64,000 nt of DNA from Lepraria neglecta (taxonomy: Eukaryota; Ascomycota; Lecanoromycetes; Lecanorales; Stereocaulaceae), in NCBI GenBank assembly GCA_033220425.1, contig CM065651.1:3472001-3536000 (forward strand). The letters run 5' to 3'. Under the pieces are notes generated by a model, which was given only the letters and a program-made list of their open reading frames with translations, was not told where the DNA came from and did no database searches. Positions within the stretch are counted from its first letter, which is position 1. Each line of letters begins with the position of its first letter. The translations under genes were made by a program, and so were the position numbers. Shown here in pieces: positions 1 to 64,000 of the stretch.

Positions 1-3000
1 GCTATTGTGGTCGTTGGGACTTCGGTCGTTGGCAATGCCATACATGCATTCACATTCGCCATCGCGAGATTCTGAAGCATCCAAAGATGATGAAGACGAA
101 CTCAAGGGCCGAGTTGGGTGTGCCGAGAGTCAAACAGATGCAAGAAATTGGCGAGAGCGCGAAGTCGCTCTCGCCGCGCCCAGGCACTCACCATCCAGCG
201 GCTGGGCTAGATAGGTTGCCATCTATAACAGCTGTACGATTCACTGCCGAAGAGCTTGCGTGACCATAATTGACTTGAAAATTACAGCTCCTTCCAGACA
301 TCCCGCACCCTAGAACCGAGCAGGAGTTGTCTCAGCTTCGTTCGTCTTTACGGCAAGGTCCAGCAGGCACTCCTCGCTCGGCAGCCCTTCCAGCTCCTCT
401 TTCACCAGATCTAGCTTCCAGGAGGCCCCAGCTACCTCCTACCAATAAGGCCGCGGTCTTTATCAGCACAGATCCGGTCTCAATCGTCATTATCGTCAAT
501 TCTACTACCGTCTTCATAGGCTCGCCCCGGAACGGGTAACCCCTCAATCCAAAGCCACATATTAGCTAGTCGTTGTCGCCATACTACTAATCCAGCAAGA
601 AGATGTCAAACAACCAGTCAGCCCCCAACGTTCAGCGTGGATTCAAGCCTATGCCTCCGAGATCGGGAGCACCAGCCTCTCCGCTCTCCCCTACTTCACC
701 CAATCAGGGGTTTTCGAGCAGCATCGTCCAAATGATAGGCGTTCGGCACAGAACCTCAACCTCAACCTCTCTGGTCTGCCTAGATTCCACCCAGCAAACT
801 TTTCCTCCAAATATTCCAGTCCAGCTTCTTCCTCACATTGAGCCTCACGCTCTATCACGCGAGAGTTAATACATGGTAGCTTCGAACGATCACTCATAAG
901 GATGCAAAGTACCCTAGCCCAGCAGGCCATTACTTCGAGAGCCACTCCCCACCCTTCCAGAGGTACCTCCAGATAAGCCTTCAGCACCCATCCCAATACC
1001 TCCACGCAAGCGAAACCCGGCCCTTTTCTCACCGACTGGTACGCCGTTGACTGCCAGAGTGCCGCCAGGAGAATACTTCAATATCGAAAAACCCCTCAGG
1101 CTACGGCCACATATCAGCTAGTCGTAGACGCCATATTATTCGTTCGGCAGGAAAAAGTTGTCAACCCCGAACCCGCAAGCGCACGGAGAAGCCTGACGAC
1201 GATGAGGAGAGTTCCAGCTCTTTGTCATCGAGCCTCAAGGCAGGTGAAGGAAGAGAGTGTGTGGAACGCTTGGTTTCAAAGGGGAACGAGCGTAGGAACC
1301 ATCCCGAGGCGATATTAGTGCATGGGAGCTGTCACAAACAGCGAACGCTTCCTAGACGCCTTCATCCTGGGCGATATCCGCCCTAGGACCTATCAAAAAT
1401 AATCCACAACCATCAAAAACTCGTCGATTTTCATCAAAAATAGTCAATTATCACACTCACAGCCTTGAAGGGAGCTTCTTTCAGGCATGCCAGCCTATTT
1501 GCGCTGCAGGAATGAAGACAACCACCACATTGTTCTTTCTCAGCTGGAGCTCCATGAATGTCGACACACCGGCAAAACATCCATAGAAGAAGTCTCCAAG
1601 ATACACCTCTCTCGGATGCATATACAAAGCCAAAGTCCACGGGGCATGGTCTCTTCGGTGCCGGCGGACTGGCTGTGATCAAGCCTCAAAGCTTCGATCT
1701 CAACATGCACTGGAGATACTGAGACCGCCTGTCCCAAGGCAACGGTAGTGAGTATACCCGTTTTCATTGGAGTTAGCGCATGCAAGAACGAGCTTTGGAA
1801 CTTGAACATTTATGCGACCGCAACTTTGCAGTGTCATACTCCTCGTGGTTCGGGCAATAGCGAGAGAACAGAGAAGTCCAACACCCGAAGAGCCGTAGCT
1901 GCCTTTTCCTCACTACTGAATCTCAACGACACCAAAGCATCAACAACACAGCAGAGCAGTACAACTTGGTCTTCCTGTACGTTATGAGCCAATCTAATGA
2001 GTCCATTTGATGAAATTTTTGAGCTGAGGATAGGGCAGTGGCCCAGGAGGGGTTAGGGTTGTGGAGGGGATCCACGGTGATCCTGAGGAAAAGGCAGAGG
2101 AGAATCGGGAGAAGGCTGCAGGCTCGACCTTACTTCGAAAGTCATAAAACATACCGAACTTCCAAACGGCCCTCTTGGCCAAAGAACGGATGATGATTTG
2201 AGCAACTGTGATACCTGTGCCATGGGCAGCTCCACAAGCAACATGGACCGCGATGATGGCAAAGATCCGTTCGCCTATCACACGTACTACGCCAAGAACG
2301 GCTTGACCATCGCGACCATGATCGAGTTCAGAGCTTTCTGCGCTGACTTCTTCGAACGCCATGTGCGCCTTACCAAGCGTCGACTATCTCCAAGAGATAA
2401 CACGAGCGGAAAGCCATCCGAGAGTTCCGGGAATATGGTTTCAACAATCCTTTTGAAGGATATTCCTTGATAGGTCTAACTGGCCAACCACCGAGCCACT
2501 TTTCAATCATGGGAGTCAAGTCAGGCCACCGAAGACTTTTTCGAATGCAGGAATATCGAGGGTCCACACCAGACTCGGAGGCACTCGCGTCCTCGGATGA
2601 TGAGCAAGATCATCACCACCGATTGCACCAAGTCACCAGCAATCCCGGACCGGTATCTGATCGCTATCCTTCGTGGCTTACTGAAACATAACAAGCCCAG
2701 AATCGTAAAGATTCGTTCGGAGACAATGGACCTTTCGCTCCAGCCAGTCCCAGCTCCGCAGCACCTAACGACCAGCGCCTTGGGGTGGTAATGTCGGCTC
2801 GAGCACAGCGTCAGCATTAGCCCGCGGTCATACTACCGCTTCAGTCAATCCCAGCTCTGCAGCACGTTGATCTCGTCATAACCAAGCCAGAGCAGGATTA
2901 CCTCTATCGCAAGAAGCGCGATGAGGGCTTGACAGCTCCCAGCGGGAGCTAGCCGCACCCTGCACTACGACCACTGAGCGCGATGCCACCGTAGGTAGCA

Positions 3001-3150
3001 AGCGACGCGAGTCGGGTTCCAGGCCTCTTGCAAACGTCAAGCGCCTCCACTTGACTAGTCCGAAAGCGAAGAAACCTCAAACAGAGGAGGATTCTTAGCA
3101 CGTACACTCCACCGACGAATCACTCGACTCCTGCCGCCTCCAATTCCTCT
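1..3150. other. Gene-poor stretch with broken reading frames
   Basis: No intact gene is convincing here. Short open stretches on the plus strand have protein-like composition, for example a Ser/Asp/Glu-rich basic tail around 1165-1270 and a Pro/Ser-rich stretch around 300-840. They change frame or hit stops every 100-250 bases and have no consistent splice signals. The look is of one or more old genes that have decayed. No reverse transcriptase, transposase or integrase motif was seen. The left edge may cut a gene, because frames are open from base 1. Confidence 0.45.
555..610 (+). repeat. Degenerate direct repeat, copy 1 (copy 2 at 1107-1164)
   Basis: A block beginning CCACATATTAGCTAGTCGT is repeated about 550 bases downstream at 1107-1164 as CCACATATCAGCTAGTCGT, followed in both copies by similar sequence (GCCATA, an A/G-rich run and GTCAA at the end). 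The match is imperfect, so the duplication is old. In one frame both copies could encode a similar short peptide, which suggests an internally duplicated ancestral coding segment, but both lie in broken frames. Confidence 0.5.
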
Positions 3151-3168
3151 TCACTCTCTCGATCACCA

Positions 3169-3686
3169 TGTCCGATGACCTTTGGTGGTCCCAAAATAGC
3201 CAGCACTCTTACTTTGTACGATTGCTACCGAGAGCAACTACCCGGTCTTCCTGTTTTTCCTGCTGGCTACTTCGCGAACGTCCAGCCGACTTCTTTTGGA
3301 ACCCAACGAGGCTACACCTCAAACCAAAACGTCGGTGCTCAGAGACAACAAGGTCCTCCTAATTCCCCTGCGGCCTACTTAATTGCCCAGCGTATAACTC
3401 TTTCCGGAAACCGATTATCGCTGGCCAGCAAGCAGTCATTACTTCCCTTCAAGATCTTTCTGCTCGCCAAGAAGCCTTCATTAGAGACCTCAATGAGCAA
3501 TTCACAGCCCTCCAAGCCATCAACCATGAGCAGCAAAAGCTCCTTAGCCACTTTCGTGACTACGTTGAGGGCGACAATTTCCTCGGCGACGGCCTTAAAG
3601 AAGACAAGAATCTCGGTGACCTTCTAGATGGGCTTCTCAAACTTCAGGGGGAGGGTGCGGAAGCTGGGATAGATAGCGTTCCATAG
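3169..3686 (+). pseudogene. Possible decayed small gene of unknown function
   Basis: Protein-like sequence runs through three successive frames. An ATG in good fungal context (CACCATG, about 3168) starts a short frame. A second frame carries a Pro/Gln/Gly-rich segment (about 3220-3400). A third (about 3410-3686) encodes an amphipathic, Gln/Leu/Glu-rich, probable coiled-coil segment with motifs such as SLQDLSARQEAFIRDLNEQ and ends in TAG. One GT-AG pair near 3391-3428 could join frames 2 and 3, but its phase does not fit. Either undetected introns or frameshifts separate the parts. I do not recognise the family. Confidence 0.35.
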
Positions 3687-4380
3687 AGAATCGAAGAACT
3701 GCTGTCCAATTGTTGATCCATAGCGCTGATGTGAGATCCTTTTGGAAATTTGCTGATGTTCTTAGGGAGATTTTGTTCTCATCATCAACGGTCCTGAGCA
3801 CGACGTTAAACTGCTCAAGCGAACCATGTCATCTTCGTCGCTCCACCCGACGTATGAAAGACATGCTATAAATATACAAATAGGCACAGCGGTAAGTGAC
3901 TCTTACTCCAGCAGCAGTGGCGTTTTCGTGCTCTGAGCATTTGCAGTCATCGTCCCTCGAAACCGCGAACAACAAATACTGCAGTCAAGGCCATACGCAA
4001 CCACCGCAACACAGCTAGCGCCGCTCGCCAAGGTCACAGGCAGCAAAACAGGCAAGGAACCAGAGGGAAGCTGCAGCACTGGCACGTTATAACGGCGTTT
4101 ACTGGCCAGACAAACTCCTCCCCAGTCAAACACGACACCAGCCCACCAACCCCCAAACGCGCAGTTTCCATACAGCAGATGTGGGGACCTATTCGTTCGC
4201 AAGGTCCACGTTTAGTACCATTGGCCAGCCTGCATCAAAGCGAACGACAAGCCAAACGCGCTGCGATGGAATCATGATCGATTCAATAAGCTCATATCAA
4301 GTAGTGGAACAGGCTCCACAACCGTAAGTAATTACTCAACTCTAGCTCCGCGATGAGCATTTCTTACAATTAAAACAGGT

Positions 4381-4737
4381 GCGACGTGCATTGAATCCTT
4401 CATCGACATCTTCCGTGTAAAGGGAAAGCCTCGAAGCATTGAAATTACCTAGGATGATATTGTTGATGACCTAATTGCCTGTACGGACGTCCACGCTTAC
4501 GGCATTCCAAAGCTATGGATTGTGGCCACGAGGACGATCGAACCCTTGCTGGGGCAAAGCAACGATCGCTCGGACAAGACTTTCTTCTTTTTTAACGGGC
4601 TAGCAAACGGCGAGCATGATCCTATCTTCGAAATTGGATCGTTTCTCGGGAGTGCTTCTTCATCTTGGGATGTCTCAACTTCGACCAGTACAGCGTTCTT
4701 ACTCACATGGAGCATAAGCCCACGCTACGAAGCTTGA
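4381..4737 (+). pseudogene. Decayed exon, unknown family
   Basis: A good intron (GTAAGT near 4323, AATTAAAACAG near 4379) is followed by a protein-like frame that runs to 4737 with one in-frame TAG near 4449. After the stop it continues in the same frame with a strongly coding-like stretch (DDIVDDLIACTDVHAYG, then KTFFFFNGLANGEHD). The upstream exon does not join in phase. The surviving splice signals with a broken frame indicate a former gene. Family not recognised. Confidence 0.4.
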
Positions 4738-4911
4738 ACCCACCAAGAAGGGTACTTTCGACTAGGCACGGGGCCCTGGTCGGGAAGGCAACGTCATTGG
4801 TGGGATGCCATATCCCCAGCTCTACGCACAGCCATTTCCACGCGATCAGCTTTTCCTCTCATCACAACACCACAACACAAGCTGGAAAACAAAGCAACGA
4901 AGAACTAACAT

Positions 4912-5730
4912 GGCCAATACCCGACGTAGTTCTGATCGATCCATTGGCCGCAAAACGCGAGCTCGACAACCTAAGCCTGCTGCTAAAGACGTTGTACGTC
5001 GCACTCAGGCTACGAACCGCAAGCTCACGAAAAAGGCCAAGAACACCGCTTCAATTGTTCAGAATAACCAAATCAATGACGACATAGTAATACAAGATAC
5101 CACAGAGCCTACACTTACCGGGCAATCCACTACCACCAAAGGCCCTGCAACGGGTATACGGCCATCGAGAACGGGATCACGAAAACCAAGTTACCCCTCA
5201 TGCACGAATTTGACGGCGAGCGCATCCTGACGGGCAAATTCTTCAAGCCCACTTTCTTCAAGCACCGGTTCATCAAGAATGAAAGGCGCTCTATGACGAG
5301 CATAACGTGATCGAGGACCGGGTCACGAAGGTCAAGCTGTTGTAAATCCCTCACGGACTGGGCAACCAAACGATGTGGCTCAATATCTGCCTGACAGCCT
5401 TCATAATTGAAGTCCCCGAAGATATTCCCCCTGTTCCTCAGGTCGAACAAATGTACCTGGTCAACATGATGGCGGTGATCCAGATCAAGCAGACAACAGC
5501 AGGCTTAGGGCCACGCCGTTTTACCAGATCTTTTGCAGAGAACTGGACGACCATATCATAAGACCGCTCAACACCGCAGCGCGCAACGAGCTTGTCCGCC
5601 AGAACCCTGGATTGATCGACCTAACTAACGGGAGAAGGCTCCTGGGATGTGCTGTCCTGCACCTCTCATCATCTCTTGTGGTTACGTCAACCGACCAGCA
5701 CTCGAGCAAGCGGTGATGGCAGTCACCAAT
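4912..5730 (+). pseudogene. Decayed gene with basic N-terminus, unknown family
   Basis: The piece begins with an ATG at about 4910 and a Lys/Arg/Thr-rich basic segment (motif SIGRKTRARQPK). It switches frame near 5155 to a segment containing LPLMHEFDGERILTGKFF, and again near 5280 to one containing a TAA near 5343 followed by EVPEDIPPVPQVEQMY. A last switch near 5520 gives RELDDHIIRPLNTAARNEL. Each segment looks like real protein and they follow in order on one strand, so this is best read as one gene broken by at least three frame changes and a stop. No domain is recognised. Confidence 0.4.
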
Positions 5731-6199
5731 GACCGTGGTGGCGTTACTGCCAGGCCCAATCCATCAGAAGGAGTCGAGTCCCATCATGGTATTCCTGCAA
5801 CAAAGCTAGCTCTTTCTCTTTGTCGCCACGATTTTGTGGGTGTGCATTCGAGGGATGAAGGATCGATTATTGGAGTCCATAGGGTGACCAAAGGGGTTCC
5901 AGAGGGGAGAACCTGAAACATCGAAGCCCAAACGGATCTGAGTCGGCTATCACAATGCACAGATGTCCGTTTCAGCTTTATAATGCGTAAGAGGTATGTG
6001 CAAGATGAGCCAAGAAATAGGTGTCAGGGAACCAGGCTAATGCAGCGACATGTAGACGAGTAATCGAAAGGTCTGGTACTTTGAGCAAGGATGGGCAAAT
6101 GCCCAAAGATGGTACTTGGTGATGGAGGAGTCTCAGATAAATTCTGGGTACTATGTCGAATGGCCAAGGGGGGTGTTAGGGTGGTGCTTTGAAGCGTCA

Positions 6200-6545
6200 G
6201 TTGGCTGCCGGCCAATTCTCTTCCGACGGAGGGAGGAAGTAGGGATGAGATAAATGGAGGACCAAGGAGGGGGACCAGGATGGAGATCAAGGGAGACCCG
6301 AAGGGGGAGGACATACGAGCTGTGGGTGACAGCCTCTTCAATAGATGGGTTTGGCCTTAATGTTGGAGATATTAAGAACGACCAATTCTCTCCCAGGGTG
6401 CGCGATGGAGGGGGACCTGAGGGAGGCTCCATGGATGGGTATGGCCTGAAGGTTGGAGACCTTAAGAACGGGTGATCCTCTTCCGAATGGGGTACAAGAG
6501 GGGACCTTGGGAGGGCGAGGTGGATACAAGAGGGGACCAGGGAGT
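6200..6545 (+). repeat. Purine-rich degenerate tandem repeat
   Basis: An irregular purine-rich tract holds related units. A motif close to TGGCCTTAATGTTGGAGA plus TTAAGAACG occurs near 6351 and again near 6440. A companion motif like CCAATTCTCTTCCGA occurs near 6214, 6380 and 6474. GGGGACC and GAGGGGACC boxes are scattered between. Unit spacing is about 90-170 bases. Several apparent ORFs on both strands across this tract are by-products of the composition. Confidence 0.45.
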
Positions 6546-7137
6546 GAGAAAAGAGTGCATTTATTGGATTAATGAACAACGTATGAAAATTTACTCTAGA
6601 TCTTGCAAGGATTGTGTGACGTGATGGTGGTACGTGAAGTGAGGAATGCGAGGTCATTCTTGGCGGACGAAATGGGAAGCTCGGCTATTCTAATCCTGGG
6701 CTGTTGACCTTCTAAAAGGTGGCATTGAGCTGCACAAGAAGCTGAAAACCCTGAAGAAGCTAGTTCATAAAGGATGGACTACCAAACTTGGAGCGTTGAG
6801 AAGGGGATGGTATGGTGGTGAATGGCTTGGTGGAGCTCGAGGCGAGCGGAATTCACGCGCACATGGCAAGGCTTCACGCACTAGCAGTGGTAGAAGTAAA
6901 CTGAACTGGTACTTCATTATGGGATAGAGTCCCAGATCCGAATTGATGGGGTTGTCACAGTTTTGCAGTTCGAGAGCAACAATAGCATATTACACGTAGC
7001 TTTGGCTCAAGCCGCCCTAGAAGTGTACATTTGTTGACCTGGATTTATTCGCAGGGATCTCCGAACTAGATATACTGCTCTGGCCTTCTTTCTATATTTT
7101 ATACAAATCACAGATCTACAACTCTCCGTTCCAAACA

Positions 7138-8609
7138 TCAGCTCTCCTCACCAAAAGGATAATTGAACTTCAACAACCCATTCAAACCCCCTACCCATCC
7201 TTCATCCCCACTCGCACCCTCCCTGCCTTGTCCTCTCATTACACACGGCACGCCACCAACCCAGTCCCTCCTATCCTCTTCCACAATCTCTCTGCCTTCC
7301 CGGCGCTGGATATCCACTGCTCGCCCCACAATCTCCCCCCAAACCCTCACACCCATCCCCACTCCAATCCCTTGCCGTCCAACACCATCGATACTAACGT
7401 CGACCCCTACGCCACCCCTATCTCCACTGACCCTCACGTCCACGCTCGCTTCATTCGGCAACACCAGTGGCCTAAATGACAAGCTCCTGGCACAAATTGG
7501 TGTAATAACTATACCTTTTACTAACGGATGCACAATACTACCACCAGCAGAAAGAGAGTAAGCGGTCGAGCCAGTGGGTGTAGATATGATGAGGCCGTCG
7601 GCTACGGCTTCTGTGAGTATGCGGCCGGAGATGGAGATCGTGAGGTGCGTTAGGTGCGGAGAGGCACCGCGGTGGAGGATTATTTCGTTGAGGGCGTGGA
7701 GGTGGGGCGGAGTTATTAGGTCGCCTTTTTGGTTGGTGATGGCGACTCTCAACCTGTTCCGCAACAGCACTCTCGCCGTCCTCGTCGGGCCTAGGCTTGC
7801 TCCTAATTCTGGCCAGCCCCCATTGTTTGTGATGATCTGCCTGGCATTTTGTGACACTGGCGGCACTGGTAGGTTCTCCGCTTTCACATCTTGCGTGCTC
7901 ATTATACTGTGTCTCGAAGATGGCGCGCCGGACATGTAGAGTTCGCGAAAAGCGCGCTTGTGTTCGGGAAATTTCCATTCGTTGAGGAAACCGAGAGTGC
8001 CCATGCTAAAGGAGAGGATTGGGGGGACGGAGGGGGATGTGGCGAAGAGAGAAGAGGCGCGGAGGATGGTGCCGTCGCCGCCGAAGGTGGTTGTGAGATC
8101 GACTTTATTTGGTAGGAGTGTGGATGTTGGATTGGACTTGGGAGAGGAAGTGGTGGGGGTTGGAGAAGGGGCGCTGTAGACGGAAAACGGTAGGGAGGCA
8201 TGGAGGTCTGAGGCCGCCGAAGGCTCGAGGATGAAGGATATGGAAGGGTAGGTTGAGTGAATATGCCTGTATTACTCGTTCAGCGTCCTGAAGCTTGCAT
8301 GTGCAGGGTGTAGTACTGACTTGGCAAACTCGATGACGGCTTCTGTGGTTTGCGGAGTATTCTCTTTCTTCACAAGAAGAATGTTTCGAGGAGGCGAAGG
8401 CCATTGTAGAGACAGTAGGTCATTGCCCTTCGTCTCTGCGAGTGTTAGCGGTGCAACTTTTGCTGCGTATTCATGCTGGACAAACCTTGATAGCTGGGGT
8501 ATATGCGGTCTGGGAGCTCGGAGAGAGCTCTAATCTGCCGCCATCTGGGCGTACTTGAGAAGTGTCTTTGACAAATCAACGAGTACACTTTCCTTCTAGG
8601 AACTTTCAT
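7138..8609 (-). CDS. POS5: Mitochondrial NAD(H) kinase (Pos5-type)
   Basis: It phosphorylates NAD(H) to NADP(H), probably in the mitochondrial matrix. I assemble three exons (8609-8486, 8435-8321, 8266-7138) joined by 50- and 54-bp introns, giving 455 residues in a continuous frame. The start encodes a basic, hydroxylated leader with RHFSSTPRW near residue 16, which looks like a fungal mitochondrial presequence. The kinase core follows: WPSPPRN and LLVKK, then [11 protein letters not shown] (the GGDG signature), [18 protein letters not shown] (NE/D motif) and [20 protein letters not shown] (nucleotide site), ending in [11 protein letters not shown]. All family motifs are present and the length is normal. 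Assignment to Pos5 rather than cytosolic Utr1 rests on the presequence and on the overall family pattern as I remember it. The gene is divergent from the acyltransferase on its right. Confidence 0.88.
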
Positions 8610-9045
8610 CTTGTGTTATACTAAACAGCAAGTGCTTTTGGAAGATTAGTGTAGCAAAGATGTATACCGATGTAGACGTTTCTCCATGTCTTCCAATGGC
8701 ATTTGGTCATCTTGCAGGGCGGAGGGAGTTCCGCCTTGGCACTCAAGGCGACGACTTAGGAATGATGTCGCGCGCTTGACCTCAAATATGATCGCCCTAT
8801 CTATTGCGTAGTACCCTAGTTCCTCCAGAATTACACAGCTCAAATGCCTCGTCTCACTCTTTGGACGTGTCCTTCTGTCCCGCCTGATTTACGCCTTCCC
8901 ATCTCCGGCTGATGTTGGTCACGCGCCTATCCAAGGTCCAGATATAAGGTCGAGATACTCCGAGCTCTTCCTAGTTTGAAGACCGAATACCGCCTGTAGG
9001 GTCTCCAGACTTACCTCCAGGCTCCCACTACGCACTTCTTCCACG
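8610..9045. promoter_or_regulatory. Shared divergent promoter region
   Basis: These 436 bases separate the start codons of the NAD(H) kinase (minus) and the acyltransferase (plus), so both promoters and 5' leaders must lie here or overlap. No TATA box or known factor site stands out. A 65-codon open frame on the minus strand (8646-8843) has no family features and is probably chance. Confidence 0.5.
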
Positions 9046-10400
9046 ATGGCTACCCAAAGAGTCAACTCCGCCTCGAGCCAGGCAATCCCAGAGCCCATAC
9101 CAGATCTCGGCGCCGGCACGAGAGGGAAGGCAGTAGATCCGCATCCAGCAGGTCGAGTCAAGCATGGTTTCTCTGTCCAGGGTCTCAGGATGCTGTTGTT
9201 CGCGACATGGGTTAACGGCGTCATCGTTACCATTCATGCTACGCAACTACTTGGGTCACCTCTATACTTTATCAACAGAGACTATTACTATGCATACATG
9301 GCCCTCACGAAGCAGTCTTTCGGCCTGCTCATCACGACCATGACAGCATGGTTCAGCCCCACAGTGATACGCGTCAGTGGAGACAAGAGCGTTCGAGGAC
9401 AGCTCATGAAGACAGGAGATGGCCTCCTGCAGACGAACTTTCCGGAACGACTGATCTTGATAGCCAATCACCAAATTTACACCGACTGGCTATATCTGTG
9501 GTGGGTGGCGTACACAAATAAGATGCATGGGCACGTCTACATCATTCTAAAGGAGTCGTTGAAATATATACCTGTCGTTGGGTGGGGCATGATGTTCTAC
9601 GGTTTCATCTTCATGGCACGGAACTGGGCCAAGGACAAGTCACGACTAGAGCATCGGCTGCAGATACTTAATAAAGGCAGCCACGGCGGGCCACTTTCTG
9701 GATCGGCAGGATTGGATCCAATGTGGTTGCTGATCTTCCCCGAGGGGACTAATCTATCGGAAAACACCAAGAACGGGAGCAAGAAGTGGGCTGATAAGCA
9801 AGGCATTCCGGACTCGCAGCATCAGCTCTTACCTCGAAGTACAGGTCTGCAATTTTGTTTACAGGAGCTGAAGGGTACTGTTGATTGGGTATACGACTGC
9901 ACTGTTGCGTACGAGGGCGTACCGTACGTGTTGCTCCGCTTCTCGGTTACAAAAGCTAATTAGTGGGCAGTCGTGGCAAGTTCGGTCAAGATCTCTTTAC
10001 TCTTCGCTCTACTTACTTCCAAGGTCGGCCACCAAAATCTGTCAACATGTACTGGCGCCGATTCGCTGTCTCATCGATACCCATAGACGATCCTAAGGAA
10101 TTCGAACAATGGCTAATTCAGCAATGGCGAGTGAAGGATGCTTTACTTGAACAGTATGTGCAGAACGGCCGCTTCCCTGCCGACGATGGTCATGACTCAG
10201 AAGGAGAGCCTGCCATTGATGGCAGCTCGGGCACGAAGATGCTCAAAGGGGCGGGCTTCATCGAGACAGAAGTCAAACTCGAGCATTGGTATGAGGTTCT
10301 GCAGATTTTTGTAGTATTGTCCGCTTTCGGCCTTGTTTTCAATATCCTGGCGAAGATGTGGAATCTTGTGTTTTATGGTAATTTAGTTGGGCGAGGTTGA
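9046..10400 (+). CDS. Lysophospholipid / 1-acyl-glycerol-3-phosphate acyltransferase
   Basis: It transfers an acyl chain to a lysophospholipid in ER-type membranes. Two exons (9046-9923, 9971-10400) are joined by a 47-bp intron whose removal restores the frame (435 residues). Motifs are those of the LCLAT1/Cst26 branch of the PlsC superfamily: NHQIYTDWLY at about residue 141 (the NHxxxxD catalytic motif in its NHQxxxDW form) and LIFPEGTN at about 231. Hydrophobic segments lie near residues 47-70 and 85-104, with one at the C-terminus (about 405-430, LQIFVVLSAFGLVFNILA). The family's C-terminal domain (YEGVP, then GRPPKSVNMYWRRF) follows. The exact lyso-substrate (lysoPI, lysoPA or lysocardiolipin) cannot be told from sequence. 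The next gene, CTR9, is 436 bp downstream on the same strand. Confidence 0.85.
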
Positions 10401-10836
10401 AAAAAGGGGTTGCTTAGCAGCAACTCTGCTACCAAGGTCCAAAGCTCATGATGGGGTTATGATGCCAATTAAGAGGTGGAATTTGCTCCAACAAGCGTGA
10501 TTGGCAAAGATCTTACTGCGGAAGAATGGTGCGGGAAAACTCCGGCTGTGCTAACCCGAAAGGCTACTAGCGGTCGATCACGGATTTTCTATTGACGGGC
10601 CTCGTTTCTTGATGCTGTATTTGTGAAGTCCAACACTTCCGCCTTCTTTTGCACTCTTCTCAGTGAATCTTGTTATAATCTACTTTCCTTCTCCTTGCAC
10701 TCAGATCGCCGAAGCTCATATGCCCACCCTCTGAGCGAATATCGCATCTCGGATGCGTATGACCTGACAAGACTCGAGCGCCAGCCGTCTATGGACGGCT
10801 GCTACCTTTATCTCAACTGCGCATCACTTCTCCATC

Positions 10837-13800
10837 ATGGCACCTTTCCTGAACGGCTACTCCAATGGAAACCGTCACCTCCCAACCGAGCCCACTACGG
10901 CAGATGTGCGCTTCTCCGACATACCCTCCGCCCTTGATATCCAAGTTTCGGGCGGTGACGATGGAGAAGCTGTCGAAATCAGCTTGGAGGACCTACTCGA
11001 TGACCCTACGGAGTTATGCACACTGCTTGAGAATGAGAATGCAGAGAAGCGAGTTTGGATGATCATTGCCCTTGCTTATGCGAGGCAGGGGAAAGTTGAT
11101 CTTGCGGTGGACATTCTACACAAGGGGCTGAGCTCACTGAGTCGGGGAAGTACGAAGGAAAAGCTTGGTCCGCTGGGCTTGCTTTGCTGGATGTTCCTGG
11201 GCAAGAGCAGGCATGCACCACGAGTGTTACCTGAAGGCCAGCCCCCGTCTGAGATCAAGACAAAAGACTACTGGCTCCAAGCTGCTACTGGAATCCTCAA
11301 TGAGGCAGCACGAATCAATCCATCCTTCCCTCCACTCTACCTGGCACGCGGTGTTCTCTACCTCCTTCGCGCCTCTCTACATCCTCCTTCAAAGCCAGTC
11401 GCACCAGGCGCAATAGATCACTCAGAGCGGGTCGAATCGCTGAAGCAAGCGTTGAAATGCTTTGAGGATGCGGCGCGAGTATCGAGCGGGAGAAACATGA
11501 TGGCTGTGATGGGTACTGCGAGAGCACATTTCTCGTTAGGGAAGTACGCAGAGGCTCTGAAGGAGTACCAAGAGATTCTGTCCAAGATGCCCCATCTTCA
11601 AGATCCAGATCCAAGGATTGGTGTTGGGTGTTGCTTGTGGCAGCTGGGCTATCGAGAAGAGGCACGAGAGTCGTGGGAGCGGGCACTGGAACTTGTGAGC
11701 AGCGTAGTGCCCAAGTACTGGCACTTACATGCTAACAAGGAACACAGAATCCTGAATCTAAGATCGCTACTATCCTTATCGGCCTCTACTACCTCAACGA
11801 AAGTTCGAATCATTCTACCAAAGACGCCGCTTTTGCACCACTTTTCAAGAAGGCAATGACGGAATACACACAGAAGGCTTTCAAGCTGGACAAAGATCTA
11901 CCTCTCACATGTGCGACATTCGGCGGCTACTTCTTACTGCGAAGAACGTGGGGGACGGTTGAAACACTGGCACGGAAAGCAATAGAGTTGACAGATGTCA
12001 ATGCTATTGCGAGCGATGGATGGTACCTCCTCGCTCGAAAAGAACACTCGCAGGACTCGCCTGACTTCTCAAAGGTCATTGACTTCTACGGGAAAGCTGA
12101 TGCCGCAAGAGGAGGCGGTGACAAAGGCTATACTCCTGCAAGATTCGGGCTCGCTCAAGTCCAGGTTCTGCAGCAGGACATGGATGGTGCGAAGTTCAGA
12201 CTCGACAAGATCATTCAAACTTCGAAGAGCACCGAGGCGATGATGCTCTTAGGAGCTCTGTACGCGGAAGAAGTGTTCACTAACCAAGCTAACGGGTCCA
12301 AGGAAGATAAGTCTGCAGAAATCAAGAAAGCTACCGCCCTACTAGAAGCCGTTCGAATGGCGTGGAGAGACCCTCAAAAGAAGCTGCAGCCTGATCTATC
12401 CGTACTTGTCTACCTTGCCCGTCTTTACGAAGCGGATCAGCCAGACAAAGCCATGCAGTGTCTGCAGCAAGTGGAGAAACTAAGCATAGAGGACCTGCAA
12501 GAGAAGAAGCACATGCCAAAGGACGCCGAGATCGATGAAGCCACTATGACGAAGCTTCGAGAGGAACTCCCACCGCAGTTGCTCAACAACCTTGGCTGCT
12601 TCCATTATCAAGCAGAAAAGTACGACTTGGCCAGAGACCTTTACCAGACAGCTCTGAACGCATTAGTCAAATTCGGTGAGAGGGACGAGACGATCGACAC
12701 AGATGCACTAGTCACTACCATCAGCTACAACCTCGCACGGACATATGAGGCAGCAACTCTTCTGGATGACGCAAAGACAGTATACGAGGGTTTGCTCGCA
12801 CGGCATGACGACTACACGGATGCTCGGACTCGTCTGGCATACATCGAACTTCGCCAAAACCCTGCTGAGGATGGCCCTAAGGCAATAGCAGCGCTCAGTG
12901 AAACAGATGGCTCAGACCTCGAAGTCCGGGCGCTGCTAGGATGGTGTCTGAGCAGATCGAAGAAGCGGGCTACCAACGTTGCTGAGGACCAGGAACAGAG
13001 GCATTACAAGCACACACTGCAGCTTCACGAAAAGCACGATCGGTACTCGTTGACTGGCATGGGCAATGCATACTCTACATATGCACGCGAAATGAGGAGA
13101 ACGACCGATAAGGAGAAGGAGAAGCGGAGTGCTGAGTACCTCAAAGCTGTCGGATACTACGACAAGGCGCTACAGCTGGATCCGAAGAACGCGTACGCTG
13201 CTCAGGGTATTGGTATTGCCTTGGTGGAAGACAAGAAAGATCTCACCTCGGCGGTTCAAATCTTTTCCAAAATCAAGGACACGGTGCGGGATTCATCAGT
13301 ATACATCAACCTCGGTCACGTCTTCTGCGAGCTAAAACAATACTCGCGATCTATCGAGAGCGTAAGCAGCTCACACTTTCCTATTTCATGTGTTACGCTA
13401 ACACCACCATTGTAGTACGAAGCTGCCCTCCACAAAGACCGTGCCTCCGACCCTCAAGTACTTGCATGTCTCGGCCGCGTCTATCTCCTGAAAGGCAAAC
13501 AGGATAAGAACGTCGCAGCTATGAAATCCTCCCTTGACTACTCCCGCCGCGCCCTTGCAATCGCCCCCTCTCAAATACACTTCAAGTTCAATATCGCCTT
13601 CGTCCAAATCCAACTCGCCCAGCTCATGTACACTCTCCCCGAATTACAACGCACACTTGTCGACGTTCAGTCCGCTTCCGACGGCTTAGACGACGCAATC
13701 GAGTCCTTCGCTGAAATTGCAAAAGCACCGAATCCTCCATATCCCAAACACGATATCGAACAACGCGCCAACATGGGCCGGAACACCATGCGTCGCCAGC

Positions 13801-14732
13801 TTGAGCGTGCTATACAGTCCCAGCGCGATTTCGAGGAGAAGAATGCAAATAAGCTACAAGAAGCTCGCGAGGCGAAACAAGCAGAAAATAAGAAGCGAGA
13901 AGAAGAACGCATCAAAGCGGAGGAAATCGCAGCAGAAGAGAAGAAAAAGATTGCTGAAGACCGATACAAGATGCTCGAAACAAGCCGCAAGCTGGCTGAG
14001 AAACGCGCAGAAGAAGAACGACGCAAAGAAGAAGCTGAATACACCGAAGACTCTGAAACCGGCGAGCGCGTCAAGCGGAAGAAGAAGCCTCGTGCTGCTG
14101 GTGGGAAGAGGAAGAAGAAGGGCGAGGACTCTGATACTGATGCTGAAGAGGAGCGGCCGAGGCGGAAGAGAGCGCCTAAGAGTGCTACGGAGAGTAGTGC
14201 TGTTACTTCTATGGATGAGGGGGCGAAGCCGAAGAAGAAGAGGAAGTTGGCTAGGAAGGGGGGAAAGGAAGATAAATTCAAGAGCAACGAGATGATTGTT
14301 GACAGTGATAAGGATGATGATGACGTACAGGTTTCGAAGGGGAATGGTATGAAAGATGATGAGGATGAGGAGGGAGACACGCCTATGGATGATGCTAGGC
14401 CGGCTGCTGGTGGGGTGGGTGGTGATGAGGATGATGATGACGAAGAGGAGGAAGCTATCACGCGACCCGGCAAAAAGGCAGTTCGCCGCATCGAAGAGAG
14501 CGACGAGGAAGATGAGAAAGACGAAGCACCGCCCACTACCACTGCTGAACGTGCCGCTGCTGAAGAAGCGGGAGAAGAGCCCGAGGCCAACGCTTTTGCA
14601 GATGCAGACGTCTCGATGGTGGATGAGAGTGTGGGTGCTGCAGGAGGCGGGAATAACAAAGCGTCTGGTGAGCAGATGGGGGAGGCGTATGGAGAGGGGA
14701 AGGAGACCGAGGGGACTGGGGATAGGCAATGA
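10837..14732 (+). CDS. CTR9: CTR9, TPR subunit of the Paf1 transcription-elongation complex
   Basis: A nuclear scaffold of Paf1C, which travels with RNA polymerase II and promotes histone H2B ubiquitination and H3K4/K36 methylation. Three exons (10837-11694, 11748-13361, 13416-14732), all phase 0, are separated by introns of 53 and 54 bp and give 1262 residues; yeast Ctr9 is somewhat shorter. Exons 1-2 encode successive tetratricopeptide repeats (for example LPPQLLNNLGCFHYQAEKYD and DKALQLDPKNAYAAQGIGIA). Exon 3 finishes the repeats and continues into a long Lys/Glu-rich coiled coil. It ends in alternating basic runs (KRKKKPRAAGGKRKKK, probably nuclear localisation) and acidic runs (Asp/Glu tracts at about 14310-14540), as is usual for CTR9 tails. 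Large open frames antisense to exon 3 are shadows of this repetitive composition. Confidence 0.93.
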
Positions 14733-17700
14733 GGGTTACATGGGGAGGGGAGGTGAAAGTGCAGAGCATTGGCGTTACAGCAAGAAAGTATGCGTTGAGC
14801 ATTTGAGGGAGGGATGCCATATGTAAAACTATATCGTTGCTCAAAATTTCTACGTCCTTTGAACCAATTGGACATTTCGCAATGATGTACTGTAATGAAG
14901 ACATCTACAGCGTATTTATCGCAGTGCAAGAAATGTAGCGAAAATTGATGCTGTCCATGATTTCTATTCTTCTTTCATGGATTAGGTGAGGCTTCGAAGA
15001 GCATGGACGAGATCAAAGACTCACCACACAACAAATATAAACTTCAATATAGCAGCAGCAGCATTCCCTTAACTGCGGCGCGACCTCCCTTCCTTCCACC
15101 TCTAGAATTCGCAAGTATATCTCTATTCGGCCTAATATTACCGGTGGTGGAGTGAGTCAAGGCCTAGAGTTAAGGTTGCCCGCAGCTCCCAATATTTGTG
15201 CCTTATTTTTGGCCACTTTTAAGGGGAAAAGTAACGAAGTTGCACTTGGGTTTCAGGTTGAGAGGTTAGATAATGTCTATAGCTGAAACGGGTGTGCTGC
15301 ATGTGATCCTCACAGGGAATATGATCCACACCGGGGTTGTGACTAAAATTGGATGATGGTGGGGAATGGGAATTAACATCAGCAGGAGAGGTGTGGTTGT
15401 TTTGCGAGGCTGCAGTAGTTAAAAATACTATGGGCGGTGTGGTTGGCGTCGCGAGGCTACAATAGCATGTCTGTGATGGTGTGGGGCTGAGATTTTACAG
15501 TGGGGATGGTGGAGCGGAGTGGAGTTCGGTGGGCAGGTAGGAACTGAGAAGAATGGGGAAAGAGGAATGGTAATGGAGTAAGGGAGTGGAGATGGGGGAT
15601 GTCTCGCAATTGTGAGATATGGTAAATTCGAAATCGCATGCTGTCTTATATGTGGAGTACTCTCCAAGATCACATTTGGACTGCTTGCATGTAGTGGAGT
15701 GACAGACCCGTCGCTGCAGGCCTTTCAGTCATCGATACGGACTCTGATATGCACAGGTTACGGTTTAGGTAGACTCCACCACACAATTGCCTGTACTCGC
15801 GTAGGTCTCGAGAGTAAGCGATAGCCTTCCATGTTAAATTTGGCAGTCTGTTATAGCACGCCAGGTTTGGCATCCTTCCTTGATATCAGCGGGTTACGAG
15901 GAACGCTCTTCCAAGAAGCATATGCACTAGGAAAGTCCGACTTGGAATTGATAGAGGTTAACCGAATCTGTATTGTGTTCAAGCTGTTTTGGATCTGGAA
16001 CACGGTAGTCAACAGAAGCTCGGCTGCCAAAAAGCTCGGGTCCGAGTTTGTCTTGTCGGCTTGCTTCGAGAACGGCAGGACTTGCTGTTGAGCCTCCAAT
16101 ATGTCAACCGTATTCGGTGATGCGTGGTCATGTCAACAATCGGCTGCTGGCCATAGCTTTAAGTCGCGTAGGCTTTCTCTAGGATTGATACGCTCTGGCC
16201 CCCAATATTCAACTTATACGAATCAACGCCTTGATTCATATCGACGGCGTGCTTCAGCCTTCAATAAACAGCAATGTGACGACCGTTTTCGGCAGGCGCC
16301 ATGATACTCCCTTTCCGAATCGAGGTACCAAGGCTTGGAATTGCTATCAAGAACTAGGTTTGCGCGTCAAGATGCTTGGCGTGTTCCCCAGATCCAGCTA
16401 CTGCATGACATATACCTGCTTTGGTCTGTCGTATTGACACGGTTGATCAGTTGATCTATTGATCAGGTGTTTCGTGGCTGATCTGTCAGAAAAGCTTGGA
16501 AAGGAACTATTGCTGTTTCAGCCTTGGGCTAGATAGAGATGATGTGGCTACAAGTCCAGAACTGCGCGTATAAAAATACACCAAACATAGACTTGGAAGC
16601 ATAACATATGCTGGCTTCGGCGATCACCCTTTCTTGATCTTCAGGGACCTGAATTGTCGCTGCAATGACTTAGAGTTTGTGGGAAAGCTAGTGTGCAGGC
16701 GCAGGTACACACTGTTGACATCCCTGCTGCTGGGAAGGCTAGATCTGCAGACGACAGCGAGCTTGTGCGAATTGCGCATTAGAACGGAGGTGCACTGGGA
16801 TGGAGGTGATCATTACTTCGGATCGGAGATCGTGGGCTCCCACTCTCACGGGAGATCATGTTGGGACATGAGTGATTTGATTTATGGCGTGGGGATGATG
16901 CGCGTGTCACGAGTCATGATGCTATGACTTGGAGTCTTGAGCTGGCATTCGGGAGCGTGCAGTCTTCTCGACACGAAAAAGGAAAAAAAGACGACGTTGA
17001 TGATAGAGGACAAGACGAAACAAGAAAATCAAAGAGGGGAGAGACATAATTCAGGAGACATTGACGTTGTACGGACGTAAGAAAGCAGCCTTGTAGACGT
17101 TGATCCACAGCAATGCCAAATATTTTCCCACTCTGCCTTACCTCTGCAGGGTCGAAGTCTAGGCTTCTGACCAAGGACCTAATAATGTGAGATGATGCAA
17201 ATGGCGTGGACGTTAATGCAGAGCCTGCAGATGAGTCTCGGTTATAATTGGACTGAGATGGATGCTGGGAGAAAGTGGGAGCCCAGTGAGGAATACGAAA
17301 GATGCATCGTCGCTTTCCTTCTCACGAAAACACGCGCGCAACGATTTCCCAGAATGGAAGTGGTCGGGGTTTCACTTCCCTTGCGAAATGCGAACGCCAT
17401 GGTTTGAGCTTTCTTTTCCCTTTCGCTTTGACAGGGACAGGATGCTTTATCGAATTTATTTTGCTTTTTTGGCTGGCAAGCCAGACTCGACGTTTTGTTT
17501 TGTCAAGAAATCCGGCGCGGGCCCAATCTTATCATGACGCTTATCACTCCAGTGGGCGCCGAATAGGAGCCCGACCCAATCCTTCGGAATCCACCCCACA
17601 AGCTACTACAGTCTACCAAGGAGCCTATCTTTGCAGGGTGTTCCTGGCTTGCGACGCACGTAATCACACCTACGACGCTTCTAACTGGCCCATCTGTCAG

Positions 17701-19052
17701 GCTCCCAATGGGGGGGAACAACGTTCCACGGTCCGGGTGGCCGAGGTCGCATGCAAGGAACCAGCGTCTGATCTCATCTGCCGACATGGGAGTCCTGGCC
17801 TCTTGGCATGAGGGTCTTTTGGCACGAAGGAGCTATACGCAGTGGAGCTCCTTTTTACGCAATGCAGCCAAATCACCACGGGTGAAAAGCAAGCTGCATC
17901 TTTGCTCTTATCATCACAGCGAGAAGAAGAAGAAGCAATCAAAATGCCTCATTTGCCCATCTCAAGAGGATCTCTGTCAATCTTTGCCAATCTGAAGCCA
18001 AAGAAAGCGGCCAGAGCTCTTAGTGCAGTTGGCCCCCCTTATTCCCCATTGCCGCGGCGGCAGTACCTGACAGGCTCTCATCTTCAAAAATTCGGTCCAC
18101 GGCGCACGGGGAATCCCTACCGGTCACATGGGATCAACCACCGTCTTGTGGAATGCCCAATCAAAGCTTGGTAAGAATACTTAATTGTTTTGCGTGGTCA
18201 ATGGCTATTTGCCTCATGGACGCGACGTGAAAGAAGGTTCTGAGAGAAATAGATAAACAGCGGGTGGTAGCGTTATTATTATTTTCTCTTTTCCGATTTT
18301 TCCTTCCACTTCTTGCTGATTGCAACATCATACTAATTTTTCTAATTCATTTATTAGAATTTGCATTGCGTTATTTGCACTTCTGTGCCGCAAAGCGAGG
18401 GACCCTTCGGTACCTTTGCCATCATTTGTCGCCGGAGCTTCATCCTCTGCCTCTCCCGTGACTCCACACGGCACGCCCGTTGAAAGTTCTGACATTCCGA
18501 ATCCTTTCTCTAACGGTCTTCAAACAAGAGTCGCGACAGCTTGACACCACCAATCTTGAGGCACAGGCTTCAGTTGCTCATGCTTTGCGGAGAGAGTTCC
18601 TCTGCCACCTTCATTTTCGTTCCAAGACAGCTCCAGTCGCAGCCCCTGCACAGATCGCTGATCGATGCTACGACCATGCTAGCTGGATCCTTCAATCAAT
18701 CAATCGCGTTGATTCCAGTGCTGCCCTAGCAAGCGGGCCATTAGCGCTGCCCCGAACGCTGCAAAAGACTGCAGTAACGAGCCTAGCGCCCCCCGTGAAC
18801 CCTGCAATTCTCTTGCGTTCTCGATGGCCGCCCTGCGCTAGCCCGTACTACGAACCACAAATTCCCAAGGAATTTCCTCACTTCCCTACCTAACGGTTTC
18901 ACCTTCTACGTTGACTGTCTCAGGAGCCTTTCCTGGAGCCTTTCCTGGAGCCTCACCTATCTACCACCTACCCACCCTGCCATGCCAACAGCTTCCGACA
19001 CCTCGAGGCTTTTCCTGTCGCTCATTTACTCTGCTGCTACTCAAGTGGAGCC
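14733..19052. other. Long non-coding interval
   Basis: About 4.3 kb without a supportable gene. None of the open frames has domain motifs, consistent splice joins or protein-like composition over a useful length. Visible details are a GATC-containing palindromic cluster near 16443-16468 (TTGATCAGTTGATC), CT-rich tracts around 17890-18460, and a triplicated TTTCCTGGAGCC unit at 18926-18955. The right part probably holds the promoter and a long 5' leader of the CRIB-domain gene. Confidence 0.5.
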
Positions 19053-21736
19053 ATGTTCGAATTCAAGGGAACCGCCGCGGCGGACACGACAAGGGCAAAT
19101 GGACCCGATTGGAGGGTGACTGGCCATCAAAACATCCAAAGGCTCGGAAGGAGGTCTTTTACGCCAATGATTTCCCCAACGCCTCTACCAACACTTCATC
19201 ATCGAGCGTTGACAGAAGACGTACGACGGCCAAACATGTTGCAGAAACGCTCCAGAAGCAATACGTCCATTGGGAGCCTCACTCCTTATGAAGGAGGTGT
19301 CTTATCACTGGCCATATCAATTGACACATCGACTTCAGGCAGCTCAGCCGACAGACGGTCTGTCTCAGGGAGCGTACATACAAGAGCGAGCAGTGCAGAC
19401 AGCTTTGGCAAGACATTGATGGCAAAAGGGTCAAGATTGCTGAAACGGCAGAATAGCAAGCAAGACTTGACTTCGCTACAAACGTTGGACTGGATGTCAG
19501 GTGTCGATGGACAAGGGCCTGTACAAGAGATGTCCAATCGGCCAGGATCAAGACAAAGCCGCAATATACGGTCCAGAACTGAAGGTCAGTGCCCACAATG
19601 GCTGTGGCTTGCTTGTTCATACCGTTGACACGTTAAGCAGATGGTTCTCCAAAGTACAACATCTCCGAGCCTTTCAACTTCCAACACCTCACACATACCA
19701 CACCCCGTCACGTCCAAAGAATAGAAGAAACAAGTCACAATGATCTCGTCTCGGAATTCTCGGCCATTCGCGCAGCACAGCGACCTCGACGTGAGCTACA
19801 GGGTATAAAGACCATGGAGGTACAGAGAGGAGTATTCTTCTCGGAAGTGTCTGGATCGGACTCCTCGTCACCACGCAACACGAGCTACGGTCAATCTCCG
19901 CCTAAAAGTCCTGAACGACCTCAAAGTCGAGGAAACAATGGTCAGTACAACGTTGCATCACCCACTAGAAGCTTTCATCATACGTCGAGGTCTATCGAAA
20001 GCTTCTCGCAACCAAGTCCTCGACGTCGCTCGCCACAATCATCGCCAGGACACACTTCACCTATATCACCTCCTCCACGAACTTCCTCGCGCAGCTTTGC
20101 GCCCGACTTCTTTACCTCCCACCAAGAATCACCTACCCATTCGACCCTCGACCCTCAAATTCCCGTGCCAGAGCTCCAGCCTTTGGACTATCCAATAGCT
20201 ACTTTCAATGATGGAGGCTACGACTTCTCGTTGCCGCATGCCGTTACCACACCTGATGACTCTGCACATTCGCTAAGGCCACTGCCATTCTCCATGATCA
20301 GGACTGAACTCACTGGCGTTCCTGAGGAGGATGAGACATCAGACGGGAGGAGAAGCTCGGTCACCACCTTGGCTCGCTCCCCGACGCCTACACTTCGACA
20401 TGCTAAGTCGTTCCCCAGCTCGAGGATGTCACCACAACAGTGGTCCAGTGTACTGCCACTGCCATCCGAGGATGGGAATGGGTCTACGACCAGGCACAGC
20501 ACCATGTCCTCCATCTTGGCGTCGCCTTGTGTAGAGGAACATAACGAAGACATCCCGGTCCGACCGCAAGTTACACGACGCGTTTCGACACGCATGGAAG
20601 ACTCATGGGAGGATGTCATCGATTACTGCTACAATGTTGAAGCTGAAGCTGATTGCAACTTCAATTGGGACTACATCCCACTCCCACTGCAAGGGAACCG
20701 AGACCGGGCTCCTGCCATTGCTGTCAATAGCCCTGTCGACGATGCTAAGAAGCACCCTGAGTCTTCTTCCAAAGAAGCTGGGGAATCCTTCCTTCCTCGG
20801 AACCACACGTTGATAGTGTCGCACTCCCGGAGCTCATCAAATTATTCGCAGTCCTCGCAGCCTACACTCCTACCTCTGCAAACGTTCCTCCCCGATCTTG
20901 ACCCTCCCTCAGCAACTTCCGCCGAATCATCGTTCAGCAGCATTCCGGAAGCTGTCACTCCGTCCCTGCCTAACGGACCAGATCTCCCTCATAATACGTC
21001 CTCTACGAATTCGAAACGATGGCCCGAACCCGCCAATGCATTGCCGATAGTCATGCCCAATGAATATGGCCCACAGACGACCACTCCAGACGACCTCTAT
21101 AATCAAATCTTTTCTGGCGAATTCGTTCAATCAGACCACCACTTCCCCTGGATGTTCGAGCGTGTCGCCGGCTCAACCATCAGCAACTCTCCTCGCAGCA
21201 GCCGCTCCCAAATCAGCAAGAGCAGCTCTCAAGAAAGCTTTCGACACTCGGCAGGCCTTTCAGCAGCTCAGCAGCGTCGCCAACGAAACACCTCCGTGGG
21301 TAGCCTGCCCGAACTCGTGCCAAGCAGAACCAGCCGCGAGAGAGTCGACTCAATCGTCGAGAAGCTGGCCGATCATGTCTCTATCCTAGATACTTCTGAC
21401 GTACCTGTTGTTCCGGTTCCAACAACAGTCGCCACTGCTGAGCAGCGCCTTCGCAACTCCAAGCTTGCAAAGGAAGTCGCGTTGAAATCTATAATATCGA
21501 GGGCCATGACTGAGGAAGAAGTTCCTGAGGTGCCGCTACCCGTACACCCAGCTTTCAGAGACACAGCGCCGATTCCGGTGGATACGTCTATCCTGATGCC
21601 ACCATTCGTTGCGCAAGGCGCGAACAAGAGGAGAATGAGGAGCACGAGTTCGGCAAGCAGCTTAACAAGTCCTAGGGCGAGTAGGAGCAGCTACAGCTTG
21701 TTCCCTCCTCCTGTCCCAAGTCCTATCCCAAAGTGA
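19053..21736 (+). CDS. CRIB-domain (Cdc42/Rac-binding) protein
   Basis: Probable effector or scaffold of Cdc42/Rac-type GTPases at sites of polarised growth. Two exons (19053-19584, 19641-21736) with a 56-bp intron give 875 residues. Directly after the splice comes a clear CRIB motif, NISEPFNFQHLTHT (about residues 184-197), matching ISxPxxFxHxxH. It is preceded by a Ser/Arg-rich stretch and followed by about 650 residues of low-complexity Ser/Pro/Thr-rich sequence with many SP sites, typical of disordered, heavily phosphorylated polarity proteins. There is no kinase, PH, SH3 or GAP domain. It is not a small Gic-type protein. The CRIB call is firm; the cellular role is inferred from the motif. 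Its 3' end faces that of the CLA4-like kinase, itself a CRIB protein. Confidence 0.82.
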
Positions 21737-23298
21737 AACTCATGCATGGATCTCCTCGCTTCGATTATCCAAGCCATGAAGGTGCTTCCGGCTCTGGCTC
21801 TACGAGCCCCTTCAAGCTGCTACCACCTCCGCCGTGGCAAAACCACAAGTTCACACCGTCGCCATCACCAGCTTGATATGATCGATACTGCCAGCCCGTG
21901 CCCTAAGAGCTCACCGCTGCTCCGACATTGGCGCTCGCCAGTCACCTCTATCAACAATTGTGTACCATATACCCAAACATACCAGCTGCTCTCAGCCATG
22001 CCAGCCTACGCTAAAAGCCTTCGATTTTCCCTCATGAATTAATATGAATTAATATGAATTTATGTTTCTGATGTCTTTCCTACGAGGGAGGCGATGTGAC
22101 TACAATTTACAATGTATTTAACATGGGCATCAAACATGGAGGATATGGAGGGACACTAGATGGCTGTGCCATTTAGTGAGGGATCAAAGGGACTCGGAAT
22201 AGGTTAGGTAGAATTGGGTAGATGGAATGCGCCTGTACATATAATAAAGAAAATTCTTGGACCAACAAATCCGCTCGCTGCTGCCTATGTCAAAGTGACT
22301 CAGGATGATTCCCCCGTCTTCGTCCCTTTTAAACAGTGACTTGCCCACTATTCACAGCATTTCAGCTACGTCATCTGACCGTAATTGCCCGTTTTGTATT
22401 TGCAAAGTCTCGAATTTACGTTCGATTGAGCTATGATTGTACTGTTTGACACTCCTGCATAGCGAGAAAGTAATGGAAGTAGAGGTTGGAGGCCTTTGAA
22501 ATGAAATGGAGAAAACAATGGAAAGCCCAAACATCTGAGGGAAGCTTGCTTGAGATCAGTTGGCTCGTAAAAATTTCAGTACCGAAATATGAGGTTATTG
22601 ACTACGAGTGAGGCAAGTCTCCCTCAGCGGTCAATTTATCAGAGGGCTTGTCCCCAGGAATATTGGTAGAGCAAGGTCAGTGATTCATTGCAGGGCATGG
22701 CATGGTAGAGGTATTAAGGGCAGCATCACTGCATTGAACAAGCAGTTCATTGATTTCGAATTTCATTAAATGGCATGAAAAGTCGCCTTTTGTTTGTTTG
22801 TCTAATTACATTGCATCGGGGCTCATTTTAGGTTATCTGGTGCAACGTGGGGAATGTGTACCCCGGCCGATGTTGATGTGAATCGACATTTCTCATCGTA
22901 TCTGATGCTAATATGGGTAAGTAACCTGACCGTAGTCAATGTCACTGGTTTAGCAATCATCATCTCATAATTTTCCTTCCCTCGTCTCCCGTAACATGCA
23001 AGCATAGAAAGAATCTTTCGCACTAAGGACATAACAGAGATGTCCATGCCCCGGTATCATGATTGACGGAAACAAGAAGATTCTCTGGGTATCATGATGT
23101 GATAAACGTTCCACCCAGATCATTGTTGCCGTTCCGTAAAATGTGAGCCTAATCCGCGCTGGCTGAAGAGGCTGTAGACGCGCCAATGACCCAGAGTAAC
23201 GCCAGACTCCGTGGTCTAATTTTCGTATCGTGAAAGAAAGCAATGGAAAATGGAGAGACGTTGGTTGAAAAGGCTGTTTGATATGCTTCGCAAGTATT
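21737..23298. other. Tail-to-tail intergenic interval
   Basis: This is the 1.56 kb between the 3' ends of two convergent genes. No gene is supported. A short tandem repeat of ATGAATTAAT lies at 22034-22060. Untranslated 3' regions of both neighbours presumably occupy the edges. Confidence 0.5.
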
Positions 23299-26200
23299 TC
23301 AGTGCTTGGAAGCGGTGCGGAATTTGAGCAAGTCGACAAGACTAGCCATGCTGCATCCGCCGCGCTTGAGGAAGTCACCGTTCAAGATCTCGACGGCGGT
23401 GGCGCGATTCTTGACGTCGACAGTCAAGCATTGACTGAGGAAGACTTTGAGCTCGCGGCTGAGCTTGTCGGGGTTCTTGAGAGTAGGGGTGCCGTTGGTG
23501 GCGATCAGGAAAAGGGCTTTGAGAGGCTCTTCATTGAGGTAAGGCGGCTCGGACTCAATCATCTCGATAGCCATGATACCGAGAGACCACATGTCAACTT
23601 TGCTGCCATATTCCTTCTGCTTGACGACTTCGGGGGCCATCCAGTAAGGAGTTCCGACCATGGTGGCGCGCTTGGACTTCTGATCAGTGAGCTTGGCGCA
23701 GAATCCGAAATCAGCTAAAAGAAAGGTCAGTTCAAGTGCTCTGATGTATTGAGCAAGAAAAGATGAAAGTGAGGACATACTGATCTTGACATTACCGCGG
23801 GCGTCAAGAAGGACATTGTCGGACTTGATGTCGCGATGAATAATGTTCTGGCTGTGCAGATGTGCAAGGCCTTTGCAGGTCTTCCAAGCTGGTCAGTACG
23901 ATTGAGAAAAGAAGTTGATGAGTTACTCACCTCATTGCAAATCGTAGAGATCTGTGCCTCTGTGATATGCGGGTTGTTATCGATCACATCAGTCAACGCT
24001 CCGCCCTCCATGAACTCCATCACAACCCACAGCTCGTTATTGCCCTCTTGTAAGAACGAGTCAAGGAAGTTGACAATGTTAGGATGTGAGCTCTCTTTCA
24101 TGACGATGATTTCGTTGACAATGAGTTCCTTACGTGGCTGGTTGCGGAGATCCATCTGCTTGATAGCCACTTGAGACTTGCTGCCATGAGACTTGCAAAT
24201 ACGCTTGGCGACAGGGGAGATGGCATTTTCTTGAATCTTAGCAACGTAGACGGATCCGGAAGCACCTTGACCAATCTTCTTCTGCTTGCTGTAAGAAAGC
24301 TGAGGATCATCCTTAGACACAACCTGTTTCAACTTCTCCATGACCTGACTCTCTGTCATGCTTGACATGCGAACTTCCTTCTGGCGTGTAGCAGCAGGTG
24401 GTTTGGCGGTTAGAGCCATTTCAGCTTGCTGGTGGGGATTCGATGAAGATACACCATTTGCCATTGCTCCTGTGGGCTGTTGGACATTGAGCGGAGCCGG
24501 TTGTTGAGTGGGAGGGGGAAGTCGAGTCGGCGGCTGTTGGCGAGTAGAACCTCTATTAGGTACGGCACCATTTGCGCGTACGTGGTTCTGGTTTGCCTGA
24601 TTACGCTCATTGACACTCACTGGAGGGCGAGAGCTCGGAGACGGTTGACGCTGCTGCTCTGGCTTGGCTGGTGTACGCAAAGATTGCTGTGCTCTAGAAG
24701 GAGACTGAGAACGCGAACTTGGCTGCTGTTGGGCAAACGGAGCTCGAGGTGCTGATTGTGCATTCCCGTTCGGCCCATTCGGAGCTTGCGGAGCTTGACG
24801 CTGACCAGTAGGTCCTCTCAATGAGCCCTGAGTTTGCTGGCGAGCACGATCTACACCTGGTGCTGGAGGGGCGTTTCGTGTAGGGTTATATCGACCATTT
24901 GAAGAATCTTCAACTGAGCCACCGTATCCGCCAATCTCCTGTTTCGCCATGGGAGTACGAGCCTTGGGAATGGCTGAGTTATAGGCCTCTTGGTCTCGAC
25001 GATTCTGCTCTTCCTCGGCCTTGGCACGCTCGCGCTGCTCCTTAGCGGCTTTGACCTTGCGGGCTTCCTCCTCCATAAGGCGACGCATTTCCTGATCCAT
25101 GCCCATCTTCGAGTCTGGATTGGACACGTTGCGTTGACCCGAGGTAGGAGTTCCGGTGCGCGATGTTGTTGGCGAGTCGTTCTGTGGTGAGCGCGTGGAC
25201 TGCTGGTAGCTTGACATGCCTCCGCTAGGTGGTGGAGGTCTTGGTGGCGCAATAGCAGTGCCTCCTCCACCATGACCAAGCTGCATGTTTTGCTTTGTAG
25301 TGACTGGAGGCGTAGGTGTCAAGCTGGGATACATCTGAGGGTTCTCCTTGCGCTTGGTGATATCAGAGTAGAACTCGAGGACTTCAATAACGGCTTCGGG
25401 ATGCTTTTGGTAGTCCTCCTTGGTGATAGCGGATGTCTTGAGGAGCCGCTCCCATTCGGTTGGAAGACCAACGAACTGGCCGTTCATAGGATCGAAGCCA
25501 ACATGGACACGATGAGAGAAGTTGGTGGGGTTGCTGACACCGCCCATACCAGGACAACGGTTGTAGATGGCGTCGATCCATTCGTAGATCTCATCGTCTG
25601 TCTCCAGCTGGCAAGTGATGGTCTTTTGGGGAAGATCACTCCTGACCGCAAGTGCGTTTCTGGCCGGATTGTCACTGGGTTGGGAGACTCGAGTAATTTC
25701 AAAAGACAAGCGAACATTCTCGCTACGGGCGACACTGACAACGTCTTTCAGTGAAATGCTCATGCTGACTTTTCCATCGTGTCCCTTCTGAAAATCGAGC
25801 TGGTAGTGACGTAGGACAAGATATCGCTGCTTCCATAGCAGACCTTCTTTACATCGAGCGAAACCTTCCTTGATGACAGCCACACCACCGGAGCCATTGC
25901 TATCGTTAATCGTGAGGGTCGTCGAACGCGACGAGGGTGGAGTGATGTTGCTTGCGGAGCGTAAAGAGGGGGATGATATGGACAATTGTGACAGATTACC
26001 CGGTACACCAGCCGTCGTAGGCATAAGTCCCAAACGTGGGCGGTCGGAGGGAGGCTTAGGGGCAGGCCCAGGATTCATGAACTGGCCAGGGCCATAGAGA
26101 CTACGAGCCAAATAATCAGTAAGAGCATAATCTCGTTCATATGGGGTATCGAAGGAAGCATAAAAATTCTTGGGCCAGAACACGTGCTGCTCCAGTTCCC

Positions 26201-26376
26201 TTCCCGGAAGAAGGACTGGCGTGCAGGATAGTTCTGGACGCGCTGGCGGATACATTTTGCTTATGAAGACTGGTGCCTCGGATCTGAGTTGAAAGCCTGT
26301 CGACTTCGAAGGCAGGGGGCAGCGGCGGGGGTGCCATGGCTGGTGTGACTTACTGTGAGGTTTGAGAGGAAGACAT
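23299..26376 (-). CDS. CLA4: CLA4-like p21-activated (PAK/STE20) protein kinase
   Basis: A Ser/Thr kinase activated by Cdc42/Rac that controls septation and polarised growth. Domains in order: PH (about residues 142-250, from [19 protein letters not shown]), CRIB (about 256-290, [16 protein letters not shown]), a long Pro/Gln/Ser-rich linker, and a C-terminal kinase domain (glycine loop [13 protein letters not shown], catalytic [20 protein letters not shown], activation segment [12 protein letters not shown]). The PH-CRIB-kinase order defines the Cla4 branch. My exons are 26376-26354, 26283-23931, 23880-23781 and 23714-23299, giving 963 residues in one frame. The two kinase-domain introns (50 and 66 bp) are secure. 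The tiny first exon is less sure; otherwise translation would begin at the ATG at 26255. All catalytic residues are present. Confidence 0.9.
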
Positions 26377-28440
26377 GTTTGGAGGAGGCGAACGCTCTTC
26401 GCTTGGCCTTTTAGCCGGCTGGTCGTCGCGCTGCTTTGTCATGGGGTGATAGAGAGCGTCGAACCCAGTGAGCTCCGAAACAATCAGTATCCGGCCAGCA
26501 CTCGGCAGCTTTGGCGGCGATTCTTTAACATACAGCACTTTCATATACAACAGAGAGATCAGAGGCTCAAGATGCCTGTCTTGCTGGTGGACAGCCTAAC
26601 CAAAAGTCAGCTACATTACAGTGATCGTGAGCCTGTGTCTGGTGAGTACTCACTGTCACCCCTCGAGTAGGGGACCCTCCTGCGTCTTTTGCAGCTGGGA
26701 CTTCCAGACAGTCGAAATTCTTGGGTATGATATCAATACAAAGGAGCTTCGCCAGCTACAGAGTAGCCGACGCAGGTGTACCTGGTGTAGTCGGTGGTGG
26801 TGGAGTGAGGTTCCGGAGTGAATTCGACAGTCCGTGTTTGGAGGATGCGCCAAGCAAGGCGCTAGCCGGGCTCGTAGGTCGGAGGGGCTTGAAGGGAAAA
26901 GGTCACATTCACCAACCTTGACAGTCACTTGTACCACCCAGGTATCTTGCTGTCTCTTTTCTACTTACGTCTTACTTACCCTCTGTGCTCTTAATTGTAT
27001 GGGGGCTTGGAGGACCTTACCATAACTTTGCTACGTATGCCACATTTAAGATTAAGGACCGTCGTCAATGCGAGCCTCATGCAAGATAAGATATGCTTGC
27101 ATTTGCCGATATCAATGGATTTTTGCTGCGATGGTCCTGCAACTCATCTTGCTCTTCGAGGCAGGAAACTCATCGATGCCTGCTATGTTTCACGCCTCCG
27201 ACATGCGCACCTGGCTAATTCTACTCAAGAACGCCCAAGAGAAGAGCAGGGTTGAAGAGATCGGGGCGTGCACGCATAGCTTGCAGCGGCTGGAGGCCTA
27301 GAGCCTGTGCCCAAGAAGACAAAATGCAGCTGTATTGCTCGAGGAAGATCAGGCTATCTACGATTTTAGCTGGAAGTCCTCTCTTCTCCCTGAGTCCCTC
27401 TCGGACTCCGCATTGATCCACGTTCAGTAAAACCTTTGGCTTAACAAGCGAACAAGCAAAGCTGCCATACCTCTTACGGTGCGAGTCTGCCTGATTCATC
27501 AGGAAATAGGTGCTACGAAGTTGTCGTTCAGTAGTAGGGGTAGCGAATCTTCTCAACCACTCACGATATGAGGTCACTGGAGAGTGTTTTCTCATTCCTG
27601 CTCTTTCGTGTTCTGGCCATCATTTTGGACGACTCTGTATCGTGGCGGTTGTATCATCTCCGTCCGTACGACTCTCGTCTAACCAAGACCGTGTTTGCTT
27701 CTCAGAGGCACCGAAATGGCGGACCGTACGTGTGTCTTGCAGGGGTCGCAAATGATTACTGCCAGGATGTGAAACTATGCAGACGGTCGGCTATGCAAGG
27801 AGGTATTGCGTGACCTCGAAATTTCCACGTCATTTTCAACAATCGCACTTGAAATATCGAAATAGCGAGGTTCTCGTTTCTGCAGCGAGATCGGAGACCT
27901 CACCACTTTCAACAATCGAAGTCAAAATTGCTCGAACAGGAAAGGACCACTATTGCTCTACGAGATCGGAGACAACTCTGATGTTCCACGGGCGAATTGA
28001 AGAAACTGCAAAAGGAACTTCACTTTATGGTTCTGAAGTTGACCCTTCAGAGACTTGTTTCGAGGCCATTTCCAAATCTCAGCTTGCCTGTGCTACAGAT
28101 AATTTCGTCGAACAGCATCCAACTAGACTTGCTGCAGTGAAACCCTATTGGTTACGTCGCCTCATCGATTTAAATCAATACCTGGGACATGACCACCATT
28201 AGAACAACGGCTTTACTCATGGCTGTAGTGCCTTGTGCCAGAGCAATTGCCGACTTTGCCTGAGAGCTTGGGCTGATTGGAAAGCCTCGGTAAAACGGTT
28301 AACTCCGTCGTATTGCCGGCCAATGGCGTTGAGGTAATCAAAAAAGATCCTTCAACTCCCAAAGTCTACATATTCAACCAAAGGCTTCTGCCGGTTTTTT
28401 GCAAAGGATTTTGTTTCTAGAGTTCTTTGTTTCCACAACA
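26377..28440. other. Interval without a recognisable gene
   Basis: About 2 kb between the CLA4-like gene and the dead hydrolase. It includes the kinase promoter at its left end. Short open frames on both strands have no domain features. Two similar short blocks (GCGAGATCGGAGAC near 27883 and ACGAGATCGGAGAC near 27960) form a minor direct repeat. Confidence 0.4.
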
Positions 28441-29594
28441 ATGTCTCCAAAGCGATCTCGTTTTCAACGTCTCAAAGCTCAGGCCAGAAGCTGTGAGCGA
28501 ATCTGAAAAGAAGTTGAATGACGCCGTGGCTTCCATTACCGAAAAGGGTCCTCAATGGTTTGGAGTTCGTCGAAATCTCATTTAAAAAACTAGCCTGATT
28601 ATGTATTGACCACTGCCCAAGATTGGCGCAGCAAAATACTGCGAAATGCGAGAAAATGGCCAAATCGCAATGCCCAAATCTATCCGGCTGGAAGAGGCTC
28701 AGTGTTCCCTCCAGAGAGAAGGGAAGAGACGTGCCTTGCCGCCTCATCAAGCCTCACCATGGAGGCGAGGTGCAGGGCGTATTCATGCACATCCACGGCG
28801 GTGGCTGGGTCTTGATGACTGAGAAAGAGTCTGTCTACCGGTTATATACCTGCTACAGATAGAAGTTGGCTAGTCTTATGACAGCCAAGACCCTTTCCTG
28901 AAGAAGATCGCAAACGCCGCAAAGTCGCCGTTGTCTCAATCGGCTACCGCATCGCACCCGAACATCCCTTCCCCCAAGGACCAGAAGACTCCTACGACGC
29001 AGCCGAATGGCTCGTCGACAACGCCCAATCCGGATTCGGCGCCCCAGTCATATTCACAGGCGGAGAGGTAAACTTTCCATTCAAATCCACCCATCAGCAT
29101 TAACTAAAACAGCTTAAAGTCCGCCGGCGCCCAGCTAATAACCCTCACAACATTCCACCTCCTCAAAACCCGCCCCACCCTCGCCTTCAACGCCCTAATC
29201 CTCAGCTTCGGACCTCTCCATGCTGCCACTCCTCCGCAACGTCAAAAGCCCCCTAGCTGTAATCAACAACTGAATCGTGCGTGAGTACCTTAACGTTTTC
29301 CTCCCTGGTAAATCACCTGAGGAATGCAGAGATCCTACTATTTCGCCTTTTTATGCGGATCTGAATAGCATGGAATTACCACCTGCGCTTTTCTTGTGCG
29401 GGACTAAGGATTGTTTGCTTGAGGATACGATTATGATGACTACGAGGTGGCAGATGGCTGGGGCTGAGGCTGTGACGAGGTTGTTTCCGGGGGCGCCGCA
29501 TGGGTTTGTTGCGTTTCCGCCGGATCAGGCGGTGTCTGCGAAGGAGGGGATGGAAATTATTAAGGAGTTTTTAAAGGGGAAAATCGGTGGATGA
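28441..29594 (+). pseudogene. Alpha/beta-hydrolase fold-3 esterase/lipase, inactivated
   Basis: Homology-like sequence runs in order: FNVSKLRPEAVSESEKKLND, HIHGGGWVLMT (HGGG oxyanion hole), VSIGYRIAPEHPFP, then FTGGE spliced to SAGAQL (nucleophile GxSxG as GESAG, across an intron at about 29069-29120), FLCGTKDCLLED (acid region) and PGAPHGFVAF (catalytic His). The parts lie in different frames. I see an extra base just after the ATG (near 28450), a frame change near 28698, another near 28930, a small deletion near 29213 and an in-frame TGA at 29271-29273. Introns near 28562-28618, 28841-28884 and 29069-29120 still carry GT-AG ends. Five lesions make an intact product very unlikely. The family belongs to the hormone-sensitive-lipase-like esterases; the substrate is unknown. 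Confidence 0.82.
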
Positions 29595-30747
29595 TGGGAT
29601 GAAATCCTTGGCTTATAAATAAGAAACAACACATTATTTGATTCTATGAATAGGACACTGCTGACCTCTCCTTTCGGTTTCTGTACATTTGAACTTTGCA
29701 TGTAATACACTATCGTACTATACTTCAGAGCTTGCCACCTCTGTCCTCTCAGACGTTTGAAAGGCTTACCACTCGACTCTTAAGCGTTGGTATTTTTCTC
29801 GTTTTCAATACCGTATCATGTTTGAGCAGGATTATCTGTAGTTTCAAGGATTACATGTCTTTCCAGCGCGTTTGACTTCGAATGTTGAAGTTCTGAATCG
29901 GTGTTCGGAGGTTGACTTGGGGTACAATGTTGATAAATTCCCGAGTAGCGTGACGCATGGGTTTTAGCCATCAGGGACTTGGTGGCTACTAATTATAGGC
30001 TTCTTGAATATGTCTTAGCTGTTTGGTTTCAAAAAGAGCTTCCGGAGGGTGGCGTAAAGTCTTCACAAAGATGAGGAATAAAAGCCTCTCGTGACTACGT
30101 CTTCGGAAGCCCGTACTTCGGAAGCCTTTCCAAAGCACCAAGGAAGCGCTTCCCAAGCACTGCCAAAGCACTACCGAGGCGCTTTACAAGCACTATAGAA
30201 GTTCTTCAGAAGCACTGCGATAGCAGTTCCAAAGCGCTTCCGAAGCCGCCGATACTCAAAGCTGGAAATCCCATAACCTCAAACCAGACTAGTGCCAAAA
30301 GAAAAGCAAGAGAGAGCATCTGCTTCCAAGCTAGACATCTATCTAGAACTAGCAGTATGGGCAAGATCTGCTTGACTAGTTTCTTGAGACAAGTTGTCGT
30401 ACTCAAACCTATGAACAAGAAAGGTTGTGGCTGTAGAACCTGATTTACGAATTTTCATTTCAATGTATGTATGCATGCATCTCTATGATGCATGTTGAAA
30501 CACGAACGACTGCACAATTACCAATGCAGTGCCTATCCTATCCTACAACACAACCTTTCTAACACGCGAATGATACTCTAGCTTTTCCAGAGAAAGTACA
30601 ATGCATAACGCCATGATTGCATGCTGATGCCGCACGCTCATGCAGACAGAATGCTGCACTCCATACCCAATGCTCCTTGTATGCATATTTCTAAACACTA
30701 CTGCTCATGCCATCACTCATCGCGATTGATTGTTAGCATTATCACTA
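29595..30747. other. Non-coding interval with degenerate short repeats
   Basis: No gene is supported. It contains the repeat listed at 30090-30250 and, to its right, a run rich in GCATGC/ATGCAT steps (about 30465-30720). It presumably includes the 3' end of the alpha-actinin transcript. Confidence 0.4.
30090..30250. repeat. Degenerate AAGCACT/CTTCGGAAG repeat cluster
   Basis: AAGCACT- and AAGCGCTT-like words recur roughly every 15-30 bases. CTTCGGAAGCC occurs twice on the left (near 30101 and 30117) and its inverse, GCTTCCGAAGC, on the right (near 30236). The cluster could fold into an imperfect hairpin. Copies are diverged and no terminal target-site duplication is evident. Confidence 0.4.
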
Positions 30748-33022
30748 TTAATGGCCATTCCTACCACCTTTCGCCTTAGTTGCATCATCTTCTGAGTCCC
30801 CAAGCGTCATCTTCTCCATAAAGCTGACGTAGTCATACTTGGGTAGATGGCGGTCTTCCTGCAGATCAGGCCCTTTGTGCTGTGGCATGCTGTTTAGGAG
30901 ATCTTCGACTAGCTCGTCTGGGATCAGAGAATGCTGGAGATCGAGTTCGGTCACGTATGGCTGTAGAGTAATGTTAGCTGCGTCTTCAAGACAAGTAGAT
31001 GAAGGACGAGGAAAGAAAGAAGGCAATACAAGAATAGTAGAGAAGGAAAAGAGGAATCGAACGGATGTGACGTACCTTGCCATCAGCGACTTCTTTGAAA
31101 GATTGGAAGACTTGCTCAGCCGTGTTCTGATCTTCCGTAATATCCACCATGAAGCGAATGAACTGCTCAAACGATACATGGCCCTTGCCAGCGCTAATAG
31201 TCACGAATTGCTCATGCATCTCGTCCTCATCGTAGACTAAGCCCAAGCTTGCTAGTGCCCCCGAAAATTCTAGCTCTTGCAGCGAGTTGCTCATGTCTCT
31301 GTCAAAATGCCGAAAGACTGACTCAAACTCCTCGAGCTGAATAGGCGTGAGATTCGTCATTTCCCTGGCTACCATTTGATTCTCCAAGAATCCCATTTTT
31401 CCAACGATAGCGTTACGTACCAGATCAAGTTCGTAGCACATCTCGTCGTAGGTGTAGGTTGTGAAGTCATTTTCTTCGATGTTGGCTTCGTCACATTTCT
31501 CAGAGAGGGTGGCTAGGGTGAAGAGGTATTCGGAGAGAGGTGGGAGATTGGTGTGTAGGCGGCGGACGTGGGCGAGCTGGTCGGAAAGCTCGCCGGAGAG
31601 GCCAGCTATGGCGAGGGACAGGGTGGAGAGAGTGTGCGCGAAGGAGTTGGCTTTCTCAGCGAATGTGCGGCGAAGGGCGTTTTTGATGCTGAGACGGAGA
31701 ATTAGGCTATGCGAACGAAAGATTAAGTGGAAAGGATACTTACTCTCGGATAGTCTCATTGATAATCTGACTTCGATCTCTCTCCGCTTTGAGCAAGATA
31801 TCCCATTCGTTGTCAAGTACTTCCAGCTTTAGATCATCTTGTGGTTCGTATGCTCTTAAGCGGTATGTGCTCATCTTCGTTTTGATGTTGCCCAGCAGAG
31901 CAGCAAGATCCGACTTCTCAGCTACCCATCTCCGCTTCTGACTTGTCTTGTATGCTGCAAATTCTGTCGACTGCTCTTTCGCGTCCACGTATGTGCCCGT
32001 GAAAGTTGCTACAGCCCATGCTTGACGCTGTTGCCGGATCTCCTTTAGAAGGTCTTTCATCCGTTTCTCGTACGAATTCTGCATGCCCCACGCACCTTGC
32101 ATGCTCTGGACGAACTTCTCAACACGTCGGCCTGCGTTCTCGACTCGTTCCATTTGGGAGAATGCGTGGAACCAGTAGGCAATGTAGGTCATGAGGGAGC
32201 GCTCGTCGGGTTTCGCTACATCACAGACGTCCTCCACATCTAGGAGATCCGGTATGCCAATCTCTTTCGAGGCGATGTCGAATGCAAGCTGCATATTTCC
32301 TCGGCGGTCGCTCTTGTCCAATTTCTCGTAGTCGATTAAGTCGGGTCGATGGATGTCTAGGAGGGCACAGCTATCAATACCGTCAGCAAATCCTTCAACT
32401 GCCTTTACACTACCACATACAATGCCAATCCATCACTCCAGCTCGAAGAGAAGTCCCTAACCTCCACCTCGTCATAGCAAGCAGTCTTCCTCTGACACCA
32501 CAGCAGTAGTCCTTCCTTTGCCGTCATACCCTCCTCATTAATGTCATTGATCGTAAACCGTAAAATGAGCGTCCATATCAGCCCCAGTATGATCTTTCTA
32601 TTGCCATCTACAACGTCTTCCGCTCCAATATTCGTCATCTGTATTCCTCGTGCTTTGATAAAATCGAGACTGATGTTGACATTCTCGAAGCGCTGAACGC
32701 GCATCTTGGGTTTGGAGGCATAGCGGCCGAGAGAGTCGTTGCTGAGTAGTTCAAGGAGGTGGATGAGAATTACCTGGAGGCCCTATAGTTAGCCAGAGTT
32801 GCATCGAATAGGAGCCGTGACTCGGAATTCTTGGGCTTTACCCCATCTGAGAGGTCTGTGACCAGGTCTTTGACTGCTACTTCCCGTGGTTTGACTTTGG
32901 CATTCAACCTAATTACAATGACAATGTCAGTCTGCCTCATCCTACATAGCAACAAAATGGACGTACCACTTGCTGAAGGTCTTCTCTTGTACGCCCACCC
33001 AGCTTTGCTCCTGCACACCCAT
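30748..33022 (-). CDS. ain1: Alpha-actinin, actin cross-linking protein
   Basis: Bundles actin filaments, in fungi mainly at the contractile ring during septation. The domain order is diagnostic: two N-terminal calponin-homology domains (SWVGVQEKTFSKW, VILIHLLELLSNDSLGRYA, then WSDGLAFCALLDIHRPDLID), a short spectrin-type helical rod, and C-terminal EF-hands. The first EF loop reads DRDMSNSLQELE, with ligands at the usual positions. I place ATG at 33022. Introns are at 32909-32966, from about 32847 to 32775, from about 32433 to 32373, one near 31689-31742 and one near 30962-31075, and all joins restore the frame. The expected length of about 640 residues fits fungal alpha-actinin (S. pombe Ain1 is similar). 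The rod is short compared with animals, as normal in fungi. Confidence 0.9.
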
Positions 33023-33776
33023 CTCTGCGAATACATAAGTAGCTCAGGCGATTCAGCTGAAAATGTACATAGATTTAGTGCTGCAGTTGCATTTAAGGAT
33101 GAGTGCAGCATAAAGGAGTTCGCTAGTGCATTCGGCGTAACGAGAATCAACAGGCGGCACCGTTCCGCGCTCAGCACAGCAACGTTAGCGTCCGCCATGT
33201 CAAGCATCAATATCCCAATTCCCAACATACTAGCCGATAGTTAGACATGAGAAGGATTCGATCAGAAAAGAGCTTAAATTCAGTATGTGGTGAATCTTTG
33301 AGTGGCCGGAAGTGCGAGATGCCAGCTAGAAAAGAAAACTACAAATCAATACAGTATATTTCAGTCTAGCGGTCATAAAGAATGGATTGGAAATGGGTTG
33401 GAAATGCTTATGGATAAAGCTAATGTACTGACAAAGCTTCAAGATGCAGGAGCTGGCCATTGAACCCTGCCTTAGTGGGAGGCTTGAGTCTCAGAGCAAC
33501 ATGTATAGAGCAATTGAGTGGGCACTGGGGACATGATTGAAAGATTCATCAATTGCCGCTATCTACTCAAGGCCATTCGCTTCAAGCACCTCCGTCGTCA
33601 CGTCATAAATATTCCTCAACGCAATAGCGAGTACTTCCATGTCCATGATCATACACCAATGCAATAGCAACAAGTCCAATAAAACAAGCACACTTGCATC
33701 ATCGCAGTCCCCTTGCTCCCAGCACACTGGTATTGTATCTCCATACAACCCAGTCTAGGCTATAATCCGTCACTTC
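33023..33776. other. Alpha-actinin upstream region
   Basis: About 750 bases with no supported gene. It should hold the alpha-actinin promoter at its left end and the 3' end of the small zinc-ribbon gene at its right end. Open frames here are short and featureless. Confidence 0.4.
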
Positions 33777-34083
33777 TTACTGCGGGCAAACCTGTATGAA
33801 CGCCATATGCATCAGCAACCCACATAAGATTCAAGGTCAAGGTCAAGCAAAAGGCTGAGGTTCAACGTACAGCACCGCAGCTCCCGCAGGTCTTCCCTCC
33901 GCTGCTGATACCAGCACCACACTTGGGACAGCTATTGTGCATTTCGGACAGTGCTTCGAACGGGAACACGTATGCTTGGTTAATGGCTGGCTGCTGCTGG
34001 GTTCTAGTAGCTTCGTTTGTTTTGCGACTCGATGAAGGTGTGATGTTGGCAAGAGCAGACGAGGCAGAGAGGAAGAGGCGGGG
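33777..34083 (-). CDS. Small zinc-ribbon protein (5' end unresolved)
   Basis: Reading leftwards, an open exon from about 34083 to 33871 encodes a Gln/Ser/Thr-rich segment. It continues through FPFEALSEMHNSCPKCGAG and GGKTCGSCGA, then a GTACGT donor. A 79-bp intron ends in CATACAG at 33792, and the last exon adds VCPQ and TAA at 33777. The cysteines (CPKC, CGSC, and one more Cys after splicing) form a compact zinc ribbon. The splice replaces the stop that read-through would give and completes the final cysteine, which supports it. A TAA at 34084-34086 means the start must lie in an upstream exon I could not place, or at an internal ATG. Function unknown. Confidence 0.55.
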
Positions 34084-34382
34084 TTATGGCGGGGCAGATA
34101 ACTGCGCATCAATGATTGGACGATACTAGAATACAGTTATATTACTGCGCTATGTACAGTTCGCTTGGCAATTCTTGCCACCTTTTATCGTCATCGGTCC
34201 GACCCTGTAAACGAGGTCGAAGCTGTGGAATACTTTAAGAGCAGCTCTTACACCCAAAATATGGAGACTTTAAATCTTCCCACGTTGACTTGCTCAACTG
34301 CTAGACCCGCGCCGCAACCTAACGGACCAAACCAGCACTCTACACCTTTACCTTCGTCCTCACCCCCACTAACGCAAGCATC

Positions 34383-35360
34383 ATGGCCACCATGAAAGCA
34401 GCCGTCATCCACACCCCCGGTGGGCCAGAAGTTTTGAAACTCGAAACACGCCCCATCCCTACACCCACCAATGGCCAAGTCCTCATCAGAGTCAAAGCCT
34501 GCGGCCTCAACCGCTCCGAGCTCTTCACCCGCCAGGGCCATTCGCCCAACCTCCACTTCCCCCGCATCCTTGGCATCGAAGCTTGCGGGCTTGTCGAATC
34601 CTGTCCCGATGGCACTTTCAAGAAGGGTGAGATCGTAGCGACGGCAATGGGAGGTATGGGACGCGCGTTTGATGGCGGATATGCGGAGTATACATGCGTA
34701 CCAGTGGGGAATTGTGTGAAGATCGAGACGCAGCTTGAGTGGAGTGTGTTGGGAGCGGTGCCCGAGATGTTACAGACGGCGTATGGGAGTCTGTTTACGA
34801 GTCTGAAGTTGCAGAAGGGCGAGAAGTTGCTGGTGAGAGGTGGGACTACATCTGTGGGATTGGCGGCGGCTGCTATCGCGAAGGGTCATGGTGCGCTGGT
34901 TGCGGGGACGACGAGGAAAAAGGGAAGAGAGGAGCTGTTGATGGGGAGTGGATGCGATCATGTCATCGTTGACAACGGCTCTGTTGCAGAGGAGGTGAGG
35001 AAAATTTGGCCTGAAGGCGCCGATAAGGTGCTTGAGCTTGTGGGGACGACGAGCTTGCTGGACTCTCTTGCGTGCGTTAAGAGGGGTGGAATTTGCTGCA
35101 TGACCGGTATGGTGGGGAACTCGTGGAAGATTGAGGACTTTGAGGTCATGGGCGCTATTCCGACGGCTGTTTGTTTGACAACTTATCAAGGTGATGAGAA
35201 AGATTTTGCGAGGACGCCGTTGGAGGAGATGGTGAAGCAGACTAAAGAGGGGAAGATGAAGGTTCAGGTGGGTAAGACGTTTGCGCTGGATGATATTGTG
35301 GAGGCGCATAGGACTATGGAGGAGAACAGGGCGGGTGGCAAAATTGTGTTGCTCATGTGA
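34383..35360 (+). CDS. Zinc-independent quinone-oxidoreductase-like MDR enzyme
   Basis: A NAD(P)H-dependent oxidoreductase of the medium-chain dehydrogenase/reductase superfamily, 325 residues, single exon. The N-terminal GroES-like part begins [18 protein letters not shown] and continues [20 protein letters not shown] and [11 protein letters not shown]. The Rossmann part carries [15 protein letters not shown], a variant of the GGxxxVGxxxxxxAK nucleotide loop, at about residue 153. It ends in the typical [17 protein letters not shown]. The cysteines of the structural zinc loop are missing, which fits the quinone reductase branch rather than classic alcohol dehydrogenases. Substrate unknown. 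The ATG at 34383 has an in-frame second ATG two codons on. Confidence 0.85.
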
Positions 35361-35402
35361 ACACCCACGCTGCTTGTTCGTGGTGGACAACTCAACATCA
35401 TC

Positions 35403-36756
35403 TCAATTTCCGTGGACCTGGTTGATTTCTTTGATTCCTGCCTTCTGATTCTCTTTTACTCTTGCCTGAGCTAGCTTGACGTCTGACTCCTCTGCCTCTT
35501 GAATTAGCCCCAGTTTTTCCGATCTCTTCTTTGCGTCCTTGCGTTCCTCAGACAGCTGCATGTCTGTCATCTCAGCCTCTCGTAACAATGCCGATCTTGC
35601 TTATCTCATCTGCGCCTCCTTGAGCTGGGCATCGGACTACTTGTTGCGCTTAGACTTTCCTTCTAATTTGCTCACGCCCGAGAACACCCTGAGACGTAAT
35701 CTGGTCTTGTTTACAAGCTTCTTGAGCTGAGAACAAGAATCGTAGAAGGGGCTTGAGGAAGCCCGGATGCCTATGGAGTTCGTTTAGAGTGCTGCCGGAA
35801 AGGCGCCGCATTTCGAACACTTTCGTCTCTGTTTCGAGCTGCGAACCAAGACACATGAATCTCTTGGGTGTTTCGCTAGCTTTTATTTCTTCTTCAACCA
35901 TCGAAAAGCCGCGCAGTGCTCTGCTTGGGCCGGACGCCTTAACCTTATCGTCTCTTTGTAGCACTAGCTCAACCAGTGGTGCTCGAAAACATGTTTGTAC
36001 AATTTCAGGATAAAGCTTGGTGCTTTTACTCTGCCCTTAGGGTGCGGAATCATGCTCGTCGCGGAAATGAGCAGACATAGTCTCTCCTGCTCCAACAGGC
36101 TGCTGGAAAACATTCGTGTCCCCGCCTCTAAAGCATCGTTTGGGCATCTCCTGCCATTGCATTGAAGACCCTGGGATACGTAGTCACATTTGCTCGAGGA
36201 ACAAACATTCAGGCATCCACACTGTTTGAAGCATGTTGTGGAACTTCTGCCGTCGTCAGTCATCGTAACGGTGCAGAGAAAATATTCTGGAGGCCCTGGA
36301 GTATGCTAAAGATGTTTTGGGAGAACCCACTGTCTGTCAAGCCTGATGAAGAGGAGAGTTGTCTTCAACTAGGGATGTAACCTCTTCGGGGAGCTCTTGG
36401 TGGCACTTTAACATGACTGCGGTAGTTTTCGCCACTCCGAACGTATCCAGATCTTGAAAAGCGATCAAGTCTACTAAAATGAGGCACCTGACCGTTGTGG
36501 ACTCCATGATGGTATACCGATATCGCTCCAGCAGCGCATGCGCTCACCAAGACAAGTCGTGCTCATATCGTTGGAAGAAGATCTTTGCCTCCGAAGGACC
36601 GGCCATATCATGAGATCTAGATCTCTGCAAGATCTCGACTCCACATGGGTGAAGATGCGATGTTGTGGCGAAAGCGTTGTAAGCTTGCTCACCTGACCGG
36701 CTGTGAGTTTTCATACACGAGGAGGATCTTTCAGAAGTACTGCCATGTCGCCACAA
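35403..36756 (-). pseudogene. Long decayed gene with four TGA stops in one frame
   Basis: On the minus strand a single frame from 36756 to 35650 has protein-like content throughout (AKIFFQRYEHDLSW, TVRCLILVDLIAFQDLDTFG, QELPEEVTSLVEDNSP, EIVQTCFRAPLVELVLQRDD, RRLSGSTLNELHRHPGFLK). It is interrupted by TGA at 36544, 36337, 36256 and 36184 and TAA at 36037 (lowest base of each codon), all in register. After its end the sequence changes frame and continues as a charged probable coiled coil (AEMTDMQLSEERKDAKKRSE, about 35588-35403). Each TGA could derive from CGA by one C-to-T change. I do not recognise the family. Similar broken content may extend to about 37540. Confidence 0.6.
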
Positions 36757-37979
36757 AACCTAGAAACCGAGACGGTGAGGACGACCGAAAGCACAAAACG
36801 TAATTGGCTGCAGAGAAAATATACAGATCAGCAGCACACGGAGCTTAAATTTCCACGTTTGTCCTTCCTTACACAAGGATATACCGGTGTCACTCGCGGC
36901 GGCAGCGTAGAGGAAAGACTGCTTGATATCAAGGTTTCATATATCAGAAGCAAGGTAAGTATATGTATTGACTTAAAGGTGGAATACCTTCAATCTACAA
37001 GCCACGATCCTCTTAAGTATTCAAGCTGCCCCCTCGATTCCGATGAAAGCCGATGTTCGGATGTTTGCATCAATTAGAGACCTTTGTTTAACTTTGCTGC
37101 TTTTACCACGTTTATGGTTTCGCCAACCAATACCGCCTTGAATGGAGACTGCGTCCACACCGCTAGGCACTGACTCTTTGCTGCAGTAATGCTTGCAGCA
37201 CCTCGTCTGACGATGCCACGATCTGCGTTCTGCGTCTTGCATGTGACTACTGGCGGCTAAGATGGATCTTCTTTCCGATCTCATCCCAGTCCATGCACGC
37301 TGGTTTTGGTAGGACGTGCCGATGAAATGCATCATAGAAACATAGATTTGTGCTTACTTCATGCTTCTTCGAGCACGACGGGCCAAACCTTGAGTTAGTA
37401 TCTCATCATACCCTTGGGTTTTCGGAAAGACGCCTAGGCTGCTCGCTCCTGGACCTGTGGTTGCTATCATGCCTTTCATAAGGTGGAGAGCGGAGTCATA
37501 TATCGGTGCATCCTTGATATCAGCTGGACCATCCATGACCGAACCTGGCGCTCGTATCGCCCAGAGGCTCGGAGAGATCTTTTTTGCTCAAGCAGATTAA
37601 CTCAGATCCGTCACCGAGATCTCAAGATCTGCGTGGCAAAAAATGAAGCTAGGTAACTGTTCCTCGTAATGAGCATGTTTGCTCAATCATGCTTTGAAGT
37701 CAGCCGGGCCCATGTGCTAGAAGTCGCCGAGATATCCCTCACATGGCTTACTGGTGTAACTCGTACGAGTCTCTGGAGGGTTTCTCGACCACTATATAAA
37801 CAAAATTTCTTACACCTTTTCACTCTCGCGTTCACCTGTCTCTGAAAGCTTCCCTGATACCCAACAACACGATGCCATGATTTCTCAAAGCTTTGTTGTC
37901 CCGCAGGGGCAGCAACAAGAAGTTGGAGGTACAACCAGCGGAGCCTAAGCAGGTACGGAGACCGTATGTCAGTCCGCCC

Positions 37980-39062
37980 ATGGCCAATAATCAGTTCACC
38001 GGTGGACATAACGCTCTTACTGCGGCAACGTATGGAACCTTTTCGCTCAGCCAACAAAAGCTGTTGGATGAACACTCCGGGTCTTCTGGGTTGAAATCGT
38101 CGACAACGCCGTCCTCTCCAGATTCACAAGGGATACCCATAACTCATCCTCTCGCTCCTCGTCCTCCTCAGTCAAAGATAACAACCTTTTCTGACCAGAG
38201 GCAAGCGGATTCCAGGGCCTATGATCAGCACCAACCGTCAGCCAGCAAGCAAAAAGCACAACAAGCACCAACCAGTGCCGATCGACGAGTTTCAGTCCCT
38301 CCGATGTGGTTCAGAGAAGGACATCGAGTCCACTTGGTACGGGAACCCATCTATGGGGATTATGATCCCGAGCAGATGATGGAAGACAGAACTGGGATGA
38401 AAGAGAGGGTCTTCATGGAAAGGTCGTCGAGGGACATGATCTTCTTGGGCCAGCTCTTCCTTCACGGAGCCGTCATCTACAGGGACGATAAGACACTGGA
38501 GTACGCCTGGCAGGTGGACGACGATCCGAGGTTCGAACCAGCGACGTCGAGGACCCTCTGGTCTGAAGGCCGGCTTTGGGCCTTATTCCACAGCCTCTGC
38601 CACATCGGCGTTGACATAGAACGTATCAGACCCGAACACGTTCTCATCAAAGACTTTGCCCGAGAGTCTGGCTGGGAGGCCTTCATGCTGGAATCAAAGC
38701 GGATCGAGCACATGATCCGGCTTGTGCATGTCTGGGCCGTCGCTGACGAGGAACAGCGCCGAAAGCAAGAATCCCACTTGCTAGATATCATTTTCAGATT
38801 CCGCCAGTCCCTGCCCGACGACCTTCAGCAGCCTTCCTTCCGTGAGCCAACGGACAGCCTTTGGCACTGTCGGGAATTCTCCACAGAAATCATAGGTGTA
38901 TGTGACAAAGGGTTCCCGACACGTGCACTGCTCGAGGCCCGCCTCAAGGATGAGCACAACGTTCCCGAAAAATGTCTATACAAGGTAATACAGGACGATC
39001 CGGAAGTGGAGGCGTCCGCGGAGGCGGAATATTGTTCGTGGTTTGCACTCGATGGGAACTGA
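37980..39062 (+). CDS. Uncharacterised protein
   Basis: The frame is open from about 37886 to the stop at 39062. No ATG occurs before 37980 (MANNQFTGGHNA), so either that is the start (360 residues) or an upstream exon splices in at the CCCGCAG acceptor near 37905. The first third is Pro/Ser/Gln-rich and disordered. From about residue 110 a well-folded part begins (VPPMWFREGHRVHLVREPIY) with conserved-looking Trp, Arg and charged blocks (RDMIFLGQLFLHGAVIYRDD, FHSLCHIGVDIERIRPEHVL). It has no signal peptide, membrane segment or familiar catalytic motif. Codon content is clean and the frame intact, so I take it as a real gene. Function unknown. Confidence 0.65.
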   Translation: MANNQFTGGHNALTAATYGTFSLSQQKLLDEHSGSSGLKSSTTPSSPDSQGIPITHPLAPRPPQSKITTFSDQRQADSRAYDQHQPSASKQKAQQAPTSADRRVSVPPMWFREGHRVHLVREPIYGDYDPEQMMEDRTGMKERVFMERSSRDMIFLGQLFLHGAVIYRDDKTLEYAWQVDDDPRFEPATSRTLWSEGRLWALFHSLCHIGVDIERIRPEHVLIKDFARESGWEAFMLESKRIEHMIRLVHVWAVADEEQRRKQESHLLDIIFRFRQSLPDDLQQPSFREPTDSLWHCREFSTEIIGVCDKGFPTRALLEARLKDEHNVPEKCLYKVIQDDPEVEASAEAEYCSWFALDGN

Positions 39063-41996
39063 CGAAACGATGACGCAGAAACATTGGTGCCCCTGATTGC
39101 CAGGCTGTGGTCATCATTCACAACGAGGTCAATGACAATATCAAGTCTTGTAGGCAGGGGAATCAGCATTGCACGGTTGATGTGCATAATTGAGAATTGC
39201 ATCTGCCCTAATTTGCTCAGCGTCCTAACGACCCAGGTCAATTCTGTAGATGAGGGAGCAAGATACGTCAGCATGGTACCCTATAGTCAAAAGCAAATAT
39301 ACTAATTTTCAATCGGAACACGAAACGGTCTTCTCATCCATTTCGACTTAATTATCTTGTGCCTTTGTCTCTTTGTCTGTTTTCTGGAGTGCCGGAGTAC
39401 CTTTTCTATCACGCTGCTACTGATGTGCTTGATAGGGACTCGGATCAGCTCTGCCCGTGTAGACGTGATTGTTGCGCTCAAGTAAAAACGCCAGATTGTA
39501 TGTCAGGTACCCAACGTCTCAGTCATGCAATCATCATCAGTCAGTAAGAACCCGATCCTCATGCGTTTCGATCAGCGTTTGATCATAGTCTCTTCTCTTG
39601 CCATCGGAGGTTTGGGGTTTGCAAACATCCATGTTCTCGTGAAATCTTGTAGAACGTGATACTGAGAAGTTAACGATTTTCTTCCGGGATTGCCGCAAGA
39701 GATAAGACAATCTCGTCCGTTACTTAAAGCCAAGGAGTGCCAACTCTTTCATAGATAATCTGATACCTAAGGAGGCATTGTACATCGCAAAACACTTAAG
39801 GAACAACATATTTCCAAAGCCTTTGCATCGAAATAAAGTTCCACGGCGGGAAGGTGCGCTAGTGAAACCTTGGCGATCACCTTAATTTAACGTGTGCAAC
39901 GATAGCACAAATGCTCAAGTGCTCCAACGGCTCGTAAGCTACAAAACGCCATCTATATGCTCAATACCCTTCGAGTACAGAGGTCATAAAAATAGAGATC
40001 AAGCCAAGAAGTGGAAAGCATGATGCTCTTTGACCCATACTCCTACGTTATCACAATTTCCAACGCCGCCCAAAGTCCACGAAGACCCTGCTCATAGGCC
40101 TCTAAGAAATGGCAAATCCTTGATATGACTCGATGTATAATGCTGAAGATGGTGACGCTATTCGGCCACAAGAGCTCCAGCCGGCTTCCAAGAGACGAAT
40201 GCCGATCTTGCGGACTCGCTGTATCTCGACCATCAGTAAACGACGCGAACAAGGACCGTGCTTTTCGTAACTTTTGTATAGAGACTGTCTTTCCTGCCGG
40301 TTTACTGGTGCTGTTGGCCAGGACTCAGTGCCTAGTCCTGCGGGAGTGCTTGTCTTTGACATGAAATGTAATGCTATCATCAACAGCGCCGGCTGCCCAC
40401 GATGTTAGCGAGGACACTCAATCTAGGCCAATCCGATCAACAGCATTTACTGTGATCATGTCAAGTCCATGACAAGGATGTCCGTGAAAGATATTGCTGC
40501 CAGATTTCTGTTGGGGTCATCATCACGCTGCGATGGGGCTCCACGGTCTGAGCAAACATGATTGGTGGACCATTTTCCCCGCTCTAACTTTTCGCTTTAT
40601 ATTTTCAAACGCGTCAAAAGATAAAACACTTCATTAGTTTTATTTCTGGTTATCGGGAACCGTTCTAAGATTTAGCTGCCACTATCTCTAAGGGGATAAC
40701 AAGCACCAGTTTCTTTTTGCTATTTTGAAGGTCCGGAGTTCGACGCCCGTGTTCGTCGATTCTTTTTGGCCTTTTTAGTTCCGATACTTTTGCTCCATTC
40801 CGCTTACGGCGGAATTCAGCCCTTGGCCACACGTCACATCAGCGCCATGGTGCTGCTGTCGGTCACGTGAACCTACGCAAATGCTCCTGTGAGTTGCTGG
40901 TTCAGCTCTTGGATTATCATCTCCGACCCACCCATTCTCGATGAAGATGCTGCTCCTCAAACTTAAGCCACGCGATTATCATGGACAAGTTGACCTATAT
41001 CCCCGGTGATTATGGCCTTTCTCGGCTATTGAACCAGAGCTACCTTCCACCGAGCCACGGATGAATTAGCACCAATGCTCATTATCAAATACTTGAAGCA
41101 AAAAAGCAGTAGCATTATATATATTTGGTAAAGATCGTGGTTCCCGTGCTATGGGCCTTGCCCGTTAGTCATGATCTAGCATTCGATTCGAATAGCATGG
41201 CTTTGAAGTCTTTTGAGGTGCATCATCATGGAAAGGGCTACACATGATTCAATGAGGCTGCTGTGACAGGCTCTATGAATATACCACAGCCGGTATCGGA
41301 ATGGACTGTCAGCGGATAGCATCGCCGCCATCTCCCATCACGATGTGTTTGGCCAAGACTATCTTCCTCGGCCTGTGGCACTGTCACGAGGATTCTTGTC
41401 AAAGTAGTACTCTGAAGATGCTGCCAAGCCGTGTCGCATTTTGTTCCAACGTTTTGATGTGATTGGTCCAGCTCTCGTCCATATTCGGTAAATGCATATA
41501 TACCCGGGCTCTCCTATCGCCGGTACTCCACGCGTAACGCCCTTCGGCAGGGGCAATAGCGGATCTTCATTTGGTGGTAGTGGATGCTGATCCTTCCAGA
41601 GCTTTCTCGTTGCTTGCTGTAGGACAATCGGCGACTTTCTTCAGTGACTGGGTCTCTCGTCCTACATGGTACAGAAAGAAAACCAGCGTCACCTGAGGGA
41701 GGCTTAACCTTGTATGCTGTAAGTAATGAGTATAAAAGGCCATGGAAATCCTTGCTGTTCCTCCACTTGTCGGGCCTTCACAAGCATCCTTCGCATCCGA
41801 AGACCAATTTCGCTCAAAATTCGAACGCCCTCAGCACACAGACTTCCCCCCACCCTTCGCACTCAAATTCGACCACTCCACCACAAGTCATACTTCGACA
41901 GCAAGTCCGGCTTCGCTATACCGGTTAAACACAAGTCTCGTACTTAGACCCATAGCGCGGCATGCGGTAGCTATTGCTAATAGGTTTCAGCGCAAA
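39063..41996. other. Gene-poor interval
   Basis: About 2.9 kb with no supportable gene. Open frames are under 100 codons and featureless. Nothing repetitive stands out. A GTTCGANNC word followed by a T run near 40739-40768 resembles a Pol III B box and terminator, but no tRNA fold can be drawn around it. Confidence 0.4.
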
Positions 41997-42317
41997 ATGT
42001 GCTCACTAGAGAAAGAACTTTACCAAGGATGCGGGCACTCTAAAGTCTTCTACGTCCGCAAATGCAGCAGACCTAGATCAAGGTATGCCGCATCCATATA
42101 TGCCTATGCCGCCTACTAAAGTTTCGTTCAGGAGGTGCTTTTCTCAGGAAACGACATCAAAGTAAGCGCATGGCCTCAAACATGTTGACGCATAACGTTA
42201 ATGTGTACACACAGCATATGGGTCAGAGGAAAATGCTGTTCGTGCCACTGCTTCTCTCATAATCAGGGGCTTGTGCTAATGGTTCCGTATAGCAGATTGT
42301 CGTCGTGCGGACCGTGA
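41997..42317 (+). CDS. Cys/His-rich 72-residue protein, three exons
   Basis: I assemble exons 41997-42082, 42132-42161 and 42215-42317. Both introns (49 and 53 bp) have GT-AG ends; the first (GTATGC) contains a CTACTAAAG branch-like site just before its acceptor, and the second starts GTAAGC. The joined frame is 219 bases, 72 residues. It starts MCSLEKELYQGCGHSKVFYV, continues with KCSRPRSRRC, and carries GKCCSCHCFSH in the last exon. The Cys/His spacing suggests a small zinc-binding fold. Fungal genomes hold many small proteins starting MC with a CGH motif, and this resembles them in my memory. No signal peptide is present, so it is probably not a secreted effector. Function unknown. Confidence 0.55.
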
Positions 42318-43415
42318 GGAGGAAAGAAGACGCCGACGGCGTCGTTAGTTCTCAAGTGGAAGGTAGAAGAATGTAAGGGTAGCTTGCTCTTGGACGAGAA
42401 CATGGTTCGTTGGTGTGTAGAGTAGGATCTAACAAATCCTCAACACACTCTCATTATCTACATTTGTCTTATCCCCGTCTTTTCCGCTACTGCTTTGCTT
42501 GCACGCCATATCGCTACCTTGTTTATCACCATACACAAGACCTCGTTTGCACTGATAAATTCAATATCATGCCGTACGCAGGTGCATGTAGATTTTAATG
42601 GCCTCAGGTTCGCGAAGTACTAATAACCTAATAGTTTGCTGCAAGCCTTACACATTTTAAACTCTTCTTTACTGTTGTAACCCAAGTTTCCAGCTTCTTC
42701 ACATAAATAAATAGCGGCTATCTGATGCAGCTGGTTAGGAACTCGCCCTGAAAGGCAGACAAACGAAGTTTTATTTTTCAATATATCAGCTTGCAAGAAG
42801 CTTCATTGCCGTCCAACTCATCACCTGCAAGCAAGAGATTTACCCTTTGTGACTCTTCAGAAGCAGAATTTGCCGTTTATAACATTCTCGGGAGAGAGTT
42901 AAGGTTCGGCTCTGAACTCTTTTTCTTCAATAATATGCAGGAACTATCCGTGACATTCTTGTGTCAGGCCACTCAATAACTCTTCCTGCATGATTATGGT
43001 CACAAGCCTCGCTCAATTTTCTTATGTACTGTGACACTAACAGGGGCAAATTACGATGGAATCCGTCTTTATGCTCTTCTCTTGTATCTTCATTCACTGT
43101 CTTACCTAGCACCCACCTTTGAAATCTCTTCAAGAAATTTTCTTCAAACAGCTATCCAGATATATGCACACCGGTCTTGATACCTGTAATCACTATCCTT
43201 TTCGATTGCTAACACTACGCAAATATGTGCTATAGAAACGATGTACATGACATAAATGCTGGCGCCTGGAGGCCAAGGTCATCACGGCATGCGACTCTCC
43301 CCAAACTTAGTATGTTGTCGCCCCCATCTCCGCTCTTAGGTTCTTCTAACACTGAAACCAGTGGCTGCCATAGTAAAATAACGACAAAAGAGTAAGACTC
43401 CCACCGCAGCACGTC
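42318..43415. other. Interval without recognisable features
   Basis: About 1.1 kb with only short, featureless open frames on both strands. It would include the 3' end of the small Cys/His-rich gene. Confidence 0.4.
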
Positions 43416-43706
43416 ATGCTGGTCCAAGCAATACTAACGTATATCTATAGCTACTGGGTCGCCGGAAACTGTCGTTGGTTCCCCCGTCGTGAATCTGACG
43501 AAGGGATCCATGCCAACGACTTTTCCGCAGCAACCTGCGGCAAACACTCAGGAAAAACCTTCACACCCCTGATCTCACAAGGAAAGAAGGGCATGACGCA
43601 TAACCGAGCGAACTGTAAATTAGGCGAACCGAAGGGGCCTGCCTCAAATGAAGCAGAGAACGGAGGGTCGGACGTAGGTTCGACTGCGAGTGAGGAGGCA
43701 GGGTAG
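43416..43706 (+). CDS. Possible small protein or exon, unknown
   Basis: An open frame with reasonable protein-like content (WVAGNCRWFPRRESDEG, ATCGKHSGKTF, then an acidic Gly/Ser/Glu tail) ends at TAG. Three cysteines and one CGKH motif are present. The segment before about 43453 looks intronic (a TATCTATAG acceptor at 43444-43452), so a 5' exon may be missing. The antisense strand is also open over the same span. I cannot decide between a real exon and chance. Confidence 0.25.
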   Translation: MLVQAILTYIYSYWVAGNCRWFPRRESDEGIHANDFSAATCGKHSGKTFTPLISQGKKGMTHNRANCKLGEPKGPASNEAENGGSDVGSTASEEAG

Positions 43707-44300
43707 CGTGGGTGAGAGGGTAGGATAGCTTGTTGGGAGAAGTGTTCTGGTATCTTTGTTGGAGTTGGAGGGATGCGGGATGTGTTGAGGTACGCTTTGT
43801 GTAGGGTAGCATCCATAAGATCTCCTGCATGTGTTTGCATGTAACCACCGCACAAGGTCCCCCTATGGCCCCGAATATTGATCATGTCCCTTGTTTCTTG
43901 GGATAAAAAGAGGATACTCGGCGATATCGAATGCCTTTGGAGAAGACGCTAGACCTTTAGCTTGAATAACTTAGTGTAGTTCCTATTGTGAAAAAGGCTA
44001 TTCTTCCCACGTATGCGTGGTGAGCCGCTCGAAGCGGAGTCCACTTACAACACCTTTGGTCGTTTGATACCTTGTCGGAAACATGGCTTGACTTATCTCC
44101 TGCGGCCATCTCCTATCTTTCGCCTTCACTACTTCCAACATCCAACATCTCGAATAAATTTAGTTAAAGCTCCATTAACAAACGTGAGGTACGTTAATCA
44201 TGATAACCAAGAACTCCCAAAGGTAAAGGTATTATCTGACACAATACAGGATCACCGCTGGAAGGGCAGGCGCTCTCCCCAAAAAGCTGAGGTCAAGACG

Positions 44301-45022
44301 ATGTCATCTAGCCACCAACACCTTGACGTTCCCATCTCAACACAGCCAATGCCAAGCATGCACGGTTATGCCTTGACCATTCCCTTCGAAGCCAGCTCGC
44401 GACCATCAAGGAAGCGTCATACCAATATCATGAGCCAAGCAGCAGAACGATGGGGCTGGTTCCCTCGCGCTCGACACTGGGACGAAGAGCTTAGTACTTG
44501 GCTTGGTACCCTTGGATATTTCTCCTCCGAGATCCGTGAGCAAATCATCGACATTGTTCTGAAACCTCACAACGACTGCACTATTCTGTGGCCCGAACGT
44601 GCTCCAGAAGAACGAAACCGAAAACAAAAAAATACGTGTGGCGCTCTCAGTTTGACTTGTCAAAGCAATATAGCTTAATTGAGACTAGAAATCTCGCACG
44701 CAACTCTGTTGACCTTCTTGAGGCTTGCTGTGACTGCTGGGATTCGACCGACATTTTCTCGCAGTTGCCTCGGAGGTTGGAGAGACTTTGCTTCACGCTC
44801 GACTACAGTTGGAGGATCTATCTTGAATCCGTGCCATACGTTGCGATGGGCATCAGTGGAGGATTCAGCCATATCGACTACACTGTGGGACCATTGGACT
44901 TTTACACAAAACAGGCTGAGAGATGCGTGCCAGAAGCGAATGTTAGCCTTGGATTCTCCTTTGTAATATTGTCTCAAAAAATCAAGGATACGCTCAATGC
45001 GGTCTTCGATGAGCTTGACTAG
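44301..45022 (+). pseudogene. Fungal F-box-like gene, paralog 1, frame disrupted
   Basis: The ATG at 44301 begins MSSSHQHLDVP. The frame continues through RWGWFPRARHWDEE and LGTLGYFSSEIREQIIDIVL, the LGxLxxEIRxxI pattern common in fungal F-box-like proteins. It ends at a TAA near 44676. A second frame overlaps it and carries the rest: FDLSKQYSLIETRNLARNS, QLPRRLERLCFTLDYSW and a C-terminus KDTLNAVFDELD at 45022. No GT-AG pair in the right phase joins the two, so a frameshift near 44600-44640 is the simplest reading. An upstream open segment from 44013 lacks family features. Confidence 0.5.
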
Positions 45023-45551
45023 AATTAGGATGGTGTGGATTAGCTTTTGCACGAAGCTAGCTCAATGCCTCTGAGAAATTTACCCACCACTCTAAAGTTC
45101 GAATTCCAGCGAAGAGTAGCTTTGAGCTCAACATGTCAATCGATTCATCCATGTTTGAAACCCATAGTTGAATAAGTGATTCAACGTGCCCCAATGGTTG
45201 GCCGATGTATAAATTCTTGTACTAGTACCTCTCCGTAGGAACGGTCTAGGCGGTCAAAGCGTGAATCATATATAATACCTCAGCTGTCCCCGACAATTCC
45301 TTGGACATCTTACTACTTGCCATCTCTAATCAGTTCGGTTTACTTCTAATACGTATGGTTCTTAGAACATCCAACCTAATGGCCGTGAGAGAACACAAGA
45401 TTTGTAAATCATGATATCAAAGAGTCTAAATACATAGAATCTGGAAAGCGCCTGACATTGATATAGCTTCATCTATCATCAGCACACACCCATAAAAGCT
45501 GCACTGCAGAGCAAAGACATAAAAATCAGCGACAATAAAAGCTTCCAAGGT

Positions 45552-46497
45552 ATGCTGATGACATCTTCCTCACACCTTGGACGAGTTGAACGCGAAAAAG
45601 GCCTGACGACTGAACAGGCCCGACAGCATAAAGCCCACCGTCAACTCAAAGAAGTCGCGTTCAAAGAGTAGGTCGATGCTCCCCTAAAACCACAAGTCTT
45701 GAGTTTTGCCGAGCTTGCTACGGACGTGAACGACTGTTCGATCACCCTTCCATTTACAGCCGACAAAGCATCGTAGAGGCATAGAGCCAAAGTCTTTGAG
45801 TAGACAAAATAGCGTTGGTCCTGGTTCACAGAAGCTCGACAGCTCGATGAGGCACGTGGTACCCACCTTGGCACATTAGGCTACCTTCCGCTGGAGATCA
45901 GACAGATGATCTACAGCTTCCATCATTCTACATGATTCCAATTGCAAGCTCCAACATTCTTGGTTCGACGGCTACTGTTAGCGGCCACAACATTATTCGT
46001 GGCAACTATACTGCCCATTTTACGAACAGGCTTATGTCTGGAACCATGGGTGGAATCATCCGTGTTTCGAATTGACTTCGTCAATTCTCAAAGCCGAAGC
46101 TCGAGATTTCTTCATCTCCACGACCACCTTCATTCTCGATTGTCCAAAGATACTGGATGGCTTCTTAAGCCGACTGGATACTTATCAACACCACCTATTT
46201 CGACGCGTTGAACTTAGAGTACGTGGCCGACACTGGCGTAGTTGCTGTTTCAAGTCAAAATGCGAGTGCGACAAGGCGTGGATCGCTACTTGCGCACGAT
46301 TGCCTTCGGCTCTAACATCGGTGAGGCTCAAATTTGACGAATTCAGCGAAGGATTAGAAGGCGTCAAGGAGGAGCTGTCGATTCTAGGGATCCTCACGAA
46401 GCAGACTAGGCGATACGCGACTGCAGCGAAGATCTCTCTTGACTCGAACTTGCTTCGCACAAATGTTCTCAATCGAGTGCCAGATGAGCTTCACTAG
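45552..46497 (+). pseudogene. Fungal F-box-like gene, paralog 2, frame disrupted
   Basis: This is a second copy of the pattern at 44.3 kb. An N-terminus at 45558 reads MTSSSHLGRVE. At 45813 the frame reads RWSWFTEARQLDEARG and LGTLGYLPLEIRQMIYSF, matching paralog 1 in order and spacing. A TGA follows. A second frame reads SGTMGGIIRVSN and stops at TGA. A third gives LTSSILKAEARDFFISTTTF through to VPDELH and a stop at 46497. Two or more frame changes separate the pieces. The tandem arrangement, 1.3 kb apart on the same strand, points to local duplication followed by decay of both copies. Confidence 0.5.
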
Positions 46498-46842
46498 AGA
46501 GATGTGAACGATACTAGTCACTTAATGCCATGACCAAGAAGCGTAGACAGAAAGAATCATATCCTACGAACGTGATGCTCTGTGACATCTACCATTATCG
46601 CTGAGCCTCACAAAGCACAACTCTAGCTTTGCTGCATGGATGGTTGTTCATCTCCTGGGTTCGATAAGGGGAACTGTGATATTCTGCATTTTATCATGTT
46701 ACAGACGGTTGTGACTGGCCACAGCAACAGCAGATGAATGATTTCATCAATAAAAACCTGACGAACTTCTACCGAGGGGCTTACCCTCCCACGTCAAAGT
46801 AGATTGCTTTGATCCCTATCAATCTTCCAACCACCCAATCTC

Positions 46843-48654
46843 TCATTCAAAACAAACACTCTCACCCTCACTATCATCCATCAAGTCGAAAGCCTCACTG
46901 TACATAAGCCCATGCACATAAGCCTCCCCAATTAACTTTGTGAGTGCCAGCAACCCCTTCTCTAGGACGCAATACAAACGGCGTCCATGTATTCAATATG
47001 ACAAAAACCCCATCGTCAACTCGGGCATCCGCAGGCCCTAATCCTATCCTCCCATCTCGAGTAGAAAAGAAGCTGCGTCCGCCACAAGCCGCCTGTGCTG
47101 CACGCATGTAATCCTCAACCACCACTGCTTGCGCATCAGTCAGTGTGGTGCCTATCAAGTCTGCATGCTCCGGGTCACGTGTTTTCGCTGATACAATAGC
47201 AAGGGAGAGTCTCATGAGAGCATAAGCTTCCAGTTGATTGGAGAGGCAAATTTTGTTGTTCAGCGTGTTGGCGATGAGGGTGCGCCAGTGCGCTTCTGGT
47301 ACTGCTTCATTTGTTGGAGAAGCGTATAATTCCTGAGAAATCTTAAGGCAACTATATTCCCATACAAAGAGTCTGAGCCGCCGCTGCGAGTTCTGGGGCG
47401 AGGTCAGGCGCTGATATCCAATTCCAGCCTGGTGAGACGACTTTGGTGATCTGATCCATGTGGAAGCCCCGAACGCGCAGAATATTATCTATAGAAGAAG
47501 CGGTGGCTTGGAATGGGAAGGAATCATAGATAATGTTTTTGAAGCCCGCGTGGTGACCTGCTGCATGGCCCCCGAGCCGGGAGGCTGCTCGTGCGCCAGC
47601 GAAGTTGGGGCACCACGACGGGAGTCCTTCAAGAGGCTGGTTGGACGATGCTACATGCAGGATGTTGAGGATGGGCTCGTTGCCTATGTCGTATTTGGCC
47701 GCTTCGATGAATACCTTCGCGGCAGACTTGTGGACATCCACTTCCAGGTTTACTCGAAGACTTCCTGGGGCCAGGCCGAGCAGGCCGTAGACTTTATCGA
47801 CGTCATTAGTAGCCGAAAGTTCCCTGCCCATCTCTAAAAGGGTCAGGAAGCTGAAGCGTTGGTTGCTAGCTCGCCACTTTTTGTACAGTGATATCTTCTG
47901 GAACATCGCTAAGCCTTTAGTGACTGCTGTGTTCCCTGCATCGGTTTGGCTGTTTCTTGTCAAGCCCATCAAAGAGGCAGATGACAAGCCCTTTGCAAAC
48001 TCAATCAATGTATCATAGTCGAGAGTCTTATCGCCGCACATGACCTCGACGCTTTTTGCGAGAGTAACCTCCTGGAATACCCAGACTCGAGAGAACCAAG
48101 ATCTAGTGAAAAGACCGTTGACTCCGCGCCAGATGGAGGATGAGTGTCCTGGTAGGCCGTGCGATGATAGTCTATGGTCTTCCAAGCCTAGACCGGCCAT
48201 CAAAGCCGCTGAGTCTTGGTAGCATAACGGGTATTTCCTTGAATACTTCATCAATGGCAGCATCACCCTCTCCAAGCCAAACAACTACCATCAGAGCCTT
48301 TGTGTAGATCATTCGCATCAGTGGAACTTGTACGTTCTTTTCCTCATAATCTTTCTGATTGATACAAACAGCGTCAATCCAGATGTAGTGAGATCCATAT
48401 TTCGCGTAAAGGTATGGCAAAATGGTCTGGACGTTCAGGGTAATTGCAAGGCGAGTTCCGTTGCAAAGGAGAGTCCGATCTGACATCTGGCCATCCCAGG
48501 TGTATGATAAAGCATGATAGTCCGGGGCATTGTCTAGTGGAAAATCCGAGAGATTGTAGCTCAATTGGTCCCCGTCGTGGGATAGGAGGAGCAAGCGAAA
48601 GGAATCGGGCGGCAGACGAGGATAGGGGAATTTGGTATGAGCCCCAGATGTCAT
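46843..48654 (-). pseudogene. HET-domain (heterokaryon incompatibility) gene, frame disrupted
   Basis: HET proteins trigger cell death after fusion of incompatible strains. From the ATG at 48654 the family signature is clear: YPRLPPDSFRLLLLS, YHALSYTWD, CNGTRLAITLNVQTILPYL, YIWIDAVCINQKDYEEKNVQ. Beyond it lie LFTRSWFSRVWVFQEVTLA and DKVYGLLGLAP, and a C-terminus GEAYVHGLMYSEAFDL ending at 46843. The parts need three frame changes: near 48195-48235, near 47352-47375 (a TAG otherwise ends the frame at 47352) and near 46930-46936. None coincides with usable GT-AG introns. Each flank looks undamaged, so the gene was lost rather recently, or the base calls here are wrong. If the first shift is real, the surviving product would be a truncated HET domain. 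Confidence 0.8.
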
Positions 48655-48717
48655 GTTCTTCCAAAATCCAAGTTGTACATTCGCAGACGTTAGAGCGAAA
48701 CAGATGCTAGAGGTCAA

Positions 48718-49418
48718 AAAAGGTAAGGTCGTTCAAGCAGGCAAGAATTGGAACTTGAGGAGGGGTACGTTAAAAAATGAGGCTGCCCCCAACAAGCCCG
48801 ATGGCTTGCTTACATATAATGATGCGATCGCAGTTGTAGCCGAGCCTAAGGGGAGATCTCGATCTCGAAGCAGACACTTAGAAAAACTGCCTCAATTCAC
48901 CTGAGAGCAGCATTTGCTGTCTGCCCAACTTTAATGTTCATGTTTCGAAGTCAAAAAATTTCCTCGTAGTCCTATGTAGAAACACATGACCTTCTACAGG
49001 CCTATTCGTACCATCAATGGCCTGCACGAGTACAGTTCAGCTATGAATCTCGTAATCCACCGCTATTACTCCTCACGAACAGATTATGTATTGAGCGTAG
49101 AGAGTCATAAATCTAGAGCTGAAAATCTGACTAGGTCTGATAGCGCTCCTTGGCTTCAGCCCTAAGGTACGGCTATGTCACTGCGGCCGATCAAGTCTGG
49201 ACTCTGTGGCGGCGCTCATGTCAGCTGCTGCGCAAAAATAAGGCCAACGAGGAGCTATGACATATGCTCCATTAAGTATCTGGGCGACTGCAAAAAGCCC
49301 AGTACTGTGTGCCAACGTCCAGAACATGGGACCTTGATTGAAGGAAGAGGAGGCTAACGGAGGCTTGTCAATCATACCAGTTGCGTTGGCCAGATGAGAG
49401 CACTATACTTGGCTTACA
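48718..49418. other. Interval between HET pseudogene and 5-phosphatase gene
   Basis: About 700 bases with no gene. It holds the divergent upstream regions of both neighbours. Confidence 0.4.
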
Positions 49419-52400
49419 ATGGCTTCCAATAGCAGTCTTCAACGGCCTCCAAACACCAGAATAGATACTACTCCCGGAGCCTTCCCATCCAGCCCCGCGC
49501 AGGGCCAATCACCTACAGTCGTCTCCTCCCAGCTAAGCTTATCGCAAGCTGTCCATGAACGAAAGGCTGAATACACGAGGTTGAAGAGGATCAAGGTCAA
49601 AGTCGGGACATGGAACGTTGCCTCTTTGAGTGGGACAGAGAAGGATATCGGAGGATGGTTCGTTGACGGAAAAGGCGTCTCGGAGTCTCTGTCAGGACTA
49701 TCGCTTGGAGGCGAAGAGGCGTCAGACAATAAAGACAACAAGGCGGACGCAGTTGTTGAAAGCGTTGGGGAGCAGGAAGCTCGAAGGTCAAAGAAAAAGC
49801 CTACAGTCCCTGAGAATGACCCTGGCCTCCCGCCCACTGGCGAAGAGATTGGCATCTATGCCTTGGGGCTGCAAGAGATTGTTGATGTATCCTCAGTCAC
49901 GGAAGCGCTACGTCCTTACAGCGACCCTCATCCTACGAAGAAATGGAAACAATCAATTGCAGACGGCCTTCCTCCGGGCTACCAGCGTATAGCTGAGCAG
50001 CAGCTGATTGGCCTATATCTCGTGATCTACGCTTCATCTGCCACCGCGCCAACAATATCTTCTGTCAGTACTACGAGCGTTGGGACAGGTCTTGGAGGCT
50101 ACATGGGCAACAAGGGTGCTGTCACAGCAAGAATTGTGCTTGGCGAGACGACTCGCATGGTCTTCGTCAATTGCCATCTGACGGCAGGCGTGGAGAAAGG
50201 TAGTTTGGAGCGGCGGAATTGGGATGCTTCACAGATCCTTAGCCGCACCAAGTTTGACCCCGTATATGATGGCGGAGGTGTAATGGAAGAATTCGGTGAA
50301 GGAATCGGAGATGAAGACTTTTGCTTCTGGTTCGGTGACCTCAACTACAGATTGGAGGACATGCCGGGAGAAGATGTGCGAAGGCTCCTTATGCTACATA
50401 CGAGGAACGAGTATGGCAAGGCCCAAGCGTCAAAACAGAAGATCGAGCATGAGCTAGCGAATCCTGAGTCGTCAACCTTCCATCGTAATCTCGAGGCTGC
50501 CAATCAGCCCTCTGGAGATGACAGCTCTTCTACTCACACAGCTGCCGATAGCTCATCTGGACAATCGGTAGCCTCATCCACCACTTTATCCAACCAAGAA
50601 GCGTACGACCCAAATTCCGACCCCACTTCGCTGCAAACTACGTTATCCTCCCTTCTCACTCACGATCAACTACACGCCCAAATGCGAACGCGCAAAGCAT
50701 TCCACGATGGTTGGAGGGAAGGCTCCATCGACTTTCTGCCTACATACAAGTATGACGTTGGCAGTGTTGGTATGTTCGATTCGAGTGAGAAGCGAAGAGG
50801 CCCCAGCTGGTGCGATCGAATACTGTATCGGACTCGCAAGGACAAGTTTGCCTACGAAGAGAAAGTCCGTCAAGAGGAACTAGCAAAAAAGAGGGACAAT
50901 GAGATGAAACTGCAAGGGGTTGTCGAAGCAGCCACCGATGAAGCTGTACTATTCGACTACGACCCCGAAAACGATGGCGCGGACGACCAATACGATGGGT
51001 CTACGGCAGATCCTGAGGTTGTTGTGACCAAAGCTGGATTCGAAGATAGGCTTCACCTTGAATACTACAAGTCTCACCAACGAGTCCTCTCATCCGATCA
51101 CAAGCCCCTAGATGCTGTCTTCACCTTAGACTACGATGCCGTAGACCCAGATCTAAAAGCGAAAGTCCATCAAGAAATGGCTCGCGAACTTGACAAAGCA
51201 GAGAACGAAGGTCGACCTGTGGTCACCATCGTAGTAGACCACCATCGTGAAAGCGACACTACCCACACGGACTCTGGTCCCAAATACGAAGGTGTTGATT
51301 TTGGCCACGTCAAATACGACCACCTCAAAACCCGTAACGTCACTATCGCCAACACAGGCCGAGTCCCCGCCACTGTCGGCTTCATAGACCGCTCCGTCGA
51401 TACCGGCCAGCCCCGTGGCGTCTCTCCACCCTGGCTAAGCATCCACTTCGACCGCCCCAGCGACAACAACAATCCCAATCCTGGCGCCTTGCAAGAGTAC
51501 ACTCTGCAACCTGGCGATGCCGTCAATGTTGAACTTACCCTCCACATCACCGACATGGATATGGTACGTCGCCTCAGCGAAGGCGAAGACAGCCTCGAAG
51601 ACGTACTTGTCCTCCGCATCCACAACGGACGCGACTACTTCCTTCCCCTACGCGGTAAGTGGTTGCAGTCAGCCTTTGGCCGGTCGATCGAGAAGCTAGT
51701 ACGCATACCAGAAGGAGGTGCACGGAAGTTGCAACATCAGAGGCCTGCTGGAAGCAATCATAGCAGTCATCATCACCCTGATGACAAGGAAAACGATGCG
51801 GTAAAGTGGTCGGCTCCGCGCGAATTGTTCCGGCTGACGGAGGCAATAGAGTCATTCACGGAGAGATCGATGGCAGAGTGGGAGATGAAAGGCGAGGAAG
51901 GCGAGGCACCGTGGGAGAAAGAGGCCGCATGGCCATTCAGTGGCTTCGTCAGCGAGGAGAAGGAGCGGGGAGTCCTCAGGGAGAGGGTCAGAGAGGGGTT
52001 GGATACCAATCAGCCGTTTACGGAGCTCTTTGTGCTAGAGTCGGGATCAATACAGAGGCTTGAAGCGGTTGCTGAGACCTTGGTGCAATTCTTGAAGAGT
52101 CTCGAAGATGGCATCATCACCGAAGAGCTATGGGCCGAAGTTGAGAAAGGCATGCTCGAGCACGAGAAAGTCAAGAAACCTCTTTCGGACGAAGACGAGC
52201 GGATGTGGATCCTTGACACCGTTTCGACGGCGCCAGCTCACGGCGTCTCCTTTACCTTCATCACCTTTATGCTCTCACGAGTCGCCAACGAAGTCGTCCC
52301 AATACAACAACAGCTACAAAGGCGTGGTACTGCAACCTCCTTCGATGATATGGAGGCTGTACAGAAGTCGAAGGATGATCCAGCGCGAGCGAGACGACGA

Positions 52401-52550
52401 GAGGTGGATGAGGCCTATGCAGCCATATTCGCAGACGCCATGATCAGACTCCCTACAACGCTCACTGGAAAGGCGAGAAAGAATACCGATGTAAGGAGAA
52501 AGCATGTTGTTGAAGTATTCCTAAGGTCTAGGTTGGGTGATGGCTCATGA
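49419..52550 (+). CDS. OCRL/INPP5B-type inositol polyphosphate 5-phosphatase
   Basis: It removes the 5-phosphate from phosphoinositides such as PI(4,5)P2 at endosomal or Golgi membranes. Single exon, 1043 residues. The catalytic domain has all family motifs: VGTWNVASL (about 62), ALGLQEIVDV (about 150), GGYMGNKGAVTARI, VNCHLTAGVEKG, WFGDLNYRLED (about 303), SWCDRILYR (about 464) and SSDHKPLDAVF (about 557). An ASH-type beta-sandwich follows (FGHVKYDHLKTRNVTIANTG, about 630-770). The C-terminal third resembles the RhoGAP-like domain of OCRL, without an obvious catalytic arginine finger, as in OCRL itself. An acidic, Ser-rich insertion sits between GDLNYR and WCDR (residues about 345-410). No introns. 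Confidence 0.9.
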   Translation: MASNSSLQRPPNTRIDTTPGAFPSSPAQGQSPTVVSSQLSLSQAVHERKAEYTRLKRIKVKVGTWNVASLSGTEKDIGGWFVDGKGVSESLSGLSLGGEEASDNKDNKADAVVESVGEQEARRSKKKPTVPENDPGLPPTGEEIGIYALGLQEIVDVSSVTEALRPYSDPHPTKKWKQSIADGLPPGYQRIAEQQLIGLYLVIYASSATAPTISSVSTTSVGTGLGGYMGNKGAVTARIVLGETTRMVFVNCHLTAGVEKGSLERRNWDASQILSRTKFDPVYDGGGVMEEFGEGIGDEDFCFWFGDLNYRLEDMPGEDVRRLLMLHTRNEYGKAQASKQKIEHELANPESSTFHRNLEAANQPSGDDSSSTHTAADSSSGQSVASSTTLSNQEAYDPNSDPTSLQTTLSSLLTHDQLHAQMRTRKAFHDGWREGSIDFLPTYKYDVGSVGMFDSSEKRRGPSWCDRILYRTRKDKFAYEEKVRQEELAKKRDNEMKLQGVVEAATDEAVLFDYDPENDGADDQYDGSTADPEVVVTKAGFEDRLHLEYYKSHQRVLSSDHKPLDAVFTLDYDAVDPDLKAKVHQEMARELDKAENEGRPVVTIVVDHHRESDTTHTDSGPKYEGVDFGHVKYDHLKTRNVTIANTGRVPATVGFIDRSVDTGQPRGVSPPWLSIHFDRPSDNNNPNPGALQEYTLQPGDAVNVELTLHITDMDMVRRLSEGEDSLEDVLVLRIHNGRDYFLPLRGKWLQSAFGRSIEKLVRIPEGGARKLQHQRPAGSNHSSHHHPDDKENDAVKWSAPRELFRLTEAIESFTERSMAEWEMKGEEGEAPWEKEAAWPFSGFVSEEKERGVLRERVREGLDTNQPFTELFVLESGSIQRLEAVAETLVQFLKSLEDGIITEELWAEVEKGMLEHEKVKKPLSDEDERMWILDTVSTAPAHGVSFTFITFMLSRVANEVVPIQQQLQRRGTATSFDDMEAVQKSKDDPARARRREVDEAYAAIFADAMIRLPTTLTGKARKNTDVRRKHVVEVFLRSRLGDGS

Positions 52551-53200
52551 CACCATTTGGGGCGTTATGTTGAGCTTTAGGGAGTGCAGTAACGGCAATG
52601 TATAGCATCGAGCCTGGCGTTTGGCAAGACGTCTACGAAGCAACGCTGGAACTACATCAATCACAAATGAAAACTTGCTAATCTTGATTGGGGTTCCTCG
52701 AGTCTGGCTGTTAAAGGCCGTGGGTGGATCCAAAGCTGATCCAAGCTCTAATCTTACCATAATCTGCCCAAATTCTTCGGAAAATGACAAACTCTCCGCT
52801 CAATCACCTCCCGTCTTGTGCTCGCCTGAGCTCTCTGCAGCACAAAATGGAAGCCTTTGCGGACGCTTCCCCGTGAGGATCGTAACGTGTGGCTTTGTTT
52901 GCGGCTTTGTCCAGTAATCAACGTATTTGTTCCTTTTTAAACAAGTCCCGGCCATCTCTTTGTTCTCCTCCTGAACGATGGATCCGACAATGACGCTGTG
53001 CACAGAGCCATTTTGCACAATTACAGTACTCTCTTTGCTGATTTTACTGCCTGTGACTTATATTTGAACGCAGTGCCCAAGCAATCAGATGTCATCTTGT
53101 CTCTCAAGCTCCTCCTCGTACTCGTGCGGTCCTCGACGACTCCCCCACACACCGCCTCACCAGATACCGCAGAAAGCCCGAAAAAAAGAAGCTATTGAAG
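52551..53200. promoter_or_regulatory. Upstream region of the RING gene
   Basis: 650 bases between stop and start codons of two genes on the same strand. It must contain the 3' end of the 5-phosphatase transcript and the promoter of the RING gene. No distinct motif is recognised. Confidence 0.35.
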
Positions 53201-53929
53201 ATGGCAGAATCCTTCCTCCGCTCCCTCCCCAAAGTCCCGAAGACCGACCTACCAAAAGGCAGTGAATGCCCCATATGCCAAGAAAAATACGGCAAGATAT
53301 GCCCGGATACCTATGCCACGGAAGTTGCTCTTCGCTTACCGTGCCAGCATTTGATAGGAAGCGAGTGTATCCGACTCTGGTTGCATCCAGACGGAGCAGC
53401 AAAGAATTCCTGCCCTTATTGCCGACACGAGTTCTTTCCCTCGCAATCACCGCTCGATAAGATAGCAGGGGGTGGGCAGCTGACGCATGCAGAGTACTGG
53501 GATGCTTATATGGTGACGATTGGTGTTAGTGAGGAGCAACTCACCACAGCTCGTGAGAGTCGGATAGCTCGCGAACGCATACTCTACCGCCACCTCCGCG
53601 CCGCTGACCCTGAAACTCAACTCCCTATCCTCACCTGCGGAGAGTCACGACAAGGTGCGCTAAGCACGTCACAGGAGGAAGCACTGTTTGAGGAGCTAGA
53701 GCGGAGGAAAGCGTTTGAGGGCATGTTTGGCGGACCTAGTGTATTGCCGACTAGCAGGGAGGTGTGGGATTTGTTGAGGATGGATGGATTTGCGTACAGG
53801 CCTGGTAGGGAGACGAAGGGCTTTACTGGGAGGAAAAATGGGTGGTATTTGGGACGGGGGACGGGGTGGGTTTTGAGACCGGTGGTTGAAGTAGGCGACG
53901 GTAAGGTTAGGGGAGTGGAGGGAATGTGA
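53201..53929 (+). CDS. RING-finger protein, probable E3 ubiquitin ligase
   Basis: 242 residues, single exon, ATG at 53201 in AAGATGG context. A RING finger occupies about residues 24-75: ECPICQEKYG, LPCQHLIGSECIRLWL, SCPYCRHEF. The order Cys-Cys, Cys-His, Cys-Cys fits a RING-H2/HC type. The C-terminal part is helical then Gly/Trp-rich (GWYLGRGTGWVLRP), with no membrane segment. Such small fungal RING proteins are probable E3 ligases, but the substrate and partner E2 are unknown. Confidence 0.8.
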   Translation: MAESFLRSLPKVPKTDLPKGSECPICQEKYGKICPDTYATEVALRLPCQHLIGSECIRLWLHPDGAAKNSCPYCRHEFFPSQSPLDKIAGGGQLTHAEYWDAYMVTIGVSEEQLTTARESRIARERILYRHLRAADPETQLPILTCGESRQGALSTSQEEALFEELERRKAFEGMFGGPSVLPTSREVWDLLRMDGFAYRPGRETKGFTGRKNGWYLGRGTGWVLRPVVEVGDGKVRGVEGM

Positions 53930-54267
53930 TTAAGTGCATGTGTAGGGAGAGATGGGGGCTTGAGAGGTTGAGAAGTGAGCGTTCTGCGTCGTTCTTCAAG
54001 AATTAGCGTGCGAGCTGGCAGTAGTTTAACTTGGTACAAGCAGTCATAATGCAAAGAACTCATTGAAAGTGTATAAAATGAAGTAAAACAACGTGACGCC
54101 CATGATCCAAGTACTAGAAGCATTTCCGCCAAGTATTTATATTAAATAGCCCCCTTCGTAAGTCAAAATTTAAATGCTCCAGCAAAAACATTGCAAAAAA
54201 AGAATCAGATGATGGATGGAGATATGGGGACTGTTCAAATTATTAGTTTTTGGAAGAGATCATTTGG

Positions 54268-54340
54268 TGGGAGAAACCCTACATCGAACCCCAGACCTCT
54301 TCTATGCTAAAGAAGCGTTATACCACTAAACCATATCCCC
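54268..54340 (-). tRNA. tRNA-Ala(AGC)-like sequence, T-stem defective
   Basis: On the minus strand, from 54340, a cloverleaf-like layout is visible. There is a 7-base acceptor (GGGGATA), a D-arm with TAGTGGTA, an anticodon stem CTTCT/AGAAG enclosing TTAGCAT (anticodon AGC, alanine), and GGTC followed by a T-loop GGTTCGAT. The 5-bp T-stem does not pair (TGGGG against TAGGG), and the 3' acceptor TTTCTCC pairs with the 5' strand with one mismatch and one wobble. The anticodon arm, A-box and B-box words are good. I read it as a decayed tRNA gene rather than a working one. Confidence 0.5.
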
Positions 54341-54489
54341 ATAAAGTTAACTCGACATAATAAAAATTATATTCTATGACATTTTTGAAATGGCGCCTGA
54401 TGATCAATGCTTGCGTCTTTTTTTTGTAAGCCACCCCACTCTTCAAGAACACTGCGCTTCTCGAATTCTTCACCATCGACAAATACATA

Positions 54490-56098
54490 ATGGGCTCAAA
54501 CTCCGCCGAGCCGGCACCACCATATGTGACCTCTAACAAAACCTCATTCGCCTACATCTCCGCCAAAGATCGCTGGCCCATCATTGTGGTCAGTACTGAA
54601 TGCTCAAACCCCACTTCAGCCTACAGGCCTCCAAGCTGACAGCTCAAGACAGGAGCTATTGACGATGTCCACCGTGCCATTGTAGCCTGCGACGATGATG
54701 CCAAGCGAAAGGAAGGCAAGACGATCCTGGAGGGGCTTGCGAAGCTGAAGTACGAGCTACAACATGACCGGCAATTGACGTATGATATAACGCCCCTGGT
54801 CCGCCGTGTCGCGATAGTGTGCTGATGACGACAGGCCACTTGAAGATGACGGGCAGCCAGGCATCGCAGAGTACAACAAACAATTGGAGGCATTAGGCAA
54901 CCCCAAATGGTTCGATGTACCCTGGCTTTACTCAGAATGCTACCTCTACCGGTATGGCCCTCCTCCCTTCCTGACGCCCAGCGCTAACTGACATGCATAA
55001 GCTAGACGCATCGCCACCTTCTTCACCCCCTCAACCTACTGGCGCACCTACGATGTCTTCTCCCGCCAAAAGCTATCAACATTCAAGTCCTCCCGCCCTG
55101 CCGTCCTCGAGCTCGCTGCAAAGTACAGCGCCCTTATCGCGCAACTCGAAAACGATGCCTACCTCGCCCAAACCCCCGAAGACCTAGAAAAGGCCGAGCA
55201 GATACTGTTTACGGAGATGTGCGAGATCTGTTTGTGGGGCAATGCTACGGATTTGAGCCTGTTGACGAGTCTGACTTACGAGGATATACAGAAACTGCAG
55301 GGGAGTGAGGCGCGGAAGAAGGCCGAGAAGAACATCTTGGTTAACGATCTACCGGCTGCGTACGGAGTACTGATAAAAGCGAAGAAGGCGGGGAAAAGGG
55401 AACGGAGATTGGATATTGTGCTGGATAATGCCGGGTTTGAACTCTTCGTCGATCTCATTCTGGCGGGGTACTTGTTGGCTGCTGGGTTGGCTACACAGAT
55501 TGTGCTCCATCCCAAGTCGATCCCATGGTTCGTCTCGGACGTCCTTCCAGCCGATTTTGCGGCACTGTTGAGCGCGCTCGCCGATCCTCAAAGCTTCTAC
55601 TCCGCTCCTGATGACCCGGACACCGGCAAGCACCCACAGCCGTTGTCTGCGAACGAGGAAGAAGACCTGTACCTCTTGTTTCGGCACTGGAGTGAGCTCC
55701 AAGCGGAAGGTCAACTCATCATTCGCCCGAATATATTCTGGACTTCAGCCGACAGCTACTGGCAACTACCAAAGGCTGAGCCCAGGCTCTACGAGGACTT
55801 GAAGGAGTCTGAGCTCATGATATTCAAAGGGGATCTCAACTACCGCAAATTGACTGCAGATGCAATGTGGGAGACTACCACGCCATTTACGACTGCGATT
55901 GGACCTATGGGCGCTGGTTCAGGCGTTCGTACACTGGCACTGCGGACTTGCAAAGCTGATACAGTTGTTGGTCTACCTGAGGGTGAGGATGAGAGGCTTA
56001 AGGCTATGGAAGGTGGAGGAGGAGGGGAGGACGGTCCTAGGAAATGGGCGTGGAGTGGGAAGTGGGCGGTTGTGCAATTCTGTGATGGGAAGGCATAG
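54490..56098 (+). CDS. DUF89 / ARMT1-type metal-dependent damage-control phosphatase
   Basis: Hydrolyses reactive sugar phosphates such as fructose-1-phosphate; also described as an acidic-residue methyltransferase in humans (ARMT1). Four exons: 54490-54588, 54649-54779, 54835-54951, 55006-56098, all with GT-AG introns of 51-60 bp; 479 residues. Intron 1 may end 8 bases earlier at TGACAG, adding two residues (481). Family motifs: WPIIV and AIDDVHRAI near the N-terminus, WLYSECYLYRR at the exon 3/4 join, the metal-site block LDNAGFELFVDLILAGYLL (about 255) and GDLNYRKLTADAMW (about 390). Yeast YMR027W is the equivalent. Everything needed for activity appears present. Confidence 0.88.
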
Positions 56099-57286
56099 GG
56101 GTAAGTTTATTAATACTGCTTTTAAAGAGATAGACCACAGACCAGATAGATCATTCTTCATACTACACATTCTTCTATCCCAGGAAAGAAACTCCTCAAA
56201 GATCAATGTCCCAGCATCGAAATAATGAGCTCAACACTGTCTATTCAGGGCACTAGTACTATCTGAGCGCTCTCAGAATTCCGAGTGCCCAGTTTCGGAG
56301 ACCACAGATTCTCGATGCTAACCCCAAAGTACTTGTGGTCTTCGAAGTTGGACTGTTGAAGGTCGGCCAGGGAGTTTTCGAGATTAATGCCCCCAAAAGT
56401 ACACCGAAGTCACCGGCTACATACCATCTCTGATCGGGCGTCTAGAGGAAGAATATTTGGGGGTTCTACGGAAGTATTTTTGGATGAGTCAGCACCCGTA
56501 CCTTGGCAGACTAGAGCTAAGATAGAATAGTGGCTATGAACTCCGAGATTCAGCCGAGGACCCTAGATTTCAACCCCCATCTATCAATTGCAGGCCAAAG
56601 ACGACTCGAAACAACGCTTGACCGGTCAGCGAGCCCAAGAAACGTCTCATCGAATCAGTCATTAGCCTCAAAAACAGCAATTGAAGGTTTAATTGGAGGA
56701 AGTTTCGGGGGCGAGTGGTGTTAATTCGTAGGACTGATCATGCTCGACTTTCATTGAGTGGGACATGCTCAGGAGGACTGTGATACAACGTTCAGGATCT
56801 CATACTCTTAAATTTTTCAGCATTAAAGAGTACCATCCTTGCACTCTATGGCTCCCATATTCATTTCCAGGAGACTGTGGCATTAGCTTTATAATTCGAG
56901 CAAACATTTGCATGGGTTTTTATTATTTAGATTCGTGCTTTGTAAGTCTTAGGACTCGAGAGTCTTACTAAGGACATGCATGCTAACTAGCGACACCGGC
57001 AACACAATGTCTCGGCTGTAGCCATGGTACCATCAACATTAAATTCGCCGAAGAGACACCCCCGTATGATGACTTTGTAGACGGCTATGACACATCGTCC
57101 CCATCCAAGTATCCACGAAATGCATGAAGGAATGAATGCACGCTTATAAAAACAACACTCATCGCAATCCTGAACATAAAGCACGCTCATGAAAACACCA
57201 CTCATTGCAATCCTATCAACGCCATACCTGTCCTGCCATCAAGTACTGTTCAAAAGGAGTAGCCACACTTCCAACCCGACTTCTCA
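56099..57286. other. Tail-to-tail intergenic interval
   Basis: About 1.2 kb between the 3' ends of two convergent genes. Nothing coding is supported. An imperfect duplication of AAACACCACTCAT(T/C)GCAATCCT-like sequence lies near 57151-57212. Confidence 0.4.
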
Positions 57287-60088
57287 CTACTCCATCTTCT
57301 CGTCACCATCTACGTCGACTGTAGCTCCGGTATCACGGGCACGGGCTTTGGCTGCCTTGCGGAGTGCTGTACGCTGCTTATTCTTTTCTTTCTTGTTTTT
57401 GTGTGACTTTGGGGGCCCTTGGGATGATGAAGGAGAAGATTCGTTCTGGTCTGAAGGTGGGAATTCATGCAGTGGCTCTTGAACACTAGGGTCGAAGATA
57501 AATTCAGGAGCTCCTATCGTAATATGAGGAATGGACGGCTCCATGGCGTTGACCGACGAACCTTGGACATCAGGATCAACGATCTGCTCGACGTCAGGTG
57601 GGGTATCCGCCATTGTATTTGACCCAGTCTGCATCTTGAATGAAGTCTGATCCCAGATACTTGAGAATTTTGCGTTTTGGGGTGGGAAAGTCTGGGAGGA
57701 AGCTGCGTCGTTATTCCATGGGTTGCCATATGTGGCATTTGGAGGCCAGGTTGCGGTTGATATCTGAGTAGGATATCTTGCTCTCCCAGTGAAATTGTTC
57801 CACTTGAATTCATTCTCGGGTTTGGGGACTGTATGTTGAGATGCTTGGTCCACGGGTTGCTCTTGCGACGAGTGTGGCTGCGCCCTGGACTGCTTCACGA
57901 AGGGGTTGCTAGTAGTGGGAATTGAGAAATTGAATTGAGGCTGCTTGACTTCAGCCTCAGTCTCAGTCTCTTGCTCGGCGTGGTCCCTAGGCATCTTTTG
58001 TTGCCATGGAGCCTGAGGGGCTGGTTGCTGTGTGAAGGAGCCTGAGGTTGCCGAAAATGGAGAAGTGAAACCTTCTTGCTTTGACTTGGCTTCAGCCTCC
58101 GGTGGTATGTCGTATGATGGGTGATATTCGCTCTGCTCCTGCCGCTGTGTGAATAGGAGCTCGGAGCGCTTCATGGATGGGTTTGAAGTGTTCGGGAATT
58201 GGAAGTCGGACGTTTCTTGGTTAAGACTAGTCTCGAACTCCGGTTGGGCTGGACCTGCAGGCTGGGCTTGCTGCCATGGAAATTGAGATTCGAAGCGGTC
58301 CATGAACGGATCCGTAGTGGCCTGGAAGGCGCCACCGAAGGGATCCTGCTTCACCGCGGTCTTAGCTTCCGGCACTGTGCGTTGAAAGGATGTTGTTCTG
58401 GGCTGCTCTTCGGGAGACTCAGATGGAGGCGGGATATTTAGGTTAAAAGAGCCTACAGTCATATTCGAGATCGCGTCCAGAGTAATCTTTTTGCCAAAGG
58501 ACTTTGAGTGTTGCCCTGGGACGAAGTGTCCGGGAAAGGCGAGAAGTGCCTGCTGAGAAGAGCTTGTGGTGGTCCTAGGCTTCGGCTTCCCAGTCGCCAT
58601 TGTCTTGTCTAATCTCTTCTTCTCCGCCTTAAGCTTTTCGAAATCCTTCTTGAGCGACTCATAAGTATCTTGCAGATTCAGTCTCATGCCCATTTCTGTT
58701 ATGAAGCCTTGAACGGCATCATTGACCATCCATTGGTGTGTATTATATAGAGCGACCATGTTGTTGTCGTACTGGCCTTTGAGATAGTAGAGGTACTGGA
58801 TGTCTTTGATCCTTGACTCAAGCTGGGCTTTGAGGCTGGCGTTTTCGGCGCCAGCTTTGTTGATCATCCTCAGGTATGTGCCCTTGGCATCGTCCGCCTC
58901 TAACAAGGCTGTGACTTGCTCCAGCTTGGCCGCATTGCTCTCGCTGATAGACTTGCCTTCTGAGCAAATTGGTTTGCCTGCCAGGAACTGGCTGTGGAAG
59001 TCATCAAGGTTCTTCTTCAGCCTCTTTTTTTCAACGACAGCGGCGTTCAGACGGTCACTCATCTTGTAGTAATCAGGGTGCACATTGTACAACATGCATT
59101 CTAGCTCGCAAACCTGCTTCTTGAGAACCGTCATGTGCGGAATGCAACACATCACTCCCTTCCAAAGGGCAGCGTTCTGTGTCTTGATATCGAGGCTATC
59201 CGCTTCAGCTTTTCGTAGCAAAGCATCTTTGCTCTCAATAAATGCATCCTTCTGGGCAGAATCGGCGGAGAGCTTCGCAAATTTCTTGTCCATTGTCTGC
59301 TTCTGAACTTTCATGTTCCGCTTCAAACGCTCGACTTCGCTATTGAGGCTCTTCTCAAGAAGTTCTTTGTCTGCCTTGTGCTCATCGTTCAGGATCTCGA
59401 TCTCAGTTTGGTGAGCTGATTCCTTGAGTCGTAGAACACCCTCCCACTCCTTCGTGATTTCTGCCTCGGCTCCTTCATTTTTGTCCTGCTCTGCTTCGGA
59501 CTCAGAGACCGTGGACTCGGTGTCGCTACCAAGTGTATCAAGCCGCTGGTTAGCAGAATCTTCAGATTCAACCGGACTTGGACTTCTTGAAGACGAGTTG
59601 GCGGTCAGGGGCGAGATTGTTGATTCGGGCGAGTTAACATATTCGTTGTCCATAGATGTATTCTTCGGTGAGGTATCGAGCACGAGAGGTGTACTCCAAC
59701 GCCTTGAGCGTCTATTGTGACCTGCAGATCTATTACTTGAGTTCTGGCTTATCATTGCGAAGGCTGAAGTCTTACCTAATGTGTGGTTGTCGAGGGCAGA
59801 GACCTCGACTGCAGCAGGCTCCGGCAAAGGTGATCCCTCATCCATTACAGGCTGATGCATGTTAGGAGATATGAGAATGCGTTTGTCTGTGGTTAGGATC
59901 CTCTGATCATCTCTAACAGAAGGCGATTCTTTCTTGTTGTGTGCTTCTAGGAACCCTTCATACAAGGTTTTCTCTGGTAGCGATGAACATATAAGGCAAT
60001 CCTCAGAGAAAATCTTACAAGCTTGCTTAAGGATCCATCGCATGAATCTAGAGGCAGCCTTGTGCTCCTGCTCCCGGAGCTGGGCCAT
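57287..60088 (-). CDS. Large coiled-coil protein with FxxP-type C-terminal repeats
   Basis: 933 residues from the ATG at 60088 (MAQLREQEHKAASRF); the frame is open a little further upstream but without ATG. Order of regions: helical N-terminus (about 1-50); a Ser-rich acidic part; long coiled coil (about 215-510, with KELLEKSLNSEVERLKRN and SLKKDFEKLKAEKKRLD); then a disordered Gln/Pro/Phe-rich region. That region carries three or four diverged units of about 60 residues, each with a core like TTDPFMDRF, TSNPSMKRS, TSGSFTQQ or TTSNPFVKQ. The end is Lys/Arg-rich (KNKKEKNKQRTALRKAAKAR). No enzymatic domain. The NPF/DPF-like words hint at endocytic adaptor binding (EH or AP-2 type), but that is inference. 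Function unknown. Confidence 0.7.
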   Translation of the reverse strand: MAQLREQEHKAASRFMRWILKQACKIFSEDCLICSSLPEKTLYEGFLEAHNKKESPSVRDDQRILTTDKRILISPNMHQPVMDEGSPLPEPAAVEVSALDNHTLGKTSAFAMISQNSSNRSAGHNRRSRRWSTPLVLDTSPKNTSMDNEYVNSPESTISPLTANSSSRSPSPVESEDSANQRLDTLGSDTESTVSESEAEQDKNEGAEAEITKEWEGVLRLKESAHQTEIEILNDEHKADKELLEKSLNSEVERLKRNMKVQKQTMDKKFAKLSADSAQKDAFIESKDALLRKAEADSLDIKTQNAALWKGVMCCIPHMTVLKKQVCELECMLYNVHPDYYKMSDRLNAAVVEKKRLKKNLDDFHSQFLAGKPICSEGKSISESNAAKLEQVTALLEADDAKGTYLRMINKAGAENASLKAQLESRIKDIQYLYYLKGQYDNNMVALYNTHQWMVNDAVQGFITEMGMRLNLQDTYESLKKDFEKLKAEKKRLDKTMATGKPKPRTTTSSSQQALLAFPGHFVPGQHSKSFGKKITLDAISNMTVGSFNLNIPPPSESPEEQPRTTSFQRTVPEAKTAVKQDPFGGAFQATTDPFMDRFESQFPWQQAQPAGPAQPEFETSLNQETSDFQFPNTSNPSMKRSELLFTQRQEQSEYHPSYDIPPEAEAKSKQEGFTSPFSATSGSFTQQPAPQAPWQQKMPRDHAEQETETEAEVKQPQFNFSIPTTSNPFVKQSRAQPHSSQEQPVDQASQHTVPKPENEFKWNNFTGRARYPTQISTATWPPNATYGNPWNNDAASSQTFPPQNAKFSSIWDQTSFKMQTGSNTMADTPPDVEQIVDPDVQGSSVNAMEPSIPHITIGAPEFIFDPSVQEPLHEFPPSDQNESSPSSSQGPPKSHKNKKEKNKQRTALRKAAKARARDTGATVDVDGDEKME

Positions 60089-60931
60089 TTTGACGACGTC
60101 CAGAAACGTAACAAAAGGCAAAGGTCGATGTTTGGTGTTGAGTGATGATTTGAGGATGCTGATGTGTAAGGGCCGCGGATGAAAGTAGATGTTGACGTAT
60201 GAGGATGGAAGTTGATATTAACTTATGAGGATGCAACAATTTTCTTGAGTAGTGAATAGAGTGCGAGTTGTTTATGATGTAGAAGAGTGGTGGTGTTGGA
60301 GGTGTGAGGTTGAGTGAGGGTGAGGATTGGAGAGGAATGGAGTGGAAGTTTATGTGGCTGGGATTTGAAGATCCTATTGTGGATTTATTGTGAGTAGGCT
60401 CAATTGTCGCGAATTAGCCGCGGGATGGTGAAGGTCAAGCGTGTATCAATCGTCTAAACACAGAGATTTTCTACTCCAAAAATCAACACACTGCCCGGGT
60501 TCGATACCTTTCCTCTGTGACACTTCAAACCCTTCCTGTCTAATCAACTTGACGATCACCTCTCACCTATCCTTCCCTTTACGCACAACTCTCCAGCTCG
60601 CCAAGGGCTCCAGACAGACCCACAAAACCTCTTACAGCGGTTTGAACGGCGTCAACATCACTCCGAAAGATCTTGAAACGGCTCGTATCATGGGCCTCAG
60701 CCCCGTTATTTCGGTACACTAGTATATTTGATTACCCTTAGAATCAGAGAGTTGACACACCATAAGAGCGGTTTCAGAGAGTGTTTTCAAGTGTCGAAGC
60801 ATCGGTATTTTATTCAAATTTTGGCAAGCACTAAGGACTTACTCCGTGACCTTGCTCAGAATGTCACACCTTCTCGGCCTAGAGACCATAAATTCTACTA
60901 CTACTTCACCGAAACGGAACATTCGTCAAGT
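60089..60931. other. Divergent upstream region
   Basis: About 840 bases between the start of the coiled-coil gene and the decayed F-box gene. A 93-codon open frame at 60441-60722 has modest protein-like content at its end, but I cannot attach it to a gene. Confidence 0.35.
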
Positions 60932-62523
60932 ATGGGGACCAGAGCCCGCCTGCCACCAGATATTCTGTTGATGATATTCGAAGAGCTTCAAGATACAAAC
61001 TCGCTGCGAACTCTACACCTTGTTTCAACACAATTCGGGGACTTACTAGCGCCAATTCTGTACCGTCACGTCGTTCTAACTGGACAAATTGTCGTACAAT
61101 ATGAAGAATACATTTACAAAAAGCGTTTGGGTGATTACTCAGCCTTTCAGCTCCAAATAAGCCTTTTTACAAGGCATGTAACAATTCAATACCCTTATGA
61201 CTGGCCATCAGCGATGAACCTATTGGATACATTGGATACATTGGATAACCTCGAATCGATTATGTGAGTCAAACATTTCTTTTCACTGCTTATACTACCA
61301 TTCACATCCGTTCTGGTCCTTATTCTCAACTCCATATTCACCACAGCGAATAGATACTAATTCGAGACAACAGGTGGAGCGGCTGGTCCTATGAACCCAA
61401 CACCGAAACCGTTAGCTCTAACTCAGATTACTCTGATGCTCTTGCGTTTGAAAAGATCTGGCGCAGGTGGCCTAACATCAAATACGCCTTCGAGGGACTC
61501 AAGGCTTCATCTTGGTCTGCTAAGAATCTGGGAACCTTGGCTCCTGTCCAGCTTACTTACTGCAAGCTTGTTGAATGGGATATGCTCTCCTACGCAAAAC
61601 ATGGTAATAGAGTCCTACATATTAACGGCAGTAACGATCACGCAACAAGCAGGGAAGAGAATATCGACTATCAAGATAGACTTCCCCCAGTAAATAATTA
61701 GTCCTCCATCATTTCGATTGGGCGCATTTAGCACAAACTGCCGTATACTTCTGGGACTGGTCCAATCCCACACGACTGGAGTTGAAGAAAGTGCCTATCA
61801 TACCACTTCTACAGACAGTGGCCCCAAAGCATCTCGCCCAGCTCCAAGAGTTCACCTCAGATGGTTACTGTCATCATCCGACCGAATGAGAGGAGGCTAC
61901 AAATCTGATCTCGATACTCGTTAATGGCATACGTGCCCTTCGCAAACTCATCCTGACATGCTATGTTGGGAATGACAAATGCATGTCTGCAGTCCTAAAG
62001 CACGGAAGCACGCTGCGTACACTTCAGGTTCGGGCCTACCGCCAACCTCAAACGCGACTCATAGAAGACAGATTTGGCTAGGCACCACTGAATGAGAGTC
62101 AACTAGAGAGAATTGGGAAAGCCTATGCCCACTTAACTACTCTGGTGTTGGATTGCGAGCCAGAATCAATCACGGCATTGTCTGATATCATTATTCTGCC
62201 AAGATGGACTGGAATAAACAGTGAATAGCGAGGTGCTCAGCATGGCTTCGAGATCTCGGGTGAGGACAGCATGCTGACTGCTTTCCTCAATCTTCGTAGG
62301 CTGACACTCTAGGCCTGGATCCGCTACCATGTCACGACCGAATACTGCAAAGTGACTTTGGCTAGGAATAGCAACGATGGAAAAGGCTGGGTTAGTCGAC
62401 TGGTCTCTGAAAAGCAAGGCGCTTGGTTTGAGCAAATCGAATTGGAGTTGGATATTTTCGGAGAATACTTGGGGACTCAGACGTTCAACTACCGAGCCGA
62501 CTGAGGGTAGTACACTTCGGAAT
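60932..62523 (+). pseudogene. F-box protein gene, decayed
   Basis: The ATG at 60932 begins with a textbook F-box: ARLPPDILLMIFEELQD, SLRTLHLVSTQFGDLLAPIL, LYRHVVL. F-box proteins link substrates to SCF ubiquitin ligases. An intron (GTGAGT at 61265 to CAACAG at 61373) joins in phase to WSGWSYEPNTETVSS and on to a TAG near 61698. The homologous text then continues in a different frame (VLHHFDWAHLAQTAVYFWDW) with in-frame TGA at 61887-61889 and TAG at 62079-62081, then LLE/LDC-type leucine-rich blocks (AYAHLTTLVLDCEPESITAL). Further right, another frame holds GAWFEQIELELDIFGEYLG and ends near 62509. Two or more frameshifts and several stops show the gene is dead. Confidence 0.72.
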
Positions 62524-62719
62524 TTGACTTGCAACCTGTTTACTATTATGGGAGATAGACTATAGATAGCTATTTTGAACCCATGAACCTGACTTTTTGC
62601 CCCGATTTGCCTTCAAGGCCCAATCGCGACTCTATTCTACAGTTTCGTTGTAGCAGGAAGTCGACTTGCTAGACTCATGCAGAGCGCTGAAAGGTCAAGA
62701 TGCAGTTCAACTCCCTTCC

Positions 62720-63049
62720 TCATCCGACAATATCCTCATGATCATTATATGAATTCACAAGAAGTGTTAGTCCAATGCACTCAAGTCGCGATAGTGTCTT
62801 GTCAATGTATTCCCGATGACCAAGATTCAGGGCAAATATCCCATCACAATTGTCTTTTAGGCTAGAGCAAATTCTAATGATCTCTTGATCTCTGCTTCCA
62901 TACTCGGTATTTGTATCATGTAGATTCGATTGGGAAGTACCAGGTACATAGTATATGACGTGGTATCTACCCACAGAAATTAGAATATCGAAGAGTAGGG
63001 AACATGCTAGGTTATTGCCAACGGAAACATGAAATGGAGTCACTGGCAA
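62720..63049 (-). CDS. Possible gene fragment of unknown function
   Basis: A 109-codon open frame starting MPVTPFHVSVGNN, with a hydrophobic block (LACSLLFDILISVG) and the later LNLGHREYIDKTLSRLE. Content is protein-like but no domain is recognised. It lies between the dead F-box gene and the TPR array, and could be a remnant or a short real gene. Confidence 0.25.
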   Translation of the reverse strand: MPVTPFHVSVGNNLACSLLFDILISVGRYHVIYYVPGTSQSNLHDTNTEYGSRDQEIIRICSSLKDNCDGIFALNLGHREYIDKTLSRLECIGLTLLVNSYNDHEDIVG

Positions 63050-63285
63050 TGTTGTTGCTTCTTATATCCTGCCTTACGATATGACAACCGAACAGATCCC
63101 TTGAGCGGACAACGTGTCGCTTTTCGCTACAGTTGAGCGAAATCCCCTTCAATCATCCGTTCGCCTAAACCAGAGACACATCCGCTCTAAGGATCCTCGC
63201 CCTTCAACATTATAGATCTTGAGGTTTTCGAGCCAGCATCCCGTCCAATTTCCCCGCACAAAATGTACAATGCCTTGTTTAAATA

Positions 63286-64000
63286 TCGACCTTGATTCCG
63301 ATATACGATCGCTAGGTTCTGTACCGTTCTTAGCGTATCAGGATGCGTAGCCCCTAACTTTTCCTCCTTGCCGGTTAATACCCGCTCGTAGAGCTTCTCC
63401 GCCTCGTCGTATCGACCTTGATTCCGGTATAAGATCGCTAGGTTCTATACCGTTCTTAGCGTATCAGGATGCGTAGCCCCTAACTTTTCCTCCCTGCCGG
63501 TTAATTACCGCTCGTAGAGCTTCTCCGCCTCGTCGTATCGACCTTGATTCCGATATACGTTCGCTAGGTTCTCTACCGTCCCTAACGTATCAGGATGCGT
63601 AGCCCCTAACTTTTCCTCCCTGCCGGTTAATTACCGCTCGTAGAGCTTCTCCGCCTCGTTGTATCGACCTTGATCCCGATATACGATCGCTAGGTTCTCT
63701 ACCGTCCCTAACGTATCAGGATGCGTAGCCCCTAACTTTTCCTCCCTGCCGGTTAATACCCGCTCGTAGAGCCTCTCCGCCTCGTTGTATCGACCTTGAT
63801 CCCGATATACGATCGCTAGGTTCTGTACCGTTCTTAGCGTATCAGGATGCGTAGCCCCTAACTTTTCCTCCCTGCCGGTTAATACCCGCTCGTAGAGCTT
63901 ATCCGCCTCGTTGTATCGACCTTGATCCTGATATACGTTCGCTAGGTTCTGTACCGATCTTAGCGTATCAGGATGCGTAGCCCCTAACTTTTCCTCCTTG
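63286..64000 (-). repeat. Tandem array of 126-bp TPR-coding units
   Basis: Nearly identical units of exactly 126 bp recur across the right edge; the shared word GCGTAGCCCCTAACTTTTCC starts near 63344, 63470, 63596, 63722, 63848 and 63974. Read on the minus strand, each unit encodes 42 residues of the kinesin-light-chain type TPR: KLGATHPDTLRTVQNLA, then a Y-x-x-QGRY(N/D)EAEKLYERVLTG(K/R)EE part. Units differ by a handful of bases. The last unit, at the left end, breaks off after QGRY near 63286 into unrelated sequence. The array continues beyond 64000. Confidence 0.92.
63631..64000 (-). CDS. TPR-repeat protein, C-terminal part (runs off the right edge)
   Basis: The minus-strand frame enters at base 64000 and stays open through about three TPR units until a TAA at 63631-63633. 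Beyond that stop the same frame continues through more units with further stops (TAA at 63505-63507, TAG at 63445-63447) to about 63286. In filamentous fungi such arrays of near-identical 42-residue TPRs most often form the ligand-binding C-terminus of NLR-like proteins with NB-ARC or NACHT domains, or of effector-patatin/NB-ARC fusions. The N-terminal domains lie outside the window, so that is inference only. The gene could still make a protein with fewer repeats, or be dead. Confidence 0.7.
   Translation of the reverse strand, partial: KEEKLGATHPDTLRSVQNLANVYQDQGRYNEADKLYERVLTGREEKLGATHPDTLRTVQNLAIVYRDQGRYNEAERLYERVLTGREEKLGATHPDTLGTVENLAIVYRDQGRYNEAEKLYER

Follow-up and report, generated by a model that had tools for sequence, protein, structure and literature searches.

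Repeat array at the end of the window

The window, by which we mean the whole stretch of 64,000 nucleotides that was analyzed (G000:C6:3472001-3536000), belongs to the 42.0-Mb, 11-contig genome of the lichen fungus Lepraria neglecta, and its end falls inside an array of 126-bp TPR units on the minus strand. The whole array comprises 11 units (G000:C6:3535277-3536662, minus strand, equivalent to L007 1278-2663, where a window position is the L007 position plus 61999); these were numbered 1 to 11 in the order of translation, and the left side of the window holds the C-terminal units. The in-window part was detected by TRF at 63284-63997 as 5.7 copies with 95% matches. The first-pass annotation had described six 126-bp units of high identity with stops in the leftmost ones; the array is real and the stops are present, but the window holds only 5.7 of the 11 units, and the leftmost units are the C-terminal ones, with unit 9 being the first stop-bearing unit that translation would reach. 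The end of the array is covered by an open reading frame at 63187-63444 (L007 1188-1445), and a Pfam search of the extended TPR open reading frame (436 aa, best 25 of 41 families considered) returned TPR_12/TPR_10. The features of the locus are collected in Table 1.

Table 1. Positions of the array units and flanking features (window numbering unless another reference is given).
Feature	Position	Strand	Remarks
Units 1-6, linker, predicted intron, and kinase	L007 1908-4223 = C6:3535907-3538222	minus	extending beyond the window end
TPR unit 6, in-window part	63907-64000	minus	open frame; remainder past the window end
TPR unit 7	63781-63906	minus	open frame
TPR unit 8, last complete translated unit	63655-63780	minus	four two-unit states in common with unit 9
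TPR unit 9, first in-frame stop	63529-63654	minus	TAA 63631-63633, codon 8; mosaic of tracts resembling units 10 and 8
TPR unit 10	63403-63528	minus	TAA 63505-63507, codon 8; TAG 63445-63447, codon 28
TPR unit 11	63277-63402	minus	without a stop; final codons diverge from the repeat
Post-array tail	63187-63276	minus	29 non-repeat codons and the frame-closing stop 63187-63189

The mean pairwise nucleotide identity of the 11 units is 0.923, and their mean protein identity is 0.849, slightly below 85%. For units 1-8 the corresponding values are 0.934 and 0.859, with 0.762 for the lowest protein pair, which places these units among the repeats of high internal conservation as defined in the accessible text of PMC4986451 (at least 85% repeat identity over at least 100 aa), the identity being taken here as a pairwise mean and not from that paper's own program. 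Two further open frames were recorded elsewhere in the window, one of 196 codons encoding an F-box-like domain (60677-61267, plus strand, E 3.1e-7) and one of 976 codons (57287-60217, minus strand) for which Pfam gave no match up to E 0.001.

A kinase open reading frame upstream of the array

Extension past position 64000 revealed a 431-codon open reading frame upstream of the array on the same strand that encodes a Ser/Thr kinase (Pkinase, E 6.9e-58, residues 50-309) and aligns to RAD53 over residues 55-309. Its translation contains AVKEIS, HRDLKPKN, and GDFG; we take the AVK Lys, HRD, and DFG to be the Ser/Thr kinase catalytic motifs, and by this measure the predicted protein would have those of an active enzyme. 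NB-ARC, NACHT, or patatin domains had been anticipated at this site, but none was matched by Pfam in the kinase open reading frame, in the 93-aa stretch preceding unit 1, or in three other nearby open reading frames. This 93-aa stretch, which follows the in-frame stop, gave no Pfam match up to E 1, and the kinase open reading frame matches kinase families only. The absence of a start codon, or of an effector or nucleotide-binding domain, had been named as evidence that would count against the initial reading; the gene has both a start codon and a domain of effector-like type, and a nucleotide-binding domain was not found in these stretches. PKinase is listed as an NLR domain in the accessible portions of PMC4986451 and PMC12258605, and it stands among the N-terminal domains in the former, so that the Pkinase match qualifies as an N-terminal effector domain according to that list.

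The kinase and array open reading frames lie in the same frame and are separated by a single TAA, which would be removed in frame by a candidate 99-bp intron (GTAAGC...AAG) or by a 198-bp alternative that has the same donor and the acceptor TTCTGCAG. Among the 18 in-frame GT-AG pairs of the scanned stretch that remove this TAA, the donor was of the filtered types in two, both of which use this donor. A relative, P0001, shows 97% identity across the kinase (48% of the query) and follows the exon of the window gene up to the donor, then continues in the other frame of that gene; this switch just past the donor indicates an indel inside the proposed intron. The resulting gene model starts at L007 4223 and predicts a protein of 830 aa, or of 797 aa with the alternative acceptor. 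Kinase and array would thus be linked in frame, provided that the candidate intron is spliced.

Kinase paralogues in the same genome carry other tails, and one of them (L041) has ankyrin repeats. By hand count, Ank_2 occurs in 22 of the best 120 of 603 protein matches to the kinase query, and others have WD40-type families. A protein of Aspergillus karnatakaensis (P0026) that combines Pkinase with TPR_12 matches 85% of the query at 29% identity. The protein searches, evaluated for the best 120 matches each, yielded the kinase relative P0001 and relatives of the C4 NLR described below but nothing recognizable as the window array, and no second-strain copy of this array was recognized among the protein matches listed.

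In-frame stops and probable exchange between units

Units 1-8 are open, and units 9 and 10 both have TAA in place of GTA at codon 8, as had been noted at the outset for these two positions and is seen here on the minus strand. Unit 10 additionally has TAG in place of CAG at codon 28; this TAG had been correctly located but was assigned to a third unit, whereas the TPR register places it in the same unit as the second TAA. The change from GTA to TAA involves two bases, and the deletion of one G together with the insertion of one A yields identical letters. A 17-mer that includes the TAA, GAGCGGTAATTAACCGG, occurs at only two sites in the 42-Mb genome when up to one mismatch is allowed, these being units 9 and 10, and the same search detected no further genomic site that could have donated the TAA. 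With 64 minority cells in the 11 x 126 matrix, which corresponds to a rate of 0.046, any one other unit would gain both derived bases independently with a chance of approximately 2.4e-4, and either neighbor with a chance of approximately 5e-4, in what is a rough model with independent sites.

The distribution of variants among the units bears on how the two stops arose. The TA at unit sites 21-22 is restricted to units 9 and 10, and the states at sites 69, 72, and 74, along with G at site 81, are common to units 8 and 9 only. All four combinations of site 21 with sites 69, 72, and 74 are present among the units, which requires either exchange or that the same double change arose twice. Over the whole window array, 20 of 66 informative column pairs are incompatible. 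Ten of the 12 states shared by exactly two units are found in adjacent units (expected, 2.2), a count that treats columns as independent although the states are not independent events; counted by unit pairs instead, 4 of 6 are adjacent. We conclude that exchange between units very probably took place after the stop arose.

Units 9 and 10 are identical over 74 bp around the stop and differ at 7 sites, compared with a mean of 8.76 for all pairs, and 42% of pairs are equally close or closer. The 7 differences and the closeness of so many other pairs give no support to a recent whole-unit duplication. Taken together, the 74-bp identity and the differences elsewhere imply that the copied tract was less than a unit in length, or that a unit was copied and patched afterward; from the sequence, the copied piece looks like a sub-unit tract rather than a whole recent unit. 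The original proposal that a mutated unit had itself been copied is therefore upheld with respect to copying after the stop had formed, for which the four combinations and the adjacency of 10 of 12 shared states speak, but not with respect to a whole-unit copy. Unit 10 has three private states, including the TAG, and unit 9 has none, perhaps a weak hint that the TAA is older in unit 10 than in unit 9. The longest identical tract inside the array (118 bp) was found between units 3/4 and units 10/11 (L007 1404-1529 and 2286-2411, plus the next units). Its span across a distance of seven units suggests an older multi-unit exchange.

The closest array and a survey of the genome

The closest array in the genome (C4:367339-368724) consists of 11 open units behind an NB-ARC domain in a 943-codon open reading frame, with patatin matches in the two open reading frames immediately upstream on the same strand. 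The initial description of the window array as NLR-type agrees with this match. The C4 array and the window array on C6 share 90% identity; beyond the arrays, the stretches compared gave only chance-like matches of 13-18 bp (E at least 0.2). Homology that is restricted to the array indicates that the repeats moved or were exchanged without the rest of the gene. Codons 6, 8, 12, 25, 28, 32, 33, 35, 36, and 41 vary at the amino-acid level in both arrays. Relatives of the C4 NLR in public data include P0209, with 4 complete units and a like ending, and P0122, with 8 complete units and other sequence at its end, compared with the 11 units of C4.

The genome is rich in TPR arrays: the units of the window array had 127 genome matches, which were merged by hand into approximately 60 loci. 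A survey of 38 stretches of these loci provided 30 arrays with 4 to 21 units each. Mean protein identity was at least 85% in 5 of the 30 arrays, and an in-frame stop was present in 7. At least one complete unit lies beyond the stop in four, namely the window array, C2:5047426, C5:282911, and the degenerate C5:1355168, and a stop at the same codon of at least two units occurs in two, the window array and C5:282911. The excess of neighbor-shared states is largest in the window array; a similar neighbor bias was observed for C4:1039355 (5/6) and C5:2173779 (7/9), and many of the 30 arrays are without it.

Two of these loci were inspected individually. The NB-ARC-like NLR at C2:5047426-5049063 (L061, plus strand) has a single CAA to TAA change in unit 9 of 13, past which four further units and a different C-terminal tail are open. 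At C5:282911-284926 (L019/L029, minus strand), a 16-unit TPR array with a mean identity of 0.896 has seven TAG stops. Its TAG codons include codon 40 of units 4, 6, 7, and 12 and codon 37 of units 1 and 7, in non-adjacent units. Upstream there are open fragments only, one with a sub-threshold AAA_22 match, and the locus looks like a dead NLR array. Among its transition columns, 15 of 22 are in CpA/TpG context (background, 23%), and units with the same stop show no significant resemblance to one another (0.15 for codon 40 and 0.72 for codon 37). With stops of the CpA/TpG type in units that are not significantly alike, recurrence is possible there; the stops fit a RIP-like change, and copying at this locus is not separated from recurrence.

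The transition columns of the window array show no such excess, with 2 of 17 in CpA/TpG context against a background of 9%. As the source of the TAA pair, RIP was ruled out by the type of mutation and the sequence context. The pN/pS ratio of the window array is 0.98 over the 11 units, the second highest of the 30 arrays (range, 0.32 to 1.02), and is 0.97 in units 1-8 and 0.69 in units 9-11, the last value deriving from three units only, a number too small for interpretation. The ratio of 0.97 in units 1-8 fits diversification or relaxed constraint equally well.

Discussion

The shared stop is real as sequence and is best explained by known exchange among repeats, of the kind on record for self/non-self genes of fungi. 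We favor, as probable when taken as a whole, an account in which neighboring units of a kinase-TPR receptor-like protein exchange sequence and a copied TAA truncates the protein at unit 9. The array would be the C-terminal portion of a receptor-like protein that has no nucleotide-binding domain and in which an N-terminal Ser/Thr kinase and a linker precede a TPR array of high internal conservation as on fungal NLRs, and the TPRs would presumably bind a recognition target. Neighboring units may swap short tracts through unequal crossing-over, slippage, or gene conversion. Codon 8 of one C-terminal unit would have become TAA by a change of two bases, and the tract bearing it would then have been copied into the adjacent unit. 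Translation would stop in unit 9 and leave 8 complete TPR units, with the array past the stop persisting as untranslated repeats that are still close to the other units. Whether the gene model corresponds to a working truncated kinase-TPR protein is, in our estimate, evenly balanced.

The stops could instead have no role and mark a decaying pseudogene, having been spread by repeat exchange after the gene had died. Three stops in the last units and a pN/pS near 1 are compatible with decay, the other array with same-position stops (C5:282911) lies downstream of a broken NLR nucleotide-binding region, and the gene was not recognizable among annotated Lepraria neglecta proteins in the best 120 of 603 matches. 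We nevertheless consider a pseudogene unlikely, if deserving of serious attention, given that neither the kinase open reading frame nor units 1-8 are interrupted, that the kinase retains its motifs, and that it is 97% identical in P0001, although the P0001 indel falls outside the kinase domain. An error of assembly or polishing that placed the same wrong letters in two near-identical units appears very unlikely. Such repeats pose difficulties for assembly and polishing, two compensating one-base indels would account for the change, and the accessible text of PMC12222747 attributes a similar one-base deletion in a Podospora repeat to misassembly. An error, however, would have had to keep the frame, and the 7 other sites at which units 9 and 10 differ mean that the two units were resolved from one another.

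Independent origin of the same double change, or a RIP-like mutation, in both units is scarcely credible. The CAG to TAG change in unit 10 is of RIP type, and the context bias and dissimilar carriers at C5:282911 make recurrence possible at that locus, but GTA to TAA is neither a C-to-T nor a G-to-A change, the window array is without the CpA/TpG excess, and the rough model given above assigns a very small chance to the same two bases changing in both units. It is likewise highly improbable that the stops are skipped by an intron that removes the stop-bearing part so that unit 11 is translated. The change does create GTAATT, which from its sequence is a possible donor; such an intron would nevertheless need to start in unit 9 and end, with the frame kept, late in unit 10 or in unit 11, and the related C4 array is open through all 11 units.

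Selection would not be expected to favor stops at one and the same codon in two neighboring units, and shared in-phase stops are consequently clean markers of repeat exchange. They reveal array turnover from one genome, without population data, in a fungus that is reportedly asexual, the word being used in the title of its genome paper. A more speculative extension, which follows the first-pass annotation and which we consider improbable, is that the stop-bearing units act as a movable end-marker: copying would reset the number of TPR units displayed, and the units past the stop would constitute a silent, homogenized store that could be re-entered by exchange. The array itself points to a single transfer of the stop. 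If the stop does travel, the length of the receptor would depend on a mutation carried about within the array, and a lichen fungus said to be asexual would vary that length by mitotic exchange alone. New in this work are a predicted kinase with an NLR-type array in which a nucleotide-binding domain was not found, the species, and the use of phase-matched stops as markers. The predicted presence of an NLR-type sensor array on a kinase also bears on part-swapping among fungal recognition proteins.

The nearest precedent for the exchange is the Podospora NWD family, for which the accessible parts of PMC1805685, PMC2873952, and PMC12222747 describe concerted evolution, changes in repeat number, stops in arrays, unequal crossing-over, and an 88-bp conversion tract in one mutant. 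Like the NWD/HNWD genes of Podospora anserina (het-d, het-e, het-r, and the pseudogenes NWDp1 and NWDp2, whose WD40 repeats are of high internal conservation), the window array has near-identical units, exchange, and stops inside the array. In those sources the architecture is HET-NACHT-WD40 and the stops are described in single repeats, whereas here a kinase-TPR protein without a nucleotide-binding domain is predicted and the stop has the same position in neighboring units; in the portions of the literature on fungal repeat arrays available to us, we found no description of the latter arrangement. For fungal NLRs, the accessible text of PMC4986451 reports TPR arrays of high identity whose repeat number varies. 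The window array resembles those of the patatin/NB-ARC/TPR NLRs, being 90% identical to the array of such a locus in the same genome, but NB-ARC and NACHT were not found in the window gene, unlike in fungal TPR NLRs. With the fungal kinase-repeat proteins that have ankyrin, WD40, or TPR domains, such as P0026, the window gene shares its layout, a related kinase at the N terminus with a repeat domain behind it, and it differs from them in having near-identical NLR-type repeats and stops.
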